Assembly (NCBI RefSeq): GCF_004765795.1
Contig: NZ_SBIV01000002.1
Coordinates: 372,001 to 436,000 of the forward strand
Reading direction: 5' to 3'
Length of the DNA: 64,000 bases
Source of the DNA: Halorussus marinus
Lineage (GTDB): Archaea > Halobacteriota > Halobacteria > Halobacteriales > Haladaptataceae
This document shows positions 1 to 64,000 of the stretch, piece by piece. Under the pieces are notes generated by a model, which saw nothing but the letters and a program-made list of their open reading frames with translations, made no database searches and had not been told where the DNA came from. Position 1 is the stretch's first letter. Each line of letters opens with the position of its first letter. The position numbers were made by a program, and so were the translations under genes.

Positions 1-673
1 CGACCTCCTCGTGGAGATCGGTCTCGGCGACCGACCCGTCGATGGCCGCGCTCAGATCGCCCTCCTTGGCGCGGTCGGCCGAGTCGGCGAACGTGGTCAC
101 GAGCCGCCGGAGGTTCTCCGACCGGCGTTCGAGGTCGGCGGTCGTGGCCTCGAGCTCGTCGGTGTACTCCCGGAGGCTCCGGGCCATCCGATCGAGCGAG
201 TCGCCGAACTCGCCGGGGACCTCGCGATCGAGCGCGGGGTCGTCGAACTCCTGGCGCGAGAGGGCGTCGGCCTGATCGGCGACCACGCCGAGGTACGCCC
301 GCATGTCCCCGAACGACGCGACGAGGTTGCCCAGTTCGTCGGTCTGGTCGGTCTCGGGCGGCGACGCGTCGAGGTCGCCCGCGGCGATGGCGTCGGCGCT
401 CCGTTCGAGCGCCAGAATGGGTTCGACGAGGTCCCGGCGCGCGATGAGCACGGTGTTCACGAACGCGACGACCGACAGCCCGAGCAACACGAGCGTGACC
501 GCGATCCGACCGATTCCGGCCGCGAAAAACGGGAGCACCGCGAGCGCCGCCGAGACGGCGAACTGGAGGGCGATCGCCGCGACGACCTTGCGCTCGACCG
601 ACTCGCTCACCCCGAGCCTGTCCATCGACCACCACAGCGCGTCCTCGTATCGCGACCGAACTGACCGTTCCAT
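1..673 (-). CDS. Halobacterial methyl-accepting transducer, N-terminal part (C-terminus beyond window)
   Basis: Reading leftward from the ATG at 673, the protein opens with a short cytoplasmic segment, then two hydrophobic membrane helices (about residues 22-68), then a HAMP-type linker (about 70-125, with DLVEPILALERSADAIAAG) followed by helical, heptad-like sequence running off the window edge. This is the usual start of a haloarchaeal Htr or sensor transducer that would relay a signal to CheA/CheW. The signalling hairpin is not in view, so a HAMP-containing histidine kinase is not excluded. The start is supported by a TATA-like box at 697-706, about 28 nt upstream, implying a leaderless mRNA. 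There is almost no extracellular loop, so sensing is probably cytoplasmic or through a membrane partner (inference). Confidence 0.75.
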   Translation of the reverse strand, partial: MERSVRSRYEDALWWSMDRLGVSESVERKVVAAIALQFAVSAALAVLPFFAAGIGRIAVTLVLLGLSVVAFVNTVLIARRDLVEPILALERSADAIAAGDLDASPPETDQTDELGNLVASFGDMRAYLGVVADQADALSRQEFDDPALDREVPGEFGDSLDRMARSLREYTDELEATTADLERRSENLRRLVTTFADSADRAKEGDLSAAIDGSVAETDLHEEV

Positions 674-696
674 GGCCCGAACAAGTCAGCGACGGT

Positions 697-706
697 ACTT
701 AAAATA
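697..706 (-). promoter_or_regulatory. TATA box of the transducer gene
   Basis: The minus-strand sequence TATTTTAAGT is centred about 28 nt upstream of the ATG at 673. This is the archaeal TATA spacing expected for a leaderless transcript. Confidence 0.55.
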
Positions 707-757
707 CACTCCGGCTTCTTACGGGCTGAAAACCGCGCCGGGCCCGCCGTGAACCGC

Positions 758-2554
758 TCACTCCCGAACGAGCGTCTCCATCTCGTCGAGGTACTCGTCG
801 TACACGTCGAGCGCGCGCTGGATCGGTTCGGGCGAGGACATGTCGACGCCAGCGATGTCGAGGAGATCGAGGGGGTACTCCCGCGAGCCGCTCTCGAGGA
901 ATCGGCGGTAGTCCTCGACCGCGGGCTCGCCCTCTTCGAGGATCCGGTCGGCGAGCGCGACCGCCGCGCTGATCCCCGTGCTGTACTGGTAGACGTAGTA
1001 CGCCCGGTAGAAGTGCGGGATCCGGGACCACTCGCGGGCGATCCGGTCGTCGACGACCGCCGGCTCGTAGAACTCGGCCTTGAGGTCGCCGTAGATCTCG
1101 TCGGCCTTCTGGGGCGTGAGGGCGCCGCCCTCCTCGACGACCTGGTGGGCCTGGTGCTCGAAGTCCGCGAACATGGTCTGGCGGTACAGCGTCGACCGGA
1201 AGCGTTCGAGATACTCGTTGAGGACGTGGCGCCGGAACGTCGGGTCCTCGACGGTTTCGAGCAGGTGGTGGGTCAGCAGGGTCTCGTTGACCGTGCTCGC
1301 GACCTCGGCCACGAAGATCTCGTAGTCGCCGTAGACGTACGGCTGGGCCTCGCTGGTGAGCTGGGAGTGTAGCGAGTGGCCGAGTTCGTGGGCCAGCGTG
1401 AACATCGAGGAGATGTCGTCCTGCCAGTTCATCAGGATGAACGGCTGGGTGTCGTACGTGCCCGCGCTGTACGCCCCCGAGCGCTTGTTCTGGGTCTCGT
1501 AGACGTCGACCCACCGAGAGTCGAGGCCGTCGGCGACCCGGCTCTGGTAGTCGTCGCCGAGCGCGTCGAGCGCGGTGACGACGTGGTCGGTCGCCTCCTC
1601 GTAGGAGACCTCGGGAGTCTCGGTCTCGGTCATCGGCATGTAGACGTCCCACATCCGGAGCTCGTCGACGCCGAGGCTCGCGCGCTTGAGTTCGGCGTGG
1701 CGGTGGAGCTTGTCGAGGTTGTCCCGGACCGTGTCGACGAGGTTGTCGTACACCGCCGCGGGGACGTTGGGACCGTCCATGGCGGCCTCGCGGGCGGTGT
1801 CGTACCCGCGGATGCGCGCGAGCTTCACGTCGGCTTTCACGCTGTTCTCGTAGGCGGTGCCGATGGTGTTGTGCATCTCGCCCAGCCGGTCGAAAAAGCC
1901 CTCGTAGACGGTCTCGCGGAACTCCCGGTCGGGGTTTTTCAACAGGGTCGTGAGGTTGTCCTGCGTGATCTCGACCGCCTCGCCGTCGGGCTTCTCGACG
2001 GTGGGAAACTCCATGTCTGCGTTCAGCAGCATGCCGTAGATGTCGCCGGCCGCGCCGGTCACCTCGCCGAGTTCGGCCAGCACGTTCTCGACCTCGGCCG
2101 ACCGGGTGTGGTCGGACATCCGGATCACGTCGTCGAGGTAGTGGTCGTACTCGCCGAGCCCGTCGGTCGACTCGACCATCGCGTCGAGTTCCTCGCGGTC
2201 GAGCGACTGGATCTCGGGCTCGATGAAGCTCGCGGCGCTGGAGGCGTCAGACGACAGCGACATCCCGCGGGTCGCGAGCCCCTGGTAGTGTTGGTCGGCG
2301 GTGTTCTCGTCCTTTCGCATCCGGGCGTAGGAGACGATCTGGCTCACCTCGCGCATGATCTCGTCGCGGAGTTCCAGCACGGCCAGCAGGGTCTCGCCGT
2401 CCTCGGTGGCCCGCCCCTCGTAGTCCCGGAGGTCGTCGAGGCGCTCGGAGACGGCCTCGTAGGCGTCCTCCCACTCGTCGTCGGTCGCGTAGATGCTCTC
2501 CAAGTCCCACTTGTACTCGGCGTCGATCTCCGACCGTTCGGGAACCGAACTCAT
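758..2554 (-). CDS. pepF: Oligoendopeptidase F (M3 family)
   Basis: This 598-residue protein has the length and layout of PepF/M3B oligopeptidases: a helical N-terminal half and a C-terminal thermolysin-like catalytic half. The zinc-binding HELGH motif is near residues 386-390, followed by the family's conserved EVASTVNE segment that provides the third ligand. It should cleave short cytosolic peptides left by the proteasome. There is no signal peptide. A TATA-like element 27 nt upstream of the ATG at 2554 supports this start. It is divergent from the M28 peptidase at 2698, so two peptidase genes share one intergenic promoter region. Confidence 0.95.
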   Translation of the reverse strand: MSSVPERSEIDAEYKWDLESIYATDDEWEDAYEAVSERLDDLRDYEGRATEDGETLLAVLELRDEIMREVSQIVSYARMRKDENTADQHYQGLATRGMSLSSDASSAASFIEPEIQSLDREELDAMVESTDGLGEYDHYLDDVIRMSDHTRSAEVENVLAELGEVTGAAGDIYGMLLNADMEFPTVEKPDGEAVEITQDNLTTLLKNPDREFRETVYEGFFDRLGEMHNTIGTAYENSVKADVKLARIRGYDTAREAAMDGPNVPAAVYDNLVDTVRDNLDKLHRHAELKRASLGVDELRMWDVYMPMTETETPEVSYEEATDHVVTALDALGDDYQSRVADGLDSRWVDVYETQNKRSGAYSAGTYDTQPFILMNWQDDISSMFTLAHELGHSLHSQLTSEAQPYVYGDYEIFVAEVASTVNETLLTHHLLETVEDPTFRRHVLNEYLERFRSTLYRQTMFADFEHQAHQVVEEGGALTPQKADEIYGDLKAEFYEPAVVDDRIAREWSRIPHFYRAYYVYQYSTGISAAVALADRILEEGEPAVEDYRRFLESGSREYPLDLLDIAGVDMSSPEPIQRALDVYDEYLDEMETLVRE

Positions 2555-2576
2555 ACCACCCGATAGGGAAACGCGG

Positions 2577-2585
2577 AATGTAAGC
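2577..2585 (-). promoter_or_regulatory. TATA box of pepF
   Basis: The minus-strand sequence GCTTACATT is centred about 27 nt upstream of the pepF ATG, the leaderless spacing. A T-rich stretch at 2667-2672 sits about 30 nt upstream of the divergent M28 gene. Confidence 0.45.
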
Positions 2586-2697
2586 TCTTGTCATTTCGAA
2601 CCGCAACCGGGCGACGACTCGCCGCGATCGGGTCGGCCGAGCGTGCACGCGCCGACCCCGGGCCACCTTTTTGGGCCGTCGGAGCAACCACGCGTCC

Positions 2698-4014
2698 ATG
2701 AGCGACACCGACCGCCTGCTCGGCGAGGCGTGGCGCGACCCCTACCCGTGGGAGTTTCTGACTCGACTGACCGAGATCGAGAACCGAATGGGGGGCCACC
2801 CCGGCGAGCGGCGGGCCGCCGACCTGGTGGCCGAGGGGTTCGAGCGCGCCGGCGCGCGCGACGTCTCGGTCGACGCCTTCGAGATGCACCGGTGGACCCG
2901 CGGGGACGCCGAGCTCGCGGTCACCGACCCGGTCGAGCGCTCGTTCGAGACCGTCGCACTGCCGTACTCGCCGGCCGGGGAGGTCCGGGGCGAACTCGTC
3001 GACGTGGGCCACGGCACGCCCGCGGAGATAGACGACTGCGACGTCGAGGGGAAGATCGCGGTCGCCTCGACCACCACGCCGGAGGGATCGCGGTTCGTCC
3101 ACCGGATGGAGACGTTCGGCCACGCGGCGGCCGCGGGCGCGAAGGCGTTCGTCTTCCACAATCACAAGCCCGGCCAGCTTCCGCCGACCGGGTCGTTGAC
3201 GTTCGACGCCGAGGCCGCGATCCCCGGCGTCGGCGTGAGCAAGGAGACCGGCGCGTGGCTGACCGACTACGCCGAGCGGGGCGCGACCGCGGCGCTCCGG
3301 GTCGAGGCGATCACCGAGCGCGGGACCAGCCACAACGCGCAGGCCGTGCTCGGACCCGAAACCGACGAGGAGATCGTCGTGGTCGGCCACCACGACGCCC
3401 ACGACATCGCCGAGGGCGCGCTCGACAACGGCTGTGGCATCACCGTGGTCGTCGCCGCCGCCAACCTCCTCGCGGAGATGGACCTCGACGCCCGGGTTCG
3501 CGTCGCCGGCGTCGGCTGCGAGGAGACCGGACTGCTGGGCGCGGAGGCGCTGGCCGACGCCCTCGATCTCGAAACCGTCCGCGCGGTGGTGAACGTCGAC
3601 GGCGCGGGGCGGTTCCGCGACCTGCTGGCGTACACCCACGGCTCCGAGGCGACGGGCGAGGTGGCCGCGCGGGTCGCCGAGGCGACCGATCGGCCGATCG
3701 ACACCACCGATCGGGTTCACCCGTTCAGCGACCACTGGCCGTTCCTGAAGCGCGGCGTCCCGGCGCTCCAGCTCCACAGCAAGTCCGGCGAGCGCGGCCG
3801 CGGGTGGGGCCACACCCACGCCGACACCCGCGACAAGGTCGACGACCGGAACCTCCGGGAACACGCCATGCTCGCCGCGCTCGTGATCCGTGAACTCGCC
3901 GCGACCGACGACCTGCCCCGCCAGCCCGCCGAGGCGGTCGCGAACCGCCTCCGCGAGGACGACTACGAGGAGGGGATGCGAGCCGCCGGTATCTGGCCCG
4001 ACGGGTGGGATTGA
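2698..4014 (+). CDS. M28 family zinc aminopeptidase
   Basis: This 438-residue peptidase has a PA-like insert (about residues 95-215) and an M28 catalytic domain. Visible zinc-ligand motifs are GHHDAHD (about 229), the following DNGCG, the acidic pair in GCEETGLLGAE (about 275), VNVDGAG, and a C-terminal GHTHADTRDKVD. It should remove N-terminal residues from peptides. No signal peptide is seen, so it is probably cytosolic. The ATG at 2698 (MSDTDRLL) is preferred to an in-frame TTG at 2671 because the latter lies over the likely TATA region. The gene is convergent with the truA side. A CCCTCC/GGAGGG stem at 4034-4047, 20 nt past the stop, could help termination. Confidence 0.9.
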   Translation: MSDTDRLLGEAWRDPYPWEFLTRLTEIENRMGGHPGERRAADLVAEGFERAGARDVSVDAFEMHRWTRGDAELAVTDPVERSFETVALPYSPAGEVRGELVDVGHGTPAEIDDCDVEGKIAVASTTTPEGSRFVHRMETFGHAAAAGAKAFVFHNHKPGQLPPTGSLTFDAEAAIPGVGVSKETGAWLTDYAERGATAALRVEAITERGTSHNAQAVLGPETDEEIVVVGHHDAHDIAEGALDNGCGITVVVAAANLLAEMDLDARVRVAGVGCEETGLLGAEALADALDLETVRAVVNVDGAGRFRDLLAYTHGSEATGEVAARVAEATDRPIDTTDRVHPFSDHWPFLKRGVPALQLHSKSGERGRGWGHTHADTRDKVDDRNLREHAMLAALVIRELAATDDLPRQPAEAVANRLREDDYEEGMRAAGIWPDGWD

Positions 4015-4020
4015 GCGGTC

Positions 4021-4198
4021 CCGAGGGGCGACACCCTCCCCGGAGGGGCTCGGTCTCGACGACTTCGGCCTCCTCGAGGTCGAACTCCTCGCGGACCGTC
4101 CGGGCGTGGCCGTCGCAGTAGTACTCCTCGCAGGTCTGCCCGCGGGGGTACGCGATGCGGAGTCGGCGGGTCGTCGTCCGCTCGCAGTCGGCGGCCAT
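4021..4198 (-). other. Coding-like segment: small Cys/Glu-rich protein without a proper stop
   Basis: From the ATG at 4198 the minus strand reads MAADCERTTTRRLRIAYP and continues through CEEYYCDGHARTVREEF and EEAEVVETEPL, which looks like a small acidic cysteine protein. A TATA-like CGATTTTCGG about 30 nt upstream would fit a leaderless start. No stop occurs near the end of the plausible part: the frame continues to 3725 as Arg/Pro-rich sequence antisense to the M28 gene. Either the gene has lost its stop codon, or a longer protein overlaps the convergent peptidase, or the resemblance is chance. I do not recognise a family. Confidence 0.3.
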
Positions 4199-4275
4199 CT
4201 CGCAGTCGACTATCGGTGCGAGTAGGGTCCGAAAATCGGTAGGTCTGACGGCGAACGAGTTCGGGGGTTCAGACG

Positions 4276-4371
4276 TCACTCCGGCCGGCGATCGAACTCC
4301 GCGGCGACGATTCCGGCGACGACTCGCTTGGTGGCCTCCCAGAACGTTCGATCGGAGACCACACCGGCCAC
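4276..4371 (-). CDS. Possible 31-residue protein, in frame after the truA stop
   Basis: A GTG at 4371 opens a short frame containing FWEATKRVVAGIVAAEFDRR and ending in TGA at 4276. The composition is normal for coding sequence. The frame is in phase with truA: after truA's TGA (4396-4398) eight codons lead without another stop to this GTG. It may be an independent small gene or a stop-codon-separated C-terminal extension of TruA. Function is unknown. Confidence 0.35.
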   Translation of the reverse strand: MAGVVSDRTFWEATKRVVAGIVAAEFDRRPE

Positions 4372-4395
4372 TGTCCCGGGGCCGAAAAACGGGGT

Positions 4396-5193
4396 TCAAC
4401 CGTCGATTCGTCGGGCGACCGCGGCCGCGACCCGCGCGGCCGTCGACCGCTCCTCGCGCAAGTCCTCGAAGACCTCGCGGGCGCTCGCGGCGGCGGTTGC
4501 GTCGGGCCGAAACGACAGCGACGGGTACGACGCGTCGGTCAACACGAGCGGGAACGCCGGCGCGGGCGCGACGCCGTCGGGCCCCTGAATCGGCTCGGCG
4601 CCGAGCACGCGCTCGACTTTCGACGCCGGGGCGTCGCCGGTCGCGACGGCCCGCACCAGCGAGACCACGCGCCGGACCATCTCGCGGACGAACCCGCCCG
4701 CCCGGAGCGCGAAGACCAGATACGCGCCGTCGCGACGAACCTCGCCACGTAGCTCCCGGACGGTGTTCGCCTCGTCGGACGTGAGGTTGTGGAAGTCGTG
4801 CTCGCCGCGGAGATCGTCGAGCGCGGCCCGCGCCCGGTCGAGGTCGGCGTCGGGGGCGTAACAGTGATACTCGTACGCCCGGGACGCCGCGTGGTGGGTC
4901 GCGTGGAAGTCCGGCGGGGCGTCGGCGCTCGCCCACGCACGGATCGACCCCGGGAGTTCGCTGTTGAACGCCGCCGGCGTCAGCCAGTCGGGGCACTCGA
5001 ACGCGACGGTCTGGGCCACCGCCGAGACCCCGGCGTCGGTCCGGCCCGCCGCGGCGTACCCGTCGGGCTTGCGGTCGGCGACCCCGAGATCCCGGAGGGC
5101 GTCGAACAGTCTGTCCTCCACCGTGGGAACGTCGGGCTGGCGCTGGAAGCCGTGGAACGGCCGGCCGTCGTAGGCGACGCGGAACGCGCGCAT
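4396..5193 (-). CDS. truA: tRNA pseudouridine synthase A
   Basis: This 265-residue TruA-family enzyme isomerises uridines in the tRNA anticodon stem-loop (positions 38-40 in characterised members). The catalytic aspartate is in GRTDAGVSA near residue 51. The N-terminal MRAFRVAYDGRPFHGFQRQP and the later FVREMVRRVV segment are family hallmarks. The start at 5193 is chosen because this segment begins there and a TATA-like box lies 28 nt upstream; a longer in-frame extension to 5337 is Arg-rich and improbable. The reading frame continues past the stop into a short coding-like segment (see 4276-4371). Confidence 0.95.
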   Translation of the reverse strand: MRAFRVAYDGRPFHGFQRQPDVPTVEDRLFDALRDLGVADRKPDGYAAAGRTDAGVSAVAQTVAFECPDWLTPAAFNSELPGSIRAWASADAPPDFHATHHAASRAYEYHCYAPDADLDRARAALDDLRGEHDFHNLTSDEANTVRELRGEVRRDGAYLVFALRAGGFVREMVRRVVSLVRAVATGDAPASKVERVLGAEPIQGPDGVAPAPAFPLVLTDASYPSLSFRPDATAAASAREVFEDLREERSTAARVAAAVARRIDG

Positions 5194-5217
5194 CGAATCG
5201 GGATCGGTCGCCGAGGA

Positions 5218-5224
5218 ACTTAAG
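5218..5224 (-). promoter_or_regulatory. TATA box of truA
   Basis: CTTAAGT on the minus strand is centred about 28 nt upstream of the truA ATG. This argues for a leaderless transcript and against a start farther upstream. Confidence 0.5.
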
Positions 5225-5305
5225 TCGGGGGAACGGACGCGGCGGCGTCGGTGCGAGCGCTTAAATCGGAAGCCGGGGCCAACCCCGGGCGTGATCTGAG
5301 CGTCG

Positions 5306-5347
5306 CCGCGGCGGGGCCTCGCGGTCGCGGGGCACACCCCGCCGCGG
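5306..5347 (-). terminator. GC-rich 11-bp inverted repeat downstream of the SHOCT gene
   Basis: CCGCGGCGGGG at 5306-5316 pairs exactly with CCCCGCCGCGG at 5337-5347 across a 20-nt loop, about 80 nt past the stop of the leftward SHOCT gene and upstream of the truA promoter. It may end transcription or insulate truA. There is no T-run, so the call is weak. The rest of 5225-5428 shows nothing coding. Confidence 0.3.
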
Positions 5348-5428
5348 GCAGTCTCGGTTCGGTCGTGCCGTCAGCTCGCCACTCGCACCCCCGGAGCGAC
5401 GGCGCTCGTCGCGGTCGGCGCCGGAACC

Positions 5429-5803
5429 TCACTCCCGCTCGAACACTCGCTCGCGCGTCTCGCCCGCCTCGACGCCCTCGGTCTCGATGAGCCGTTCGAG
5501 CCGTCGCTCGAACTCCTCGTCGGAGATATCGCCGCGGGCGTATCTGTCCCGGAGGCGTTCGACGGGATCGACCGCGTCCGCGTCGGGCGCTCGATCGCCA
5601 GCCTCGCCAGCGCTCGCCACGAACGGCAGCGAGTCCCCGAGGATCGCGACCAGCGGCACCACGATGAAGAACCCGAACACGAAGATAACCGGCGTCAGTC
5701 CCACCAGCCCCAGCACCGCGGTCAGCGCGGTCAGGCCGAACGTCAGCACCGCCAGCACGCCAAGGAGCCGCTTTCGCTCGAACGTCGTCCCGCGGTCGTT
5801 CAT
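5429..5803 (-). CDS. Small membrane protein with C-terminal SHOCT domain
   Basis: This 124-residue protein has two adjacent hydrophobic helices (about residues 10-60) and a soluble C-terminal part. The tail carries a SHOCT-like motif (DPVERLRDRYARGDISDEEF), a short helical module often found at the ends of bacterial and archaeal membrane proteins and thought to mediate oligomerisation. The ATG at 5803 is preferred to an in-frame codon nine positions upstream because the charged start MNDRGTTFERKR is typical. It lies 43 nt upstream of the hisS stop in the same direction. Its exact role is unknown. Confidence 0.75.
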   Translation of the reverse strand: MNDRGTTFERKRLLGVLAVLTFGLTALTAVLGLVGLTPVIFVFGFFIVVPLVAILGDSLPFVASAGEAGDRAPDADAVDPVERLRDRYARGDISDEEFERRLERLIETEGVEAGETRERVFERE

Positions 5804-5846
5804 ATCTGCGGGTACGGGAGGGGGTGTCAAAAAAGTTGACTGTGCG

Positions 5847-7154
5847 CTACTCGAAGTCCTCGTAGGTCGGCCGCGAGACGCCTTCGGGCGGGAACGCCTC
5901 GACGGGCGTCTGGGTCTGGTCGCCCGACGCCATGTCCTTGACCGTCACGTTCCCGTCGGCGAGGTCCTGCTCGCCGACGATGACGACCGTCTCGGCGTTG
6001 ATCGAGTCGGCGTAGTCGAGCTGGGCGCCGAAGCTCCGGCCCGCCACGTCGGTCTCGACGACGTGACCGGCCTCGCGGAGCTCACGGGTGATGTCGGCGG
6101 CCACCGCGCGGGTGTCGCCGACCTGCAACACGTAGTAGTCGGTCGCGAGCGCCTCGTCGGGCCAGACGCCCGCCCGCTGGAGCAACAGCGTCAGCGTCGC
6201 GTCGCCGACCGCGAATCCGACCGCGGGCGTAGGCTGGCCGCCGAACCCCTCGATGAGGTCGTCGTACCGGCCGCCGCCGAAGATCGAGCGGTTCACGTCG
6301 CCGGTCGCGTCGAAACACTCGAAGACGACGCCGGTGTAGTAGTCGAGGCCGCGGGCGGTCTCCAGCGAGAGCGCGCAGTACTCGCGCGCGCCGAAGTCGG
6401 CGGTCGCTTCGAGCACCTCGGTGAGGTTGTCGACGGCGTGTTCGACTCGGTCGGTCTCGGCGAACGCGACCAGCTCGTCGAGGTCGTCTTCGGGGGTATC
6501 GAGCAGGTCGTCGAACGTCTCGGCCTGCTCGTAGGAGAGCCCCGCGTCGGTCAACAGGCCGTAGAACTCCGCCCGGTCGACTTTCTGGCTCTTGTCGACC
6601 GCCCGGATCGCGGCGTCGACGTCGACGTCGGCGTCGAACGCGTCGAGGAGCCCGCCGAGGATGTCGCGGTGACTGACCCGGAACTCGAAGTCCTCGGCGG
6701 TGAGTCCCAGCCCGGTCAGCGCGTCGGCCGCGCAGGCCAGCAACTCCGCGTCTGCCTCGGGCGCCGAGGAGCCGAAGATGTCGACGTTGGTCTGGTAGAA
6801 CTCCCGTTTGCGGCCGCTCTGGGGCTCCTCGTACCGCCAGAACGGTCGCGTCGAGAACCACTTGATCGGCTTGCTGAGCTCTTGCTGTTTCGCCACGACC
6901 ATCCGGGCGACCGTCGGAGTGAGCTCGGGCGTCAGCGCCACGTCGCGGCCGCCCTGATCCTCGAAGCTGTAGAGTTCGTCGACGATCTCCTCGCCGCTCT
7001 TGTCGACGTACATTTCGGTCCGCTCCAGCGCGGGCGTGTCGATCTCCCGAAAGCCGTAGCGTCGGGCGGTGTCCTCGACGGCGTCGAACGTCTCGCGGCG
7101 CGCGCCCATCTCCGCGGGGTAGAAGTCCCGGAAGCCCTTGATTCGGTCGTACAT
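5847..7154 (-). CDS. hisS: Histidyl-tRNA synthetase
   Basis: This 435-residue class II synthetase charges tRNA-His. Visible elements are the N-terminal RIKGFRDFYP, the motif 2 region around WRYEEPQSGRKREFYQ, the histidine-binding LDYYTGVVFE, the GGGRYDDL segment, motif 3 (AVGFAVGDA), and a C-terminal anticodon-binding domain. The start MYDRIKG at 7154 matches family length; the upstream in-frame extension overlaps the preceding gene. A TATA-like AGTAAAAGG near 7183-7191 overlaps the stop of the PP-loop gene, so hisS may have its own promoter as well as readthrough from the S19e cluster. Confidence 0.95.
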   Translation of the reverse strand: MYDRIKGFRDFYPAEMGARRETFDAVEDTARRYGFREIDTPALERTEMYVDKSGEEIVDELYSFEDQGGRDVALTPELTPTVARMVVAKQQELSKPIKWFSTRPFWRYEEPQSGRKREFYQTNVDIFGSSAPEADAELLACAADALTGLGLTAEDFEFRVSHRDILGGLLDAFDADVDVDAAIRAVDKSQKVDRAEFYGLLTDAGLSYEQAETFDDLLDTPEDDLDELVAFAETDRVEHAVDNLTEVLEATADFGAREYCALSLETARGLDYYTGVVFECFDATGDVNRSIFGGGRYDDLIEGFGGQPTPAVGFAVGDATLTLLLQRAGVWPDEALATDYYVLQVGDTRAVAADITRELREAGHVVETDVAGRSFGAQLDYADSINAETVVIVGEQDLADGNVTVKDMASGDQTQTPVEAFPPEGVSRPTYEDFE

Positions 7155-7189
7155 GGGGAGACGTTGGGCGAGCGCGCGCTTGAAACCTT

Positions 7190-7816
7190 TTACTTCGCGT
7201 CCGGCGCCCCCGACTCGGCGTCGGCGCGCGCGAACCCCTCGACGTACGTCTGGGTGTGGTCGGGGAACACCTCGGCGACCGCCGCCTCGCCGTGTTCGCG
7301 GGCCAGCAACGCCCGGAGTTCGTCCTCGTAGTCGGCCTTCGGGATCTGGTCGCTCGGGCCCGTCCGGACGTCGAGGGTCTCCTCGACGAGCGCGTCGACC
7401 GCGCCCCGTCCGAACCCGGCCAGCGGGACGATGTAGTCGACGCCGTGGCGGTCCTCGAGGCTCTGGGCCTGCGCCCGCGAGACCGACGGCACTCTGTCGT
7501 CCCGGCGGGTGCCGTCGGCCACCGCGTCGAAGCCCAGTTCGGCGACGGCTTCGAGGGCGTGGAGGTGAACCCGCTGGATCCCGTTCCGGGGGTAGCCGTC
7601 GGCGACCATCGTCTCGACCGCGTCGTCGGCCACCTCGGCGTCGAGCTCGACTGTCTCGAACGCGAAGCCGGTCCGCTCGGCGGTCGCACGCGCGTGTTCC
7701 CACGCGTCGGTGATGCCGAAGCTCGCGGTGACGAGCGTGACGTCGTAGAAGTCTTCGAGCAAGAGCGCCGCGAGCGTCGAGTCTTTCCCGCCGCTGTAGA
7801 GCAGACCGAGCTCCAT
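7190..7816 (-). CDS. PP-loop superfamily ATPase (adenine nucleotide alpha-hydrolase type)
   Basis: This 208-residue protein starts with the PP-loop signature LLYSGGKDSTLAA, which binds and adenylates with ATP in the Dph6, ThiI, NadE and TilS-like superfamily. The central TDAWEHARATAERTGF and later GTRRDDRVPS segments resemble Dph6-like diphthine-ammonia ligase relatives, but it lacks the rest of Dph6. Substrate is not assignable from sequence. It lies 1 nt after the PDCD5-like gene and 35 nt before hisS in a translation-gene cluster, so a role in tRNA or translation-factor modification is a reasonable inference. Confidence 0.8.
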   Translation of the reverse strand: MELGLLYSGGKDSTLAALLLEDFYDVTLVTASFGITDAWEHARATAERTGFAFETVELDAEVADDAVETMVADGYPRNGIQRVHLHALEAVAELGFDAVADGTRRDDRVPSVSRAQAQSLEDRHGVDYIVPLAGFGRGAVDALVEETLDVRTGPSDQIPKADYEDELRALLAREHGEAAVAEVFPDHTQTYVEGFARADAESGAPDAK

Positions 7817-7817
7817 C

Positions 7818-8159
7818 TCAGCGCCGGCGGATGTTGAAGCTCTTGGAGTCGGGCTTGAGCTCGCGGAGGAGCTCTTTCATCTTGTCCTCGTCGATCTTGC
7901 CGTTGACTCGACCGCTCTGGGCCAGCGCGAGGACCTGTCGCTCGACCTGCTCGGCGAAGTCGGGCTTGCTCATCCGGACGGAGTTGAGCCGCTTGCGCGC
8001 GCCGTCGGTGAGGTGCTTGCGCAACATCGCCTGCTTCTGGGCGTCGGCCTGCTGTTGGGCCTGCTGTTGGGCCTCCTCCTGGCCGCCCTGCTCTTGCATC
8101 TCCTGCATCTTCTTCTTGCGGAGTTCTTCGAGGCGCTCGTCGTCGGGCTGGTCGCTCAT
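7818..8159 (-). CDS. DNA-binding protein of the TFAR19/PDCD5 family
   Basis: This 113-residue protein is a short helical protein with a Gln/Ala-rich N-terminal helix ([19 protein letters not shown]) and the PDCD5 core [22 protein letters not shown]. Archaeal homologues bind DNA and follow rps19e, as here. The ATG at 8159 ([10 protein letters not shown]) is favoured; an alternative start 10 codons upstream lies on a TATA-like AAAAACC near 8188. It is followed 1 nt later by the PP-loop ATPase, implying co-transcription. Confidence 0.9.
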
Positions 8160-8246
8160 GACTACGTGTTCGTTATCGCGCACGGCCAAAAACCATTACG
8201 GACGGGGCGGCCCGTCGGGCGGGCCCGACGCGCGGCTCCCGGGAGC

Positions 8247-8274
8247 GGAAAACTGCGGCGGGGCGAACGCCCCG
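8247..8274 (-). terminator. Hairpin terminator after rps19e
   Basis: On the minus strand CGGGGCG and CGCCCCG (8259-8274) form a 7-bp stem closed by only 2 nt, followed by a short TTTT run (8249-8252), directly downstream of the S19e stop. It probably reduces readthrough into the PDCD5-like gene. Confidence 0.45.
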
Positions 8275-8285
8275 GCGAGAACGGA

Positions 8286-8741
8286 TTACGCGTAGCGTTC
8301 GAGCTCCGGCCGGTCGAGGTCCTGCATGACCTCGCCCGCGGCGTCGTCGAGGAGACTGCGACCGTCGCCGGTCACGATGCGGCCCGCGTTGCCCTCGGTG
8401 TCGACGAGGTCCTCGTCTTCGAGCTGCTGGAGGATCGTCCGGATGATGTTCCGACTGCCGTCGGTGCGGTGTTCGGGGGCGACCTGATAGCGGTTCGACC
8501 CGCCCTTCTTGTCGCCGTAGTGGGTCGAGAGGCGCTCGACGCCGATGGGACCGTCGGTGGCGACCTTCCGGAGGATGCTCGCGGCGCGGGTCGCCCAGAA
8601 GTCCTCCTGCTCGGGCGGGAGCTCGCGGCTCTCGCCGGTCTTGGCGTACTCTGCCCAGTCGGGTTCGTCGAGTCGATCCTCGAGCGTCGCGGCGACCGCG
8701 TCGATGAGGTCGTCCGCGGGAACGTCGTAGAGCGTCGTCAT
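8286..8741 (-). CDS. rps19e: Small ribosomal subunit protein S19e
   Basis: This 151-residue protein has the eukaryotic/archaeal S19e winged-helix fold of the 40S/30S head. Recognisable segments are TLYDVPADDLIDAVA at the start, WATRAASILRKVATDGPIGVERLSTHYG in the middle, and IIRTILQQLEDEDLV near the end. The start is set at 8741 (MTTLYDV) with a TATA box 28 nt upstream; the codon two positions earlier is less likely. It heads the leftward S19e, PDCD5, PP-loop, HisRS cluster. Confidence 0.96.
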   Translation of the reverse strand: MTTLYDVPADDLIDAVAATLEDRLDEPDWAEYAKTGESRELPPEQEDFWATRAASILRKVATDGPIGVERLSTHYGDKKGGSNRYQVAPEHRTDGSRNIIRTILQQLEDEDLVDTEGNAGRIVTGDGRSLLDDAAGEVMQDLDRPELERYA

Positions 8742-8764
8742 ACCCACGAATTCCGTTCCGCGGC

Positions 8765-8773
8765 GTTTAAAGG
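8765..8773 (-). promoter_or_regulatory. TATA box of rps19e
   Basis: CCTTTAAAC on the minus strand is centred 28 nt upstream of the rps19e ATG, a strong canonical archaeal promoter for a leaderless mRNA. Confidence 0.6.
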
Positions 8774-8789
8774 CATCGTTAGCGGGTCG

Positions 8790-9830
8790 TCATTCGCCCA
8801 CGCCGTGTGCGTTGTTCGCTTCGAGCACCGCGGTCGCGGCGCCCCCGATCAAGACCGGGAGCCAGTAGGTCGCCCCGCGGTGGACGACCGCGGCCGCGCC
8901 GGCGGTGGCGGCGTCGACCCCCGTGATCGGCACGATGAGCACGACCAGCGTCGCCTCGACGCCGCCGAGCCCGCCGGGCAGGGGCGTCACGCTGGCGACG
9001 CTCGCGAGCGGGACGATGAAAAGCGCCGCCGCGAACGGCACCGCGTGACCGAGCGCGACCAGCGAGAGCCACAGCGACACCGACAGCAGGAGCCAGCCGA
9101 GCGCGGAGAACCCGAGCGCGACCCCGAGCTGGTGGCGGTCGCCCGCGACCCGTTCGAGCGCGGCGAAAAACCCCTCGATCCGGCGTCGCACGTCGGCCCG
9201 GTCGGGCGTCCCGACGATCGGGACGACCCGACCGACGAGCCGGCCCGCCGGGACGATGACCGAGACCGCGACCGCGGCGAGGCGGTCGCGCGCTCGCCAC
9301 CCGAGAAACGCCCCGAGCGGGACCGCGAGCGCGAGCGCGCCGAGCGCGAGCGCCGCGAGTTCGATCCGGCCGCCGACGGTGAACCGGGTCGCGTAGTAGC
9401 CGACCCCGACCAGCGCGAACGAGACCGACGGGACGAAGTTGAGGGTGTCGACGCTCGCGACCGCCGCCAGCCCGTTCTCGTACTCGATGCCGGTGGTGCG
9501 CGAGACCAGCAGCGCGCTGAACGGCTCGCCGCCGGCCTGTCCGAACGGGGTCACGTTGTTGGCGAACGTCGCGCCCGCGAACAGCATGAACGCCCGCGGG
9601 ACCGATATCTCGGTCGCGATGACCGCGAGCACGGTCCGGAGCGCGAGGCTCCAGGCCACCAGCCACGCGAGCGCGACCGCGACGACCGCCGCGACGATCG
9701 CGGGATCGGCACGGCCCAGCGCCGCCGCCACCTCGTCGAGGCCGACGAACGAGTACACCGCCACCAGCACGATCGCGCCCGCGACGAAGCCGACGCCGGC
9801 CGACCGCACGTCGCCGAGGTTGACCTCCAT
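8790..9830 (-). CDS. Flippase-like integral membrane protein (UPF0104 / LPG synthase TM-domain family)
   Basis: This 346-residue protein has about eight hydrophobic helices and the family motifs NNVTPFGQAGGEPFSALL (about residue 87) and TPLPGGLGGVEATLV (about 285). The family includes the membrane domain of MprF and archaeal homologues proposed to move lipids or lipid-linked sugars. The soluble lysyltransferase domain of bacterial MprF is absent. The start MEVNLGDVRSAG at 9830 is chosen; an Arg-rich upstream extension is unlikely. It is divergent from thiL with a 92-nt shared spacer. Whether it moves phospholipid or dolichol-linked glycan is unknown. Confidence 0.85.
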   Translation of the reverse strand: MEVNLGDVRSAGVGFVAGAIVLVAVYSFVGLDEVAAALGRADPAIVAAVVAVALAWLVAWSLALRTVLAVIATEISVPRAFMLFAGATFANNVTPFGQAGGEPFSALLVSRTTGIEYENGLAAVASVDTLNFVPSVSFALVGVGYYATRFTVGGRIELAALALGALALAVPLGAFLGWRARDRLAAVAVSVIVPAGRLVGRVVPIVGTPDRADVRRRIEGFFAALERVAGDRHQLGVALGFSALGWLLLSVSLWLSLVALGHAVPFAAALFIVPLASVASVTPLPGGLGGVEATLVVLIVPITGVDAATAGAAAVVHRGATYWLPVLIGGAATAVLEANNAHGVGE

Positions 9831-9922
9831 CGCCCCGACAGACGGCGGGTCGCGGCTTGAAGCCACCGAACGAAACCGTCGAGACCGGAGCACTTTCCCG
9901 GCGAGCGCGCGATTGGCGACCC

Positions 9923-10798
9923 ATGGACGAACGGGCGGCACTGTCGGCGCTCGCCGATCGACTTTCGGCCGCGGGCGACGACGCCGCGGTCGTGGGCGAA
10001 CAGGTGCTGACGACCGACATGCTCCACGAGACGACCGACTTCCCCGACGGGACCGACCGGTACACCGCGGGCTGGCGGGCGGTCGGCGCGTCGCTGTCGG
10101 ACGTGGCCGCGATGGGCGCGGCGGCGACCGCCGCGGTCGCGGTGTACGCCGCGCCAGCGTTCGACCCCGAGGAGCTAGAGGCGTTCGTCGCGGGCGCGAG
10201 CGACGTCTGCGAAGCGGTCGGCGCAGAGTACGTCGGCGGCGATCTGGACGAGAGCCGGGAGTTCACGACCGCGACCACCGCGCTGGGCCGGACCGACGCC
10301 CCCGTCTTCCGGTCGGGCGCGAGCCCGGGCGAGGTCGTCTGTGTCACCGGCACGCTCGGCCGGAGCGGAGCCGCACTCGCGCTGTTCGACCGCGGCGAGT
10401 ACGAACGCGCCAACGGGCTGTTCCGGTTCGAGCCACGGGTCGCGGCGGGCCGGGCGGTCGCGCCGCGCGCGACCGCGATGATGGATTCGAGCGACGGGCT
10501 CGCGCGCTCGCTCCACCAGCTCGCGGCGGCGAGCGACTGCGGATTCTCGGTCGACTCGGAGTCGCTACCGGTCGACGAGTCGGTCCGGACGGTGGCCGAC
10601 GGGAGAGCCGAGCGCCGCGAGCTCTCGATCTTCTTTGGCGAGGACTTCGAACTGGTGTTCACGGCGCCCGAGGCCGAAGTTCCGGCGCTCAGAGAGGCCT
10701 CACCGACCCCGATCTCGGTGATCGGCGAGGCGACCGCCGCGGGCGTCGAACTCGACGGCGAGCCGCTGGCCGATCGCGGGTACACGCACGGAACGTAG
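9923..10798 (+). CDS. thiL: Thiamine-monophosphate kinase
   Basis: This 291-residue ThiL phosphorylates thiamine monophosphate to the active diphosphate coenzyme. Family signatures are GDDAAVV and TTDMLHETTDFP near the start (metal- and ATP-binding aspartates), SLSDVAAMGA, YVGGDLDES, VTGTLGRSGAALAL, MDSSDGLARSL and the late FGEDFELVF. The ATG at 9923 gives the usual family length; an upstream in-frame ATG at 9857 lies in Arg-rich noncoding sequence. The gene is convergent with the M50 protease, with only 19 nt between the stops. Confidence 0.93.
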   Translation: MDERAALSALADRLSAAGDDAAVVGEQVLTTDMLHETTDFPDGTDRYTAGWRAVGASLSDVAAMGAAATAAVAVYAAPAFDPEELEAFVAGASDVCEAVGAEYVGGDLDESREFTTATTALGRTDAPVFRSGASPGEVVCVTGTLGRSGAALALFDRGEYERANGLFRFEPRVAAGRAVAPRATAMMDSSDGLARSLHQLAAASDCGFSVDSESLPVDESVRTVADGRAERRELSIFFGEDFELVFTAPEAEVPALREASPTPISVIGEATAAGVELDGEPLADRGYTHGT

Positions 10799-10817
10799 CC
10801 GAGAACCGACCGAGGGG

Positions 10818-11936
10818 TTACGTGATGATCTCGATCGGGACCGGCGTGAAACACAGCACGCCGAACACGAGCGTCAGGAGACCGACCAGCTTCCGGCGCG
10901 TATCGAGCCCGTCGTCGTCGATCGGCGTCGCGGGCCCGACGTAGGCGACCCACGTCGCGAGCAGTCCCCAGAACACCCACAGCACCGAGGCGTTGGAGAC
11001 CTGTTTGACGTAGAAGACGTACGCCGCGAGCCCGAACAGCGCGACCGGGACGAGCGCGGCGATGCGCTCTTGGTGCTCGCCGAGGATCGCGCGGACGATG
11101 TGGCCCCCGTCGAGTTGGCCGACCGGGATGAGGTTGAGGAAGGTGACGAACATCCCGACCCAGCCGCCGATGACGACGGGGTTGATCGCCTTCGTGGGGT
11201 CGGCGTAGCTCACTTGCTCGCCCATGATCGAGGCGATGAGCGTCAGGAGCGGCGGGTAGCCGAACTCGATCTGGATCGTGTTGGGGTTGTCGACGAGCCC
11301 CGGCGGGACGTCGATCGGCCCCATGGCGAGCCCGATCGCGGTGACGGCGACGGTCGCGACCAGCCCCGCGATCGGCCCGGCGACCCCGATGTCGAACAGC
11401 GCCTCGCGGTCGGGCATGTGGCCTTTCATCCGGATGACCGCGCCCATCGTGCCGATGAGCGTCGGCATCGGGATGAAGTACGGCAGGCTCGCCTCGACGC
11501 CGTGGTACCGAGTCATCACGTAGTGGCCGAGCTCGTGGGTGAGCAAGACGCCGATGACCGCGGCGGCGAACGGCCACGCTTCGAGGAGCGCGAGGGGGTC
11601 GGCCGCGACGTCGATGTGGTACCACGCGGCCCCGGCGTACAGCGTCGAGAGCGCGGTCAACACGAACAAGAGTACGTTCGTCCACGGGATCCCGTCGATG
11701 CTCGTGTCCGAGGGTTCGGCCACGAGGACGTACTCGCCGGTGCGCGTCGAGAGCTGGACCTCGTAGCCGTGTTCGCGAAACAGCGGCCACACGGCGTCCA
11801 TGAGCTGGTCCTGCGCGACGAGCGGTTCCCCGAAGTACACCAGTTGGTCGCCCTCGCGGCGGGCCTCGTACACCCGGAACACGCCGCGCAATCGCTCCGG
11901 CGACGGACCGTCGGCGGGCGGGGCGTTCGAACCCAT
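10818..11936 (-). CDS. Site-2 protease family membrane metalloprotease (M50)
   Basis: This 372-residue protein has a soluble N-terminal domain (about residues 1-125) and a multi-helix membrane domain. The active site has the HELGHY zinc motif (about residue 150) and the distal GQLDGGHIV motif that supplies the aspartate ligand (about 285). Such enzymes cut transmembrane segments of signalling or quality-control substrates. No PDZ domain is seen, unlike bacterial RseP. The ATG at 11936 (MGSNAPPADGPSPERL) is chosen because farther upstream the frame becomes Arg-rich noise. The substrate is unknown. It is 50 nt downstream of the AEC transporter gene, same direction. Confidence 0.9.
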   Translation of the reverse strand: MGSNAPPADGPSPERLRGVFRVYEARREGDQLVYFGEPLVAQDQLMDAVWPLFREHGYEVQLSTRTGEYVLVAEPSDTSIDGIPWTNVLLFVLTALSTLYAGAAWYHIDVAADPLALLEAWPFAAAVIGVLLTHELGHYVMTRYHGVEASLPYFIPMPTLIGTMGAVIRMKGHMPDREALFDIGVAGPIAGLVATVAVTAIGLAMGPIDVPPGLVDNPNTIQIEFGYPPLLTLIASIMGEQVSYADPTKAINPVVIGGWVGMFVTFLNLIPVGQLDGGHIVRAILGEHQERIAALVPVALFGLAAYVFYVKQVSNASVLWVFWGLLATWVAYVGPATPIDDDGLDTRRKLVGLLTLVFGVLCFTPVPIEIIT

Positions 11937-11986
11937 TCGGTTACGAGGTACGGCGCGGGCGTTGATAAACCCCCTGACAGCGCCGA

Positions 11987-12940
11987 CTAAATCACCGCAC
12001 CCGACTGCAACACCGCGATGAGGACGGTCAGCGTGCCCACGCTGGCGAGCGTGCTGGCGAAGATGGCGGTGCTGAGATACTCCGGGCCGGAGACGCCGAC
12101 CGCGCCCTCGTCGTACTCGATCGAGAGGATGAGCGGCGTGATGGCCGCGGGCATCGCGGCTTCGAGCACGAACACCCGCGCGACCGTCGAGTCCGCCCCG
12201 AGACCGACCGCGAACGCGACCGCGACGCCGACCGCCGGCGCGACCACGAGCTTCAGGCCGTTCGAGACGGCGACCCGCGAGAGCGCGGCGCCGTGGCGGG
12301 TGTTGGCGAGCTGGATCCCGAGGATGAGCAACATGACGGGGATCGCAGAATCGCCGACGAGCCGCAGGGTCTCCATCGCGGCGGTGTCGGTCGGCGGGAC
12401 GGCGTCGAACCACCGCGCGAGCCCCGCGATCGCGACCGCGTACACAAGCGGGAGCCTGAACACCTCCGCGACGGCGCCGCCAGCGGTCGTGGTTCCGCTC
12501 CGGGACGCGACGTAGACCCCGACGGTGTACATCAGCACCGACTGGCCCGCGATAAAGAGCACCGCGGTCGAGCGCCCGACCGCGCCGAACGCGAACGCCG
12601 CGAGCGGGATACCGTAGTTGCCCGCATTGGGGAACGACGACGAGAGGACTATCGCGCCCAGTACGGGTTCGGACTCCCCGAGCAGGCGACCGACGCCCTC
12701 CGCGAGCAGAACCATCACGAAGGTGAACGCGACGACGCCCCCGACGACCCGCGCGGCGACTTCGCCCGACAGCGACGAGGTCGCGAGGCTGTAAAACACC
12801 AGCGACGGGGTGAGGACGTAGATGGTGATCGTCCCGAGCGCGTCGACGTCGACGTCGCGGGTCTTGCCGAGCACGAATCCGACGGCCGCCACCGACAACA
12901 CCGGCAGGATGGCGGTCGTGAGCGCCGAGACGAGTGACAC
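11987..12940 (-). CDS. AEC family transporter
   Basis: This 317-residue protein has about ten hydrophobic segments in the two-bundle arrangement of the auxin efflux carrier (AEC) family, including the SSSFPNAGNYGIPLAAFAFG segment typical of the first half and a Pro-containing AAMPAAITPLIL segment in the second. Family members export organic acids or other anions; the substrate here cannot be predicted. The start codon is GTG at 12940 (MSLVSALTTAILPVL). It lies upstream of and in the same direction as the M50 protease. Confidence 0.88.
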   Translation of the reverse strand: MSLVSALTTAILPVLSVAAVGFVLGKTRDVDVDALGTITIYVLTPSLVFYSLATSSLSGEVAARVVGGVVAFTFVMVLLAEGVGRLLGESEPVLGAIVLSSSFPNAGNYGIPLAAFAFGAVGRSTAVLFIAGQSVLMYTVGVYVASRSGTTTAGGAVAEVFRLPLVYAVAIAGLARWFDAVPPTDTAAMETLRLVGDSAIPVMLLILGIQLANTRHGAALSRVAVSNGLKLVVAPAVGVAVAFAVGLGADSTVARVFVLEAAMPAAITPLILSIEYDEGAVGVSGPEYLSTAIFASTLASVGTLTVLIAVLQSGAVI

Positions 12941-13054
12941 GCCAGAAGCGTCTCGGCGGGCGGTTACAAACCTATCGAAGCCAGCGATCGCTACCGGCTC
13001 GAAAGCGGGGAAGAAGGGACCAGTCGGGCGGCGGTGCGACGCGACCCCGGGGAG

Positions 13055-13306
13055 TCAGGCGGGGGCGATGCGCCAGGTCGTCGCGCTCGTGTACGACCAC
13101 TTCTCGATCTCGAGGTCGGTCGCCGAGTCTTTGAGCTTCACCATCAGCGCGCCGATCTCCTTGGCGGAGAGGTCGACTTCGTCGGCGATGAACTTGCTCT
13201 TGAAGTACATCTCCCCGTCGTCGGCCTTGCGCTGGAGGAACTGCTTGAGCCGCTGTTCCTTCGACTGCGGTTCGGGGGTTTCGGAGGGCTTCGTGGTTGC
13301 GCTCAT
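13055..13306 (-). CDS. Small DUF7123-like conserved haloarchaeal protein
   Basis: This 83-residue protein has an N-terminal Thr/Pro/Glu tail and then a compact helical segment (RLKQFLQRKADDGEMYFKSK) leading to a predicted beta hairpin (EKWSYTSATTWRI). It resembles haloarchaeal DUF7123 proteins, which look like small winged-helix modules; function is unknown. The ATG at 13306 is preferred to the in-frame GTG at 13327 because GGAG lies just upstream of it and a TATA-like TTTATAAC lies near 13336-13343. The promoter-side spacer 13328-13543 is unusually AT-rich and shows no gene. Confidence 0.75.
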   Translation of the reverse strand: MSATTKPSETPEPQSKEQRLKQFLQRKADDGEMYFKSKFIADEVDLSAKEIGALMVKLKDSATDLEIEKWSYTSATTWRIAPA

Positions 13307-13543
13307 GCCTCGTTTCTCCTTTGACACCAGGGGGTGTTATAAAGAGGAGACGGTTAGCGTAGTTTTCCGAGCGTTCGCATTTTGAATCCGACACGACAGG
13401 GGAAAATGGGGTGAAACGCTCGTTTTACGACGTTTTCTGAGTCCCGCAAAAAGTTCAAAAGATCTTCTCACACTTTCTTTCTACAGACTATTTTCTTGTC
13501 GTAAAGTCGTGCTAACGTCTGACGTTCGGCGGCGCGACCGGAG

Positions 13544-14329
13544 TCACGACCGCTCGTGGACCCAGAACTGCTCGTCGGTCGTGACCTCCTTCTTGAAGAT
13601 CGGTACCTCGTCTTTGAGGCGGTTGATCCCGTCCTCGACCGTGCGGAACGCCTCCTCGCGGTGACCGGCCAGCACCACGACGAAGACGATGTCCTCGCCG
13701 TACTCGATGACGCCGGTCCGGTGGTACAGCAACACGTCGAACACGCCGTCGCGGTCTTCGAGTTCCGACTCGATGGCGGTCATCCGCTCCTCGGCGACGC
13801 CCTCGTACTTCTCGAACTCGAGGTACTCGGTCGGCTCGTCGTCGTCGTCGTCCTTCGCGCGAACCCGGCCGGTGAAGGTGGCGATGGCGCCCGAAAAGGG
13901 GGCGTCGGCCGAGCGCTTCGCTTCGGCGACCAGCGATTCGAGGGTCTCGTAGGGCTCGGTCGCATCGAGGCGCGCCCGGACCTCGGCGGGGTCGAGGTCC
14001 GCGGGTTCGGCCGCCTCCACCAGCGCCGTCCCGCGGGCAGACGCGTCGCCGACGATCACCTGCGGGACGTCGGCTTCGGGGAATCCCGCGAGGACGGCGT
14101 AGTCGTACTCCGGGGCGAGGTCCTCGAGGAGGTCCGAGAGCGATCGGTCCCGACCCGACGCCCGCCACCCGTCCTCGCCGAACTGGACTCTCGTGTCTCC
14201 CGGCGCTCCGTCCTCGATGTCGGGATGCTCGCGCGTCACGACCGCGACCCGTTCGTCCCCGCCGAACTGCTCCGCCAAGTCGTCGGCGATCGCGCGCGCC
14301 GACTCGCCGACGACGCCCAGCACGTACAT
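13544..14329 (-). CDS. moaE: Molybdopterin synthase catalytic subunit (MoaE) with N-terminal MobB-like domain
   Basis: This 261-residue protein has two parts. The C-terminal half (about residues 125-261) is MoaE: FSGAIATFTGRVR, LEFEKYEGVAEERM, LYHRTGVIEYGEDIV and the catalytic-lysine region VPIFKKEVTTDEQFW. MoaE receives sulfur from MoaD and makes molybdopterin from precursor Z. The N-terminal half begins VLGVVGESARAIADDLAE and resembles a Rossmann-like MobB domain but lacks the P-loop GKT of active MobB. It is the last gene of the eIF2-gamma to Kae1-Bud32 run, 62 nt after the preceding stop. An in-frame codon slightly upstream is possible. MobA and a tungsten/molybdopterin-type oxidoreductase are elsewhere in this window. 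Confidence 0.88.
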   Translation of the reverse strand: MYVLGVVGESARAIADDLAEQFGGDERVAVVTREHPDIEDGAPGDTRVQFGEDGWRASGRDRSLSDLLEDLAPEYDYAVLAGFPEADVPQVIVGDASARGTALVEAAEPADLDPAEVRARLDATEPYETLESLVAEAKRSADAPFSGAIATFTGRVRAKDDDDDEPTEYLEFEKYEGVAEERMTAIESELEDRDGVFDVLLYHRTGVIEYGEDIVFVVVLAGHREEAFRTVEDGINRLKDEVPIFKKEVTTDEQFWVHERS

Positions 14330-14391
14330 AGACGCACCATGGGCCGGGGCGCGCTTGTAGCCTTCGGTGATCGAGGACCGCCGATGGACCG

Positions 14392-16026
14392 CTACTGGTA
14401 GCGGCCCCGGCCCTCGATCGCCGCTAACTGCGCGAGCACGTCCGGGTCCCCGGCCTCGGCGTACGCGTCCGCGAACGTCTCGCGGAGCGTTGGGGCGTCG
14501 TCGGCCGTCCCGTCGAGGCTCTGGCCGAAGACGTGGAGGTCCATCGCGTAGTCCTCGACGTCGTCGGTGTAGTAGCCGAGCCCGAAATCGATGAGATACG
14601 TCCGGCCGGCGTCCGGGCCGCCGGTCGGCCGCCCGACCCGGACGTTCCGGGTCGTCGGATCGCCGTGGACGAACCCCGCGCGGTGGATCGCGGCGAGGTG
14701 ACGGGCGACCGCCCGGACTCGATCGGGCGTTAGATCGTCTCGGAGGTCGGTCGCGCCCACGCGCTCGAAGACGATCGTCCCCTCGACGGGGTCGACGTCG
14801 TAGACGACCGGCGTGGGGACGCCGTGACTGCGCGCCTCGCTGGTGAGTCGGGCTTCGAGGACCGTCCGGTCGCGCCGGAGCCGCGCGTCGAGATCGGGAT
14901 GGCGGTAGCGTTTGGGCAGGCGGCGCTTGGTGACCCGTTCGGGACCGATCTCGACGGTCGCCTCGGCGCCCTGTCGCTCGTCGCGACCCGGGCGTCGGCG
15001 CGCGACCGACTCGTCGGCCGAGCGCCACGAGACCTCGACCTGATCCGGCCGGAAATTCGGGTCGACCGCCGACGCCTCGACGCCGATCGTGTCGCCGGCC
15101 CGCGCCATCTCGGCGCCGAGCACCGCGATCATCCCGGCGTTGTCCCGGAGGAATCGGGGCTCGGGCGCGTAGAAGTCGGCCCCGCGCTGGTCGCACATCG
15201 ACGCGAGCATCGCCCGAAGGCGGTCGTTCTGTCCGACGCCGCCCCCGAGGACGAGCTCGTCGCTCCCGGTCAGCGACAGCGCGCGCTCGGCGACCTCAGT
15301 CAGCATGGCGAAGACGTTCTCCTGGAGCGAGAAACAGACGTCCTCGACCGGGACGCCCTGTTTGTAGGCGTCTTTCGCGGCGCTCATGATCCCCGAAAAC
15401 GAGAAGTCCATTCCCTTGACGACGTACGGGAGGTCGACGTACTCGCCGTCTTTGGCCGCCGCCTCGACCTTCGGGCCGCCGGGGTGGGACCACCCGACGT
15501 GGCGGGTGAACTTATCGAGGGCGTTGCCGACGCCGGTGTCCATCGTCTCGCCGAGGACGCGGTATCGGCCGTTGCGGTAGCCCAGAACGTGTGCGTTCGC
15601 GCCCGAGGCGTTCAGACAGACCGGCGAGTCGAACCCGGACTGCTGGCGGCCGATCTCGAGGTGGGCCACCATGTGGTTGACCCCGACCAGCGGCACGTCG
15701 AGGGCGCCGGCCAGCGCGCGGGCGGCCGTGCCGACGGTTCGCAGACACGGGCCGAGCCCGGGCCCGCGCGAGAACGCGACCGCGTCGATCGGGCCGTCGG
15801 CCGCCTCGAGCGCGGTCTCGACGACCGCCGGGACGGCGTCGCTCATGTGCTCGGCCGCCTCGCGGGGGTGAATGCCGCCGCTGTCTGGCTGGTACGCGTC
15901 GGTCTCGATAAAAACCGAGTCGGGATCGACCGCCGACGCGCCGTCGGTCGGGTCGCTCACGCAGACGGCCGCGCTGGCCGCCCACGCGGTTCCCTCGATA
16001 CCGAGGACGCGCAGTCGCTCGCTCAC
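14392..16026 (-). CDS. Bifunctional Kae1-Bud32 tRNA t6A synthesis protein / kinase
   Basis: This 544-residue protein is the archaeal fusion of the KEOPS catalytic subunit and its kinase. Kae1 occupies about residues 1-330, with the metal-binding HMVAH motif (about 118), SRGPGLGPCL and a C-terminal GGVGQNDRLRAML. Bud32 occupies about 350-544, with the kinase-like HGDPTTRNVRVG (about 453) and DFGLGYY (about 483). Together they place threonylcarbamoyl on A37 of ANN-decoding tRNAs. The fusion is common in euryarchaea. It follows rps27ae by 60 nt and precedes moaE, within the information operon. Confidence 0.96.
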   Translation of the reverse strand: MSERLRVLGIEGTAWAASAAVCVSDPTDGASAVDPDSVFIETDAYQPDSGGIHPREAAEHMSDAVPAVVETALEAADGPIDAVAFSRGPGLGPCLRTVGTAARALAGALDVPLVGVNHMVAHLEIGRQQSGFDSPVCLNASGANAHVLGYRNGRYRVLGETMDTGVGNALDKFTRHVGWSHPGGPKVEAAAKDGEYVDLPYVVKGMDFSFSGIMSAAKDAYKQGVPVEDVCFSLQENVFAMLTEVAERALSLTGSDELVLGGGVGQNDRLRAMLASMCDQRGADFYAPEPRFLRDNAGMIAVLGAEMARAGDTIGVEASAVDPNFRPDQVEVSWRSADESVARRRPGRDERQGAEATVEIGPERVTKRRLPKRYRHPDLDARLRRDRTVLEARLTSEARSHGVPTPVVYDVDPVEGTIVFERVGATDLRDDLTPDRVRAVARHLAAIHRAGFVHGDPTTRNVRVGRPTGGPDAGRTYLIDFGLGYYTDDVEDYAMDLHVFGQSLDGTADDAPTLRETFADAYAEAGDPDVLAQLAAIEGRGRYQ

Positions 16027-16086
16027 GGCTCCCCGCTCACCGCTCGGTCGGTCACGGTGCGCCGCGCCCCGAACCGGAGCATCGCC

Positions 16087-16221
16087 TTACTTCCACTCGG
16101 TGTACCCGCACCGACCGCAGTGGAGGCGGTCGCCGTGGTCGGCGAGGAACGAGTCGCCACACCGGGTACACTGCTCGCGGTCCGTGGTGCCGTCGTCGTT
16201 GTAGAGTTCGTGTCGCGCCAT
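16087..16221 (-). CDS. rps27ae: Small ribosomal subunit protein S27ae
   Basis: This is a 44-residue zinc-ribbon ribosomal protein with two CxxC pairs: CTRCGD and CGRCGY, ending in TEWK. It corresponds to archaeal S27ae, which lacks the ubiquitin fusion seen in eukaryotes. Its ATG overlaps the TAA of rps24e (TAATG, 16221-16223), so translation is probably coupled. S24e and S27ae are adjacent in most archaea, supporting the call despite its size. Confidence 0.95.
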
Positions 16222-16538
16222 TATTCGGCCTCCTCGGGGTCGGCCTCGCCGTCGGCTTCGGCGGTGATCTTGTTGCGTTCGAGCATGTGGTCCTGCTCGA
16301 CGTCGCGGGCGTGCTCGGGGCTCTCGTAGACTTTGGCGTAGCCGACCGTCTTGCGCATCCCGAACTTGGTGTTCATCTCGTGGACCACGACCTCGCTCGA
16401 ATCCTTGTCGAGCTTCGCGGCGAGGCTGTCGCGGACCGACAGCCGCGAGGGGGTCGCTTCGTCGTGGACGATCTGGAACCGCACTTCGGACCGGTGGAGC
16501 ATCGGGTTCTGCTCCTCGGAGAGGATTTCGACTTCCAT
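16221..16538 (-). CDS. rps24e: Small ribosomal subunit protein S24e
   Basis: This 105-residue S24e protein has the N-terminal [21 protein letters not shown] and the conserved [18 protein letters not shown] segment, then an acidic haloarchaeal tail. It binds the body of the 30S subunit. It overlaps rps27ae by one base at the stop. A 333-nt spacer containing a multi-hairpin repeat separates it from the dephospho-CoA kinase gene upstream. That is unusual in this otherwise tight operon and suggests that S24e/S27ae has a separate or attenuated transcript (inference). Confidence 0.95.
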
Positions 16539-16596
16539 GTGTACTCAGTTACTCACTTATACTCCTCGTAGCGTGTAAAAGGATTTCGAACGACCA

Positions 16597-16799
16597 ACGA
16601 CCTTTTGCTGCGGGCGGCGCCTGAACGCGCCGCCCTTGCAAAACGTCGATGAAAAGCACTTCGTCACCGCCTCACGAGCGCCGGAGGCGCTCGTTCGACG
16701 GTTCCTCGGCCCGCTCGCTCGTCGTGATCCGAGAGAGCGACGCTCTCTCGTCATCACGAAAGGCAGTGCCTTTCGAACGACTACGCTCCTCGCTCGCGG
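16597..16799. repeat. Multi-hairpin intergenic repeat element, copy 1
   Basis: This element fills most of the 16539-16871 spacer. In order: anchor ACGACCTTTTGCTGCG (16597); a perfect 9-bp hairpin GGGCGGCGC/GCGCCGCCC (16612-16635); AAAACGTCGATGAAAA; a 7-bp hairpin GAGCGCC/GGCGCTC (16676-16692); then a 99-nt core (16701-16799). The core contains a long hairpin TCGTGAT-cc-GAGAGAGCG / CGCTCTCTC-gtc-ATCACGA (16722-16759) and an overlapping palindrome GAAAGGCA/TGCCTTTC (16758-16774). The core recurs at 41937-42035 with only three mismatches. Short open frames cross it but look non-coding. It could be a structured RNA, a transcription-punctuation element or a small non-autonomous mobile repeat. Confidence 0.75.
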
Positions 16800-16871
16800 T
16801 ACGGCAACTGGTGCGACGACTGAATTGTCGAGCATCGCGTACACCCGCCGGAAATCCGCGTCCAGCGTTCG

Positions 16872-17423
16872 CTACTCGCCGTCCAGGATACCGAGCGCCG
16901 CCGCGGCGTCGCCGTCCATCCGTCTCAACAGGTCGCGCATCTCTGCCTTGCGCTCGTCGGTCACGGTCGCGTGGACCATTCCCTCGCCCGGCTGGCCGTA
17001 GACCACGCTCGCGCCGGCCGGCGCGAGGGCGATCGCGGGCAGCGTCGCGAGGTCTTCTTCGCCGTCGACGACGACGATCGTCGGCTCGGAGTCGGCGAGC
17101 GCGTCCCGGAGCGCGACGAGCAACTCGCGGGTCAGGGTCGCCGCGGGATTCTCGACGCGGACTTCGCGGGCGGTCTCGCGGAGGCGGGCGACCTCCTCGC
17201 CGACCGACTCGGAGACAGCCTCACGCTCGGTCAGTCCGTCCACGACCGCGACGTCCGGGGCGGCTCCGGCCGCCGCGAGGTGGGCGGTCACCACGTCGCC
17301 GACCGCGATGAGGGGGCCGCCCGCCGCGGCCACCAGCGGCTCGGCGTCGGTGAAGATCCGCCCAAGCGGCGCTTTGAGCTCGCCGCGGAGCTCGTCGGGC
17401 AAGACGAGGAGGGCGTCGCTCAC
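16872..17423 (-). CDS. GTP-dependent dephospho-CoA kinase (DUF359 family)
   Basis: This 183-residue protein begins LLVLPDELRGELKAPLGRIF and includes IAVGDVVTAHL and IVVVDGEEDLATLPAIALAPAG, the marks of the archaeal DUF359 family shown to phosphorylate dephospho-CoA with GTP in the last step of coenzyme A synthesis. It lies 4 nt downstream of spt4 in the order Rpo7-Spt4-DUF359 that is common in archaea, so the assignment has good contextual support. It is probably translated from the same mRNA as the RNA polymerase genes. Confidence 0.9.
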   Translation of the reverse strand: MSDALLVLPDELRGELKAPLGRIFTDAEPLVAAAGGPLIAVGDVVTAHLAAAGAAPDVAVVDGLTEREAVSESVGEEVARLRETAREVRVENPAATLTRELLVALRDALADSEPTIVVVDGEEDLATLPAIALAPAGASVVYGQPGEGMVHATVTDERKAEMRDLLRRMDGDAAAALGILDGE

Positions 17424-17427
17424 GGCT

Positions 17428-17625
17428 CTACCGGACTTTCAGCGCGTACTTGCCCGGCTGGGTGACTTCCATCTCGACGGCGATCTCGCTCTCGTCGGGA
17501 TGGGCGACGATGACGTATCCGGCCCAGTCCTCGGTGAGGCTGGTCGACCCGCAGATCGGGCAGGTGTCCTGATCGGGCTCGGCGACGGCGTGACATTCGC
17601 GGCAGGCGAGTCGGTCACTGGCCAT
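17428..17625 (-). CDS. spt4: Transcription elongation factor Spt4 (RNA polymerase subunit E'')
   Basis: This 65-residue zinc-finger protein has C-x2-C pairs in LACRECH and CPICGSTSL, followed by DWAGYVIVAHPDESEIA. It is archaeal Spt4, formerly called RpoE'', which partners with Spt5 to clamp RNA polymerase onto the template and promote processivity. It lies 2 nt after the rpo7 stop, in the conserved gene order. Confidence 0.95.
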   Translation of the reverse strand: MASDRLACRECHAVAEPDQDTCPICGSTSLTEDWAGYVIVAHPDESEIAVEMEVTQPGKYALKVR

Positions 17626-17627
17626 CG

Positions 17628-18200
17628 TTACTCACTCTCGGTGGTCGCCTGGCGCTTCTCGCGGTCCTCTTTCAGCCAGCCGTGTTTGCCCAGTCCGACC
17701 TGCTTTGCGGTGAGGCCGATCTTGCTCTCGCGGGGGTTGCGCTCGTCGATGCTCTTGGTGACGATGCGCGCCCGGACCGAGTCGCCGACCCCGAGCGTGC
17801 GGTTCGACTCGCGGGAGGCGAGCATCTGGCCCTCCTCGTCGTACGCGAGGTACTCGTCGGAGATCTGAGAGACGTGGAGCAGTCCGTCGACCGGACCGAT
17901 GCCGACGAACGCGCCGAAGTTGACGACCTCGACGATCTCGCCGTCGACGACCTCCTGCATCTTCGGGTCGTAGGTGACGGCGTCGAACTCCGCCTCGTAG
18001 TAGACGCCGGGGCGGTTTGGCAACACCGCGCCGTCGCCGATGTCGTGGACCTCGGTGACGCTGACGACGCTACCCGCGTCCTCGTCCATCCGACCTTCGA
18101 GTTTGTCCTGGAGCAGTCGCTTCACTAGCTTCGGCGTGACCTCCGCGAGGTGCTTTGGGGGCACCTCGACCGTATCTTTGAGTCTGACCCGTTTGTACAT
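17628..18200 (-). CDS. rpo7: DNA-directed RNA polymerase subunit Rpo7 (E')
   Basis: This 190-residue Rpo7/RpoE' has an N-terminal RNP-like domain (starting MYKRVRLKDTVEVPPKHL) and a C-terminal S1/OB domain (about residues 82-160) with VNFGAFVGIGPVDGLLHVSQ. It forms the RNA polymerase stalk with Rpo4 and contacts emerging RNA. The C-terminal tail is acidic and polar. It is preceded by the PIN-domain gene and followed by spt4 with 1-2 nt gaps. Confidence 0.96.
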   Translation of the reverse strand: MYKRVRLKDTVEVPPKHLAEVTPKLVKRLLQDKLEGRMDEDAGSVVSVTEVHDIGDGAVLPNRPGVYYEAEFDAVTYDPKMQEVVDGEIVEVVNFGAFVGIGPVDGLLHVSQISDEYLAYDEEGQMLASRESNRTLGVGDSVRARIVTKSIDERNPRESKIGLTAKQVGLGKHGWLKEDREKRQATTESE

Positions 18201-18201
18201 G

Positions 18202-18582
18202 CTAAAGTTTGCTGATTTCGAGTTTGTTCCGGCCCCTTATATGAATTACCGGTGTGCCCGCGTCGAGCACGCGCCGTTTCAACGGGGCGTCGTTCGTGAC
18301 GACGTAGTCGACCTCGTCTGCGAGTTCGACCAGCGCGTCGTCGGCGTACGATTCGTCGTGATCGACGGTCCGACAGCGGTCGGCCGCCAGGTCCGCGCCG
18401 ACGCTCGCGGCGACGGCTTCCTGTCCGGCGCCGTCCGCGAGCTTCGACAGCTCGTCGCGGACGGCGCGGGGGACGACGCACTCGAACTCGCCCAGCAGGC
18501 GGTCGAGTTCGTCGAAGACCCGCACGTCGCACTCGATCGGCATCATGAGTGCGCTCGTGTCGAAGGCGACCGCGTCGGCCAT
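18202..18582 (-). CDS. PIN-domain RNase-like protein (FCF1/rRNA-processing type)
   Basis: This 126-residue single PIN domain starts VAFDTSALMMPIE with the first catalytic aspartate, then VPRAVRDELSKLA with the conserved glutamate, and later ADDALVELADEVDYVVTNDAPLKRR with the C-terminal acidic residues. PIN domains cut single-stranded RNA. The stable position between eIF2-gamma and Rpo7 in archaea suggests a housekeeping rRNA-processing function rather than a toxin; no antitoxin gene is adjacent. Its ATG directly abuts the eIF2-gamma stop. Confidence 0.88.
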   Translation of the reverse strand: MADAVAFDTSALMMPIECDVRVFDELDRLLGEFECVVPRAVRDELSKLADGAGQEAVAASVGADLAADRCRTVDHDESYADDALVELADEVDYVVTNDAPLKRRVLDAGTPVIHIRGRNKLEISKL

Positions 18583-19815
18583 CTATCCGCGCAGGGTGCC
18601 GACGCCGATGAGCCGCCAGCGTGCGCCGATCCGGCGGTTGATGGCGATCTTGGCCCCCTCGGGCGCGCAGACGGGGCGCTTCAGCGCGACCTCGCACTCG
18701 CCCTCGCGGGCGCTGGTCACAGAGCCGACCGTGGTCGCGGTGCCGACGGTGAGCATCAGCGGCTCGCCCGTCGAGATCTCCTCGACGTCCTCGTCGTCGA
18801 CGCCAACGAGGCGTTCGAGCAGATCGACCTCCATCGTGAACTGGCGCCACGTCGGCGGGAGCGACCCCGGCGGGCCGGCGAGCTGGCCCGCCAGCGCGTC
18901 GCCCTTGGTGAGGCTGGGGTCGAGGCCGGTGCCGACGCCGAGCAGGCCGCCGGGCGTCACTTCGTCGACGGTGTCGCCGCCCGCCTGAAGCGAGCGCACC
19001 TCTGTCTGGATGGGCTGCCACTCGGTCTGGCCGCCCTCCTCGACTTCCCTGCCGGGCCGGAGTTCGATCTCGTCGCCGTTCGACAGCCGGCCTTCGACCA
19101 GACTGCCGCCGAGCACGCCGCCGACCAGCCCGTCCCACGACGTGCCGGGACGGTTGATGTCGAAGCTCCGGGCGACGTACATCCGGGCGTCCCGATCCGG
19201 ATCGCGGTCGGGCGTCGGGATCTCCTCCTCGACGGCGTCGATGAGGAGGTCGATGTTGACCTCCTGTTGGGCCGAGATAGGCACGACCGGCGCGTCCTCG
19301 GCGACGGTGCCCTCGACGAACTCCTGGATCTCCCGGTAGTTCTGCTCGGCCTGCTCGCGGTCGACGAGGTCGACCTTGTTCTGGGCGATGACGATGTTGT
19401 CGATCCCGATGATGTCGAGCGCCATCAGGTGTTCTTCGGTCTGGGCCTGCGGGACCGGCTCGCTCGCGCTCACCACGAGCACCGCGCCGTCCATGATGGC
19501 CGCGCCAGAGAGCATCGTCGCCATTAGCGTCTCGTGGCCCGGCGCGTCGACGAACGACACCGTTCGGACCGGTTCGCTCTCGCTGCCATCCGGGCAGGTC
19601 TCATCGACCGTGTAGCACTCCGGAGCGTCCATGCCGGGACACTGCCGGAACGTGGCGTCTGCGTACCCGAGCCGGATGGAGATACCACGTTTCATCTCCT
19701 CGGAATGCTGGTCCGTCCACTCGCCGGAAAGCGCCTGCACGAGCGTCGTCTTTCCGTGGTCTACGTGGCCGACCAGCCCGATATTCACCTCCGGTTGGGC
19801 GTATGTTCCTGTCAA
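18583..19815 (-). CDS. eif2g: Translation initiation factor aIF2 subunit gamma
   Basis: This 410-residue GTPase carries initiator Met-tRNA to the ribosome. It shows G1 GHVDHGKT, G3 DAPGHE, G4 NKVD and G5 SAQ motifs, a cysteine knuckle around [16 protein letters not shown], then two beta-barrel domains. The start codon is TTG (19813-19815): no ATG or GTG fits, and a perfect Shine-Dalgarno AGGAGGT lies 5 nt upstream. A TATA-like GGTTTATCAG near 19863-19871 would give a 5' leader of roughly 20-25 nt. It heads the operon running to moaE. Confidence 0.96.
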
Positions 19816-19820
19816 CGTTG

Positions 19821-19827
19821 ACCTCCT
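19821..19827 (-). promoter_or_regulatory. Strong Shine-Dalgarno fixing a TTG start for eif2g
   Basis: AGGAGGT on the minus strand is separated by five bases (CAACG) from the TTG start at 19815. Most other genes in this window look leaderless, so a full-consensus ribosome binding site paired with a rare start codon stands out. Confidence 0.7.
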
Positions 19828-19991
19828 GAAGTAATTCTACTGGAAGATTCGCCCCGAACGACTGATAAACCTACTGTTCTGGTTCGCCCGGTCGCGTCGG
19901 GGCGAGACCAGTGGTACCGAAGTGCGCGCGTCGTCGGTCGGGGTCGCTCCCGATCGAGCGGCCATACCCATAATATATTTTACAAAAGAGA

Positions 19992-20011
19992 GCTAAAGCG
20001 AACGTTTTAGC
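19992..20011 (+). promoter_or_regulatory. TATA box and overlapping palindrome of the HTH regulator gene
   Basis: GCTAAAGCG-AA-CGTTTTAGC is a 9-bp inverted repeat with one mismatch. Its right arm holds the TATA-like GTTTTAG about 28 nt upstream of the ATG at 20035. The symmetry, spanning TATA, fits an operator for a dimeric winged-helix protein, most simply the product of the gene itself (inference). Confidence 0.5.
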
Positions 20012-20034
20012 CCCAAGCGGTCGTTGGCCGACGT

Positions 20035-20961
20035 ATGAGCGAGACGAGCGGGCCGAACGCGACCATCAACGACTGCGAGGACTGCGTGGCCCCCGCCGAG
20101 GCGTTCTCGGTCATCGCCAACGAAACGCGGCTCTCGATCCTGGAGGCGCTCTGGAAGGCCCCCGAGCGCCCGGTGAGCTTCTCGGAGTTGCGCCGGGAGG
20201 TCGACATGCGCGACAGCGCGCAGTTCAACTACCACCTCAAACAGCTCACCGACCACTTCGTCGCGAGCACCGACGACGGCTACGAGTTCCGGCAGGCGGG
20301 CAAGAAGGTCGTCCGCGCGGTGCTCGCCGGGACCTTCAACGAGCACCCCGAGATGGGGCCGTTCGAGACCGACAGCACCTGCGCGGCCTGCGGGGCCGCC
20401 CTCCACGCCTACTACGCCGACGAGATGCTGGCCATCGCGTGTAGCGAGTGCGAGAAGAACCACGGAGAGTATCCGTTCCCGCCCGGCGGACTCAACGACC
20501 GGACCCGCGAGGAGATCCTCGACGCGTTCAATCAGCGCGTCCGCCACCTCCACTGTCTGGCGGCCGACGGGGTCTGCCCCGAGTGTAACGGCCGGATGCG
20601 GACCGCAGTCACCCACGACGACGAGGACTACCTCGGGCTGGAGGTCCGGGTCGACCACGAGTGCGAGCAGTGTCGCCACCGGCTCTACTCGGCGGTGGGC
20701 CTCTCGCTACTCGACCAGTCGGACGTGGTAACGTTCCACCGCGACCACGGCGTCGACCTCTGTACGAAGCCCTACTGGGACCTGCCGTGGTGTGTCAGCG
20801 ACGAGTACACCACCGTCCGCTCGGAGGATCCGTGGCGGATCCGGATCGAGATCCCGCTCGACGACGAGGTGCTGGCGGTGACTCTCGACGGCGAACTCGA
20901 CGTGCTCGAGATGGAGCGCGAGACCGCGCCGTCGGCCGCCGAGGACGCGACGGCGACCTGA
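20035..20961 (+). CDS. ArsR-like HTH regulator with two zinc ribbons
   Basis: This 308-residue protein has an N-terminal winged helix-turn-helix (about residues 20-100: AFSVIANETRLSILEALW, then SFSELRREVDMRDSAQFNYHLKQL) of the ArsR/DUF7347-like type common in haloarchaea. Two zinc-binding regions follow: CAACGAAL...CSECEKN (about 115-145) and CPECNGRM...CEQCRHRL (about 180-215), then an acidic C-terminal domain. It is probably a transcriptional regulator whose zinc ribbons shape the effector domain. It is divergent from eif2g. A palindrome covers its TATA box. The ligand or signal is unknown. Confidence 0.88.
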   Translation: MSETSGPNATINDCEDCVAPAEAFSVIANETRLSILEALWKAPERPVSFSELRREVDMRDSAQFNYHLKQLTDHFVASTDDGYEFRQAGKKVVRAVLAGTFNEHPEMGPFETDSTCAACGAALHAYYADEMLAIACSECEKNHGEYPFPPGGLNDRTREEILDAFNQRVRHLHCLAADGVCPECNGRMRTAVTHDDEDYLGLEVRVDHECEQCRHRLYSAVGLSLLDQSDVVTFHRDHGVDLCTKPYWDLPWCVSDEYTTVRSEDPWRIRIEIPLDDEVLAVTLDGELDVLEMERETAPSAAEDATAT

Positions 20962-21045
20962 CGGACCGCACGCGACCGAGCCCGGACGCGACGAGCCGAT
21001 CCCGACCGGCGATTAGCTTTTGTTTCCGGCGTCCGGAGCGAGAGT

Positions 21046-22008
21046 GTGCGAGAGTTCCCCTTCGAGTTGGCGCTGTGCGCTCACCTCGAAGCGACCGAGG
21101 AGTGGGTCGTCGGCCGCCAGATCGGCGGCGGGGTCCGCGCGCCGGGCAACCGCATCCTCGACGTGGTCTGCGTCGAGCCCGGCCCGGAGATGGACGCCCG
21201 CGCGGCGCTGACTCCCGAGGCGATCCCCGACGCCGCCGTCGAGAGCGACGCGAGCGTCGGGCGGGCCCGCGACCCCGTCGAGGCGTTCGACTGCTCGCCC
21301 GAGCACGCCAGACGGGTCGCCGACCGGGCGGTCGAGATCGGGTTCTTCGAGCGCGCGCTCGGCGGCGGCGTCCGGCAGGTCGCGCGCTACCCCGACGACT
21401 GGTTCGGGCGGCTCGTCGGCGTCGAGAACAAGCCCGACCTCGACGCGCCCGGCGACCTGTTGACACAGCTCCGGAAGGACGCGAGCCTCGCGGTGGTCGA
21501 CAAAGCGGTGCTCGCGACCGAGAGCTACGTCACCGGCGCCCACCTCAACCGGCTCCCCGACCCGGTCGGCGTCTGGCGGTTCGACCCCGAAACCGGCGAC
21601 CGGGAGGTCGTCCGCGAGCCCGAGCCCCTGCCCGCCTCGGAGGGCGGCGTCGAGGTGCTCGACGAACACCCGCTCCGGACCGACGTCGCGCCCGTCTCGG
21701 CCGACGAGAAGGCCCGTCGGCGCCGGCGGATGGCCGAGCGGGCCTACGGGAAGGGGTGGCGGACCTACGAGTTTCCCGCCTGCGCGCGGGCCGAGATCGC
21801 GGCCCGCGAGGGCGCCGACGGCCTGCCGTTCTGCGAGTGGAAAGGCGGCGTGGTCAACCCCGCCGAGTGCGGACCGTCGTGTCCCGGCCACGAGGCCGCC
21901 GACCCGCCGGACGTCGACCTCGACGCCGCCCGCGACGGTCGGACGCCGTGGGTCGCCGATCCCGAAGGGCGGGCGCGCCGACAGTCGGGACTCGACCGGT
22001 TCTGCTGA
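21046..22008 (+). CDS. DUF5787-like conserved haloarchaeal protein
   Basis: This 320-residue protein begins at GTG 21046 (REFPFELALCAHLEATEEW). It contains a restriction-endonuclease-like stretch: RILDVVCVEPGPEM near residue 40 and LVGVENKPDLDAPGDLLTQL near 125, giving a D...ExK-type acidic/lysine pattern. The C-terminal part has four cysteines (FPACARAEI, FCEWKGG, ECGPSCPGH) suitable for an iron-sulfur or zinc site. It looks like the DUF5787 family. A nuclease-like fold plus metal site is inference; no partner gene suggests a defence system. Confidence 0.75.
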   Translation: MREFPFELALCAHLEATEEWVVGRQIGGGVRAPGNRILDVVCVEPGPEMDARAALTPEAIPDAAVESDASVGRARDPVEAFDCSPEHARRVADRAVEIGFFERALGGGVRQVARYPDDWFGRLVGVENKPDLDAPGDLLTQLRKDASLAVVDKAVLATESYVTGAHLNRLPDPVGVWRFDPETGDREVVREPEPLPASEGGVEVLDEHPLRTDVAPVSADEKARRRRRMAERAYGKGWRTYEFPACARAEIAAREGADGLPFCEWKGGVVNPAECGPSCPGHEAADPPDVDLDAARDGRTPWVADPEGRARRQSGLDRFC

Positions 22009-22052
22009 CCGGAGACCCGAAATACTTCAACCGCCGGGCCGAACGCTCGGAC

Positions 22053-22697
22053 ATGTACGACAGGATCCTCGTTCCGACCGACGGTACCGAACAGCGCCCG
22101 GTGACGACCCACGCGCTCAACGTCGCCGAGCTCGCGGACGCCGAGGTCCACGCCCTCTACGTTGTCGACGAGAAGGCGCTGAACTACCAGCCCTCCGAGG
22201 CGGGCCGGGCCGAGACCCGCGAGGCCCGACGCGAGGAGGGCGAGGAGGCGACCGCGCGAATCGCCGAGGAGGCCGAGGAGCGCGGCGTCGACGTCGTCAC
22301 AGCGATCGAGGAGGGGAATCCGAAGACCGTCATCGGCGCGTACGCCGAGGACCGCGACGCCGACATGATCGTGATGGGGACCCGCGGGCGGTCGGGCGTC
22401 GACCGGTACGTCCTCGGGAGCGTGACCGAGGAGGTCGTCCGGGCCAGCGAGGTGCCGGTGCTGACGGTCAATCTCGCGCGTCAGGGCCGGGCGATCGGGG
22501 ACGCCGATGCCGCCGTCGAGCGCGCCGGCGACGTGCTCGCCGACGAGGGCCACGAGGTCGCCGAGATCCCCGAGGATCCCTACCGGGAGAGCAACACCTG
22601 GATCGTGCGGGCCCGAACCGAAGACGACGAGACGTTCAACGTCCACATCGACGCCGCCTCGGGCGAGGCGCGCGTCGCCAGCATCGGGCGGGACTGA
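22053..22697 (+). CDS. Universal stress protein with C-terminal extension
   Basis: This 214-residue protein has an N-terminal UspA domain (about residues 1-145): MYDRILVPTDGTEQ, then MGTRGRSGVDRYVLGSVTEE with the ATP-binding G-2x-G-9x-G pattern. A distinct C-terminal segment follows (about 150-214: AVERAGDVLADEGHEVAEIP, then NTWIVRARTEDDETFNVHID), resembling a small PepSY- or DUF2188-like alpha/beta unit. It is a cytosolic ATP-binding stress protein of unknown client. The start at 22053 is set by the UspA N-terminus, 45 nt after the preceding stop. Confidence 0.9.
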   Translation: MYDRILVPTDGTEQRPVTTHALNVAELADAEVHALYVVDEKALNYQPSEAGRAETREARREEGEEATARIAEEAEERGVDVVTAIEEGNPKTVIGAYAEDRDADMIVMGTRGRSGVDRYVLGSVTEEVVRASEVPVLTVNLARQGRAIGDADAAVERAGDVLADEGHEVAEIPEDPYRESNTWIVRARTEDDETFNVHIDAASGEARVASIGRD

Positions 22698-22752
22698 CCG
22701 TCGCGACCGAGAGAGCACGAACTACTTGACGCTGGCCCGAAAACGGCCGACC

Positions 22753-23358
22753 ATGGCCGCCGGAGTCGTCGTCGCCGGGGGGCGCTCGACCCGATTCGGC
22801 GAGCCCGACAAGGCGCTTGCCGACCTCGCGGGCGTCCCGATGGTGCGCCGAGTCGCCGACCGCATCGCGCCCGCGATCGACGCGCTCGTGCTCAACTGCC
22901 GGGCCGACCAGCGCGAGGGGCTGGCCGACGCGCTGGCGGGCTACGACCACCCGGTGTCGTTCGCGGTCGACCCGGAGCCCGATCGGGGGCCGATGGCGGG
23001 GATTCGGACGGGGCTCCGGGCCGCCGAGTCGGAGTACGCCGCGGTGGTCGCCTGCGACATGCCGTTCGTCGACCCCGCGCTCGTCGCCCACCTCTTCGAG
23101 CGGGCGGCGGGCCGCGACGGGGCGGTACCGCGTCTCGACGGCTACTTCGAGCCGATCCACGCGGTCTACCGGGCCGACGCGATGGCGGCCGCCTGCGATC
23201 GGGCGCTCGAACGCGGGGACCGCCGGATCGTCGCGCCGTTCGAGGACCTCGAGATCGCCGCGGTCGAGGGCGAGGAGCTCGCACGGTTCGCCGGCGACTC
23301 CTTCGAGAACGTCAACACACGAGAAGCGCTCGCCGACGCCGCCGAACGGGTCGAGTGA
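22753..23358 (+). CDS. mobA: Molybdenum cofactor guanylyltransferase
   Basis: This 201-residue nucleotidyltransferase has the N-terminal GGRSTRFGEPDKAL signature (here AGGRSTRFG), a metal-binding ACDMPFVDP, and a late DSFENVNTREAL motif typical of MobA. It attaches GMP to molybdopterin to make the dinucleotide cofactor. The ATG at 22753 begins the conserved strand directly. Other Moco-related genes here are moaE (13544) and an AOR-family enzyme (31122), but they are not in one operon. Confidence 0.9.
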   Translation: MAAGVVVAGGRSTRFGEPDKALADLAGVPMVRRVADRIAPAIDALVLNCRADQREGLADALAGYDHPVSFAVDPEPDRGPMAGIRTGLRAAESEYAAVVACDMPFVDPALVAHLFERAAGRDGAVPRLDGYFEPIHAVYRADAMAAACDRALERGDRRIVAPFEDLEIAAVEGEELARFAGDSFENVNTREALADAAERVE

Positions 23359-23412
23359 TCGACCGAGCCGGAGGGCGAAGCTTCAAAAGCGACACCGTCG
23401 ATACGGGAACCC

Positions 23413-24840
23413 ATGCACACGTTCTCGCGGCGGTGGGTCCTCACCGTCACGGTGCTGTGTTGTCTCTCGACCGCGATTCCGCCCGCGGTCGCCGGGGGGA
23501 GCGGGGCCGAGATCGGAACCCGGGCCGGCCAGCCCGCGCCCGACGACCCCTGCGTCGGCACCGTCACCGAGCCCGCGAACGGTACGACCGTCGTCAGCGT
23601 CCAGGGGATGCGCTTTGGCTCCGAGGGCGGCAAGCGGCCCGCCAAGCTCGTCGGCGTCGGACCGCGGGGCGAGATCCGGTGGGTCCACCAGAGCGCCGAG
23701 GAGCTCGACGCGGTGTGGGGCTACGACGTCGACCCGATGGCGAACGGACACGTCTTCGTGACCGCCACCGTCCGGGGCCACGAGACCGTCGTCTACGAGT
23801 TCGACCCCGCCGCCCAACAGCGAGTCTGGACCGAGCGATTCGACCTCGCCGACACCCACGACGCCGACCTGATCGAGGGCGGCGAGGAGATTCTGGTCGC
23901 CAACATGCGCAATTACAACGAGACGACCGACGAGAACGAGGACCGCATCTTCGTCTACAACCGCACGACCGAGGAGATCGAGTGGGAGTGGCACTTCGAC
24001 GACCACTACGATCGGGACGACGTCGCGGAGAACTACACCGACGACTGGACCCACGTAAACGACGTCGACGAGGTCGGCGAGGGGCTGTATCTGGCCTCGC
24101 CGCGGAACTTCGATCAGGCGATCGTCGTGAACCGCTCGACCGGCGAGATCGAGCTGAAGCTGGGCGCCGACCAGAACCACGACGTGCTCGACGAACAGCA
24201 CAACCCCGACTACCTCGAAAGCGAGAACGGGACGCCCACGCTACTGGTCGGCGACAGCGAGAACGACCGGATCGTCGAGTACGCCAACCGCGGTCGGGAC
24301 CCGACCGACGGCGACGGCTGGACCCGGACGTGGAGCCTGACCGGCGACCTGAACTGGCCGCGGGACGCCGACCGGCTCGCCGACGGCGACACGCTCGTGA
24401 CCGACTCGGCGAGCCACCGGGTCGCGGAGGTGACCCCCGAGGGCGAGGTCGTCTGGGAGTTCTACGCGCCGTGGCTGATCTACGACGCCGCGCGCCTGAG
24501 CCAGACCAACGAGAGCGGCGGCCCGACGATGGCCGATCTGAACGCGACGGGCGCCCGCGAGATCGACGGCGGCGAGGGGCGCCACGAGAACGCCAGCGCG
24601 CTCGAAGCCTGCCACCGGCGGCTCGAAAACGTGACCGGGTGGGCCGAGGACCAGACGCCGACCGAAACCGACGCTCGGACCACCGAGAGCGCGCTCGACG
24701 AGGCCGACGCCGACGCCCGGACCGCCGAGAGCGAGACCGAGGGCGCGACGAGCTCGGTCCCCGGGTTCGGTCCGGTCGCCGCGCTTTCGGGCGTCGCGAC
24801 CGCGCTCGCGCTCGCCGTCGGGCGGCGTCGAGGCCGGTAG
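23413..24840 (+). CDS. Secreted arylsulfotransferase-like protein with PGF-CTERM anchor
   Basis: This 475-residue surface protein has a Sec signal peptide (about residues 1-29, WVLTVTVLCCLSTAIPPAVAGG), then a beta-propeller-like domain of the arylsulfotransferase/ASST type, with repeated acidic strand-turn units such as TVRGHETVVYEFDP and TDSASHRVAEVTPEGEVVWE. A Thr/Glu-rich stalk (about 410-450) leads to a PGF-CTERM sorting tail: VPGFGPVAALSGVATALALA then RRRGR. In haloarchaea this tail is processed by an archaeosortase and replaced with lipid. Enzymatic activity is unproven; haloarchaeal relatives may be structural or binding propellers. Confidence 0.85.
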   Translation: MHTFSRRWVLTVTVLCCLSTAIPPAVAGGSGAEIGTRAGQPAPDDPCVGTVTEPANGTTVVSVQGMRFGSEGGKRPAKLVGVGPRGEIRWVHQSAEELDAVWGYDVDPMANGHVFVTATVRGHETVVYEFDPAAQQRVWTERFDLADTHDADLIEGGEEILVANMRNYNETTDENEDRIFVYNRTTEEIEWEWHFDDHYDRDDVAENYTDDWTHVNDVDEVGEGLYLASPRNFDQAIVVNRSTGEIELKLGADQNHDVLDEQHNPDYLESENGTPTLLVGDSENDRIVEYANRGRDPTDGDGWTRTWSLTGDLNWPRDADRLADGDTLVTDSASHRVAEVTPEGEVVWEFYAPWLIYDAARLSQTNESGGPTMADLNATGAREIDGGEGRHENASALEACHRRLENVTGWAEDQTPTETDARTTESALDEADADARTAESETEGATSSVPGFGPVAALSGVATALALAVGRRRGR

Positions 24841-24859
24841 CGCTCGCAGGCCCGAGCCC

Positions 24860-25735
24860 TCAGAGCCGATAGCGCTCGCCGTCGACCGCCAGGGGCTCCT
24901 CGAACGCCTCCTCGACCGGGTAGTAGTGGGCGAGGTGGACCAGCCGCGTCTCCGCGGCGTCGAGTTCGTCGGCCAGCGCGAGCGCTCCCTCGCGGGTCAT
25001 GTGTTTGGTGCCGAACGTTCGGGGGACGCCGTCGGGGCCGTGGTGGTCGCCGCCGGCGGGGTGGTGCTCGCAGAGGTCGGCGGGCACGATGGCGTCGGCG
25101 AGCAGGAGGTCGGCGCCCGCCAGCGCCTCCCGGGACCGTTCGGGGATCCCGTAGCTCGTGTCGCCGGTCAGCGAGAGCGTCGCACCCGTTTCGGGGTCCT
25201 CGACGACGACGCCGTAGCAGACCAGCGGCGGGTGGTCGACCGGCACCAGTCGGACCTCGAAACCGCAGGCCGCGAAGACCTCGTGGGGCGCGTGATCCGA
25301 CACCGTCACCCGGTCGAGGTAGTCGTACTTGTCTCGGATCGTGTCGGCGACGCTCTCGCCGGTGACGGGGTCGACCTCGCTGGCGGCGTGGACCGGCAGG
25401 TCCTCGAACAGCCGGTAGGCGTTGCCCAGCCCGTCGAGGTGGTCGAAGTGGATGTGGGTGATCAGCGCCTCGTCGGGGAGCGCGACGTCGCGGTGGAGAA
25501 ACTGGTGGCGAAAGTCGGGACTCAGATCGATCAGTAGGCACTCGTCGGTGCGCTCGTTGCGGACGTGGACCGAGAAGCGCGAGCGCTCGACGCCGCCGCT
25601 GGCGTCGATTCCGCGCTCGCGAAGTCGGCGACGCGTGTCGTCGCCCGGATCGCGGGCCGCCTCGCAGGTGTCGCAGTCACACCCCGGCGTTGGGGTGCCG
25701 GTCGTGTCGCCGGTGCCGAGTAGCGTGACTTCCAT
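24860..25735 (-). CDS. MBL-fold metallo-hydrolase (PhnP-like)
   Basis: This 291-residue beta-lactamase-fold hydrolase shows the dinuclear zinc motif HIHFDHLDG (about residue 96), LTGDTSYG (about 180) and a C-terminal HLAHYYPVEEAF. The N-terminal CDCDTCEAARDPGDDTRRR resembles PhnP-type cyclic phosphodiesterases, which carry an extra cysteine zinc site there. It probably cleaves a phosphodiester or lactone; the substrate is not predictable, and no phn genes are nearby. It is convergent with the arylsulfotransferase-like gene. Confidence 0.88.
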   Translation of the reverse strand: MEVTLLGTGDTTGTPTPGCDCDTCEAARDPGDDTRRRLRERGIDASGGVERSRFSVHVRNERTDECLLIDLSPDFRHQFLHRDVALPDEALITHIHFDHLDGLGNAYRLFEDLPVHAASEVDPVTGESVADTIRDKYDYLDRVTVSDHAPHEVFAACGFEVRLVPVDHPPLVCYGVVVEDPETGATLSLTGDTSYGIPERSREALAGADLLLADAIVPADLCEHHPAGGDHHGPDGVPRTFGTKHMTREGALALADELDAAETRLVHLAHYYPVEEAFEEPLAVDGERYRL

Positions 25736-25814
25736 CTGCCCGGGGGTATGAGCGTCGAATACAAAGCTTCCCGGGACGGGGCCGCGTCGGTCCGGTCCGT
25801 CGGCGGCGGGCCGT

Positions 25815-27197
25815 TCAGTGGTCGTGGCTGTGCCCGCCGTCGGCGCTCGCGCCGCCGGAGATGTCCCCGCCAGCGACCAGCGCGTCGTGGTCGCCCTCGA
25901 TCATGTCGAGGTCCTTGAGGTTGTCTCGCTCCTCGAAGTCGATGACGGCGTCGAGAAAGTCCTCTTGGGTGAGCTCGGTCCGCTCCTCGGTCAGCGCGTC
26001 GAGGACGGCCTCCCGGAGCACCATCCGGAGGTCGCTACCGGTCAGCCCCTCAGTCTCCTCGGCCAGCGCCGCGGGGTCGAAGTCCGCGATCTCCATCGGC
26101 CGGGTGATGAGCCGGAGGATGTCGGCGCGCATCTCCACGTCGGGCTTGGGGAAGTTGACGATCTCGTCGAAGCGCCGCCACGCCGCGGCGTCGAGCTGGT
26201 CGGGGTGGTTGGTCGCGCCGATCAGCAACACGTCGTCCTGGATCAGGCTGATGTCGTCGATGGACTTGAGCAGGGTGTTGACCGCGCGCTTGATCGCGGC
26301 GTGCTCGTCGGACGACCGGGTCTTGGCGACGAAGTCGAACTCGTCCATGAACAGGATACAGGGCGAGAGCCGCTTTGCGACCTCGAACACCTTCTCGACG
26401 TTCTTTGCGGTCTCGCCGAGGTACTGGCTCGTGATCATCGAGAGCTTGACCTCCACGAAGGGGAGATCGAGGTCGTAGGCCAGCGCGCGGGCGGTCGAGG
26501 TCTTGCCGGTGCCCGGCGGGCCGACGAACAGGAGCTTGCCGATCTCCCGGAGCCCGATGTGGGCGAGGTACTCGCGGTGCTCGATGGCCTTGACGATCTT
26601 GTGGATCTCGGCCTCCTGATCGGTGGTGAGCACGAGGTCGTCGAGGGTGGTCTCGATCTCCTCGGGCGCCCGGATGTCCACGAGATCGAGCATCTCCTCT
26701 TCTTCCTCGTCGGCGAAGTACTCCGCGAGCAGGCCGTCGATCCACGCCCGGTCGGCCTGGACCGGGCGGTTGGCGTCGCGGGCGGCCTCGTAGTCGGCGC
26801 CGTCGACTTCGTCCTCGAAGGCGGCCGCCAACGCGGGGTTGTGGAGCACGCGCTCGTCGGCCCGCCCGAGGAACCACTCCTCGGCCATCTCGGGCTGGGT
26901 GAGTTCGAGCGATCCCGAGAACTCGTCGCGGTCGGTGAACATCAGCTCGGAGATCGCGCTCCAGGGGTTGTCGACGCCCGTCGCCCGGCGGGCCGTGTCG
27001 ATCGTCGCCCGGAGCGGGCGCTCGATGCCCAACGGCGAGTCGCCGTCGGTTCCGGGCCGGTCCCGGTCGGTCTCGCCGTCTGGCCAGAACACCTGTCGGT
27101 AGCGTGGGGGAAGGTCGTTTTCGTCCAACTCCCGGTCGTCGTTGTAGACGCGCGTGGTAAGCAGGAACTCGACGACGTCCAGAGCCGCGTCGCTCAT
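25815..27197 (-). CDS. AAA family ATPase, FtsH/CDC48-like single domain
   Basis: This 460-residue protein has an N-terminal region without a recognised domain (about residues 1-180) and one AAA+ module with Walker A GPPGTGKTSTARAL (about 225), Walker B CILFMDEFD (about 282), sensor 1 LIGATNHPDQLD and an arginine-finger segment AAWRRFDEIVNFP. The helical lid follows, and the tail is His-rich (SHDH). Archaeal single-AAA ATPases of this type may be protein-remodelling machines; the partner is unknown. The start at 27197 is supported by a TATA box 29 nt upstream; a start seven codons earlier is less likely. Confidence 0.88.
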   Translation of the reverse strand: MSDAALDVVEFLLTTRVYNDDRELDENDLPPRYRQVFWPDGETDRDRPGTDGDSPLGIERPLRATIDTARRATGVDNPWSAISELMFTDRDEFSGSLELTQPEMAEEWFLGRADERVLHNPALAAAFEDEVDGADYEAARDANRPVQADRAWIDGLLAEYFADEEEEEMLDLVDIRAPEEIETTLDDLVLTTDQEAEIHKIVKAIEHREYLAHIGLREIGKLLFVGPPGTGKTSTARALAYDLDLPFVEVKLSMITSQYLGETAKNVEKVFEVAKRLSPCILFMDEFDFVAKTRSSDEHAAIKRAVNTLLKSIDDISLIQDDVLLIGATNHPDQLDAAAWRRFDEIVNFPKPDVEMRADILRLITRPMEIADFDPAALAEETEGLTGSDLRMVLREAVLDALTEERTELTQEDFLDAVIDFEERDNLKDLDMIEGDHDALVAGGDISGGASADGGHSHDH

Positions 27198-27222
27198 TCC
27201 CCGGAGTTTTGATGCCACGGGT

Positions 27223-27230
27223 GCTTAAGC
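27223..27230 (-). promoter_or_regulatory. TATA box of the AAA ATPase gene
   Basis: GCTTAAGC on the minus strand is centred about 29 nt upstream of the chosen ATG at 27197. It supports that start over the in-frame codon at 27218. Confidence 0.5.
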
Positions 27231-27273
27231 GCGTCGAAGCCGCCCGAACGCGGGGGAGACGGCCGCGGGCGCG

Positions 27274-29052
27274 TCAGGCCCGCGGCGCGTCCTCGTCGAC
27301 GTACACCACCACGCTACTGACGATACAGCCGCTGTCGTGGGCGAACCGCTGGACCTCGTGGCGCTCGTAGCCGTCCATGTACTGGTCGATGTCGCCCGCG
27401 TTGTCGTACTCGTCGGTGCAGGTGGCCGACTCGCCGAACGCGAAGACGATCGGGGGCTTGTCGTCCATCCCCGCGATCAGTTCGGCGCGGTCGGTGCTGT
27501 CGGTCTCGGCGCCGTATGTCTCCATGTACCACGCGAACGGCAGTCGCTCGAACCAGCCGTCGCCCGCCGGCGGCGTCTCGTGGGACTCGGGATCGGGGGC
27601 GTAAAACTCGTCGCCGTCGAAGTCGGTGTCGTCGCCGTAGTACAGCGCGTCGATACCGTCGTTGGCCTCGACCACCCGGCGTAGCTCGCCGAGCAACGGC
27701 TTCATCTCGCTCGACGACTGGGCGTACTGGACCAGCTCGTTGTCCCCGCTCTGGGCGTCGGCGAACGAGGTGCCGTAGGCGGTCGCGCCGACCTGCGCGA
27801 CGACCAGCAACACCACTAGCCCGGCGGCGGTGGCCGAGACGGCGTCCCCGTCGGTCACGCTCTCGAACCCGACGCGGGCGACCAGCGCGAGCCCGACCGC
27901 GGCCGGAATCACCAGCGGGACGACGACGTGGACCATCTCCCACGGGAAGTGGTTCGAGACGATGACGGGGTAGCCGAGGAAGCTGAATATCCCCCAGTAG
28001 GACGCGAACGCGACCGCGTCGCGGGGGCGCTCGCCCGAGTAGCGGTCGACGAGGAAGCCGACCACCGCGAACCCCACGAGCACGAGCGCGCCCGTTTCGA
28101 GCACCGGGATGAAGTCACGGATCGCCGCGAGGTACGAGTCGGTGTTCCCGCTTCCCCACTGGCCGGTGAACGCGTCCCACGACCCGAGGGTGGCCTCCTC
28201 GACCAGCGCGGGCACCAGCGTCGGATCCCGGAGCGTCTCGCCCAGCGTCGGGCTCGGGACCGCCGCTTCGCCGCGGGGCGCGTAGAAGAACACGACGACG
28301 GCCAGAAACTCCACGGCCGCGAGCGCGAAGTGGTGCCACCAGTCGGCGAGGCTCCGCGCGGTCGTCCGGACCTGCGCCCAGACGGTCCCGAGGAGGCCGG
28401 CCTCGCCGGCCCGCCGGGTGAACAGCCGGTGGTCCCACAGCAGGGCGGTCGCGCCGAGCCAGCAGACGGGGTAGACCAGCGCGTTCTCCTTGGTGGTGAC
28501 CGCCAGCGCGAACGCCGCGGTCCCCAGATAGAGGTGGCGGGCCTTCCGGGTGTCGTAGGCCCGGACGTAGAAGGCGAACGCCGCGAGCATGAACCCCGCG
28601 AGCAGCACGTCGTTGCGGTAGAACCGCGAGTAGTAGAGCACGAGCGGGTTGGCCGCAAGCACCAGCGCGTACGCGATCATCTCGGCGCTCCGGAGTCGGT
28701 CCCGAAACAGGAGGGCGGTCAGGGGCAGGAGCCCGCTGATGAGCGCGACCGGGAGCCGCATCGTGAAGTCCGAGGCGCCGAGGAGTTCGAACACCTGCGC
28801 GTCGACGATGGTCAGGAACGGCCCGTGGACGATGGGCCGATACCAGTAGACGCCCGTCTCCATGTAGCGGTACGCCCAGTAGGCGACCCGGGCCTCGTCC
28901 TGGTGGGCGACCCGGGTGCCCAGACCAACGAGTCGGATCGCCACCGCGAACAGGGCGACCGCGACGACAGCGAGTTCGGTCCGGGAGGCGTAGCCGGTCA
29001 GCGTCTCGCGGGCGGTCGCGGTCGACGGGCGCGATTCAGTCTCTGAAGCCAT
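27274..29052 (-). CDS. Flippase activity-associated protein Agl23 (TIGR03663-like)
   Basis: This 592-residue polytopic membrane protein has about eleven hydrophobic segments and a C-terminal extracellular domain (about residues 450-592). The first external loop has the HQDEARVAYWAYRYMETGVY signature, and GPFLTIVDAQVFELLG follows; both are typical of the archaeal Agl23/PMT-like glycosyltransferase family. In haloarchaea these proteins are linked to dolichol-phosphate sugar handling in N-glycosylation. No other agl gene is adjacent. The exact reaction is not established. Confidence 0.85.
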   Translation of the reverse strand: MASETESRPSTATARETLTGYASRTELAVVAVALFAVAIRLVGLGTRVAHQDEARVAYWAYRYMETGVYWYRPIVHGPFLTIVDAQVFELLGASDFTMRLPVALISGLLPLTALLFRDRLRSAEMIAYALVLAANPLVLYYSRFYRNDVLLAGFMLAAFAFYVRAYDTRKARHLYLGTAAFALAVTTKENALVYPVCWLGATALLWDHRLFTRRAGEAGLLGTVWAQVRTTARSLADWWHHFALAAVEFLAVVVFFYAPRGEAAVPSPTLGETLRDPTLVPALVEEATLGSWDAFTGQWGSGNTDSYLAAIRDFIPVLETGALVLVGFAVVGFLVDRYSGERPRDAVAFASYWGIFSFLGYPVIVSNHFPWEMVHVVVPLVIPAAVGLALVARVGFESVTDGDAVSATAAGLVVLLVVAQVGATAYGTSFADAQSGDNELVQYAQSSSEMKPLLGELRRVVEANDGIDALYYGDDTDFDGDEFYAPDPESHETPPAGDGWFERLPFAWYMETYGAETDSTDRAELIAGMDDKPPIVFAFGESATCTDEYDNAGDIDQYMDGYERHEVQRFAHDSGCIVSSVVVYVDEDAPRA

Positions 29053-29184
29053 GGATCAGCGAGCGAGACAGAGAGATCGGTCGACGCGCGCCGCGAGCGG
29101 GGAGTCTCATTACACGCTAATGCCGGGGGTTCGGACAAATAGTTTCTGGACCAACTCCTCTCGACGCGGGCGGAGTTCTACGGT

Positions 29185-29192
29185 CATTTATG
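29185..29192 (+). promoter_or_regulatory. TATA box of the thiolase gene
   Basis: CATTTATG is centred 28 nt before the ATG at 29217. An in-frame ATG at 29190 lies within this box, so 29217 is the better start. Confidence 0.5.
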
Positions 29193-29216
29193 AACGTCCG
29201 GGACGCAACGAGTAGT

Positions 29217-30359
<1,143 letters not shown>

Positions 30360-30383
30360 TACGGAGGCGATCTCGGCGACCGC

Positions 30384-30578
30384 TCACCCGTCGGGGTCGA
30401 AGATGTCCTCGATCCGGCACTCGAACCGATCGGCGAGCGCGAACGCGAGTTCGAGCGACGGGTCGTAGCGGCCCCGCTCGATCGAGTTGATGGTCTGGCG
30501 CGTGACCCCGACGTCGTCGGCGAGGTCGGCCTGACTCAGGCCGCGTCGCTCGCGGAGGTCCGGCAACGAGTTTTTCAT
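30384..30578 (-). CDS. Small XRE-family HTH regulator
   Basis: This 64-residue protein is almost entirely one Cro/CI-type helix-turn-helix: LRERRGLSQADLADDVGVTR, then QTINSIERGRYDPSLELAF. It belongs to the short YgzD/YozG-like group usually encoded next to a DUF2178-type membrane protein, as here. The ATG overlaps the preceding gene's stop (30575-30578), so they are translationally coupled. A cluster of GTAAAG/CTTTAC half-sites upstream of the pair is the likely operator. Confidence 0.92.
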   Translation of the reverse strand: MKNSLPDLRERRGLSQADLADDVGVTRQTINSIERGRYDPSLELAFALADRFECRIEDIFDPDG

Positions 30579-30973
30579 CGGCGGGCGCCGACCGCGAGCG
30601 CCATCGCTCCGTACGTGACGTACAGGGCCGCGACCGTCCACGCGACGCCGGCGGCCATCGGCCCCCACTCGAAGCGGCCCAGCGCGTCGAGCGCGACCAG
30701 CGCGGGGAAGACGATCGCCGAGAGCACGCCGTAGAACCCCACCGTCTTCGCGCTCGCGACGCGGTGGATCGACTCGTCGCGCTCGTCGAACAGCGTCGCG
30801 TCGGCGCGCCACTCGATGGCGACGGTCGCGCCCGCGAGCAGGGCGAACGCCCCGACCGCCCACAGCCGGTATCCGAACCCGATGAGGGCGGCGAACAGCA
30901 GGCCGGCGAGCGTCCACAGGCCGACGTAGGCCCGGCGATACGAGGTCGCTCCGAAGGTTTCGGTTCGTGTCAT
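30575..30973 (-). CDS. DUF2178-like membrane protein paired with XRE regulator
   Basis: This 132-residue protein has about four hydrophobic helices. The loop FDERDESIHRVASAKT is the typical DUF2178 acidic/His motif between helices two and three. Such proteins are commonly co-encoded with a small XRE regulator and may act as its membrane-embedded sensor or antagonist (inference from gene pairing). The ATG at 30973 (MTRTETFGATS) is preferred to a codon four positions upstream. Overlap with the downstream regulator is 4 nt. Confidence 0.82.
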   Translation of the reverse strand: MTRTETFGATSYRRAYVGLWTLAGLLFAALIGFGYRLWAVGAFALLAGATVAIEWRADATLFDERDESIHRVASAKTVGFYGVLSAIVFPALVALDALGRFEWGPMAAGVAWTVAALYVTYGAMALAVGARR

Positions 30974-30996
30974 GGGTGGTGTCAAGCGCGCTTGTC

Positions 30997-31030
30997 GTAA
31001 AGCTCGCTTTACAGTAAAGTCTCTTTTACA
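30997..31030 (-). promoter_or_regulatory. Cluster of GTAAAG/CTTTAC half-sites over the DUF2178-XRE promoter
   Basis: On the plus strand GTAAAGC (30997-31003) and GCTTTAC (31006-31012) form a perfect 7-bp inverted repeat with a 2-nt centre. The next GTAAAG (31014-31019) pairs with the same CTTTAC across 1 nt, and a relaxed CTTTTAC follows (31023-31029). The first palindrome covers the expected TATA position, 28 nt upstream of 30973. This is the layout of a cooperative autorepressor operator. Confidence 0.6.
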
Positions 31031-31121
31031 CTCGACAATAAATCTAGGGGTGATCGAGCGATCCGAGAGCAGAAAACCGCGATCGGCCGTCGACGAAAGG
31101 GAGCTCGAAGAGCCGGCCGGC

Positions 31122-32804
31122 TCAGTCGTCGGCGCTCGCCGCGCCGGGCGAGACGTGGCCGTCGGGGACGGTGCCGTCGTCGTTCCAGCCCCGGACCGCG
31201 TAGTACTCGTCGAGGGCGTCCTCGAAGCCCGGCAGGTCGTAGGGCAGTCGGTCGGCCTCGCGGTCGATCCCCCGCTTGTTGTTGAAGTGGCGTTCGAGTT
31301 CGACGATCCGATCGCCGACCGCGAGCAGGTCCTCGAAGTCCGCGCCGAACAGCGACTCGTAGCGCTCGGGGCTCATGAAGTCCCGCGAGAACTTACAGAC
31401 CACGCCGGCGTCGTTGAGCGCCATCAGGTTCTCGCGTTTCACGAGGCGCTCGGGCTTGCCCTCCAGACCTCTCGGCGCCATGCCCTCCTCTTTGGGCACG
31501 AGGGGGTACTCGACCGAGTAGAAGGTCGCGTACATGTGATCGCCGCCGCGGTTGGCGACCGCGTACGAGAGCCCCTGCCCGTGGAGGACTCGGCCCTCGT
31601 GGGCCGCAAAGTCCATGCCCTTCACGGTCCAGTTGCCGACCCCGAGGTCGTCGTGGATCCGGTCGATCCCCTCCGCGAGCGTGTCGCCGACGCCCTCGCG
31701 GTTGGCGATCTTCTCGACGAGGTCGAGGATGAGCTCCTCGTCGCCGAACTCGTCCTCGCTCGCGAGGTACGCCGAGACGGTGTTGCCCGTCGAGATGGTG
31801 TCGAGACCGTAGCGGTCACAGAGCTCGTTGGACTTCATCACGTCGACGATGTCGTCGATGCCGGCGTTCGACCCGAACGCCATCGCCGTCTCGAACTCCG
31901 GGCCCTCGGTCTCGACGCCGGCCGCCTCGTCTCTGGTCGGGAGTTTGCACGCGAACGCGCACGCCGAGCAGGTCCCTTTCTTGTACTTTTTCTGCTCGAC
32001 CGCGTCGCCGTTGATCCCCTCGGCGCCCTCGAACGACTGCTCGGAGAAGTAGTAGGAGGGCAGGCCGTCGATCTCGTTGGCGAGGTCCATCACCGAGACC
32101 GTGCCCTGTCGTTTCATGATGTGGTCTTCGGTCGCGGCCTCGCGGTGGATCTCCATCTGGGTCGCCGGGATCTCGATCTCGGGGGCGGCGTCGCCCTCGA
32201 ACGTGATCGCCTTGACGCCTTTCGCGCCGAGCACCGCGCCGAGTCCGCCCCGACCGAACGCCCGCTCTTCGGTCGTCATGATGGAGGCGAACCGGACCTC
32301 GTTCTCGCCCGCCGGCCCGATGCAGGCGACGTGTTCGCTGCTGAGTCCGTGGGTCTCCTCGATGTACTCGCAGGTCTCGGGGACCGTGGCGCCCGCCAGA
32401 TCGGCCACCGGTTCGAACTCGACGCCCTCGTCGGTGACGTGGATCGCGAGCGTCTCGTCGCTCTCGCCGACGATCTCGACCGCGCTGTAGCCGGTGTCGG
32501 CGAAGTTCCGCGACATGAACCCGCCGGCGTTCGACGACAGCAGGCCGTCGGTGAGCGGCGACAGCCCGGTGGCGTTCATCCGGCCCGTGAAGCTCATCGT
32601 CGACATCTGCATGGGGCCGGTGGTAAAGACCAGCCGGTTGTCGGGGCCGAGCGGGTCGGCGTCGAACGGGATCCGATCGTGGCCGAGTTTGGTCCCGACG
32701 CCCCGACCGCCGATGAACGATTCGAGCACGTCGTCGATGTCCTCCGTGCGGGTTTCGCGCTCGCCCAGATCGACCGTGAGCAGCGGGCCCTTGCTGTGTA
32801 TCAT
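31122..32804 (-). CDS. Aldehyde:ferredoxin oxidoreductase family protein (tungsto/molybdopterin)
   Basis: This 560-residue AOR-family enzyme has the N-terminal LTVDLGERETRTEDID, the GGRGVGTKLG segment and the pterin-binding NLANEIDGLP-type region. The 4Fe-4S ligands are C-x2-C-x3-C in CSACAFACK (about residue 276) plus a late cysteine in DAGVVCKFSRD. It should oxidise an aldehyde or related substrate to the acid and pass electrons to ferredoxin, using a bis-pterin tungsten or molybdenum site. The start MIHSKGPLLTVDLG at 32804 matches family starts. It is monocistronic; the 180-nt spacer upstream shows nothing else coding. Confidence 0.93.
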   Translation of the reverse strand: MIHSKGPLLTVDLGERETRTEDIDDVLESFIGGRGVGTKLGHDRIPFDADPLGPDNRLVFTTGPMQMSTMSFTGRMNATGLSPLTDGLLSSNAGGFMSRNFADTGYSAVEIVGESDETLAIHVTDEGVEFEPVADLAGATVPETCEYIEETHGLSSEHVACIGPAGENEVRFASIMTTEERAFGRGGLGAVLGAKGVKAITFEGDAAPEIEIPATQMEIHREAATEDHIMKRQGTVSVMDLANEIDGLPSYYFSEQSFEGAEGINGDAVEQKKYKKGTCSACAFACKLPTRDEAAGVETEGPEFETAMAFGSNAGIDDIVDVMKSNELCDRYGLDTISTGNTVSAYLASEDEFGDEELILDLVEKIANREGVGDTLAEGIDRIHDDLGVGNWTVKGMDFAAHEGRVLHGQGLSYAVANRGGDHMYATFYSVEYPLVPKEEGMAPRGLEGKPERLVKRENLMALNDAGVVCKFSRDFMSPERYESLFGADFEDLLAVGDRIVELERHFNNKRGIDREADRLPYDLPGFEDALDEYYAVRGWNDDGTVPDGHVSPGAASADD

Positions 32805-32985
32805 GGTCTCAGGTATCGTGTATCGCTTCGGAGGTGATAAAGATGGCCACACGCCAGACTCGGCGTCAGTTCGAGCGCCCTCGGCGAATCAGTTCGGTAG
32901 TCGGCGGCGAGCCGACGCCGGCGCGGGGACGCCGGGTCTGAAGTCGTCGTCGCCCGCGACCGGAGACCCGCGAGTCTGCGCCGCG

Positions 32986-34869
32986 CTACTCGTGGGGATG
33001 ACAGCGATCGATCGCCTCGTGGACCGACTCCTTCCGGCCGAGGAAGGTGATGTGGTCGCCCTGCTGGAGGGTGAAGTCCTCGGTGGGGACCTCGCTGTCG
33101 CCGCCCCGGCCGACCATGGCGATGAGGACGCCGTTGGGGAGCTGATCGTCGAGCTCCGAGATGGTCTTGCCAACGAGGTCCTCGGCGGTGACCTCGATCT
33201 CCTGAACGTCGCCGGACCGACCGATCTCGGTCATCCAGTTCGACAGCGCGGGCCGTTCGATCACGTTGTCGATGGCCCACGCTGTCGCCGACGAGGCGTC
33301 GATCGTCCGGACGCCGAGGTCCTCGAAGGCGTCGACGTTGTCGGGGTTGTTGGCCCGCGCGATGACGGTCTCGACGTCGAACTTCGAGTCGGCGAGCTGT
33401 GCGACCAGGAGGTTGGCGTCGTCGTCGCCGGTCGCGGCCACGACGATCTTGGCGTTGCCGGCGCCCGCCTTCCTGAGTATCTCGGTGTCGGTGCCGTCGC
33501 CGTGGTGGGCGGTAAAGCCCGCTTCGCGGGTCATCTCCACCATCTCTTGCTCGCGCTCGATGATGACGACGTTCTCTCCGCGCTCTTCGAGGCGTTCGGC
33601 GAGCGCACGGCCCACCTTGCCTCCTCCGATGATGAGTACACGCATTGGTATCACGTCCAGATATTCGGCGATGTGGCGGGCGAAGCCGCCCTCGAAGACG
33701 ACCGTCGTCAGGATCACCAGAAAGACGGTCCCGACGAGGACGCTCGCTGCCTGCGGATCGTAGTAGGCGTTCGCGGGGTTGCTCAGCTCGACGGCGAACA
33801 GCGTCGCGACCGACGCCGGGATGATACCCCGAGGGCCGACCACGCTCATGAACAGCTTCTCGGCGGTCGTGTACCGATCGCCCGTCGTCGAGAGGAACAC
33901 GAGTAGCGGCCGCACGACGAGCGCGACCACCAACACCACGACGATCCCGCCCAGCCCGAGCGACACGAGGTCGCCGAGCTGGAGGAGCGCCGCCAGCGCG
34001 ATGAAGACGAACGACAGGACCAGCAGGGTCACGTCGCCCTTGAACGACTCGATGTTCTCCTCGTAGGGGAGATCGGCGTTGCCGAGCAGTATGCCGGCGG
34101 TCGCGACCGCCGCGATGCCCGCCTCGGTCGCCAGCGTGTTGGCGCCACCGTAGGCGACCAGCGCGCCGGCGAGCGTGACCAGCCGGGCGTTCTGCGGGGC
34201 GTTGTCCGGCGAGAGGTCGACGTACCGAAGCAGGTACCAGATGACCCCGGCGACGACCATGCCGACCACGATCCCGATGCCGAGCCGTCGCGCGAAGTCC
34301 GCGAGCACCGCGGTCGCGGTCGGGTCCTCCTGAACGACCAACTGGAAGATGACGATTGCGAGGATCGCGGCGGTCACGTCGTTGACGACGCCCTCGGTTT
34401 CGAGGGCCGTCGCCACGCGGTCTCGGACCGGAACGACCTCCAGAATCGGCGTGATGACCGTCGGGCCGGTCGCGACCAGCAGCGAGCCGATGAGCAGCGA
34501 CAGCTCCCACGTCTCGCCGAGCGCGAACCGAATGACGGCGGCGGTCCCGACCAGCGAGATCATAGCCCCGAGCGTGACCAGCCTGATGGTCGCCGACGGG
34601 GCCTCTCGAAGCCGGTCGAGCTTGAGGTGGAACGCGCCCTCGAAGACGATGATCGCCACGCTCAGACCGACGATGGCCGAGAGGCTCTCGCCGAACGTCT
34701 CGGCGGTGACGATGCCGAATCCGGTCGGACCGACCGAGATGCCCGCGAGGATGAGAAACAGCACGCTCGGCACCTGAAATCGGTCGGACAGTACCTGTGC
34801 CGCCACTCCGAGGCCGAGAATACCGGCCACGAGGGGGACGAGCCCGACGCCGCTACCGCCAGCTGACAC
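32986..34869 (-). CDS. CPA-type cation/proton antiporter with C-terminal TrkA-N and TrkA-C domains
   Basis: This 627-residue protein begins at GTG. About residues 1-400 form a 12-13 helix Na+(K+)/H+ exchanger domain with GPTGFGIV, IIVFEGAFHLKLD, ATGPTVITPIL and a paired-acid GVVNDVTAAI (ND in place of the usual DD/ND pair). From about 408 (RVLIIGGGKVGRAL) a Rossmann TrkA-N domain binds NAD(H) or nucleotide, then a TrkA-C domain (about 545-627) with QEIEVTAEDLVGKT likely binds a ligand such as c-di-AMP. It probably exports Na+ or K+ under nucleotide control. It follows the acyl-CoA ligase gene in position but is likely transcribed separately. Confidence 0.92.
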   Translation of the reverse strand: MSAGGSGVGLVPLVAGILGLGVAAQVLSDRFQVPSVLFLILAGISVGPTGFGIVTAETFGESLSAIVGLSVAIIVFEGAFHLKLDRLREAPSATIRLVTLGAMISLVGTAAVIRFALGETWELSLLIGSLLVATGPTVITPILEVVPVRDRVATALETEGVVNDVTAAILAIVIFQLVVQEDPTATAVLADFARRLGIGIVVGMVVAGVIWYLLRYVDLSPDNAPQNARLVTLAGALVAYGGANTLATEAGIAAVATAGILLGNADLPYEENIESFKGDVTLLVLSFVFIALAALLQLGDLVSLGLGGIVVVLVVALVVRPLLVFLSTTGDRYTTAEKLFMSVVGPRGIIPASVATLFAVELSNPANAYYDPQAASVLVGTVFLVILTTVVFEGGFARHIAEYLDVIPMRVLIIGGGKVGRALAERLEERGENVVIIEREQEMVEMTREAGFTAHHGDGTDTEILRKAGAGNAKIVVAATGDDDANLLVAQLADSKFDVETVIARANNPDNVDAFEDLGVRTIDASSATAWAIDNVIERPALSNWMTEIGRSGDVQEIEVTAEDLVGKTISELDDQLPNGVLIAMVGRGGDSEVPTEDFTLQQGDHITFLGRKESVHEAIDRCHPHE

Positions 34870-34983
34870 CTTGTATAACCTCCGTGTCCGTGTCCAATGT
34901 CCTGAGGGGCTTAAAAACGGTCGGTTGCGATGGATCCGGCAGAGATTGTGAGTACTCGCGTCTCCGCCGGCGGTCGGGGCGGG

Positions 34984-36993
34984 TCACGATGCGTCCTCGT
35001 AGTCTCTGGCGTAGATTTCGTCGATCTCGTCGGCGAAGCGCTCCAAGATGTTCCGACGCTTTTTCTTCATCGTCGGGGTGAGCAGGTCGTTGTCCTCGGT
35101 GAACTCCTCGGGGACGATCCGGTACTGCTTGATCTGCTCGTAGGGCTCGAACCGCTCGTTGACCTCCTCGACCGCCTCGTCGATCCACGCCCGGACGCGG
35201 TCGTCCCGACAGAACGCCCGGCGCTCCTCGGGGAGTTCGATCCCCTCCCCGTCGGCGCGGGCCCGCAGGGTCTCGACGTTCGGCACCAGGATGGCCGAGA
35301 CGAACTTCTGGCCGTCGCCGACCACCATGCACTGCTCGACGACGTCGCTCGCGGCGAACGCGTCCTCGATGGGCCCCGGCGCGACGTTCTTGCCGGTCGA
35401 AAGCACCAACAGCTCCTTGGCGCGCTCACGGAACGCGATGTAGTCGTCGGGGCGCAGTTCCACCACGTCGCCGGTGCGCAACCACTGTTGGTCGGACGAC
35501 TCGCCGCTCTCGTCGCCCGCGGACGGGCCGTCCGTGAACGCCCGTTCGGTTTCCTCGGGGAGTTGCCAGTAGCCGTCGGTGACGTTCGGTCCTCGCACGA
35601 GGAGTTCGCCGACCTCGCCCTCGGCGTCCTCGAAGGTCTCGCCCGATACCACCGACTCGTCGACTCGGACCTCGGCGTCGACGACCGGCGGGCCGATGGT
35701 GCCGACCTTCGGCTCCTCGGGCGGGTTGACCGCGATGACCGGGGAGGTCTCGGTCAGCCCGTACCCTTCGAGGATCGGAAGCCCCATCCCGTGATACAGC
35801 GCACACAGCTCGGGCGAGAGGCTCCCCCCGCCGCTGATGAGAAAGTCGACGTTCCCGCCGAGCCCCGCACGGACTTTCCGGAAGACGAGCCGGTCGGCGA
35901 CCGCCCGCTTCGCGCGCAACACCGGCCCCGGCGACTCGGTCTCGAAGTACTCCCGGCCGACGTCGGTCGCCCACTCGAAGAGTCGCTCGCTGATCGGCGA
36001 GGACTCGGCCTGCTCGCGGATGGCGTCGTAGATGCGCTCGTACACCCGCGGGACGCTGGTGCCGGTGGTCGGTCCGACCGCCTGAAAGTCCTCCCGGAGG
36101 GTGTCGGGGCTCTCGGCGTAGGCGACCGTCGCGCCCGCCGCGAACATCATGAAATGGCCCGCGAGCCGTTCGAGGACGTGGGCCAGCGGGAGAAACGAGA
36201 CGGTGCTCGCCGTCTCGTCGAGGACCGGCACGTCGTCGTCCTTGTCGGGGCGGGGACCGAACCGCTTGTAGCACTGATTGACGTTCGACCGGAAGTTCCA
36301 GTGAGTGAGCCGGACTCCCTTCGGGGTGCCGGTGGTCCCGGAGGTGTAGATGAGCGTCGCGAGGTCCGCCGGGTCGCGGGCGTCGAGCCACGACTCGTAG
36401 TCGGCCTCGTCGAACGCCGCCTCGCCGCGCTCGTACACGTCGCCGAGCGTCAGCACGTCGAACGCCGCGTCGTCGGGGGCGTCGCCGGCCGCGCCGTCGA
36501 GCAGGACCGCGAACTCCAGATCGAGGTCGTCCTGGACCGAGACGACGCGATCGAGCAGGTCCGGGTTCTCGACGACGACGCCCGACGCGTCGGGGTCCCC
36601 GAGGAGGTGTGCGACCTGCCTCGGCGACGACCCCCGATACACCGTGGTCACGACCGCGCCGGCGGCGAGCAGTCCGAAGTCACACTGGGCCCACTCCATC
36701 CGGGTCGCCGAGAAGATGCCGACCCGGTCGTCGGCGCCGACGCCGAGGTCGCGAAAGCCCGCCGCGAGCGACCGGACGATCTCCCGCATCTCCGCGTAGG
36801 AGATCGCCCGGAACTCGCCGTCGGGCGCCGCGGGGAGCGCCGTCCCGACCAGCGATCGGTCGTAGACGCCGCCCTTGTACTGCTGGGCCGGCCGGTTCGA
36901 ATTTCTGGCGGCGCTCTCCTCGAACATCCGGGGGAGCGTCGACCGACCGACCACCTCGTCCTCGTACGCCCGTTCCGCGTCACGCCACTCCAT
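34984..36993 (-). CDS. Long-chain fatty acid-CoA ligase (AMP-forming)
   Basis: This 669-residue adenylate-forming enzyme shows the P-loop IYTSGTTGTPKGV (about residue 214), the YGLTETSPV motif, TGDVVELRPDDYIAF and the late GKNVAPGPIEDAF hinge/lysine region. It activates fatty acids to acyl-CoA through an acyl-AMP. The length and insert are those of the FadD15-like long-chain group. A TATA box lies 28 nt upstream of the ATG, preceded by repeated CCGAACGT sequences that may bind a regulator. Together with the thiolase it suggests fatty acid use. Confidence 0.93.
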   Translation of the reverse strand: MEWRDAERAYEDEVVGRSTLPRMFEESAARNSNRPAQQYKGGVYDRSLVGTALPAAPDGEFRAISYAEMREIVRSLAAGFRDLGVGADDRVGIFSATRMEWAQCDFGLLAAGAVVTTVYRGSSPRQVAHLLGDPDASGVVVENPDLLDRVVSVQDDLDLEFAVLLDGAAGDAPDDAAFDVLTLGDVYERGEAAFDEADYESWLDARDPADLATLIYTSGTTGTPKGVRLTHWNFRSNVNQCYKRFGPRPDKDDDVPVLDETASTVSFLPLAHVLERLAGHFMMFAAGATVAYAESPDTLREDFQAVGPTTGTSVPRVYERIYDAIREQAESSPISERLFEWATDVGREYFETESPGPVLRAKRAVADRLVFRKVRAGLGGNVDFLISGGGSLSPELCALYHGMGLPILEGYGLTETSPVIAVNPPEEPKVGTIGPPVVDAEVRVDESVVSGETFEDAEGEVGELLVRGPNVTDGYWQLPEETERAFTDGPSAGDESGESSDQQWLRTGDVVELRPDDYIAFRERAKELLVLSTGKNVAPGPIEDAFAASDVVEQCMVVGDGQKFVSAILVPNVETLRARADGEGIELPEERRAFCRDDRVRAWIDEAVEEVNERFEPYEQIKQYRIVPEEFTEDNDLLTPTMKKKRRNILERFADEIDEIYARDYEDAS

Positions 36994-37016
36994 ACCGTCC
37001 TCTCAGACGCCCGGGA

Positions 37017-37055
37017 CATTAAGCTACCTCCGAACGTCCCGAACGTTCATTCGGG
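37017..37055 (-). promoter_or_regulatory. Promoter of the acyl-CoA ligase with upstream repeats
   Basis: GCTTAATG (37017-37024, minus strand) is the TATA box, 28 nt from the ATG. Directly upstream are two CCGAACGT copies 9 nt apart (37030-37037 and 37039-37046, plus strand) and an inverted repeat CCCGAA-N6-TTCGGG (37038-37055), placed where an activator or repressor would act. Confidence 0.45.
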
Positions 37056-37125
37056 TTTATTCGCCGCCCGTGAGAGTCGACGCGACGGCGACCCCCGGCG
37101 TCGCGAGCCCCGACGCGTCGCCGAC

Positions 37126-38040
37126 TCAGTCCTCGCGACCGCGGAGGTACGTCAGCACGCCTCGGACGTTCATCGCGGTCTCGCCCCGGGCTTTGCGCTC
37201 GCCCCACACCGCGTCCATCTCGGTGCGGTCGGCGAAAAACGCCTCGGTCGCCTCGCCGTCGCCGAGTTCGTCGTATTTCTGCTCGACCGACTCGACCCAC
37301 TCGGTCAGCACCGCCTCGTACTCGTCCATCGCGCCCTCGCGGTACTCGCGGGGACCGAAGTGAGTGTACAGCAGGGTCTCGGGGTCGAGGTCCCGGACGG
37401 TTTCGAGGTCCGCGAGGCAGGCGTCGAGATCGAAGTTCGGCGGCGGCGACGTCTCGCGGATCTCGCCCAGTTCGGGCACCCAGATGCCGGCGGCGTCGGC
37501 GGTGAAGACGGCGTCGTCGCCCGGATCGTGGAAGATCACCTGATGGGGCGCGTGGCCCGGCGCGTGATAGACGTCGAGGCGGTGGTCGCCGAGGTGGATC
37601 TCGTCGCCCGCCTGAAGCGCTACGAGGCGGTCCTCGGGCACGGGCTCGGGTTCGACGTAAAACTCCCACTGGTCGCCGACCGCGGCCTTGGTCCCCTCGA
37701 CGAGTCGCCCGGGGTCGGCGAGGTGGGACGCGCCGATCTCGTGGACGTACACCTCGGCGTTCGGACACGCCTCCGCGAGAAACCCCGCCCCGCCGGCGTG
37801 GTCGAGGTGGACGTGAGTCGGGGCGATGACCGCCACCTCCTCGCGGGCGATCGACAGCTCGTCGAGCGCGTCGAGGATCACCTCGTGGTGCGTGCCGATC
37901 CCCGTCTCCACGATCGCGGGCCGGGCGGCGTCGTAGATGTAGACCGCGCCGTACTCGTCGGTGTCGTACATGCCGGTGTCGAGGTAGTAGAGATCCGAAC
38001 AGCTACCCGTCGTCACCTCGCGGAGGTCGCCTCGTGCCAT
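37126..38040 (-). CDS. MBL-fold metallo-hydrolase (glyoxalase II-like)
   Basis: This 304-residue hydrolase has the zinc motif THVHLDHAGG (about residues 73-80), a mid-protein APGHAPHQVIF carrying the next histidine, FTADAAG with the bridging aspartate, and TLLYTHFGPRE with a late histidine. The C-terminal third is a helical extension. It likely hydrolyses a thioester or lactone; no specific substrate can be named. It is divergent from serS; the ATG at 38040 is chosen over one nine codons upstream. Confidence 0.88.
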   Translation of the reverse strand: MARGDLREVTTGSCSDLYYLDTGMYDTDEYGAVYIYDAARPAIVETGIGTHHEVILDALDELSIAREEVAVIAPTHVHLDHAGGAGFLAEACPNAEVYVHEIGASHLADPGRLVEGTKAAVGDQWEFYVEPEPVPEDRLVALQAGDEIHLGDHRLDVYHAPGHAPHQVIFHDPGDDAVFTADAAGIWVPELGEIRETSPPPNFDLDACLADLETVRDLDPETLLYTHFGPREYREGAMDEYEAVLTEWVESVEQKYDELGDGEATEAFFADRTEMDAVWGERKARGETAMNVRGVLTYLRGRED

Positions 38041-38174
38041 GGCCGTGAGTGGGTCCGGACGGGACAAAAGCGGTTCGCCCGCCGACAGTCAGTGGGAGTT
38101 CCCGGCCCGCCTCGTCACTCGGTGTCTCACGAACGATACGGTTTTTTGCCGGGAGGGGGATGAAACGAGTAGGA

Positions 38175-39533
38175 ATGCTCGACCGGAACTACATCCGCGA
38201 GAACCCCGACGAGGTCCGGACCGCGCTCGAACAGAAGGGCGTGGCCGACGTGGACTTCGACCGGATTCTCGAACTCGACGAGGAGTGGCGCGAACTCAAG
38301 GCCCGCGGCGACGATCTGCGCCACGAGCGCAACGAGGTCAGCACCGAGATCGGCGAGCTCAAGCAGGCCGGCGACCACGAGCAGGCCGAGGCGGCCATCG
38401 AGCGCTCCCAGGAACTCAAAGGCGAGATCGAAACCGTCGAGGAGCGGGCGGCCGACCTCGCCGAGACCCTAGAAGACGAACTGCTCCGACTCCCACAGAT
38501 TCCCCACGAGGAGGTGCCGGTCGGCGACAGCGAGGACGACAACGTCGAGCGCCGCCGTGAGGGGTTCGAGGACCTGCGCGACCTCCCCGAGACGATAACG
38601 CCCCACTACGAACTCGGCGAGGACCTCGACATCATCGACGAGGCCCGGGCGGCCAAGACGACCGGGAGCGGCTTCTACTTCCTGAAGGGCGAGGGCGCCC
38701 AGTTGGAGTACGCACTGCTCCAGTTCATGCTCGATCTCCACCGCGAGCAGGGGTACGTCGACCTGTTCCCGCCGATTCCGGTCAACAGCGAGTCGATGAC
38801 CGGCACCGGCCAGCTCCCGAAGTTCGCCGGGGACGCCTACAAGCTGGAGGGCGAGGACCTCTGGCTCTGCCCGACCGCGGAGGTGCCGGTCACCAACATG
38901 TACCGCGACGACATCCTCCTGAAGGACGACCTGCCGGTCAAACATCAGGCCTACACCCCCAACTTCCGGCGCGAGGCGGGCGAGCACGGCACCGAGACGC
39001 GGGGGATCGTCCGGGTCCACCAGTTCAACAAGGTCGAGATGGTCAACTTCGTCGAGCCCGAGACCAGCTACGAGGCGTTCGACCGGCTGGTCGACGAGGC
39101 CGAAGAAGTCCTCCGCCGGCTCGATCTCCCCTACCGGATCCTGGAGATGTGTACCGCCGACCTCGGGTTCACGCAGGCCAAGAAGTACGACATCGAGGTG
39201 TGGGCGCCCGGCGACGACATGGGCGACGGCCCCGAGGAGGGCGGCCGGTGGCTCGAAGTGTCGTCGGTGTCGAACTTCGAGGACTTTCAGGCCCGGCGGG
39301 CGGGCCTTCGGTACCGGCCCGAGCGCCACGAGTCGACCGAGTACCTCCACACGCTCAACGGTTCGGGGCTGGCCCTGCCCCGCGTGATGGTCGCGATCCT
39401 CGAGTACTACCAGAACGACGACGGCACCGTCACCGTGCCCGAGCCCCTCCGGCCGTACATGGGCGCCACCGAGGTCATCGAGGGCCACGAGCCGATCGGC
39501 GAGAGCGCGGTCGGCGCGGGCGAGAAGGAGTAG
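38175..39533 (+). CDS. serS: Seryl-tRNA synthetase
   Basis: This 452-residue class II synthetase of the common (bacterial/eukaryotic) type has an N-terminal antiparallel coiled-coil arm (about residues 25-105, with GELKQAGDHEQAEAAIERSQ) that grips the long variable arm of tRNA-Ser. The catalytic core shows YFLKGEGAQLEYALLQFM, motif 2 FRREAGEHGTETRGIVRVHQF and motif 3 GSGLALPRVMVAILEYYQ. The start MLDRNYIRENPDEVR fits the family; an in-frame ATG at 38160 is an alternative. A T-rich TATA-like stretch lies about 30 nt upstream. Confidence 0.95.
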   Translation: MLDRNYIRENPDEVRTALEQKGVADVDFDRILELDEEWRELKARGDDLRHERNEVSTEIGELKQAGDHEQAEAAIERSQELKGEIETVEERAADLAETLEDELLRLPQIPHEEVPVGDSEDDNVERRREGFEDLRDLPETITPHYELGEDLDIIDEARAAKTTGSGFYFLKGEGAQLEYALLQFMLDLHREQGYVDLFPPIPVNSESMTGTGQLPKFAGDAYKLEGEDLWLCPTAEVPVTNMYRDDILLKDDLPVKHQAYTPNFRREAGEHGTETRGIVRVHQFNKVEMVNFVEPETSYEAFDRLVDEAEEVLRRLDLPYRILEMCTADLGFTQAKKYDIEVWAPGDDMGDGPEEGGRWLEVSSVSNFEDFQARRAGLRYRPERHESTEYLHTLNGSGLALPRVMVAILEYYQNDDGTVTVPEPLRPYMGATEVIEGHEPIGESAVGAGEKE

Positions 39534-39570
39534 CCGGTCGGTTCGGCCGACCGTCGGCCCGGCGCGCCGA

Positions 39571-39984
39571 TCAGGTCGTCGTGAGGTAGACGCCGGTCGC
39601 CGCGAGCGCGATGCCCGCCGCTTTCCGGACGGTCAGGGGGTCGCCGAGGAAGACGACGCCGAGCAGCGCGCTCCCGACCAGAAACATCCCGAACACCGGC
39701 ACCACGACGCTGACCGGGCCCTTCCCGAGCGCCTGATAGTACGCGAGGATGCCGACGCTGAGGAACACTCCGGCGGCGTACATGTACACCGCGTTCCCGC
39801 CGGTCAGGTACGGGGTCACCGACTCGTCGCGGACGGCGATGACCGCCGCCGCCGACAGCGCGAGCATGCTGTTGGCCACGAGCGCGACGACTGTGCTCGG
39901 AATCTCGTTGGTCGCGAGGCTCGCCAGCGGCGTGAACACGGAGTAGCCGACGAGCGCGAGGACCGCCCACGCGAGGTAGTTCAT
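39571..39984 (-). CDS. EamA-like half transporter
   Basis: This 137-residue protein has four to five hydrophobic helices corresponding to one EamA/DMT repeat; full DMT exporters contain two. Landmarks are AWAVLALVGYSVFTPLASLA at the start and LGVVFLGDPLTVRKAAGI near the end, the usual EamA C-terminal motif. It may form a dimer, as small multidrug-resistance-like proteins do. No second half is encoded nearby. It is convergent with serS. The substrate is unknown. Confidence 0.82.
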   Translation of the reverse strand: MNYLAWAVLALVGYSVFTPLASLATNEIPSTVVALVANSMLALSAAAVIAVRDESVTPYLTGGNAVYMYAAGVFLSVGILAYYQALGKGPVSVVVPVFGMFLVGSALLGVVFLGDPLTVRKAAGIALAATGVYLTTT

Positions 39985-40057
39985 GCCGTCGGTTCGGCCG
40001 TCGCGCACCTATGGGTTTGGAAAGCGGTCGGCGACTGCCGGAACCGCGATCCGTGTG

Positions 40058-40411
40058 TCAGCGCGTGTACGTTCTGATCTCCGCGATGCGTCCTGCCTCG
40101 AACGAGAACACGTCGACGAACCCGAACATGGGATTGCCCTCGGCGTCGAACAGCCGACCCTCGACCGCGACGCTCCCGGCGTCGCGACCGCGATCGCCGC
40201 CGTCGCCGGACGCGGTCAGCACCGTCGCCACCTCGTGGGACGTGTCCCGATTCGGTCGGCCGTCGCGCATGAACGTCACCAGCGCCTCGCGGCCCTCGAT
40301 CCGTCGGTCGGGCCGATCGTGGACCGCCTCGGGCGCGAGCAGGTCCGCCAGCGCCGCGTAGTCGCCCGCGTCGACGGCGTCGTAGTAGGCCAGCGCGGTC
40401 GCTTCGCTCAT
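40058..40411 (-). CDS. SnoaL-like / NTF2-fold protein
   Basis: This 117-residue alpha+beta-barrel protein contains ALAYYDAVDAGDYAALADLL, then EGREALVTFMRDGRPNRDTSH, and a C-terminal FGFVDVFSFEAGRIAEIRTY. This is the nuclear transport factor 2-like fold used by many small-molecule isomerases, hydrolases and scaffold proteins. Function cannot be assigned. The ATG at 40411 (MSEATALAYY) is chosen; the upstream extension is Gly/Pro-rich. It is divergent from priL. Confidence 0.8.
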   Translation of the reverse strand: MSEATALAYYDAVDAGDYAALADLLAPEAVHDRPDRRIEGREALVTFMRDGRPNRDTSHEVATVLTASGDGGDRGRDAGSVAVEGRLFDAEGNPMFGFVDVFSFEAGRIAEIRTYTR

Positions 40412-40491
40412 GATCGGTCCGACGGGCCCCGCGCCCATCAACCCCGGCGGTCTTCGTCGCGTTTATCGGGGTCGGTCCAAATGAGGGGAGT

Positions 40492-41586
40492 ATGGACCCG
40501 TTCCACGCCGACTACCCGTTTCTCGACGCCTCGCGCGAGGCGGTCCGAGAGGCGGACGTCGGCCTCGCCGAGATGATCGTCTCGGCGAGCGCCGACGGGC
40601 GCCACCCCGCGGTCGACCGCGGGGTCCAGCGGGTCGAACGCGCCCTGCTCGACGGGACCGTCGACGTGCCCGACGGCGAGCGCCACCCCGGCGTGCAGGC
40701 CGAACTCCTCTCGTACCCGGTCGCCCGAGTGTTAGTCTCGCTTCTGGACGCCCCCGGCGCGGTCGAGAAGTACGCCGACGCCGAGGCCCGGACCGCTTAC
40801 GAGCGGTTCACCGACGACTTCGCGGCGCTCGGAGAGGGCCAGCGGACCCCGACCGACGGGAAGGTCCCCCGGGCGTACCTCCTGCGGGAGTTCGATCTCG
40901 CTCGCGACGTCGAGGTCGCCGACCCCGGGTTCGCGGTCGCGGTCCCCGCCTACCTCCGGCTCGCGGGCGGGTTCGACGGCGACTCGTGGCGGCTCGCCAC
41001 CCGCGAGGTGGCCGACGGCGCGGTCACGATCGACGAGTCGGAGCTCCACGACCTGCTCCGGGAGGCGGTCCGCGCGCGAGTCGCCGACGGACTCCCGACC
41101 GAGGTTCCCGACGAGATCCGGGAGGGACTGACCGAGGAGGTGGCCGAACTCGAAGACGCCTTCTCGGAGGTGGACGTGGCCCGCGACATCGACGTGCTCG
41201 CACCCGGCCAGTTCCCGCCGTGCATGCGGAGTCTCCTCGATCGGGCGCGGGCCGACGAGGAGCTCTCGGCACATTCGCGGTTCGCGCTCGTCGCGTTTCT
41301 CGCCAGCGCGGGGGCCGACCCCGACGAGATGCTGGCGCTCTGGGAGGTCGACGACCCGACGGTCGCGACCCGACTCCGCTACCGGGCGGCCCGCGTCGGG
41401 GACGACGCCGGCGCGCAGTACGCCCCGCCGTCGTGCGAGACGATGGCCGCCTACGGCGACTGCCCGGTGGCCGACGAGAGCGACCCGACCGCGGACGCCC
41501 GGTGTGAGACGATCCGCCACCCGCTGGCGTACTACGAGCAGGCCCTAGAGGCGGTCGACGACGTCGAAGACTGGCGCGAGCGCTGA
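40492..41586 (+). CDS. priL: DNA primase large subunit PriL
   Basis: This 364-residue PriL regulates and extends RNA primers made with PriS. The N-terminal helical part (MDPFHADYPFLDASREAV, then AELLSYPVARVLVSLL) is followed by the iron-sulfur domain whose four cysteines are visible: FPPCMRSLLD (about residue 243), PSCETMAAYGDCPV (about 312 and 319) and ARCETIRHPLAYY (about 337). This is the expected 4Fe-4S cluster. PriS is not in the window. A TATA-like GTTTATC about 29 nt upstream suits a leaderless start at 40492. Confidence 0.95.
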   Translation: MDPFHADYPFLDASREAVREADVGLAEMIVSASADGRHPAVDRGVQRVERALLDGTVDVPDGERHPGVQAELLSYPVARVLVSLLDAPGAVEKYADAEARTAYERFTDDFAALGEGQRTPTDGKVPRAYLLREFDLARDVEVADPGFAVAVPAYLRLAGGFDGDSWRLATREVADGAVTIDESELHDLLREAVRARVADGLPTEVPDEIREGLTEEVAELEDAFSEVDVARDIDVLAPGQFPPCMRSLLDRARADEELSAHSRFALVAFLASAGADPDEMLALWEVDDPTVATRLRYRAARVGDDAGAQYAPPSCETMAAYGDCPVADESDPTADARCETIRHPLAYYEQALEAVDDVEDWRER

Positions 41587-41605
41587 TACAGAAGAGACGG
41601 GGCCG

Positions 41606-41809
41606 CTACTCCTGATACGCCATCCAGACGCCGATCCCGGTCATGAGAAGGACGAAGAAGACGATGACGCCGATGACCGCGAGCGCGCCGGTCTCTGTGA
41701 GTCCGTTCTCGCCGAAGGTCGTCCCGACGAACGCCAACAGCGCGACGAACAGCCCGACCGCCCCGACGGAGACGGCGATGTCCCGGAGCGTCTCCTGCTC
41801 GATGTTCAT
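41606..41809 (-). CDS. Small two-helix membrane protein
   Basis: This 67-residue protein has two hydrophobic helices (VSVGAVGLFVALLAFVGT, then ALAVIGVIVFFVLLMTGIGV) joined by a short polar loop, and ends WMAYQE. It resembles small haloarchaeal membrane proteins of unknown function. The ATG at 41809 (MNIEQETLRDIAVS) is preferred to a codon nine positions upstream. It is convergent with priL, 19 nt away. Confidence 0.7.
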   Translation of the reverse strand: MNIEQETLRDIAVSVGAVGLFVALLAFVGTTFGENGLTETGALAVIGVIVFFVLLMTGIGVWMAYQE

Positions 41810-41848
41810 GGCGGGGGCTTCCGGGGGCACCCGCAAAAGCGCTTCGAA

Positions 41849-42035
41849 ACGACCTTTTACTGCGCTCCGAGGCGGGCTACGGCCGCCTCTCGGCTGGGAA
41901 AACCTCGACTAAAACCCGCCATCACCTCCTTCGGGGGTTCCTCGGGGCGCTCGCTCGTCGTGATCCGAGAGAGCGACGCTCTCTCGTCATCACGAAAGGC
42001 AGTGCCTTTCGAACGACTACGCTCCTCGTTCGCGG
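41849..42035. repeat. Multi-hairpin intergenic repeat element, copy 2
   Basis: This copy lies in the 460-nt spacer 41810-42269. It repeats the order of copy 1: ACGACCTTTTACTGCG (41849), a hairpin CCGAGGCGG/CCGCCTCtCGG (41867-41893, different sequence but same place as copy 1), AAAACCTCGACTAAAA, a short UUCG-capped stem near 41926-41938, then the 99-nt core (41937-42035) with the TCGTGAT...ATCACGA hairpin and the GAAAGGCA/TGCCTTTC palindrome. A further perfect inverted repeat CGCGGGGT/ACCCCGCG (42042-42049, 42089-42096) follows. The rest of the spacer to 42269 holds only a TATA-like AATATAG near 42127 and a GGTGGG ribosome-binding sequence before the SWIM gene. Confidence 0.75.
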
Positions 42036-42269
42036 GGGAATCGCGGGGTCGCTCGCTTGCCCCTCGCTTGCGGAACGTGGTGCATCTCACCCCGCGTTCT
42101 GTGGCGTCAAAGAGCCCTCTAAGTCCAATATAGTGTTTCCGATAGGTGTAAGACTTAGGGGCGCTCGGACCCTACGTATTCGTACGCGGAATCGACCGCA
42201 GACGCGACGAGTGGGGGTCGAAACGCCGATTCTGTCGATCGCGGTCGCCGCACACAAGGTGGGAAGCCC

Positions 42270-42971
42270 ATGGAAAACACAACAGCTTCCGAACGAACGC
42301 GCGCACCGCTCGCTCCCGCGCCCGAGGTGACCGACGTCAGGTCCCAGCGGGCCCGCACGGAGCGAATGAACGTCACGCCGCTCGGCGGCGGCGTCTACGA
42401 AGTCGAGAGCCAGACGGGAAACGCCTACTCGGTCGACCTCCGGGGCGGCCGGTGTACCTGCCCCGATCACACCTTCCGGCAGGTCCGGTGCAAGCACCTC
42501 CGGCGGGTCGCGATGGAGGTCACCGAGGGGCTGGTCCCGCCGCCCGGCGAGCGGGCGGTCGCCTGCGAGCACTGTGGCGACGAGCTGTTCGTCCCCGAGG
42601 GCGAGCGCGGGCCCTACCTCTGTGAGGAGTGTCGGCTCGGCCCGGGCGAACTCGTCGTCGACCGGGAGACCGACGACCTGCTCGTCGTCGTCGAGACGAC
42701 CGACCGCCGGGCCGACGAGGTGGACGTGACCGGCCGGGATGTGACCGTCGCCGACTACTCGACAAACGAGGGCTACCGGGCCGACGACGTGGTCGTCGAG
42801 GCGATGTACCCGGTGCCGGCCGGGCTCGACGCCGACGACTTTCGGCCCCACCACCTCCGTCACTACTCGTTCCCGCGCGGGCGGCTCGCCCGTCGGGGCG
42901 AGTCCACCGAAGGGGGCGGCTCGGACGCCGAAGACCAGTCTGCGCTCGGGGACTTCGAGCCGGCCGCGTAG
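42270..42971 (+). CDS. SWIM zinc-finger protein
   Basis: This 233-residue protein has a disordered N-terminus, then a SWIM domain at about residues 40-90: VDLRGGRCTCPDHTFRQ and VRCKHLRRVAM give the CxCxnCxH zinc ligands. A second zinc site follows in CEHCGDELF...YLCEECRLG. The C-terminal half is acidic with YPVPAGLDADDFRPHHLRHY. SWIM domains bind DNA or protein in recombination and MuDR-like contexts; here the role is unknown. A probable 5' leader of over 100 nt separates it from the nearest TATA-like sequence. The hjc resolvase gene lies next to it, convergent. Confidence 0.88.
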   Translation: MENTTASERTRAPLAPAPEVTDVRSQRARTERMNVTPLGGGVYEVESQTGNAYSVDLRGGRCTCPDHTFRQVRCKHLRRVAMEVTEGLVPPPGERAVACEHCGDELFVPEGERGPYLCEECRLGPGELVVDRETDDLLVVVETTDRRADEVDVTGRDVTVADYSTNEGYRADDVVVEAMYPVPAGLDADDFRPHHLRHYSFPRGRLARRGESTEGGGSDAEDQSALGDFEPAA

Positions 42972-43002
42972 CACGGCGACCTGTGCGGGTCGGATTTTCT
43001 CG

Positions 43003-43518
43003 CTACCCGTCGAGCGCCGCGGCCGCCTCCTCGACGGAGATGTCGCCGCGTTTCACCGCCGACAGGAGATCGAGCACCGCGGCGTCGTGGTCGTCCTCGC
43101 CCGCCTCGCCGAGCGTCGCCTGCTCAGAGTGGCCCACGAGCTCCGGGAAGTCGGTGCCGTCGGCGAGCGCGGTTTCGAGCTTGACCCGGTAGTTGCCGCC
43201 GTCGGTGGTGTAGAGCTCGCCGGGGTGGAAAAAGTACCAGTCCTCCCGGTCGAACCGCACGCCGATCCGGGGCTTGGCGCCGAAGTTCCGGCTGAAGTAC
43301 ACAAGCGCCTCGACCTCCTCGCCGGTGAGGTAGATGGGATCGCCCGCGCTCGATTTGGCCTCGATGGCGTAGAACACCTCGCTGTCGCCGGCCAGCACGT
43401 CCGGGAGCTCGCGCTCGGTCGCCGACCCGGACGCGGGCGCGCGCATCACCGCGAACCCCGCCTCGTCGAGCCGGTTGACGAGTTCGCGCTCGCGGCGATC
43501 CCCCTTGGCGTTCGACAT
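43003..43518 (-). CDS. hjc: Holliday junction resolvase Hjc
   Basis: This 171-residue archaeal resolvase of the restriction-endonuclease fold has catalytic residues E10/E12 in [14 protein letters not shown]40 in [10 protein letters not shown] and E53-x-K55 in FYAIEAKSS. It cuts four-way junctions in recombination and fork repair. The C-terminal 45 residues (after about 125) form an acidic extension beyond the core fold, ending in a SHOCT-like [15 protein letters not shown]. The ATG overlaps the stop of an 11-residue upstream ORF (TGATG), and GGGGGGT precedes it. It is convergent with the SWIM gene. Confidence 0.94.
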
Positions 43519-43553
43519 CAGACACCCCCCGAGAGCTCGGTCGCGTCGGTCAT
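43518..43553 (-). CDS. Leader mini-ORF overlapping the hjc start
   Basis: ATG at 43553 opens an 11-codon ORF ([11 protein letters not shown]) ending in TGA that shares its A with the hjc ATG (TGATG). A TATA-like ACTTAAC centred at about 43581 is 28 nt upstream of this mini-ORF, so the transcript would begin at its start codon. It is probably not a functional peptide but a way to deliver ribosomes to hjc; alternatively the stretch is just a 35-nt 5' leader with a GGGGGGT ribosome site. Confidence 0.35.
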
Positions 43554-43577
43554 ATCGAATCGTCGTTCCTTCGGGGT

Positions 43578-43584
43578 GTTAAGT
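43578..43584 (-). promoter_or_regulatory. TATA box of the hjc transcript
   Basis: ACTTAAC on the minus strand is centred 28 nt upstream of the mini-ORF ATG at 43553 and about 63 nt upstream of the hjc ATG. It indicates that hjc itself is not leaderless. Confidence 0.5.
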
Positions 43585-43616
43585 CCGCCGGGACCGGGGC
43601 GGACGATCGGGCGGCC

Positions 43617-44927
43617 TTACGTCCCGTGCTGCCAGCTCCCCATGTACTCTTCTTGCTCGTCGGACAGATCGTCGTACGCGACGCCCTCGGCGTCGAGCTT
43701 GATCTCGGCGATCTCCCGATCGAGGTCGTCGGGAACCTCGTGGACGCCGGCCTCGTACTGGTCGCCCTCCTCGCTCGAACTGTCCGAGGCGCCGTTCTCG
43801 ACCAGTTCCCGGACGCAGACGGCCTGTACGCCGAAGCTCTGGTCCATCACCTCGACCGGGTGGCCGAGCGCGATCGGGCTGGCGAGGTTCACCAGCCGCC
43901 CCTCCGCGAGGACGTTGAGCCGGCGGCCGTCCTGTAGCTCGTACTCTCGGACGCCCTCGCGGGCCTCGCGCTCGTCGACCGCCATCTCGGCGAGCTCGTC
44001 GAGGTTGATCTCGATGTCGAAGTGGCCCGCGTTCGCGAGCAGGACGCCGTCGTTCATCTGCTCGAAGTGGTCGGCGGTGATCACGTCGCGGTTGCCGGTG
44101 GTCGTCAGGAACACGTCGCCGACCGCGGCGGCCTCGTCCATCGGCATCACGTCGTAGCCCTCCATGTGGGCTTCGAGCGCGCGGCGGGGCTCGACCTCGG
44201 TCACGATGACGTTGGCGTTCTGGCCCGCGGCCTTCTTCGCGACGCCCTTCCCGCAGTAGCCGTAGCCCGCGACCACGACGTCTTTGCCCGCCCACGAGAG
44301 GTTCGTGGTCATCGCGATGTTCGCCAGCGAGGACTCGCCCGTCCCGTGAACGTTGTCGAACAGTCGCTTCATCGGGGTGTCGTTCACCGCGAACACGGGG
44401 TACTCGAGCGCGCCGTCGTCGTCCATCGCGCGCAGGCGGTGGACGCCCGTGGTGGTCTCTTCACAGCCGCCGATGATGGAGTCGATCAGCTCGGGGTAGT
44501 CCTCGTGGATGGCCGCGACGAGGTCCATCCCGTCGTCGACCGTGACGGTCGGCTCGTGGGCGATGACCGCCTCGATGGCCTCGTAGTACTCCTCGTCGTC
44601 GACCCCGCGCTTGGCATAGGAGGTGATCTTGGGATGCTCGTCGAGCGCGGCGCTCACGTCGTCGTGGGTCGAGAGGGGGTTGCACCCCGTGACCGCGACG
44701 TCCGCACCCGCCTCCGCGAGGGTCTCGACCAGCACCGCGGTCTTGGCCTCGACGTGCATCGCCATCCCGATGCGCTGGCCCTCGAAGGGCTTCTCGGCGT
44801 CGAACTCAGCCTGGAGCGCGGTCAGGATCGGCATGTGTTCGCGCGCCCAGTCTATCTTCCGGTGGCCATCTTCGCGAGCAGACTCGATGTCGTCTAACTG
44901 CTCGCTGATCGCCGGGTAGTCTACCAT
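43617..44927 (-). CDS. ahcY: Adenosylhomocysteinase
   Basis: This 436-residue enzyme hydrolyses S-adenosylhomocysteine to homocysteine and adenosine, keeping methylation running. Recognisable segments are GMAMHVEAKTAVLVETLAEA, TGCNPLSTHDDVSAAL, the NAD-binding VAGYGYCGKGVAKKA (about residue 215), TTTGNRDVI and ANAGHFDIEI. It lacks the C-terminal KPDHYRY-type tail of bacterial and eukaryotic enzymes, as archaeal forms do. The ATG at 44927 (MVDYPAISEQL) is chosen. The MTA/SAH deaminase gene lies 1.1 kb upstream, an alternative route for the same substrate. Confidence 0.95.
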   Translation of the reverse strand: MVDYPAISEQLDDIESAREDGHRKIDWAREHMPILTALQAEFDAEKPFEGQRIGMAMHVEAKTAVLVETLAEAGADVAVTGCNPLSTHDDVSAALDEHPKITSYAKRGVDDEEYYEAIEAVIAHEPTVTVDDGMDLVAAIHEDYPELIDSIIGGCEETTTGVHRLRAMDDDGALEYPVFAVNDTPMKRLFDNVHGTGESSLANIAMTTNLSWAGKDVVVAGYGYCGKGVAKKAAGQNANVIVTEVEPRRALEAHMEGYDVMPMDEAAAVGDVFLTTTGNRDVITADHFEQMNDGVLLANAGHFDIEINLDELAEMAVDEREAREGVREYELQDGRRLNVLAEGRLVNLASPIALGHPVEVMDQSFGVQAVCVRELVENGASDSSSEEGDQYEAGVHEVPDDLDREIAEIKLDAEGVAYDDLSDEQEEYMGSWQHGT

Positions 44928-45010
44928 GCGCGAACAGAGGGCTACCGCGCCCAAAACGCTACCGAAGCCGGACGCGACCGATCGTCGGTCTCTGGGCGTC
45001 GGCGGTCGGA

Positions 45011-45904
45011 TCAGTTACCGTTGCCGTTTCCGTTGTTCCCGGCCGCGTTTCCGTTACCGGGATTGTCGTCGCCGTCTTCGTCCTCGTCGTCGGTCTCTTC
45101 TTCGTCGGCGTCAGTCTCTTCTTTGTCGGTGTCCGCGGCCTCGTCGTCGGTCTCTTCTTCGTCGTCGGCGTCCGCGGCCTCAGGCCGTTCTTCGTCGGCG
45201 TCCCCGTCCGCGGTCTCGTTGCTCTCGTCGTCGCTGTCGGGACCGGCGTGCTCGGGCGGTCCGCGCTCGTCGTCCTCGTCGTCACCGTCGGGGCCGACGT
45301 CGTCGGGCTTCCCGGCGTCCTCGGACGCGTTCCCGACATCGTCGGGCTTCCCGGCGTCGTCGGGTCGGCCCGCGTCGTCGGGCGCGTTCCCGGCGTTGCC
45401 CGGGTTGTTGTTCGTGACGAACTCCGAGACCGCCTGTCCGAGGCCGCCGTCGTTGCTCCCGGCGTCGAGCATCTCGGTCACGAACGAGGAGACGAGCTGT
45501 CCGAAGCTCCCCGCCTCGTCGTCGGACTCTCCGACGGTCAGGTCGGCCGTCGCCGAACCGGTCGCGCCGTCGGCGGTGGCGGTGATCGCCACGGTCACGT
45601 TCTGTCCGGGCGCGGGGAGTTCGACTTCGCCGTCGTCGTCGGTGGTGTAGTTCCCCGCGCCGTCGTACGTGACGTTCGCCGTCGTCGCGTCGACGATTAC
45701 GCTCGCGTTCTCGACAGCCGAATCGTTCTGCGTCACGCTCACGGTCGCCTCGCCGTCGTCGTCCTGCTCGATCCCGACGACGAGCGACTCGTTCGCCGTC
45801 GCGTCGTTCGCGGCCGCGGCGTTGACGACGCCCGCGGCGGCGAACGCCGACAGGATCAGTACGCCGGCCATCGCGACCGAAAGCAGTCGTTTCTTCGATC
45901 TCAT
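45011..45904 (-). CDS. Secreted highly acidic low-complexity protein
   Basis: This 297-residue protein has a Sec-type signal peptide (about residues 1-30: MRSKKRLLSVAMAGVLIL, then AFAAAGVVNAAAA). A small Ig-like or cobaltochelatase-type beta domain (about 42-125) has ATVSVTQNDSAVENASVIV. A long tail (about 150-297) is made of Asp, Glu, Gly, Pro and Asn, including DDAGKPDDVGNASEDAG repeats and a final Gly/Asn run. No C-terminal anchor is seen. It may be a calcium- or cation-binding surface or matrix protein (inference). A TATA box lies 28 nt upstream. Confidence 0.8.
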   Translation of the reverse strand: MRSKKRLLSVAMAGVLILSAFAAAGVVNAAAANDATANESLVVGIEQDDDGEATVSVTQNDSAVENASVIVDATTANVTYDGAGNYTTDDDGEVELPAPGQNVTVAITATADGATGSATADLTVGESDDEAGSFGQLVSSFVTEMLDAGSNDGGLGQAVSEFVTNNNPGNAGNAPDDAGRPDDAGKPDDVGNASEDAGKPDDVGPDGDDEDDERGPPEHAGPDSDDESNETADGDADEERPEAADADDEEETDDEAADTDKEETDADEEETDDEDEDGDDNPGNGNAAGNNGNGNGN

Positions 45905-45929
45905 GCGCTCGGTGCTACGGGAAACGTCC

Positions 45930-45937
45930 GATTAAAC
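45930..45937 (-). promoter_or_regulatory. TATA box of the acidic secreted protein gene
   Basis: GTTTAATC on the minus strand is centred about 28 nt from the ATG at 45904. The rest of the spacer 45938-46081 is AT-rich with no gene. Confidence 0.5.
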
Positions 45938-46081
45938 CCCGATTGCCGTACAATTGGTTCGGACCGTTCACCGCGACGACGAGAGAGCCACAAATCCGCT
46001 GAGACGGTTTAAAAATAGTTCTGATCGTTTATCTTTGATCGTTCAACGGCGCGTTTCCGTCGACCTGACAGTGCCGCGAGA

Positions 46082-47380
46082 TCACTCGGCGCGCTCGACC
46101 GCCGCGGCCGCTCGCTCCTCGGCCCGGGCCCGAACCGCGTTGGCGTCGAGGGGCAGGACTTCCCGGTCGCGCATCAGCACCTCGCCGTCACAGACGGTGT
46201 GGCGCACGTCCGACCCGCGGGCCGCGTAGACGAGGTGGCTCACGAGGTCGTGGCGGGGCGTGAGGTGGGCGGCCGCCAGATCCACGACCGCGAGGTCGGC
46301 GTTCGCGCCCGCCTCGATCCGACCGCCGTCGAACCCGAGCAGGTCGGCGCCGCCGAGCGTCGCCATCTCCACGACGCGCTCGGCCGGCACCGCGCTGGCG
46401 TCGTTCGCGGCGAGCTTGCCGACCATCGCGGCGTCGCGCATCTCGTCGAACAGGTCGAGGTCGTTGTTCGAGGCCGCCCCGTCCGTCCCGAGCCCGACGC
46501 CCACGCCCGCGTCGAGCAACCGCTGGACCGGCGCCATCCCGCTCGCGAGCTTCATGTTCGAGGCCGGACAGTGGACGACGCCCGTCCCGGTCTCGGCGAG
46601 CAGTTCGATCTCCGCCTCGTCGACGTGGACGCCGTGGGCCACGAACGCCGAGTCGCCGGTCATCTCACAGTCGCGGGCGTATTCGAGCGGGCGCTCGCCG
46701 CGCTCGTCGACGATCGGCTCGACCTCGTCGGCGGTTTCGTTGGCGTGGTAGTGGACCGGCACGTTGGCCGCCCGAGCCTCGGCGGTGTACTCACGGAGGA
46801 ACGCCTCGCCGACGGTGGTGAGGCTGTGTGGCATGAACGCGGTCCGAACCCGACCGTCGGCCGCCCCGTCGAACTCCCGCGCGACGTCGAGGCTCGTTTC
46901 GAGGTCCTCGCGGGCGTCGGCCTCGTCTTTGCCGACCGTGACCACGCCGTGGCCGAGGCGGGCGCGCAGTCCAGCCTCCTCGACGGCCGCGGCGATCTCG
47001 GGGACGTGGAAGTACATGTCCGCGAACGCGGTCGTGCCCGACCGGATCATCTCGACGAGCCCGAGTTCGGTGCCGGCCCGGACGTCGTCTCCGGTGAGCG
47101 CGGCCTCGACGGGCCAGATGTCCTCCCGGAGCCACGCGTCGAGTTCCTTGTCGTCTGCGTACCCCCGCAGGAGCGTCATCGCGACGTGCGTGTGGGCGTT
47201 CACGAGGCCGGGAATCACCAGCGAGTCGCCGGCGTCGAGGCGCTCGTCGCCCGCCGGCACCGACTCGGGATCGCCGACCGCCGCGATCGTCCCGTCGTCC
47301 TGATCGACCACCACGTCGGCTCGCTCGACGGTCAGATCGGGTCGGAGGACCCGTCCGCCCGCGATTCGGAGCGTCGTCAT
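46082..47380 (-). CDS. mtaD: 5-methylthioadenosine/S-adenosylhomocysteine deaminase-like amidohydrolase
   Basis: This 432-residue metal-dependent hydrolase has zinc ligands in LVNAHTHVAMTLLRGYADD (about residue 60), HYHANETADEV, AHGVHVDEAEIELL and GTDGAASNNDLDLF (about 297). This is the MtaD/TRZ/ATZ family whose archaeal members deaminate methylthioadenosine, S-adenosylhomocysteine, 5'-deoxyadenosine or adenosine to inosine derivatives. Chlorohydrolases and guanine deaminase are related alternatives. Its position near ahcY and a nucleoside phosphorylase elsewhere in the window supports a SAM salvage role. The ATG at 47380 is favoured. Confidence 0.88.
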   Translation of the reverse strand: MTTLRIAGGRVLRPDLTVERADVVVDQDDGTIAAVGDPESVPAGDERLDAGDSLVIPGLVNAHTHVAMTLLRGYADDKELDAWLREDIWPVEAALTGDDVRAGTELGLVEMIRSGTTAFADMYFHVPEIAAAVEEAGLRARLGHGVVTVGKDEADAREDLETSLDVAREFDGAADGRVRTAFMPHSLTTVGEAFLREYTAEARAANVPVHYHANETADEVEPIVDERGERPLEYARDCEMTGDSAFVAHGVHVDEAEIELLAETGTGVVHCPASNMKLASGMAPVQRLLDAGVGVGLGTDGAASNNDLDLFDEMRDAAMVGKLAANDASAVPAERVVEMATLGGADLLGFDGGRIEAGANADLAVVDLAAAHLTPRHDLVSHLVYAARGSDVRHTVCDGEVLMRDREVLPLDANAVRARAEERAAAAVERAE

Positions 47381-47437
47381 GGCTCGGGGTTCGCGCGGGC
47401 GGCGTGTCAATCCATCGGGTTCGGTCGCGCGCGGCGG

Positions 47438-48583
47438 TCAGTCCTCGAATCGTCCCCAGAGCCGATCGAGCCGGTCGCCAAGCGGGGGCCGCATCGCGAC
47501 GAGCGCGGCGAGCCGGCCCGACTCGTAGCTCAGCCGGTGTTCGTCCGCGATCGCTTCGAGCGCCTCGGCGTAGGTCTCGGCGCCGACGCGGTCGACCGCG
47601 TCGTCGTCGGCCGCGAAGACGAGTCGCTTGCCGACGGCCGCGAGCGCGACCAGCAGGCCGACGTACAGCCCGACGAACGGGAGCGTTCCGAGGTCGGCCA
47701 GCGCGCTCACGTCGCCCGAGAGGGCGCCGATCGCCACCCCGGCACCGATCAGGACCACGAGGAGTTTGTACTCGCGGTAGTACCGCCGGGCGCGGCCGGC
47801 TCGGCTCGCGAGCACGGCCGCGACGACGTCGTCGTCGAACCGGTCGAGCAGGTAGTCGGTGACCAACAGGTGGCGGCGGCCGGGCAGTCCCGCGAGCATC
47901 GCCGTCGCGGTCGGATCGCCGTCGAGTTCCATGATCGCGACCGACCGCGGCGAGAGGCCGACGCGATCTGCGAGCCGGTCGAGCCGGTCGCGCTCGGCGT
48001 CGGTCGGGGCCCGGGTCGAGCGAAACAGGCCGACGAGCCGCGGCTGGGCCGCGAGCAGAACCGCGATCGCCGCGACGAGAACGCCCAACAGGGGACCGGT
48101 CGCGCGCAGGAGCCCCGGCGGGAGGAGGCTCAGCGAGCCGACGGCCGCCACCACGAGACCCAGAAAGACCGCGAGCCACCGCCCGAGCCCGAGCGCGGCG
48201 GCGGCCGCCGACAGCTCTGCGTCCCTGAGCGCTCGGACGGACGGGAACGCGCCGAGGTAGCCCGCGACCACGGCGACGACGACGCCGGCGAGCGTCGGCA
48301 CCCACGTCAGCACGGCTCCGATCGGCGACGCCGCGAGAAACGGGCTCGCGGCGCGGATCACGGTATCGGTCAGTTCGAGCGCGTCGGTCGCGAGCGCCGC
48401 GAACAGCGCGGCGAGTCCGGTCGCCGGGAGCCCGACGGCCAGCGCCCGGCGGATGCGGGCCATCGCGCGCTTGGGCGGGGCCTTCGTCGCCCACCACGCG
48501 ACGAGTCGGAGCGCCGCGAACGAGGCGACAGAGACGGCCGCGACCGCCGCCAGCGGACCGACGGACGGGAGGAGCGAAGCCAT
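47438..48583 (-). CDS. M48-like membrane protein with degenerate active site (pseudopeptidase)
   Basis: This 381-residue protein has about five to seven membrane helices and a cytosolic region resembling HtpX/M48 peptidases: VAIMELDGDPTATAMLAGLP, then HLLVTDYLLDRFDDDVVAAVLAS. Where active enzymes have AHELAH the sequence is ASRAGR (about residue 256), so both zinc histidines and the catalytic glutamate are missing. The third-ligand region reads VFAADDDAVDRV. The frame is intact and codon use matches neighbours, so it looks retained as a non-catalytic protein rather than decaying. It may act as an adaptor or inhibitor of an active M48 homologue (inference). Confidence 0.7.
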   Translation of the reverse strand: MASLLPSVGPLAAVAAVSVASFAALRLVAWWATKAPPKRAMARIRRALAVGLPATGLAALFAALATDALELTDTVIRAASPFLAASPIGAVLTWVPTLAGVVVAVVAGYLGAFPSVRALRDAELSAAAAALGLGRWLAVFLGLVVAAVGSLSLLPPGLLRATGPLLGVLVAAIAVLLAAQPRLVGLFRSTRAPTDAERDRLDRLADRVGLSPRSVAIMELDGDPTATAMLAGLPGRRHLLVTDYLLDRFDDDVVAAVLASRAGRARRYYREYKLLVVLIGAGVAIGALSGDVSALADLGTLPFVGLYVGLLVALAAVGKRLVFAADDDAVDRVGAETYAEALEAIADEHRLSYESGRLAALVAMRPPLGDRLDRLWGRFED

Positions 48584-48701
48584 ACGCCGGTCTCGTCAGC
48601 CCGCCGCCAAATTCGTTTCCATCGCTCGCGTTCGGCCCGTCTCGCGGTCCCGAACGGCGCGGATGAAAAGGTAGTTGCCCCCGGAGTCCGACAGTGCTCG
48701 T

Positions 48702-49562
48702 ATGCGAATCGCCGTCCCGAACAAGGGCCGACTCCACGAGCCGTCGATGGAACTGCTCGAACGCGCCGGGCTCCACGCCGTCGACGGCGCGGACCGCAAG
48801 CTCTACGCAGACACGGTCGACCCCGAGGTGAGCCTGCTGTTCGCCCGGGCGGCCGACATCCCCGAGTACGTCAGCGACGGCGCGGCCGACGCCGGGATCA
48901 CGGGGCTCGATCAGGTCCGGGAGGCCGACCCCGGCAACGTCGAGGAGCTACTCGACCTGGAGTTCGGCCGGTGTCGGCTCGTGCTCGCCGCCCCGGAGGA
49001 CGGCGACATCGAGGCCGTCGTCGATCTGGCGGGCAAGACCGTCGCCACCGAGTTCCCCAACGTCGCCCGGCGGTACTTCGACGAGCAGGGGGTCGACCCC
49101 GACATCGTGGAGGTCAGCGGCGCGACCGAACTCACGCCCCACGTCGAGATGGCCGACGCCATCATCGACATCACTTCCACGGGAACTACCCTCAAGGTCA
49201 ATCGGCTCGCGGTCGTCGACGAGGTGCTGTCGAGTTCGGTCTACCTGTTCGCCCGCGAGGACGCGGTCGACGACCCGAAGGTCGAACAGGTCGTGATGGC
49301 GCTCCGGTCGGTGCTGTCGGCCGACGGCAAGCGCTACCTGATGATGAACGCGCCCGAGGACCGCCTCGACGAGGTCCGGGACGTGATCCCGGGACTGGGC
49401 GGCCCGACCGTGATGAACGTCGAGGGCGAGACCGACGGCGACGAGACGGTCGCGGTCCACGCGGTCGTCGACGAGCGCGACGTGTTCGAGACCATCAACG
49501 ATCTCAAGTCGGTCGGCGCGAGCGGGATCCTCGTCACCGAGATCGAGCGACTGGTGGAGTGA
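48702..49562 (+). CDS. hisG: ATP phosphoribosyltransferase (long form)
   Basis: This 286-residue enzyme performs the first committed step of histidine synthesis. It has the N-terminal [35 protein letters not shown], the PRPP loop [14 protein letters not shown] (about residue 165) and a C-terminal ACT-like domain (about 210-286) for histidine feedback. The long form does not need HisZ. The ATG at 48702 fits family starts. It is divergent from the M48-like gene. Other his genes are not in the window, as is common for scattered haloarchaeal his genes. Confidence 0.96.
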
Positions 49563-49577
49563 CGCCGAGTCGGGAGG

Positions 49578-49925
49578 TCACGTCGGGGCGGTCGAGAGCA
49601 GTCGCACGAGATTGAAGATCGTGATGCCGAGGATCGCGCTCAGGGTGTAGTGGGCGACCGCGACCAGCCCCGCAGTCCGGTACCGGAGCCGGTAGATCGC
49701 CCGGATGGCGAAAAAGTCCGCGGCGAGCGCGAGGACGATGATGACGCCCGGGTTCTGGTAGGCCTGGAGGGCGAACGAGATCACCGCCGGGACGACTCCG
49801 ACCGCGAGCGCCCGGACGAACGGGACGCCCCCGAGCACGTATCGGGCGGCGAGGTGGGCGGTTACGGCGTAAAACAGCACGGTCAACAGGAACGTACCGA
49901 CCAGTGCGACGACCGGGACTGCCAT
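49578..49925 (-). CDS. Small membrane protein (DUF7473-like)
   Basis: This 115-residue protein has three hydrophobic segments: VVALVGTFLLTVLFYAVTA, a middle ALAVGVVPAVISFAL, and VIIVLALAADFFAI, then a fourth amphipathic region near the C-terminus. It looks like small haloarchaeal membrane proteins of the DUF7473 type, without known function. It is convergent with hisG, 15 nt between ends. Confidence 0.7.
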   Translation of the reverse strand: MAVPVVALVGTFLLTVLFYAVTAHLAARYVLGGVPFVRALAVGVVPAVISFALQAYQNPGVIIVLALAADFFAIRAIYRLRYRTAGLVAVAHYTLSAILGITIFNLVRLLSTAPT

Positions 49926-50041
49926 GTTCGGACCTTGGACGCGGACGGTTTGTGACTGCCGGTTCGGCGCGGTCGCGCCGGCCGACCGTCGGGGGAGCGC
50001 GACGCCACAGAAAGGAGTCGTGAACCGCTCGGTCGGGCGCG

Positions 50042-50602
50042 CTATTCGAGCAGGCCGAGGTCTTCGAGTCGCGAGACGATCTTGTCGACCGCCTGCTCGG
50101 CGTCCTCGGGCTTCTTGCCGCCGGTGATCACGAGCTTGCCCGACCCGAACAGGAGCGCGACGACTTCCGGTTCGTCGAGCCGGTAGACGAGACCGGGGAA
50201 CTGCTCGGGCTCGTACTCGATGTTCTCCAGGCCGAGGCCGATCGCGATGGCGTTGAGGTTGAGGTTGCGACCGAGGTCCGCGGAGGTCACGATGTTCTGG
50301 ACGACGATCTCGGGGTCCTCGTTCACGTCGATCTGGAGCTCTCGGAGCTTGTCGAAGACGATCTCGAGGCTCTCGTGGACGTCGGCGGTGCTCTTGGCGC
50401 CGGTACAGACGATCTTGCCCGACCGGAAGATGAGCGCCGCGGACTTGGGGTTCTGGGTCCGATAGACGAGACCGGGGAACTGCTCCGGGTCGTAGTCGGC
50501 GCCTTCCAGGTCCATGGCCACGCTCTGGAGGTCGAGTTCCTGCCCGATTCCGGTGGAGGCGACCACGTTTTCAATGTTGATGGTCTCCTTTGGGTCGGTC
50601 AT
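50042..50602 (-). CDS. tbp: TATA-box binding protein
   Basis: This 186-residue TBP is made of two direct repeats (about residues 8-95 and 98-182), each with a saddle strand: YDPEQFPGLVYRTQNPKSAAL and YEPEQFPGLVYRLDEPEVVAL. It binds TATA boxes and recruits TFB to start transcription. The acidic C-terminal tail is short. Haloarchaea usually carry several TBPs; this full-length copy looks like the main type. Its own promoter has a strong TATA and an adjacent AT-rich inverted repeat that may allow autoregulation. Confidence 0.97.
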   Translation of the reverse strand: MTDPKETINIENVVASTGIGQELDLQSVAMDLEGADYDPEQFPGLVYRTQNPKSAALIFRSGKIVCTGAKSTADVHESLEIVFDKLRELQIDVNEDPEIVVQNIVTSADLGRNLNLNAIAIGLGLENIEYEPEQFPGLVYRLDEPEVVALLFGSGKLVITGGKKPEDAEQAVDKIVSRLEDLGLLE

Positions 50603-50608
50603 ATGCGA

Positions 50609-50638
50609 CTTAAATGTCGTATTTAAGGCTTATAAAGG
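50609..50638 (-). promoter_or_regulatory. tbp promoter: TATA box plus inverted repeat
   Basis: CCTTTATAAG (minus strand, 50629-50638) is a strong TATA box about 31 nt from the ATG. Between it and the start lies a perfect inverted repeat CTTAAAT-GTCGT-ATTTAAG (50609-50627), whose arms themselves look like TATA elements. Confidence 0.5.
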
Positions 50639-50735
50639 TTGGTACTCCCCGCTGACACGTCGATTGCCGGTTTTTATGCTCCCGCGGAGGACGAAAGCCG
50701 AAACCCCCAAGTCGGGAGACCGACTCCGATAGCCC

Positions 50736-51734
50736 GTGTACGCCCTGGAGTTCGCCGGAGAGGACGATCGGTTCGCCGCCGCCGAGGCCGCCAGCGCAGC
50801 GACCGGCGTCGAGGTGATCGCGCCGGGGGTGGCGACCGCGACGACGGTCACCGACCGGGTTCGGAACCTCGCCTACACCCGCCGCGCGATCGAGGTGGTC
50901 GGGCGGACCGACGCCAGTGTGGCGTCGGCCCGGACGCTCGTGGACGCCGCCGGCCTCGACCGCGAGGGCACCGTCGCGGTCCGAGCCCGGACCGTCCGCG
51001 ACACCGCCGAAGTCGACACCCAGCGCGCCGAGCGCGCGCTCGGACAGGCGCTCGTCGATCGGGGCTACGCGGTCGACCTCGACGACCCGGACCACGAGCT
51101 CCGGGCGGTGTTCGCCGGGGAGACGTGCGTCGTGGGGTGGCTCGAAGCCGAGAGCGTGCGCGACTACGGGACCCGCAAACCGACCGACCGGCCCTTCTTC
51201 CAGCCCGGCGGGATGGACCCGTTGTTGGCGCGCGCACTGGTCAACGTCGCCGGCGCGCGGCCCGGCGCGACGGTGCTCGATCCGATGTGTGGCACCGGCG
51301 GCGTGCTCATCGAGGCCGGGCTCGCGGGCGCGAGCGCCTACGGCGCCGACGCCCAGCGCAAGATGGCCCGGGGCGCGGCCCGGAACCTCGATCGGTATCT
51401 CGGCGCCGACGACCGGGCGACGGGCGAGTGGGCGACCGTGCAGGGCGACGCGACCCACCTCCCGTTCCCCGACGGCGCGATCGACGCCGTCGTGTTCGAC
51501 GCCCCGTACGGCCGCCAGTCGAAGATCGCTAACCTCGACCTCGACGACCTCGTTGCGGGCGCGCTCGCGGAGGCTCGCCGGGTGGCAGACCGCGCGGTCG
51601 TGGTCGGCGACCGGTCGTGGGCGAGCGAGGCCCGCGACGTCGGCTGGACCGTCGAAGCCGAATTCGAGCGCCGAGTCCACCGATCGCTGGACCGACACGT
51701 CGTCGTGCTCGACGGCGAGTCGGGGCCCCCGTGA
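50736..51734 (+). CDS. tRNA (guanine-N2)-dimethyltransferase (TrmG10/Trm11-like)
   Basis: This 332-residue protein has an N-terminal THUMP-type RNA-binding region (about residues 1-150) and a Rossmann methyltransferase domain with DPMCGTGGVLIEAG (about 183) and the catalytic DAPYGRQS (about 255), a variant of the DPPYG motif. It should dimethylate guanosine 10 of tRNA. The start codon is GTG (50736, reading MYALEFAGEDD). It is divergent from tbp, and the 133-nt spacer contains promoters for both; a TATA-like TTTTTATG near 50670 would give a short leader. Confidence 0.92.
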   Translation: MYALEFAGEDDRFAAAEAASAATGVEVIAPGVATATTVTDRVRNLAYTRRAIEVVGRTDASVASARTLVDAAGLDREGTVAVRARTVRDTAEVDTQRAERALGQALVDRGYAVDLDDPDHELRAVFAGETCVVGWLEAESVRDYGTRKPTDRPFFQPGGMDPLLARALVNVAGARPGATVLDPMCGTGGVLIEAGLAGASAYGADAQRKMARGAARNLDRYLGADDRATGEWATVQGDATHLPFPDGAIDAVVFDAPYGRQSKIANLDLDDLVAGALAEARRVADRAVVVGDRSWASEARDVGWTVEAEFERRVHRSLDRHVVVLDGESGPP

Positions 51735-51741
51735 TCGACGG

Positions 51742-52395
51742 TTACAGCGAGACCTCGACCGATCGGTCGTCTCCGAGGCCCGAGACGTGGAGGATCGCCC
51801 GCCCGGGGCCGTCCGCCTCGACGTCGATGCGGCCCGTGAACGAGGCTTTCATGCCGGCGAGGAAGCTGTCGACGTTGGTCCCGATGTCGGCGCTGGTGTC
51901 GAGCGCGCAGACGCCGACCGCCTCGTTGCGCCGGAGTTGGCTGAGCAGATTCGAGTTGAGAAACCGGTAGACCGACCGCGTGTCGTCGACCGCGGCGCAG
52001 ATGCTCGAACACAGCAGGATACCCGCGCGGAGCCGACCGGTCGTCGCCTGAGAGTCGGCCACCAGCGTCGAGAACTGCATCCCGAGCCCCGTCAGGTCGG
52101 CGATATCGTCGACGCCGGTGACGTTCTCGGCCGCGTCGGGGCCGGCGCAGGTGAGGACCGCCGACCGATCGCTGGCGCCGTCGGCCGCGCCGTCGAGACC
52201 GCGGTTGACCGCTCGACCGGAGGCCTCGGTCGCCAGCACGAGCGAGCGCTCGTCCTCCCGGGCGGCGACGAGCCGGTAGAAGACCGATTCGAGGAGGTCG
52301 GTGTCGTCGCCGGTCAACAGGACGCTCGTCCCGTCCTCGAACGCGGCCAGCGGGAGATTCGGGATCTCGAACTGGGCCGTCTCGGTGAGGCTCAT
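51742..52395 (-). CDS. DUF7504-like RecA-fold signalling protein
   Basis: This 217-residue protein begins MSLTETAQFEIPNLPLAAFE and contains GTSVLLTGDDTDLLESVFYR, a degenerate P-loop-like strand-turn of the RecA/KaiC type without the GKT. The rest has RLRAGILLCSSICAAVDDTR and NEAVGVCALDTSADIG. It matches the haloarchaeal DUF7504 pattern. The ATG overlaps the stop of the upstream GAF/receiver gene by 4 nt (52392-52395), so the two proteins are very likely made together and act in one signalling or gas-vesicle/bacterio-opsin-type regulatory pathway (inference). Confidence 0.7.
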   Translation of the reverse strand: MSLTETAQFEIPNLPLAAFEDGTSVLLTGDDTDLLESVFYRLVAAREDERSLVLATEASGRAVNRGLDGAADGASDRSAVLTCAGPDAAENVTGVDDIADLTGLGMQFSTLVADSQATTGRLRAGILLCSSICAAVDDTRSVYRFLNSNLLSQLRRNEAVGVCALDTSADIGTNVDSFLAGMKASFTGRIDVEADGPGRAILHVSGLGDDRSVEVSL

Positions 52396-53288
52396 GGCGC
52401 CACCTCCGCGTCGGAGGCCTCCAGAAGCGACTGACGGAGTTCGAGGATCTCCATCGCGGTCTCGGCGAACTGCTGGAGTTGTGCCCGCTGTTCGGGGGAG
52501 TACGACCGGCGCTCGTGGTCGATGAGACACACCTGCCCGATGGTCTGGCCCTCCGGGGTCGTCATGTTCGCGCCGGCGTAAGAGACGATTCCGAGGTCGT
52601 GGAGCTGTTGGTTCTGGGCGAAGCGCTTGTCCTCGCTGATGTCCTCGACGACCATCACGTCCTCCTGGAGCATGCTGTGGGTGCAGATCGTCTCCTCGCG
52701 GGTGATCGAATCCCAGTCGCCGCCCGTACAGGCGAGGATGTCTTCTTCCTGCTCGTCGATGAGACCGATGAACGCGACCGCGGTGTCGAAGTGGCTCGAA
52801 ATGAGGTCCGTCAGGCGGTCGAAGCTCTCCTCGATGGGGAGGTCGTCGACGTCGTAGGAGTCGAGCGCCGCGAGCCGGGAGTCCTCGTCGTCGGGGACGA
52901 GGAACCCGACCTGTGCGCTGTGAGCGATGACGTCGTCCACCACGAACCCGAGTCGGTCGGCCGCGTCGGGGAGGTCCCGGTTGAGGTACTCGACGATGGC
53001 GTCCTCGAACGACGCGGTGTCGATGTCGCTCGGAGAGACGTCTGTGTAGAGGACGCAGGGCGTCTGCGGTGCGTGATCGCGGATCGCGTCGACGACGTCG
53101 AGACCCGTGCCGTCCGACAGTTCGTACTCGGTCACGACCGCCGCGACCGACTCGGTGTCGAGAAACGCGGTGGCCTCGGCCACCGAGGTCCGGGCGATCG
53201 GAGCGAGATCAGCCTCTTCGTCGAGCGCCGCCGCCATATCCTCGACATCGTCGTCCGCGCCGATGCAGAGAACGGTCTGGTCTACCAT
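52392..53288 (-). CDS. GAF-domain protein with N-terminal pseudo-receiver
   Basis: This 298-residue protein has a receiver-like domain (about residues 1-120) and a GAF domain (about 145-295: SFDRLTDLISSHFDTAVAFI, then FAQNQQLHDLGIVSYAGANM and GQVCLIDHERRSYSPEQRAQ). In the receiver the usual phospho-acceptor aspartate position reads VVTEYELSDGTG, with Glu in place of Asp, and the late conserved Lys is replaced (EYLNRD). It therefore probably cannot be phosphorylated normally. GAF could bind a small ligand or sense redox. The downstream DUF7504-like gene overlaps by 4 nt. A TATA box is 28 nt upstream. Confidence 0.85.
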   Translation of the reverse strand: MVDQTVLCIGADDDVEDMAAALDEEADLAPIARTSVAEATAFLDTESVAAVVTEYELSDGTGLDVVDAIRDHAPQTPCVLYTDVSPSDIDTASFEDAIVEYLNRDLPDAADRLGFVVDDVIAHSAQVGFLVPDDEDSRLAALDSYDVDDLPIEESFDRLTDLISSHFDTAVAFIGLIDEQEEDILACTGGDWDSITREETICTHSMLQEDVMVVEDISEDKRFAQNQQLHDLGIVSYAGANMTTPEGQTIGQVCLIDHERRSYSPEQRAQLQQFAETAMEILELRQSLLEASDAEVAP

Positions 53289-53312
53289 TTAACCAGGCCT
53301 TCGACTCCGCTA

Positions 53313-53321
53313 GTATAATTC
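53313..53321 (-). promoter_or_regulatory. TATA box of the GAF/DUF7504 operon
   Basis: GAATTATAC on the minus strand is centred about 28 nt from the ATG at 53288, in an AT-rich spacer (53289-53421). Confidence 0.5.
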
Positions 53322-53421
53322 TTCGTTCCCAATTATCAGAAGTAAGATTCAACCGCCGGTTGGCCGAAGAGTAGCCGTAGGACGACCGGCGTTCACTTAG
53401 GGAACGCGGGCGCCGCCGCGC

Positions 53422-54441
53422 TCACGCCTCGGTGGCCGCCCCGAGTTCCGCGAGCAGGTGGCCGACGTGGACCCGGTCGCTGGTCCCGTCGGCGAGATCG
53501 GCGTCGATCTCGCCGGCGAGCACCGTCAACTCCGCGAGGTCGTCGCCGGCGTATCGCCCCGAGTGAGCCAGATCGAGGATCTCGTGGAGCACCTCCTCGC
53601 CGCTGTACCCCTCGTCGACCAGCAGGTCGTCGAGCGTCTTGCGGGCGTCCTGAAACTCCCCGGCCTCCGCGGCGTCGAGCATCTCCTCGACGTCGCTCTC
53701 GACGCCGACGTCCCGGAGGACCTCGAAGGCGGCCGTCCGGGTGAGTTCGCCCTCTGTCTCGACGGTGGTCTGGGCGCCGAGGATGGCCTCCCGGAGGTCG
53801 CCCTCGGCGTAGCCGGCGACGAACTCCAGGCCCTTGCGGTCGTACTCGACGCCCTCGGCCTCGACGATGCGTTCGAGGACCGCCACGATCTCGTCGGGAG
53901 TCGGGGCCCGAACCGCGACCGGGAAACACCGGGACTTGATCGGCGGGATGAGCTTCGTGGGCTGGCGAGTGGTGATGACGAACTGGGTCGCCTCGTGGTG
54001 GCGCTCCATCACCCGCCGGAGCGCCTGCTGGAAGTCCTCGCGGATGGCCTCGGCGTTGTCGAGCACGACGGTCTTGTACGCCCCCGAGACCGGCGAGTAG
54101 CTCGCCGACTCCTTGAGAACGTGGTTGATGAGGTCGGCTTTCGAGGAGTTTCGCCGGCGCTTGCTGTCGATGAACGACGCGAACCGCGGGTCCGACGCGA
54201 TCTCCTTTTTCGTCATCCCGAAGAAGTCCGCGACGTTGATCTCGACGAGGTCGTTGTCGGGGTCCTCGTGGGCCTCGCGGGCCAGCGCCCGGACCGCGGC
54301 GGTCTTGCCCGCGCCGGAGGGCCCGTACAGCACGAGGTTGATCGGCTCCTCGACGGCCTTCTGGAGGTACTCCCTGACCTCGGCCTGCGGCAGGTCGGCG
54401 AGGTCGGGCGCGTACGTCTCGGTCCACAGCGGCGCGTCCAT
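53422..54441 (-). CDS. Replication factor C small-subunit-like clamp-loader ATPase
   Basis: This 339-residue AAA+ clamp-loader protein has Walker A LYGPSGAGKTAAVR (about residue 40), Walker B VVLDNAEAI (DNAE rather than DEAD, about 125), sensor 1 FVITTRQPTKLI and the SRC arginine finger IKSRCFPV. The C-terminal helical collar follows. It loads PCNA with the other RFC subunits. The Walker B variant matches the divergent third small subunit that haloarchaea carry (RfcC-like) rather than the main RfcA; that sub-assignment is tentative. A TATA-like TTCTTACC lies 28 nt upstream. Confidence 0.85.
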   Translation of the reverse strand: MDAPLWTETYAPDLADLPQAEVREYLQKAVEEPINLVLYGPSGAGKTAAVRALAREAHEDPDNDLVEINVADFFGMTKKEIASDPRFASFIDSKRRRNSSKADLINHVLKESASYSPVSGAYKTVVLDNAEAIREDFQQALRRVMERHHEATQFVITTRQPTKLIPPIKSRCFPVAVRAPTPDEIVAVLERIVEAEGVEYDRKGLEFVAGYAEGDLREAILGAQTTVETEGELTRTAAFEVLRDVGVESDVEEMLDAAEAGEFQDARKTLDDLLVDEGYSGEEVLHEILDLAHSGRYAGDDLAELTVLAGEIDADLADGTSDRVHVGHLLAELGAATEA

Positions 54442-54514
54442 TACCCGCGAGTAGGGAGCCAGCAGGTAAGAATCGGTCGGTTGCTCGCGGCGGCGAAAAG
54501 AGAGGCGCCGGTCG

Positions 54515-56596
54515 TCAGGCCTCGGATTCGGTCGTCTCGGTCATCGTCTCGACGACGATGGTAGAGGTCTCCTCGGTTTCAGTCGGCGTCTCGGTCTCGA
54601 CGACTTCGGTCGTCTCCTCGTGTTCGGTCGGCGTCTCGGTCTCTGCGACCTCGGTCGTCTCCTCGGCGGTCGGTTCGTTCAGCGCGATGATCCCCAGTTC
54701 ACCGAACTCGTCGGTGTAGACGCCGTGGATGTACTCGCCGGCCGCGAGTTCGGACGTGTCGATCTCGAAGGTCACGGTCGTCTCGTCGTCGGCCGCGATC
54801 GTGACGGCCTTACTCTCGACGACGTCGCCTTCGAGGCGGAAGGCCACGTCCTGACTGGCTTCGACGTCGTTCGGGTTGGTCACGACGGCGCTCACGGTGA
54901 TGGTGTCGCCGACCTCAGCGCTCTCTGGCGCGTCGAGTTCCGAGACGTCGAACGATTCGAGATCGGCCTCGGTCGTCTCTTCGGTCATCTCCTCTGCCTC
55001 GGTCGTCTCCTCAGCTTCTTCCTCAGTCGTCTCTTCTGCCTCGGTCGTCTCTTCGACTTCTTCCTCAGTCGTCTCTTCTGCCTCGGTCGTCTCTTCGACT
55101 TCTTCCTCAGTCGTCTCTTCTGCCTCGGTCGTCTCTTCGACTTCTTCCTCAGTCGTCTCTTCTGCCTCGGTCGTTTCCTCGGCTTCCTCTTCAGTCGTCT
55201 CCTCTGCCTCGGTCGTTTCCTCGGCTTCCTCTTCAGTTGTCTCTTCTGCTTCCTCTTCAGTCGTCTCCTCGGCTTCCTCTTCGGTTGTCTCCTCAGCTTC
55301 CTCTTCAGTCGTCTCTTCTGCCTCGGTCGTCTCTTCGACTTCTTCCTCAGTCGTCTCCTCTGCCTCGGTCGTTTCCTCGACTTCCTCTTCGGTCGTCTCT
55401 TCGACTTCTTCCTCAGTCGTCTCCTCTGCCTCGGTTGTCTCCTCGATTTCCTCTTCGGTCGTGGTCTCGGTCTCCATCTCGGCGGGCGGCGCGGGCATCT
55501 CCATGTCCTCGGGCGCCGTGATCACGAACGTGACGTTCTCGACGGTCACGTCCTCGATGACGAACCGGACCGTTTCGAGATCCTGCGAGAGGTTCTCCTG
55601 CAGTTGCTCTTGGACCTCTTCGGGGTCCTGAGTCGTGAGTTGCTGCTGGTCGGTCATCTGAGCCTGCTGTTGCATCAGCTCGGAGAGGTTGATCTCGACG
55701 CGGCGGTCGACGATCGTTATGTCGCTGACGGTCTCGGTCCGGTCGGGAGTCTCCTCGTCGCCGGCGACGAACGACCAGCGGTCGATGTTCATCTGCTCGA
55801 TTTTGAACACGAGCTGCTGCTGTTCGCTCGGCTCCTCGGCGGGCTCTTCAGTCTCTGTTTCGGCCGGCTCTTCAGTCTCAGTCTCCACCGGCTCCTCTGT
55901 CTCAGTCTCCACCGGCTCCTCTGTCTCAGTCTCCACCGGCTCCTCTGTCTCAGTCTCCACCGGCTCCTCTGTCTCAGTCTCCACCGGCTCCTCTGTCTCA
56001 GTCTCGGTCTCGGCGGGCTCTTCCGCACCGACGCTCACCGTCGCCTGCGCGACCACGGGCTCGTCGTCAGCGACGTACGGGCCGTCGGCCCCACCGCTGG
56101 CGATCACGAAGTCGTAGACCTCGTTCTCGTTCGTGTCGTAGTGCGGCATGGCGATGAGCGTCTGAGTCTCCTCGATGGGCCGGGCGAGCGTGACGGTCAC
56201 GTTCTCGTGGGTTCCCGGTTCGAGGTAGACGGAGTTGCCGACGACGCTACCGAGAGCGTCGCCCTCAAGGAGCGTCTCGTCGTGAATCGCGACGAAGCCG
56301 CCCTCGTCCATCGTCACGGAGTCGATAACGATCTGCTCGCCGTCGGACTCCTGATCGTTGATCGTGACGCTCGCCGCGGCTTCCGCCGCCGCGGTGGTCT
56401 CTTCGCCGGCCGACTCAGTCGTCTCTTCGTCGACTGCTTCGGTCGTCGGTTCCTCTGTCGTCTCCTGTAACGCGTCTGTTGCCCCCACAGCCGTACTTCC
56501 GGTATCCGTCGCCGCGAGTGATACCGCTGTCCCGCTCGCGAGGACGAGAAGGACGGCCATGAACACAGCGCTAATAGTCTTTGTGTCGCGTGTCAT
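54515..56596 (-). CDS. Secreted DUF7282-type surface protein with Thr/Glu repeat stalk
   Basis: This 693-residue secreted protein has a signal peptide (about residues 1-29: AVFMAVLLVLASGTAVSLAA). A DUF7282-like beta domain (about 75-190) has GGFVAIHDETLLEGDALGSV and PHYDTNENEVYDFVI. Next come about seven P(V/A)ETETEE units (199-252), a Gln-rich second domain (258-365), a very long EETTEEE/EAEETTEEE stalk (374-545), a CARDB-like domain (549-645: APESAEVGDTITVSAVVTNP) and a Thr/Glu tail ending TESEA. No PGF-CTERM is present. Threonines are plausible O-glycosylation sites, and the charge suits a halophile cell surface. Repeat number may vary between strains. Confidence 0.82.
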   Translation of the reverse strand: MTRDTKTISAVFMAVLLVLASGTAVSLAATDTGSTAVGATDALQETTEEPTTEAVDEETTESAGEETTAAAEAAASVTINDQESDGEQIVIDSVTMDEGGFVAIHDETLLEGDALGSVVGNSVYLEPGTHENVTVTLARPIEETQTLIAMPHYDTNENEVYDFVIASGGADGPYVADDEPVVAQATVSVGAEEPAETETETEEPVETETEEPVETETEEPVETETEEPVETETEEPVETETEEPAETETEEPAEEPSEQQQLVFKIEQMNIDRWSFVAGDEETPDRTETVSDITIVDRRVEINLSELMQQQAQMTDQQQLTTQDPEEVQEQLQENLSQDLETVRFVIEDVTVENVTFVITAPEDMEMPAPPAEMETETTTEEEIEETTEAEETTEEEVEETTEEEVEETTEAEETTEEEVEETTEAEETTEEEAEETTEEEAEETTEEEAEETTEEEAEETTEAEETTEEEAEETTEAEETTEEEVEETTEAEETTEEEVEETTEAEETTEEEVEETTEAEETTEEEAEETTEAEEMTEETTEADLESFDVSELDAPESAEVGDTITVSAVVTNPNDVEASQDVAFRLEGDVVESKAVTIAADDETTVTFEIDTSELAAGEYIHGVYTDEFGELGIIALNEPTAEETTEVAETETPTEHEETTEVVETETPTETEETSTIVVETMTETTESEA
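54962..55477. repeat. Coding tandem repeat: EETTEEE/EAEETTEEE stalk
   Basis: About 172 codons alternate EETTEEEAEE, EETTEEEVEE and EAEETT units. At DNA level the units are similar but not identical (codon choice varies among Glu and Thr codons), so it is older than a fresh expansion in places; some units near 55030-55150 repeat almost exactly every 60 nt. Confidence 0.8.
55841..56002. repeat. Coding tandem repeat: PVETETEE units
   Basis: Seven 8-residue units (24 nt each) encode PVETETEE with Ala for Val at the end. Several successive units share the same bases, suggesting recent slippage or unequal exchange. Confidence 0.8.
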
Positions 56597-56818
56597 TGTA
56601 ACCCCCAGTCCGCACGAAAGCGAACGACGAGACCGCGAATAAACGGAAACGACTGTTCACACGCGTAACAGCGAGATACGACCGGGTAGGCAGGGAGTAT
56701 TCGAGAGTTCCGCGAGCGTGCGCGCGGTCGTAACGCGTTGTTTCCACCGATTCAATCTGTCCGATGCGGGGGCCGTTTCGAAGGCGCTTTCCGCGTCGTC
56801 ACCGTACCTTCGCCGAGG

Positions 56819-57745
56819 ATGTCGATGCGAGTGACCTTTCTCGGAACCGGCGGGGCAGTGCCGACGACAGAGCGGAATCTGAGCGCCGTCATGGTAAACC
56901 GGGAGGGCGACCGGTTGCTGTTCGACGCCGGCGAGGGGACCCAGCGACAGATGATGCGGTTCGGGACCGGGTTCACGGTCTCGGACGTGTTCGTCACCCA
57001 CCTCCACGGCGACCACGTACTCGGGCTCCCGGGGCTCGTCCAGACGTGGGACTTCAACGACCGGGAGGCCCCGCTCACCGTCTACGCGCCCGCGGGGACC
57101 GAGGCCGAGATCGAGTCGCTCGTCCACGCCGCGGGCAACCAGCCGTCGTATCCGGTCCACGTCTACGGCGTCGAACCCGGGGAGGTCGCGGTCCGACGCG
57201 ACGACTACGAGGTCCGGGCGTTCCGCACCGACCACGACGCCAACTCGATCGGCTACGCGCTCGTCGAGGACGATCGCAAGGGGCGGTTCGATCGCGAGCG
57301 CGCCGAGGAGCTCGGGGTCCCCGTCGGCCCGGCGTTCTCTCGGCTCCACGACGGCGAGCCGGTCGAGCTCGAGGACGGCACCGTCGTTCGGCCCGAGCAG
57401 GTCGTCGGCGACCCCCGGCCCGGCCGCCGGTTCGTCTACACCGGCGACACTCGACCGAGCGACGACGTCGCCGCGGTCGCCGAGGGCGCCGACATGCTGG
57501 TCCACGAGGCCACCTTCGCCGACGACCGGATCGAGCGCGCGCGAAAGACCGGTCACTCGACCGCGCGCCAGGCCGCCGAACTCGCCGCCGAGGCCGGCGT
57601 CGTCCGGCTCGCGCTCACCCACATCTCCTCGCGGTACGGCGGGGACGTCTCCGACCACCTCCGAGAGGCCCGCGAGGCGTTCGACGGCGAGGCGTTCGTC
57701 CCCGAGGACGGCGAAGTCCGCGAGGTTCCGTTCCCCGACGCGTAG
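56819..57745 (+). CDS. rnz: Ribonuclease Z
   Basis: This 308-residue tRNA 3'-processing endonuclease of the MBL fold starts MSMRVTFLGTGGAVPTTERN and has the zinc motif FVTHLHGDHVLGLPGL (about residue 61), VYTGDTRPSDDV, MLVHEATFADD and a C-terminal ALTHISSRYG. It cuts tRNA precursors after the discriminator base. The start at 56819 or two codons later (56825) are both possible. Upstream is divergent from the surface protein gene with a 222-nt spacer showing no other gene. Confidence 0.95.
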   Translation: MSMRVTFLGTGGAVPTTERNLSAVMVNREGDRLLFDAGEGTQRQMMRFGTGFTVSDVFVTHLHGDHVLGLPGLVQTWDFNDREAPLTVYAPAGTEAEIESLVHAAGNQPSYPVHVYGVEPGEVAVRRDDYEVRAFRTDHDANSIGYALVEDDRKGRFDRERAEELGVPVGPAFSRLHDGEPVELEDGTVVRPEQVVGDPRPGRRFVYTGDTRPSDDVAAVAEGADMLVHEATFADDRIERARKTGHSTARQAAELAAEAGVVRLALTHISSRYGGDVSDHLREAREAFDGEAFVPEDGEVREVPFPDA

Positions 57746-57766
57746 CTGGTTTTATGCCCACGGGGT

Positions 57767-58339
57767 GTGAGCGACCCGACCGTGAACCCCGACACCGTCG
57801 CCCGCGCCGGACTGATCGGAGCGCTCGCCGCCGGCGGACTGGGGTACGCGACCGTCGGTCCCGACGGCGGCGCCATCGCGGCGCTGTCGTTCGGCCTCGG
57901 CGGTGCGGTCGTGCTCGCGCTCCTCTCGGCGATCGACGCGGTCGTCGGGAAGCCCGACCGCACCGCGTTCCGACCGGTCGCCGCCGCGGCCTGCGCGTTC
58001 GCCGGCCTGTTCGTCCTCGCGTCGTCCCCGCCGCTTGCCGGTCGCGTCCCGCCCGCGGGGTATCTCGGTATCGGTGCGCTCGTCGGGGCGGTCGTCGGCG
58101 CGACGACGGCGTCGCCGGCGAGCGGGCTCTGGCATGGGACGTACGGCGGCGGCGTCGGCGGGCTCCTCGTGCTCTACGTCGCGATCTACGAGTCGTTCAC
58201 GATTCGGCCCGCGCTCGGCGGCGTCGTCGCCATCGCGGGCGCGGTCGCACCCGCCGTCCTCGGGCTTCTCGGCGGCCTCGGCGGCGCAGTCGGGGCGGCC
58301 GTCGCCGAACGACTCTCGGAGAGGCAGACCGCGACGTAG
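57767..58339 (+). CDS. Hypothetical Ala/Gly-rich membrane protein
   Basis: This 190-residue protein has about six hydrophobic segments, rich in Gly and Ala (for example AGLIGALAAGGLGYATVG and PAVLGLLGGLGGAVGAAVA), and no soluble domain. It resembles haloarchaeal DUF5518-type membrane proteins in layout but I do not firmly recognise a family. The start is GTG at 57767, with another GTG at 57782 possible. It follows rnz by 21 nt in the same direction and may be co-transcribed. Confidence 0.65.
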   Translation: MSDPTVNPDTVARAGLIGALAAGGLGYATVGPDGGAIAALSFGLGGAVVLALLSAIDAVVGKPDRTAFRPVAAAACAFAGLFVLASSPPLAGRVPPAGYLGIGALVGAVVGATTASPASGLWHGTYGGGVGGLLVLYVAIYESFTIRPALGGVVAIAGAVAPAVLGLLGGLGGAVGAAVAERLSERQTAT

Positions 58340-58452
58340 CTCCCCGCGTCGTTTCTCTGGCGGCGTAGCGTGGGCCCTCGCTTCGGGACGTTAGCTCACC
58401 TCACACCGGAGTAAAGGACTTATCGCGCCCGCACAATCGGTCGGTTGACAGA

Positions 58453-59229
58453 ATGCCCTTCCCGAACGTCGCCGACAAGCACCGCGGGGACGCCGTCATC
58501 ACCCCCGAAAAGAGCGTGGAGTACAGAGATGACCAGTCCGACGCCGGCCCACCGGCGGTGCCCGAGGCGGTCGTCCTCTGCTACAGCAGGGGGTTGATGG
58601 AGTACCTGACCGACGCGCGTGACGGGCGCGAGGTCGACTCCTACTACGGCGATCTCTACGTCTTCGACGAGTTCGACGGGCGCGTCGGAGTGATGGGGAA
58701 CTTCGGCATCGGCGCGCCCACCGCGGCGATGATGGTGGAGGAGCTCGCCGCCGACGGCGTCGAGGCGTTCCTCTCAGTCGGGTTCGCGGGGTGTCTGCAG
58801 GACGACGTCGAGATGGGCGAGTTCATCGTCTGCGATCGCGCGATCCGCGACGAGGGCACCTCGCATCACTACGCGGAGTCCGCGAAGTTCGCCCGCCCGA
58901 CCGAACCGCTGTTCGATCGGATCACCCGAACGCTGGCCGACCGAGACGAGCCGTACCGCGTCGGCCCGTCGTGGACCACCGACGCGATCTACCGCGAGAC
59001 CGTCCGGGAGGTCGAATCGTACGCGAACGAGGGCGTCCTCACCGTGGAGATGGAGGCGTCGGCGGTGTTCACCGTGGCCGCCCACCGCGGGGTCGACGCC
59101 GCGGCGATGTTCGTCGTGAGCGACTACCTCGGCACCGCCGAGTGGGAGCCGAAGTTTCACCTGACCGAGGACGACATGCGGCGGCTCGGCGACGCGGCCG
59201 CCGAGATACTCGCGGACCGCACGGAGTGA
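58453..59229 (+). CDS. Nucleoside phosphorylase (PNP/UDP family)
   Basis: This 258-residue protein of the trimeric/hexameric nucleoside phosphorylase superfamily has GNFGIGAPTAAMMVEELAADG (about residue 78), FLSVGFAGCLQDDVEMGEFI (about 100) and the nucleoside-binding VEMEASAVFTVAAHRG (about 202). It splits nucleosides with phosphate into base and ribose-1-phosphate; uridine- versus purine-specificity cannot be read off safely. It may finish salvage of the inosine-type products made by the mtaD-like enzyme (inference). Confidence 0.9.
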   Translation: MPFPNVADKHRGDAVITPEKSVEYRDDQSDAGPPAVPEAVVLCYSRGLMEYLTDARDGREVDSYYGDLYVFDEFDGRVGVMGNFGIGAPTAAMMVEELAADGVEAFLSVGFAGCLQDDVEMGEFIVCDRAIRDEGTSHHYAESAKFARPTEPLFDRITRTLADRDEPYRVGPSWTTDAIYRETVREVESYANEGVLTVEMEASAVFTVAAHRGVDAAAMFVVSDYLGTAEWEPKFHLTEDDMRRLGDAAAEILADRTE

Positions 59230-59301
59230 CGGTCCGCGTTCGCGCCGTCGAAACCCCGGCCCCGCGCCGGATTTATATTCGGCGGGACCCTACCCGTCGG
59301 C

Positions 59302-61299
59302 GTGAACACGCGTACGAGTGCGCTCGACACGCTCGTTTTCGGCGTCGACGTTCAGAGCGGGGACGTGAGGGGTGACGCCCCGTCGTACGCCGTCGTCGCG
59401 TTCGACGGCGAGAACGTCGACCGCGACGTGGTCAGCCACCGGAAGCTCCGGCGGCTCATCGAGCGCGAGGAGCCCGCGCTCGTGGCGACCGACAACATGT
59501 ACGAGCTCGCGCCCGACAAGGACGCGCTCGTCCACTTCCTGAGCGAGCTCCCCGACGGGACGCGGCTCGTACAGGTCACCGGCGCCGAGCGACCCGAACC
59601 CCTCTCGCGGGTCGCCTCCCGCCACGGGGTCCCCTACGACAAGAAACCGATGGCCGAGGCCGAGGCGGCCGCCCGACTCGCGGCGGGCAACGTCGGCCAC
59701 GAGGTGTCGGCGTTCGCCGACACGACCGAGATCAAGGTCTCGCGCGGGCGTTCGACCGGAAAGGGCGGGTGGTCCGAGGACCGCTACACCCGCCGGATCC
59801 ACGGCGCGGTCCGGAAACGAGCGAGGGAGATCGAGAGCGAACTCGACGGCGCGGGCCTCGACTACGAGCGGGACGCGACCGAGAAGTACGGCGGGCTCTC
59901 GAACGCGGTCTTCACCGTCGAGGCCCGCCCGGAGGACATCCCGGTCTCGAACCGCCGGTCGGGCGACGTCCGGGTCGAAGTCGAGCGCGTCCGGCGCGAC
60001 GGCATCGAGTTCGAACCCCTCGCGAAGCGCCGGGACCACGTCCTCGTCGGGATCGACCCGGGCACGACCACGGCGGTCGCGATCACCGACCTCGACGGGA
60101 ACGTGCTGGACGTGCTCAGCACCCGCACCGCCGACACCGCCGCGGTCATCGAGTGGATCATCGAGCGCGGCCGGCCGATCGTGGTGGCCGCCGACGTCGA
60201 GCCGATGCCCGAGACCGTCGAGAAGATCCGCCGGAGCTTCGACGCCGCCGGGTGGGAGCCGACCTCGGACCTCCCGATCGACGAGAAGCAACACCGGACC
60301 CGCGAGCACGACTACGACAACGACCACGAGCGCGACGCGATGGCGGCGGCGCTGTACGCGTTCGACGACCACGAGGACCAGTTCGACCGCATCGTCGAGA
60401 AGATCCCGCCGAACGTCGACCGCGGGGAGGTGACCGCACGCGTGGTCGCGGGCGAGGACACCGTCGAGACCGCGCTGGCCGACCTGCTCGAGGACGACGA
60501 CTCCGAGGAGGAGACGACCGAGCACACGCCCCGCGAGCTCACCGCCGAGGAAAAGCGCATCAAGCAACTGGAGTCGCAGGTCGAGCGCCTCGAAGCCCAC
60601 GTCGAGGAGCTCGACGACACCGTCGCGGAGAAAGACGACCGGATCGAGGAGTTAGAACAAGAGCTCTCGGAGGCCAGACGCGAGGAGCGCCGGGAGGCCC
60701 GCGAGCGCCGGACCGTCACCAGACTCGAACGCGAGAACGAGCGACTGGAGCGCGAACTCGACGAGCGCGAGACCGAGATCGAGCAACTGGAGGGGAAGCT
60801 CGACCGGCTCAAACAGCTCTGGAAGCTCGACCACTCGAACTTCAGCGACGTCTCCGAGAAGAAAGCCGGGCTCGCGCCGGTCAAGCCCATCGCGAAGTTC
60901 ACGAAAGGCGCGATCGAGTCGGCCCACGAGAGCTTCGGGCTGGCGACCGACGACGTGATCTACCTCCGTGATGCCTCCGGGGCGGGGCGATCGACCGCCG
61001 AGCGGCTCGCGGAGGTCGATCCGGAGGTCGTGTTGATCGGACGGGGCGGGCTCTCGGACGTCGCCGACGAGATCCTGTTCGACCGCGAGATCCCGGTCGG
61101 GCCCGCAGACGACGTGACGATACAGGAGGTCGACGAGCTCGCGGTCGCCCGCGAGAGCGAGATCGAGGCGGTGATCGACGACTGGGAGGACCGCGCCGAA
61201 CAGCGCCGGAAAGAACGAAAGGCCGATCAGCTCGATCAGCTCATCAGCGAGCACCGCGCCGACCGCGAGTACGATTCGTCGGGCGCGCGTGCGGAGTAG
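59302..61299 (+). CDS. DUF460 protein with RNase H-like fold and coiled coil
   Basis: This 665-residue archaeal protein starts at GTG (59302, NTRTSALDTLVFGVDVQ). It has an N-terminal DUF460 region, an RNase H-like domain with HVLVGIDPGTTTAVAITDLDG (about residue 250) whose aspartate matches YqgF/RuvC-type active sites, a long Glu/Arg coiled coil (about 415-520), and a C-terminal DUF460 segment (VIYLRDASGAGRSTAERLAE). It could be a nucleic-acid nuclease or scaffold; function is unproven. It is 82 nt upstream of tyrS in the same direction. Confidence 0.88.
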   Translation: MNTRTSALDTLVFGVDVQSGDVRGDAPSYAVVAFDGENVDRDVVSHRKLRRLIEREEPALVATDNMYELAPDKDALVHFLSELPDGTRLVQVTGAERPEPLSRVASRHGVPYDKKPMAEAEAAARLAAGNVGHEVSAFADTTEIKVSRGRSTGKGGWSEDRYTRRIHGAVRKRAREIESELDGAGLDYERDATEKYGGLSNAVFTVEARPEDIPVSNRRSGDVRVEVERVRRDGIEFEPLAKRRDHVLVGIDPGTTTAVAITDLDGNVLDVLSTRTADTAAVIEWIIERGRPIVVAADVEPMPETVEKIRRSFDAAGWEPTSDLPIDEKQHRTREHDYDNDHERDAMAAALYAFDDHEDQFDRIVEKIPPNVDRGEVTARVVAGEDTVETALADLLEDDDSEEETTEHTPRELTAEEKRIKQLESQVERLEAHVEELDDTVAEKDDRIEELEQELSEARREERREARERRTVTRLERENERLERELDERETEIEQLEGKLDRLKQLWKLDHSNFSDVSEKKAGLAPVKPIAKFTKGAIESAHESFGLATDDVIYLRDASGAGRSTAERLAEVDPEVVLIGRGGLSDVADEILFDREIPVGPADDVTIQEVDELAVARESEIEAVIDDWEDRAEQRRKERKADQLDQLISEHRADREYDSSGARAE

Positions 61300-61381
61300 C
61301 CCGGCGGACGAGACCGCCGGCCACGAGAGCCCGCGGCACGGTCCCGGAACGCTAAAGCCGCGGGCGGGACACTCCTCGCGT

Positions 61382-62362
61382 ATGGATACCTACGAACTCA
61401 TCGCGCGCAACACCGACGAGGTCGTCACCGACGAGGAGGTGCGCGAGCTCGCCGAGGCCCCCGAGGGCAAGCGGGTGTACGTCGGCTACGAGCCGTCGGG
61501 CGTGCTCCACATCGGCCACATGCTCACCGCGAACAAGCTCATCGACCTCCAGGAGGCCGGCATGGAGGTCGTGGTCCTGCTGGCCGACGTCCACGCCTAC
61601 CTCAACGGGAAGGGGAGTTTCGAGGAGATAGAGGAGACCGCAGAGAAGATGCGCCAGCAGTTCCTCGCGTACGGCCTCGACGCCGAGCGGACCGAGTTCG
61701 TCTACGGCTCGGAGTACCAACTCGACGAGGAGTACGCCCTCGACCTCCACAAGCTCGAACTCGACACCACGCTCAACCGCGCCCAGCGCGCGATGGCCGA
61801 GATTCAGGGCGACGAGACCGCGAAGGTCAGCCACGTCGTCTACCCCCTGATGCAGGCGCTCGACATCGAGTACCTCGATCTCGACCTCGCGGTCGGCGGT
61901 CTCGACCAGCGGAAGGTCCACATGCTGATGCGCGAGGAGTTGCCCGAGATCGGCTACGACGCCCGGCCGTGTCTCCACACGCCGATCCTCGCGGACCTCG
62001 GGACCGGCGAGGGGAAGATGTCGAGCAGTTCGGGGGTCACCATCTCGATGGAAGACAGCCCCGAGGACATAGCGGAGAAGGTCAACTCGGCGTTCTGTCC
62101 GCCGACCCGCGACCCGGAGGGCGACCTCGAAAACCCCGTGCTGGAGATCTTCCGGTACCACGTCTTCCCGCGGTTCGAGACGGTCGTCGTCGAGCGCCCC
62201 GACGAGTACGGCGGGGACTTAGAGTACGACGACTACGAGTCGCTCGCGGCGGACCTCGAGGGCGGCGAGCTCCACCCCGCGGACGCGAAAGGCGCGCTGG
62301 CCGAGTACCTGAACGAACTCGTCGCGCCCGGCCGCGAGAAACTCCGGGAGCTCGAAGAGTAG
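61382..62362 (+). CDS. tyrS: Tyrosyl-tRNA synthetase
   Basis: This 326-residue class I synthetase is of the archaeal/eukaryotic type. It has the HIGH-like GYEPSGVLHIGHM (about residue 44), LADVHAYLNGKGSFEEI, VYPLMQALDIEYLDLDLAVGG for tyrosine binding, and KMSSSSG (about 212). It charges tRNA-Tyr. The ATG at 61382 gives the usual family length. There is no C-terminal S4 domain, as expected for archaea. Confidence 0.96.
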   Translation: MDTYELIARNTDEVVTDEEVRELAEAPEGKRVYVGYEPSGVLHIGHMLTANKLIDLQEAGMEVVVLLADVHAYLNGKGSFEEIEETAEKMRQQFLAYGLDAERTEFVYGSEYQLDEEYALDLHKLELDTTLNRAQRAMAEIQGDETAKVSHVVYPLMQALDIEYLDLDLAVGGLDQRKVHMLMREELPEIGYDARPCLHTPILADLGTGEGKMSSSSGVTISMEDSPEDIAEKVNSAFCPPTRDPEGDLENPVLEIFRYHVFPRFETVVVERPDEYGGDLEYDDYESLAADLEGGELHPADAKGALAEYLNELVAPGREKLRELEE

Positions 62363-62449
62363 CCGCCGCGTCCCGGTCCTAACAGCTCGCGTATAGAAGC
62401 TCGCTTCACCAAGCACTCAAGTTTCCGTCAGTCGTTCGGTCCGATAGCC

Positions 62450-62515
62450 ATGCACGCCGAGACGCGCGCGGGAGCTGGCGTTCGACGCCAGTTAGCTCCC
62501 GTCGACGGGGGATGA
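62450..62515 (+). CDS. Leader mini-ORF overlapping the lipoprotein hydrolase start
   Basis: ATG at 62450 opens a 21-codon ORF (MHAETRAGAGVRRQLAPV and DGG) ending in TGA, which overlaps the downstream ATG as ATGA (62512-62515). A TATA-like CAAGTTT lies about 29 nt upstream. A strong hairpin (62470-62500) lies inside it. Translation of the leader would open that hairpin and bring ribosomes to the next start. The peptide itself looks unremarkable. Confidence 0.4.
   Translation: MHAETRAGAGVRRQLAPVDGG
62470..62500 (+). promoter_or_regulatory. Stem-loop just upstream of the lipoprotein hydrolase start
   Basis: CTGGCGT (62475-62481) pairs with ACGCCAG (62485-62491) across a 3-nt loop, and GGGAG (62470-62474) pairs with CTCCC (62496-62500) beyond a 4-nt bulge. 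The structure ends 12 nt before the ATG and could hide the GGGG ribosome-binding sequence. Confidence 0.5.
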
Positions 62516-63939
62516 GTCGCATCGACCGCCGAGAGGTTCTGGCCGCCGCCGGATCGACGCTGGCCGCCGTGCTCGCCGGCTGTCAGGGCGGGGGCGCCGA
62601 CCGGTCGACGACCGCGACGACCGCGGAGACGCCGACCGAGACCGCCGGAGACGCGGACGCGACGACCACCGCGGACGCGGCCGACCCGAAGCGCCGCGCC
62701 CGGGAGTTCGTCGGCCTGATCGACGAGGGGGCCTACGAGCGCGCCCACGACCGATTCAACCAGACTGCCGCCGAGCAGATCAGCCCCGACCAGTTAGCAC
62801 AGCTCTGGACCGGGCTCGAAGACCAACTCGGCGACTTTCTGTCGCTGTCGGAGCTCGAGACCGTCGACCAGGACGGCGTCGACGTGGTGACCGGGATCGC
62901 GACGTTCGAGAACGGTCGCCGCGAGGTCGAAATCTCGTTCGGCCCGGAGGGGATCGCGGGGTTCTGGATCCGGCGAGTCACGGGCGAGTGGTCGGCGCCG
63001 TCGTACGCCGACGAGTCGGCGTTCACCGAGCGTGCGGTCTCGCTGGAAGCGACCGACGACTGCACGCTGGACGGGACCCTGACGGTGCCCGAAGGCGTCG
63101 AGGAGGCGCCGGGGGTCGTGCTCGTCCACGGGCAGGGCCCGAGCGACCGCGACGGCACCGTCGGGCCGAACAAGCCCTACAAGGACCTCGCGTGGGGGCT
63201 GGCCTCCCGAGGGGTGGCTGTCCTCCGATACGACAAGCGCACGCAGGCCTGCGACGTCGATTTCGCGGACGTGACTATCGACGAGGCGGTGACCGACGAC
63301 GCACTGACCGCGATCGAACGGCTCCGCGAGACCGACGCGGTCGCCGCCGACGACGTCGTCGTCGCGGGCCACAGCATCGGCGCGACGCTCGCGCCCCGGA
63401 TCGCGGCCCGGGACGGCGACCTCGCCGGCGTCGTCATGCTCGCGCCGCTGGCCCGGACCGTGACCGAGGCGATCACCGACCAGAGCGAGTACCTCGCCGA
63501 GCGCGACGGCACGGTGACCGACGCCGAGCGCGACCAACTCGACCAAGCCGAACGCATCGTCGAGCAGATTCGGTCGGGGAACATCACGGACGAGGAGGTC
63601 GTCTACCTCGGCGGCGACGAGTACTGGCGGAGCCTTCGGGAGTACGACGCCGTGGCGGCCGCCGCGGAGATAGACGCCCCCCGGCTGGTGTTGCAGGGCG
63701 AGCGCGACTATCAGGTCACCGTCGAGGAGGACCTCGCGGAGTGGCGCGAGGCGCTCGGCGAGGACCCGGGCGTCAGCTTCCGGACGTACCCCCGGCTCAA
63801 CCACCTGTTCATGCCGGGCGAGGGAAAGCCCGGACGGGGAGAGTACTTCCGGGAGAACCACGTCGCCAAAGCGGTCGTGACCGACGTCGCGTCGTTCGCG
63901 GCCGAAGTCACCGCCGAGGGGACGACGACCGTCGAGTAG
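62512..63939 (+). CDS. Tat-exported lipoprotein alpha/beta hydrolase with DUF3887-like domain
   Basis: This 475-residue protein has a twin-arginine lipoprotein signal: DRREVLAAAGSTLAAVLAGC with the lipidated Cys at residue 24. A Thr/Ala-rich linker and a DUF3887-like domain (about 60-165, FVGLIDEGAYERAHDRFNQT) precede an alpha/beta hydrolase (about 195-475) with VLVHGQGPSDRDGTVGPNK, the nucleophile elbow AGHSIGA (Ser about 288), LVLQGERDYQVT and YPRLNHLFM with the late histidine. It is probably an extracellular membrane-anchored esterase. A 21-codon leader ORF overlaps its start. Confidence 0.9.
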   Translation: MSRIDRREVLAAAGSTLAAVLAGCQGGGADRSTTATTAETPTETAGDADATTTADAADPKRRAREFVGLIDEGAYERAHDRFNQTAAEQISPDQLAQLWTGLEDQLGDFLSLSELETVDQDGVDVVTGIATFENGRREVEISFGPEGIAGFWIRRVTGEWSAPSYADESAFTERAVSLEATDDCTLDGTLTVPEGVEEAPGVVLVHGQGPSDRDGTVGPNKPYKDLAWGLASRGVAVLRYDKRTQACDVDFADVTIDEAVTDDALTAIERLRETDAVAADDVVVAGHSIGATLAPRIAARDGDLAGVVMLAPLARTVTEAITDQSEYLAERDGTVTDAERDQLDQAERIVEQIRSGNITDEEVVYLGGDEYWRSLREYDAVAAAAEIDAPRLVLQGERDYQVTVEEDLAEWREALGEDPGVSFRTYPRLNHLFMPGEGKPGRGEYFRENHVAKAVVTDVASFAAEVTAEGTTTVE

Positions 63940-63943
63940 CCGA

Positions 63944-64000
63944 CTACTCGAAGCCCCCGCCCATCATCCCGCCCATCCCGAAACTCGCCAGCAGTCCCGA
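63944..64000 (-). CDS. C-terminal end of a protein (rest beyond window)
   Basis: The minus strand reads into the window as SGLLASFGMGGMMGGGFE followed by TAG at 63944-63946. Only 18 residues are visible. The Gly/Met-rich end resembles tails of several unrelated proteins (chaperonins, SRP54), so no family is assigned. It is convergent with the hydrolase, 4 nt from its stop. Confidence 0.5.
   Translation of the reverse strand, partial: SGLLASFGMGGMMGGGFE

Follow-up and report, generated by a model that had tools for sequence, protein, structure and literature searches.

The closest described counterpart of the locus treated here is the CylR1/CylR2 system of Enterococcus faecalis, which regulates cytolysin and likewise pairs a small XRE protein (CylR2, 66 amino acids), of the same sequence family as the archaeal regulator described below, with a small membrane protein. 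The CylR2 repressor binds the promoter in that system, as stated in the accessible text of the report (PMC3709268). CylR2 acts on a toxin operon through quorum sensing, and CylR1 is likened here to the archaeal partner proteins by pairing and not by sequence. Among the Archaea, MDR1 and LrpA, which we take to be repressors that block polymerase recruitment downstream of the TATA box, likewise have operators at and after the start with the TATA box left free, and belong to other protein families. The closest solved sequence to the regulator of this locus is PDB 9k3w (‘Transcriptional regulator, PbsX family’), for which organism, operator and paper were not found in the databases and literature searched. 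Neither a GTAAAG/CTTTAC operator nor DUF2178 was found described in the literature searched, most subscription papers lying outside that search.

The two-gene operon

The window, that is, the whole 64-kb stretch of DNA that was analysed, carries on its minus strand two genes that overlap by 4 nt at the stop of the first and the start of the second. The first, P0001 (30575 to 30973, minus strand), encodes a DUF2178-like membrane protein of 132 amino acids with four predicted helices and an invariant DER at residues 63 to 65, presumed to be a sensor or antirepressor, and the second, P0002 (30384 to 30578, minus strand), encodes a CylR2-like XRE/HTH_3 regulator of 64 amino acids. P0002 is assigned to HTH_3 in Pfam (E 3e-17), and its nearest solved sequences are PDB 9k3w (E 1.4e-17; profile 2e-30) and CylR2 (E 1e-12; profile 2e-23), the CylR2 chains matching residues 3 to 61 at E 1e-12 to 3e-11. 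It thus has the size (about 60 to 70 amino acids), the single HTH_3 domain and the CylR2 sequence match of a CylR2-like small XRE protein, and P0001 provides the small membrane-protein neighbour; a membrane-type ORF lies directly upstream of the XRE gene in nearly all close relatives. Immediately upstream of the operon, a large ORF (31122 to 32852, minus strand) resembles, by eye, an aldehyde ferredoxin oxidoreductase.

The DUF2178 label that the first-pass annotation gave to the membrane protein suits the family, 23 of 28 aligned partner proteins matching DUF2178 at E values up to 0.05 (best 1.7e-6), whereas P0001 alone matches PF09946 weakly (E 0.0098, 16.4 bits), under the Pfam gathering cut-off of 22.8. 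In two hand-picked sets, the partner proteins are 11 to 72% identical to P0001, with DER as the sole invariant part, and 20 regulators, bacterial ones included, are 52 to 80% identical to P0002. An AlphaFold2 model of P0001 shows four helices (mean pLDDT 85, pTM 0.62) with DER at the start of the third; a fold search with this model found no match at the cut-off of E 0.001, the best value being 1.9.

The tandem palindrome

Direct reading gives GTAAAG at 30997 to 31002, CTTTAC at 31007 to 31012, GTAAAG at 31014 to 31019 and a relaxed TTTTAC at 31024 to 31029, in agreement with the three exact half-sites and one relaxed half-site listed previously. They do form two inverted repeats, although these had been called overlapping and are in fact adjacent, with one base (31013) between them, and they end at 31029, not 31030. 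The result is two 16-bp palindromes of the form GTAAAG-N4-CTTTAC whose starts are 17 bp apart. The promoter-proximal palindrome, O1 (GTAAAAGAGACTTTAC; 31014 to 31029, minus strand), has one relaxed base and a position that is kept in 84 non-redundant aligned sites; O2 (GTAAAGCGAGCTTTAC; 30997 to 31012, minus strand) is perfect, and the 1-bp linker (31013, minus strand) is T in the sense of transcription. A weak third palindrome-like site (GACAAGcgcgCTTGAC; 30981 to 30996, minus strand), missed by the earlier reading, lies 16 bp from O2 and holds the half-site CTTGAC. At +43, 20 of the 84 aligned sites have a CTTKAC half-site (5 of 6 letters), where other offsets average 0.7.

One copy of the exact palindrome exists in the window, and 100 shuffles gave none. 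With up to one mismatch allowed, the 3.76-Mb genome (37 contigs) holds the single palindrome in two places, which are O1 and O2 themselves, 17 bp apart, and a reversed control also gives two places; the 17-bp tandem occurs once, against none for its reversed control. By count, the single palindrome is unremarkable genome-wide and the 17-bp tandem is remarkable.

Conservation and co-occurrence in haloarchaea

When 18 loci were read, own genome included, 14 had both palindromes at the 17-bp spacing upstream of the gene pair, three had a single site there (one of them with a tandem beyond the XRE gene as well), and the remaining locus, L022, had none. An independent collection contained tandem or single sites in Halobaculum, Halorussus, Haloarcula, Halorubrum, Halorientalis, Natrinema and others. 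The expectation that the motif would be kept upstream of orthologous pairs was thereby borne out in most haloarchaea examined and, as described below, in two bacterial classes, and the motif tracks the XRE gene.

Co-occurrence was assessed in 194 genomes of the class, a tandem operator being called at no more than 3 mismatches of 24 and an XRE protein at E up to 1e-15. The XRE protein is present in 107 genomes and the tandem operator in 80, with 0 of 194 for the reversed pattern; all 80 tandem-operator genomes carry the XRE gene, and none of the 87 XRE-less genomes carries a tandem (Fisher p 2e-31, phylogeny ignored). These genomes hold 99 tandem sites, 79 of which have an XRE gene 0 to 4 kb downstream on their own strand, 72 at less than 1.2 kb and seven at 1.2 to 4 kb. 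One tandem match, in genome G156 (2 mismatches), shows neither a TATA-like block in the stretch read nor a recognised target, and is probably due to chance.

XRE genes that lack a tandem numbered 68, of which 60 were fetched (40 and then 20) and eight were left out. Of the first 40, 28 had a single palindrome at no more than one mismatch (shuffle null 0.2%), five more had one at two mismatches (2% of shuffles), and seven showed no palindrome even at two. Among the further 20, only three had a GTAAAG site within the limit of one mismatch, and nine are a paralogue considered below. Perfect palindromes with arms of at least 7 were sought in 22 further loci, and nothing consistent was found.

Promoter architecture

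Matches with a T linker (105), taken with 80-nt flanks, were reduced to 84 sites that are more than 25% different. In this alignment, the conserved part comprises the operators and, at columns −22 to −7, a block upstream of them that reads roughly AnCGAYAGATTTAWGTA, as BRE and TATA would; conservation is near background beyond about −24 and +50. The corresponding elements in the window are a TATA-box-like TTTATTG (31036 to 31042, minus strand), 13 bp upstream of O1, where relatives have TTTAW at −13, and an adjoining BRE-like ACCCCTAGA (31043 to 31051, minus strand) with conserved columns −22, −20, −19, −16 and −15. TTTAW, with one mismatch allowed, stands at −13 in 59 of the 84 sites, the next best offset having 11 and distant offsets a mean of 0.9. 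The repeats had been described as centred on the TATA box; the conserved BRE/TATA, at about 31036 to 31051 (minus strand), instead lies 13 bp upstream of the palindromes. A TATA box inside the operator was considered and ruled out, as the distance to the first ATG varies and TTTAW keeps one fixed upstream offset: the first ATG is 17 to 94 nt from the linker in 79 of the 84 sites, and five have no ATG in the 80-nt flank. All 99 tandem sites have T as their linker in one orientation; in the 84-site alignment this T was imposed by construction.

By the usual TATA-to-start distance in archaea, transcription would begin at the boundary of linker and O2, because the centre of the TATA box lies about 27 bp from the first base of O2. 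The linker T would then be the last base before the start site, and the first G of O2 (31012) the predicted start itself. For Haloferax volcanii, the accessible text of one report gives 72% leaderless transcripts and names promoter motifs (PMC4983044), so that a leader of at least 17 nt, as predicted here, would be the less common case. The 17-bp spacing amounts to about 1.6 helical turns and would place two dimers on nearly opposite faces of the DNA, unlike classic same-face cooperativity.

A paralogue with a changed half-site

One paralogue subfamily (TRQTILYVEKGEYNPS, TRQT(I/V)LYVEKGEYNPS) has a changed recognition helix. The GTAAAG palindrome is absent from all nine paralogue loci searched and from L022, and GTTARR-N4-YYTAAC, which has the same 6-4-6 layout, occurs with at most one mismatch in eight of ten, a count made on the same sequences from which the pattern was derived. 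At these paralogous XRE/membrane pairs (L022 and L255 to L263), the GTTARR sites are 16 or 23 to 24 bp apart where two are seen. Of the sequence-level arguments that the XRE protein itself reads the site, the best is this change of the half-site together with the recognition helix.

Further candidate targets in relatives

Twenty of the 99 tandem operators have no XRE gene within 4 kb downstream on their strand, and 17 of them precede four recurring gene types: an ABC pair (7), a DUF3887 alpha/beta-hydrolase (4), a beta-lactamase-like protein (PF00144; 3) and an orphan DUF2178-like gene (3); the other three have no recognised target. Where the XRE-linked operator stands at long distance (seven cases), an ABC ATPase/permease pair lies between in four and a beta-lactamase-like gene in two. 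The ABC permease has no Pfam match and is named from its position after the ATPase gene. These arrangements look like a small regulon, beyond autoregulation, in several haloarchaeal relatives; the window's own genome has one tandem site, and the regulon is visible only in relatives. Because the target types are an ABC exporter, a DUF3887 hydrolase, a beta-lactamase-like protein and a DUF2178-like protein, a role in an envelope or antimicrobial response may be proposed.

Several individual arrangements can be added. In two Halobaculum loci (L035, L041), a single XRE gene comes after a pair of consecutive DUF2178-like genes, the arrangement lying within 0.9 kb downstream of the operator, as though one repressor answered to two sensors. 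At L169 and L172, a tandem operator is followed by an orphan DUF2178-like gene and then a peroxiredoxin gene, with no adjacent XRE gene. At L252 (genome G040) and L254 (genome G029), a well-formed tandem operator with BRE/TATA stands just after the XRE gene and its target is not recognised; the relatives L251 and L253 have the ABC pair at that place.

Bacterial counterparts

In Alphaproteobacteria and Actinomycetes, too, related XRE genes have the half-site code upstream, in the form GTMAAG-N4-CTTKAC. It was counted at 41 loci, comprising 30 (L179 and L188, duplicates of L065 and L077, being excluded) and 11 chosen by hand from these two classes as near full-length hits after the first scan. 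A site with at most one mismatch is present in 23 of the 30, eight of the 11 and 31 of the 41 in all (null 0.15%); among the 41, a perfect site lies near the XRE gene in 20 (null 0), a site with at most two mismatches in 37 (null 3.3%), and two such sites in 30. At weaker hits of the same two groups that lay outside the 41-locus count (L087, L089 to L094, L102, L104, L107 to L109 and L111), a scan for the GTAAAG form found nothing upstream. Genome-wide in eight bacterial genomes, the exact code occurs in two places each, side by side, in those of L064, L065 and L077, once in those of L049 and L075, twice on contig C13 in that of L096, and not at all in those of L067 and L083, with 0 to 3 in the control.

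Many bacterial sites are spaced at 26 to 29, 37 to 39 or 44 to 46 bp. The spacings of 17 bp (haloarchaea), 26 to 29 bp and 37 to 39 bp differ by about one helical turn, and 44 to 46 bp is a misfit; the series suggests that a rotational offset between operators may be kept across spacings. The upstream bacterial site usually ends in CTTGACA, and in Alphaproteobacteria the G is usually confined to that upstream half (GTAAAG/CTTGAC), the other halves keeping T. The upstream half-site could therefore double as a TTGACA −35 box; this overlap is read from TTGACA, part of which could be the operator's own flanking A, and a scan for −10 boxes gave weak matches (2 to 4 of 6).

Proposed mechanism and alternative explanations

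We consider it probable that the palindromes are operators of the operon's own 64-amino acid CylR2-like repressor, and that the two genes form an autoregulated membrane-sensor/repressor system. This proposal draws on the observed conservation and spacing of the sites, the promoter architecture, the co-occurrence, the downstream genes and the half-site change in the paralogue. A repressor dimer would occupy each 16-bp site, the half-sites of which are one helical turn apart. O1 and O2 would lie on either side of the predicted start site, immediately after a BRE/TATA that stays free, so that the bound repressor would block loading of RNA polymerase and not of TBP. The co-transcribed four-helix membrane protein would be the likely sensor that relieves repression. 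In several haloarchaeal relatives, the same tandem operator also stands before an ABC exporter pair, a DUF3887 alpha/beta-hydrolase lipoprotein, a serine beta-lactamase-like hydrolase or an extra DUF2178-like protein, which would be further members of the regulon.

The XRE protein might also bind these sites as an activator, or have a dual role that the membrane protein switches. Sequence does not reveal the direction of regulation, and induction in the CylR1/CylR2 system requires the membrane protein, by a mechanism that the accessible text calls not understood (PMC3709268). An activator or dual role seems unlikely, however, given the position of the sites, which in archaea coincide with the predicted start or follow it closely and in bacteria fall on a possible −35 box and further downstream, as is typical of repression. 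Binding by a different transcription factor, with the XRE gene merely linked, is less plausible still: small XRE proteins are common and their pairing with this operator is a prediction, but the motif tracks the XRE family over 194 archaeal genomes and two bacterial classes with different neighbours, and the paralogue with a changed recognition helix has a changed half-site. That the repeats act as hairpins in a leader RNA, and not as DNA operators, is very improbable; O2 would be part of the predicted leader, where it could fold into a 6-bp stem, but O1 falls outside the predicted transcript and the half-site letters are fixed and do not covary. The hairpin was rejected as a candidate on the asymmetry of the alphaproteobacterial upstream site as well, which would put a mismatch in the stem. 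Chance AT-rich repeats near a promoter would fit the genome-wide count of single palindromes but can be set aside, the conservation of the tandem at fixed positions (99 sites, none in the control) already refuting them.

Implications

A wider proposal can be made, which we hold tentatively and rate a little below an even chance: that this is a portable cassette common to Archaea and Bacteria. A near-invariant XRE protein and the GTMAAG-N4-CTTKAC operator would be kept, while the membrane sensor diverges (only DER is invariant in haloarchaea), and the operator would be fitted to the core promoter of each domain, straddling the start behind BRE/TATA in one and lying on a TTGACA −35 box in the other. 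The haloarchaeal form would govern an envelope or antimicrobial-response regulon of an ABC exporter and of beta-lactamase-like and DUF3887 hydrolases.

An undescribed and widespread pair of regulator and membrane protein thus gains a precise candidate operator, a predicted promoter geometry, a list of targets and a paralogue with a switched half-site, all four of which are predictions directly testable in haloarchaea. The pair would also be unusual in that both repressor and operator code appear to have been kept across the divide between Archaea and Bacteria, where the core promoters are wholly different.
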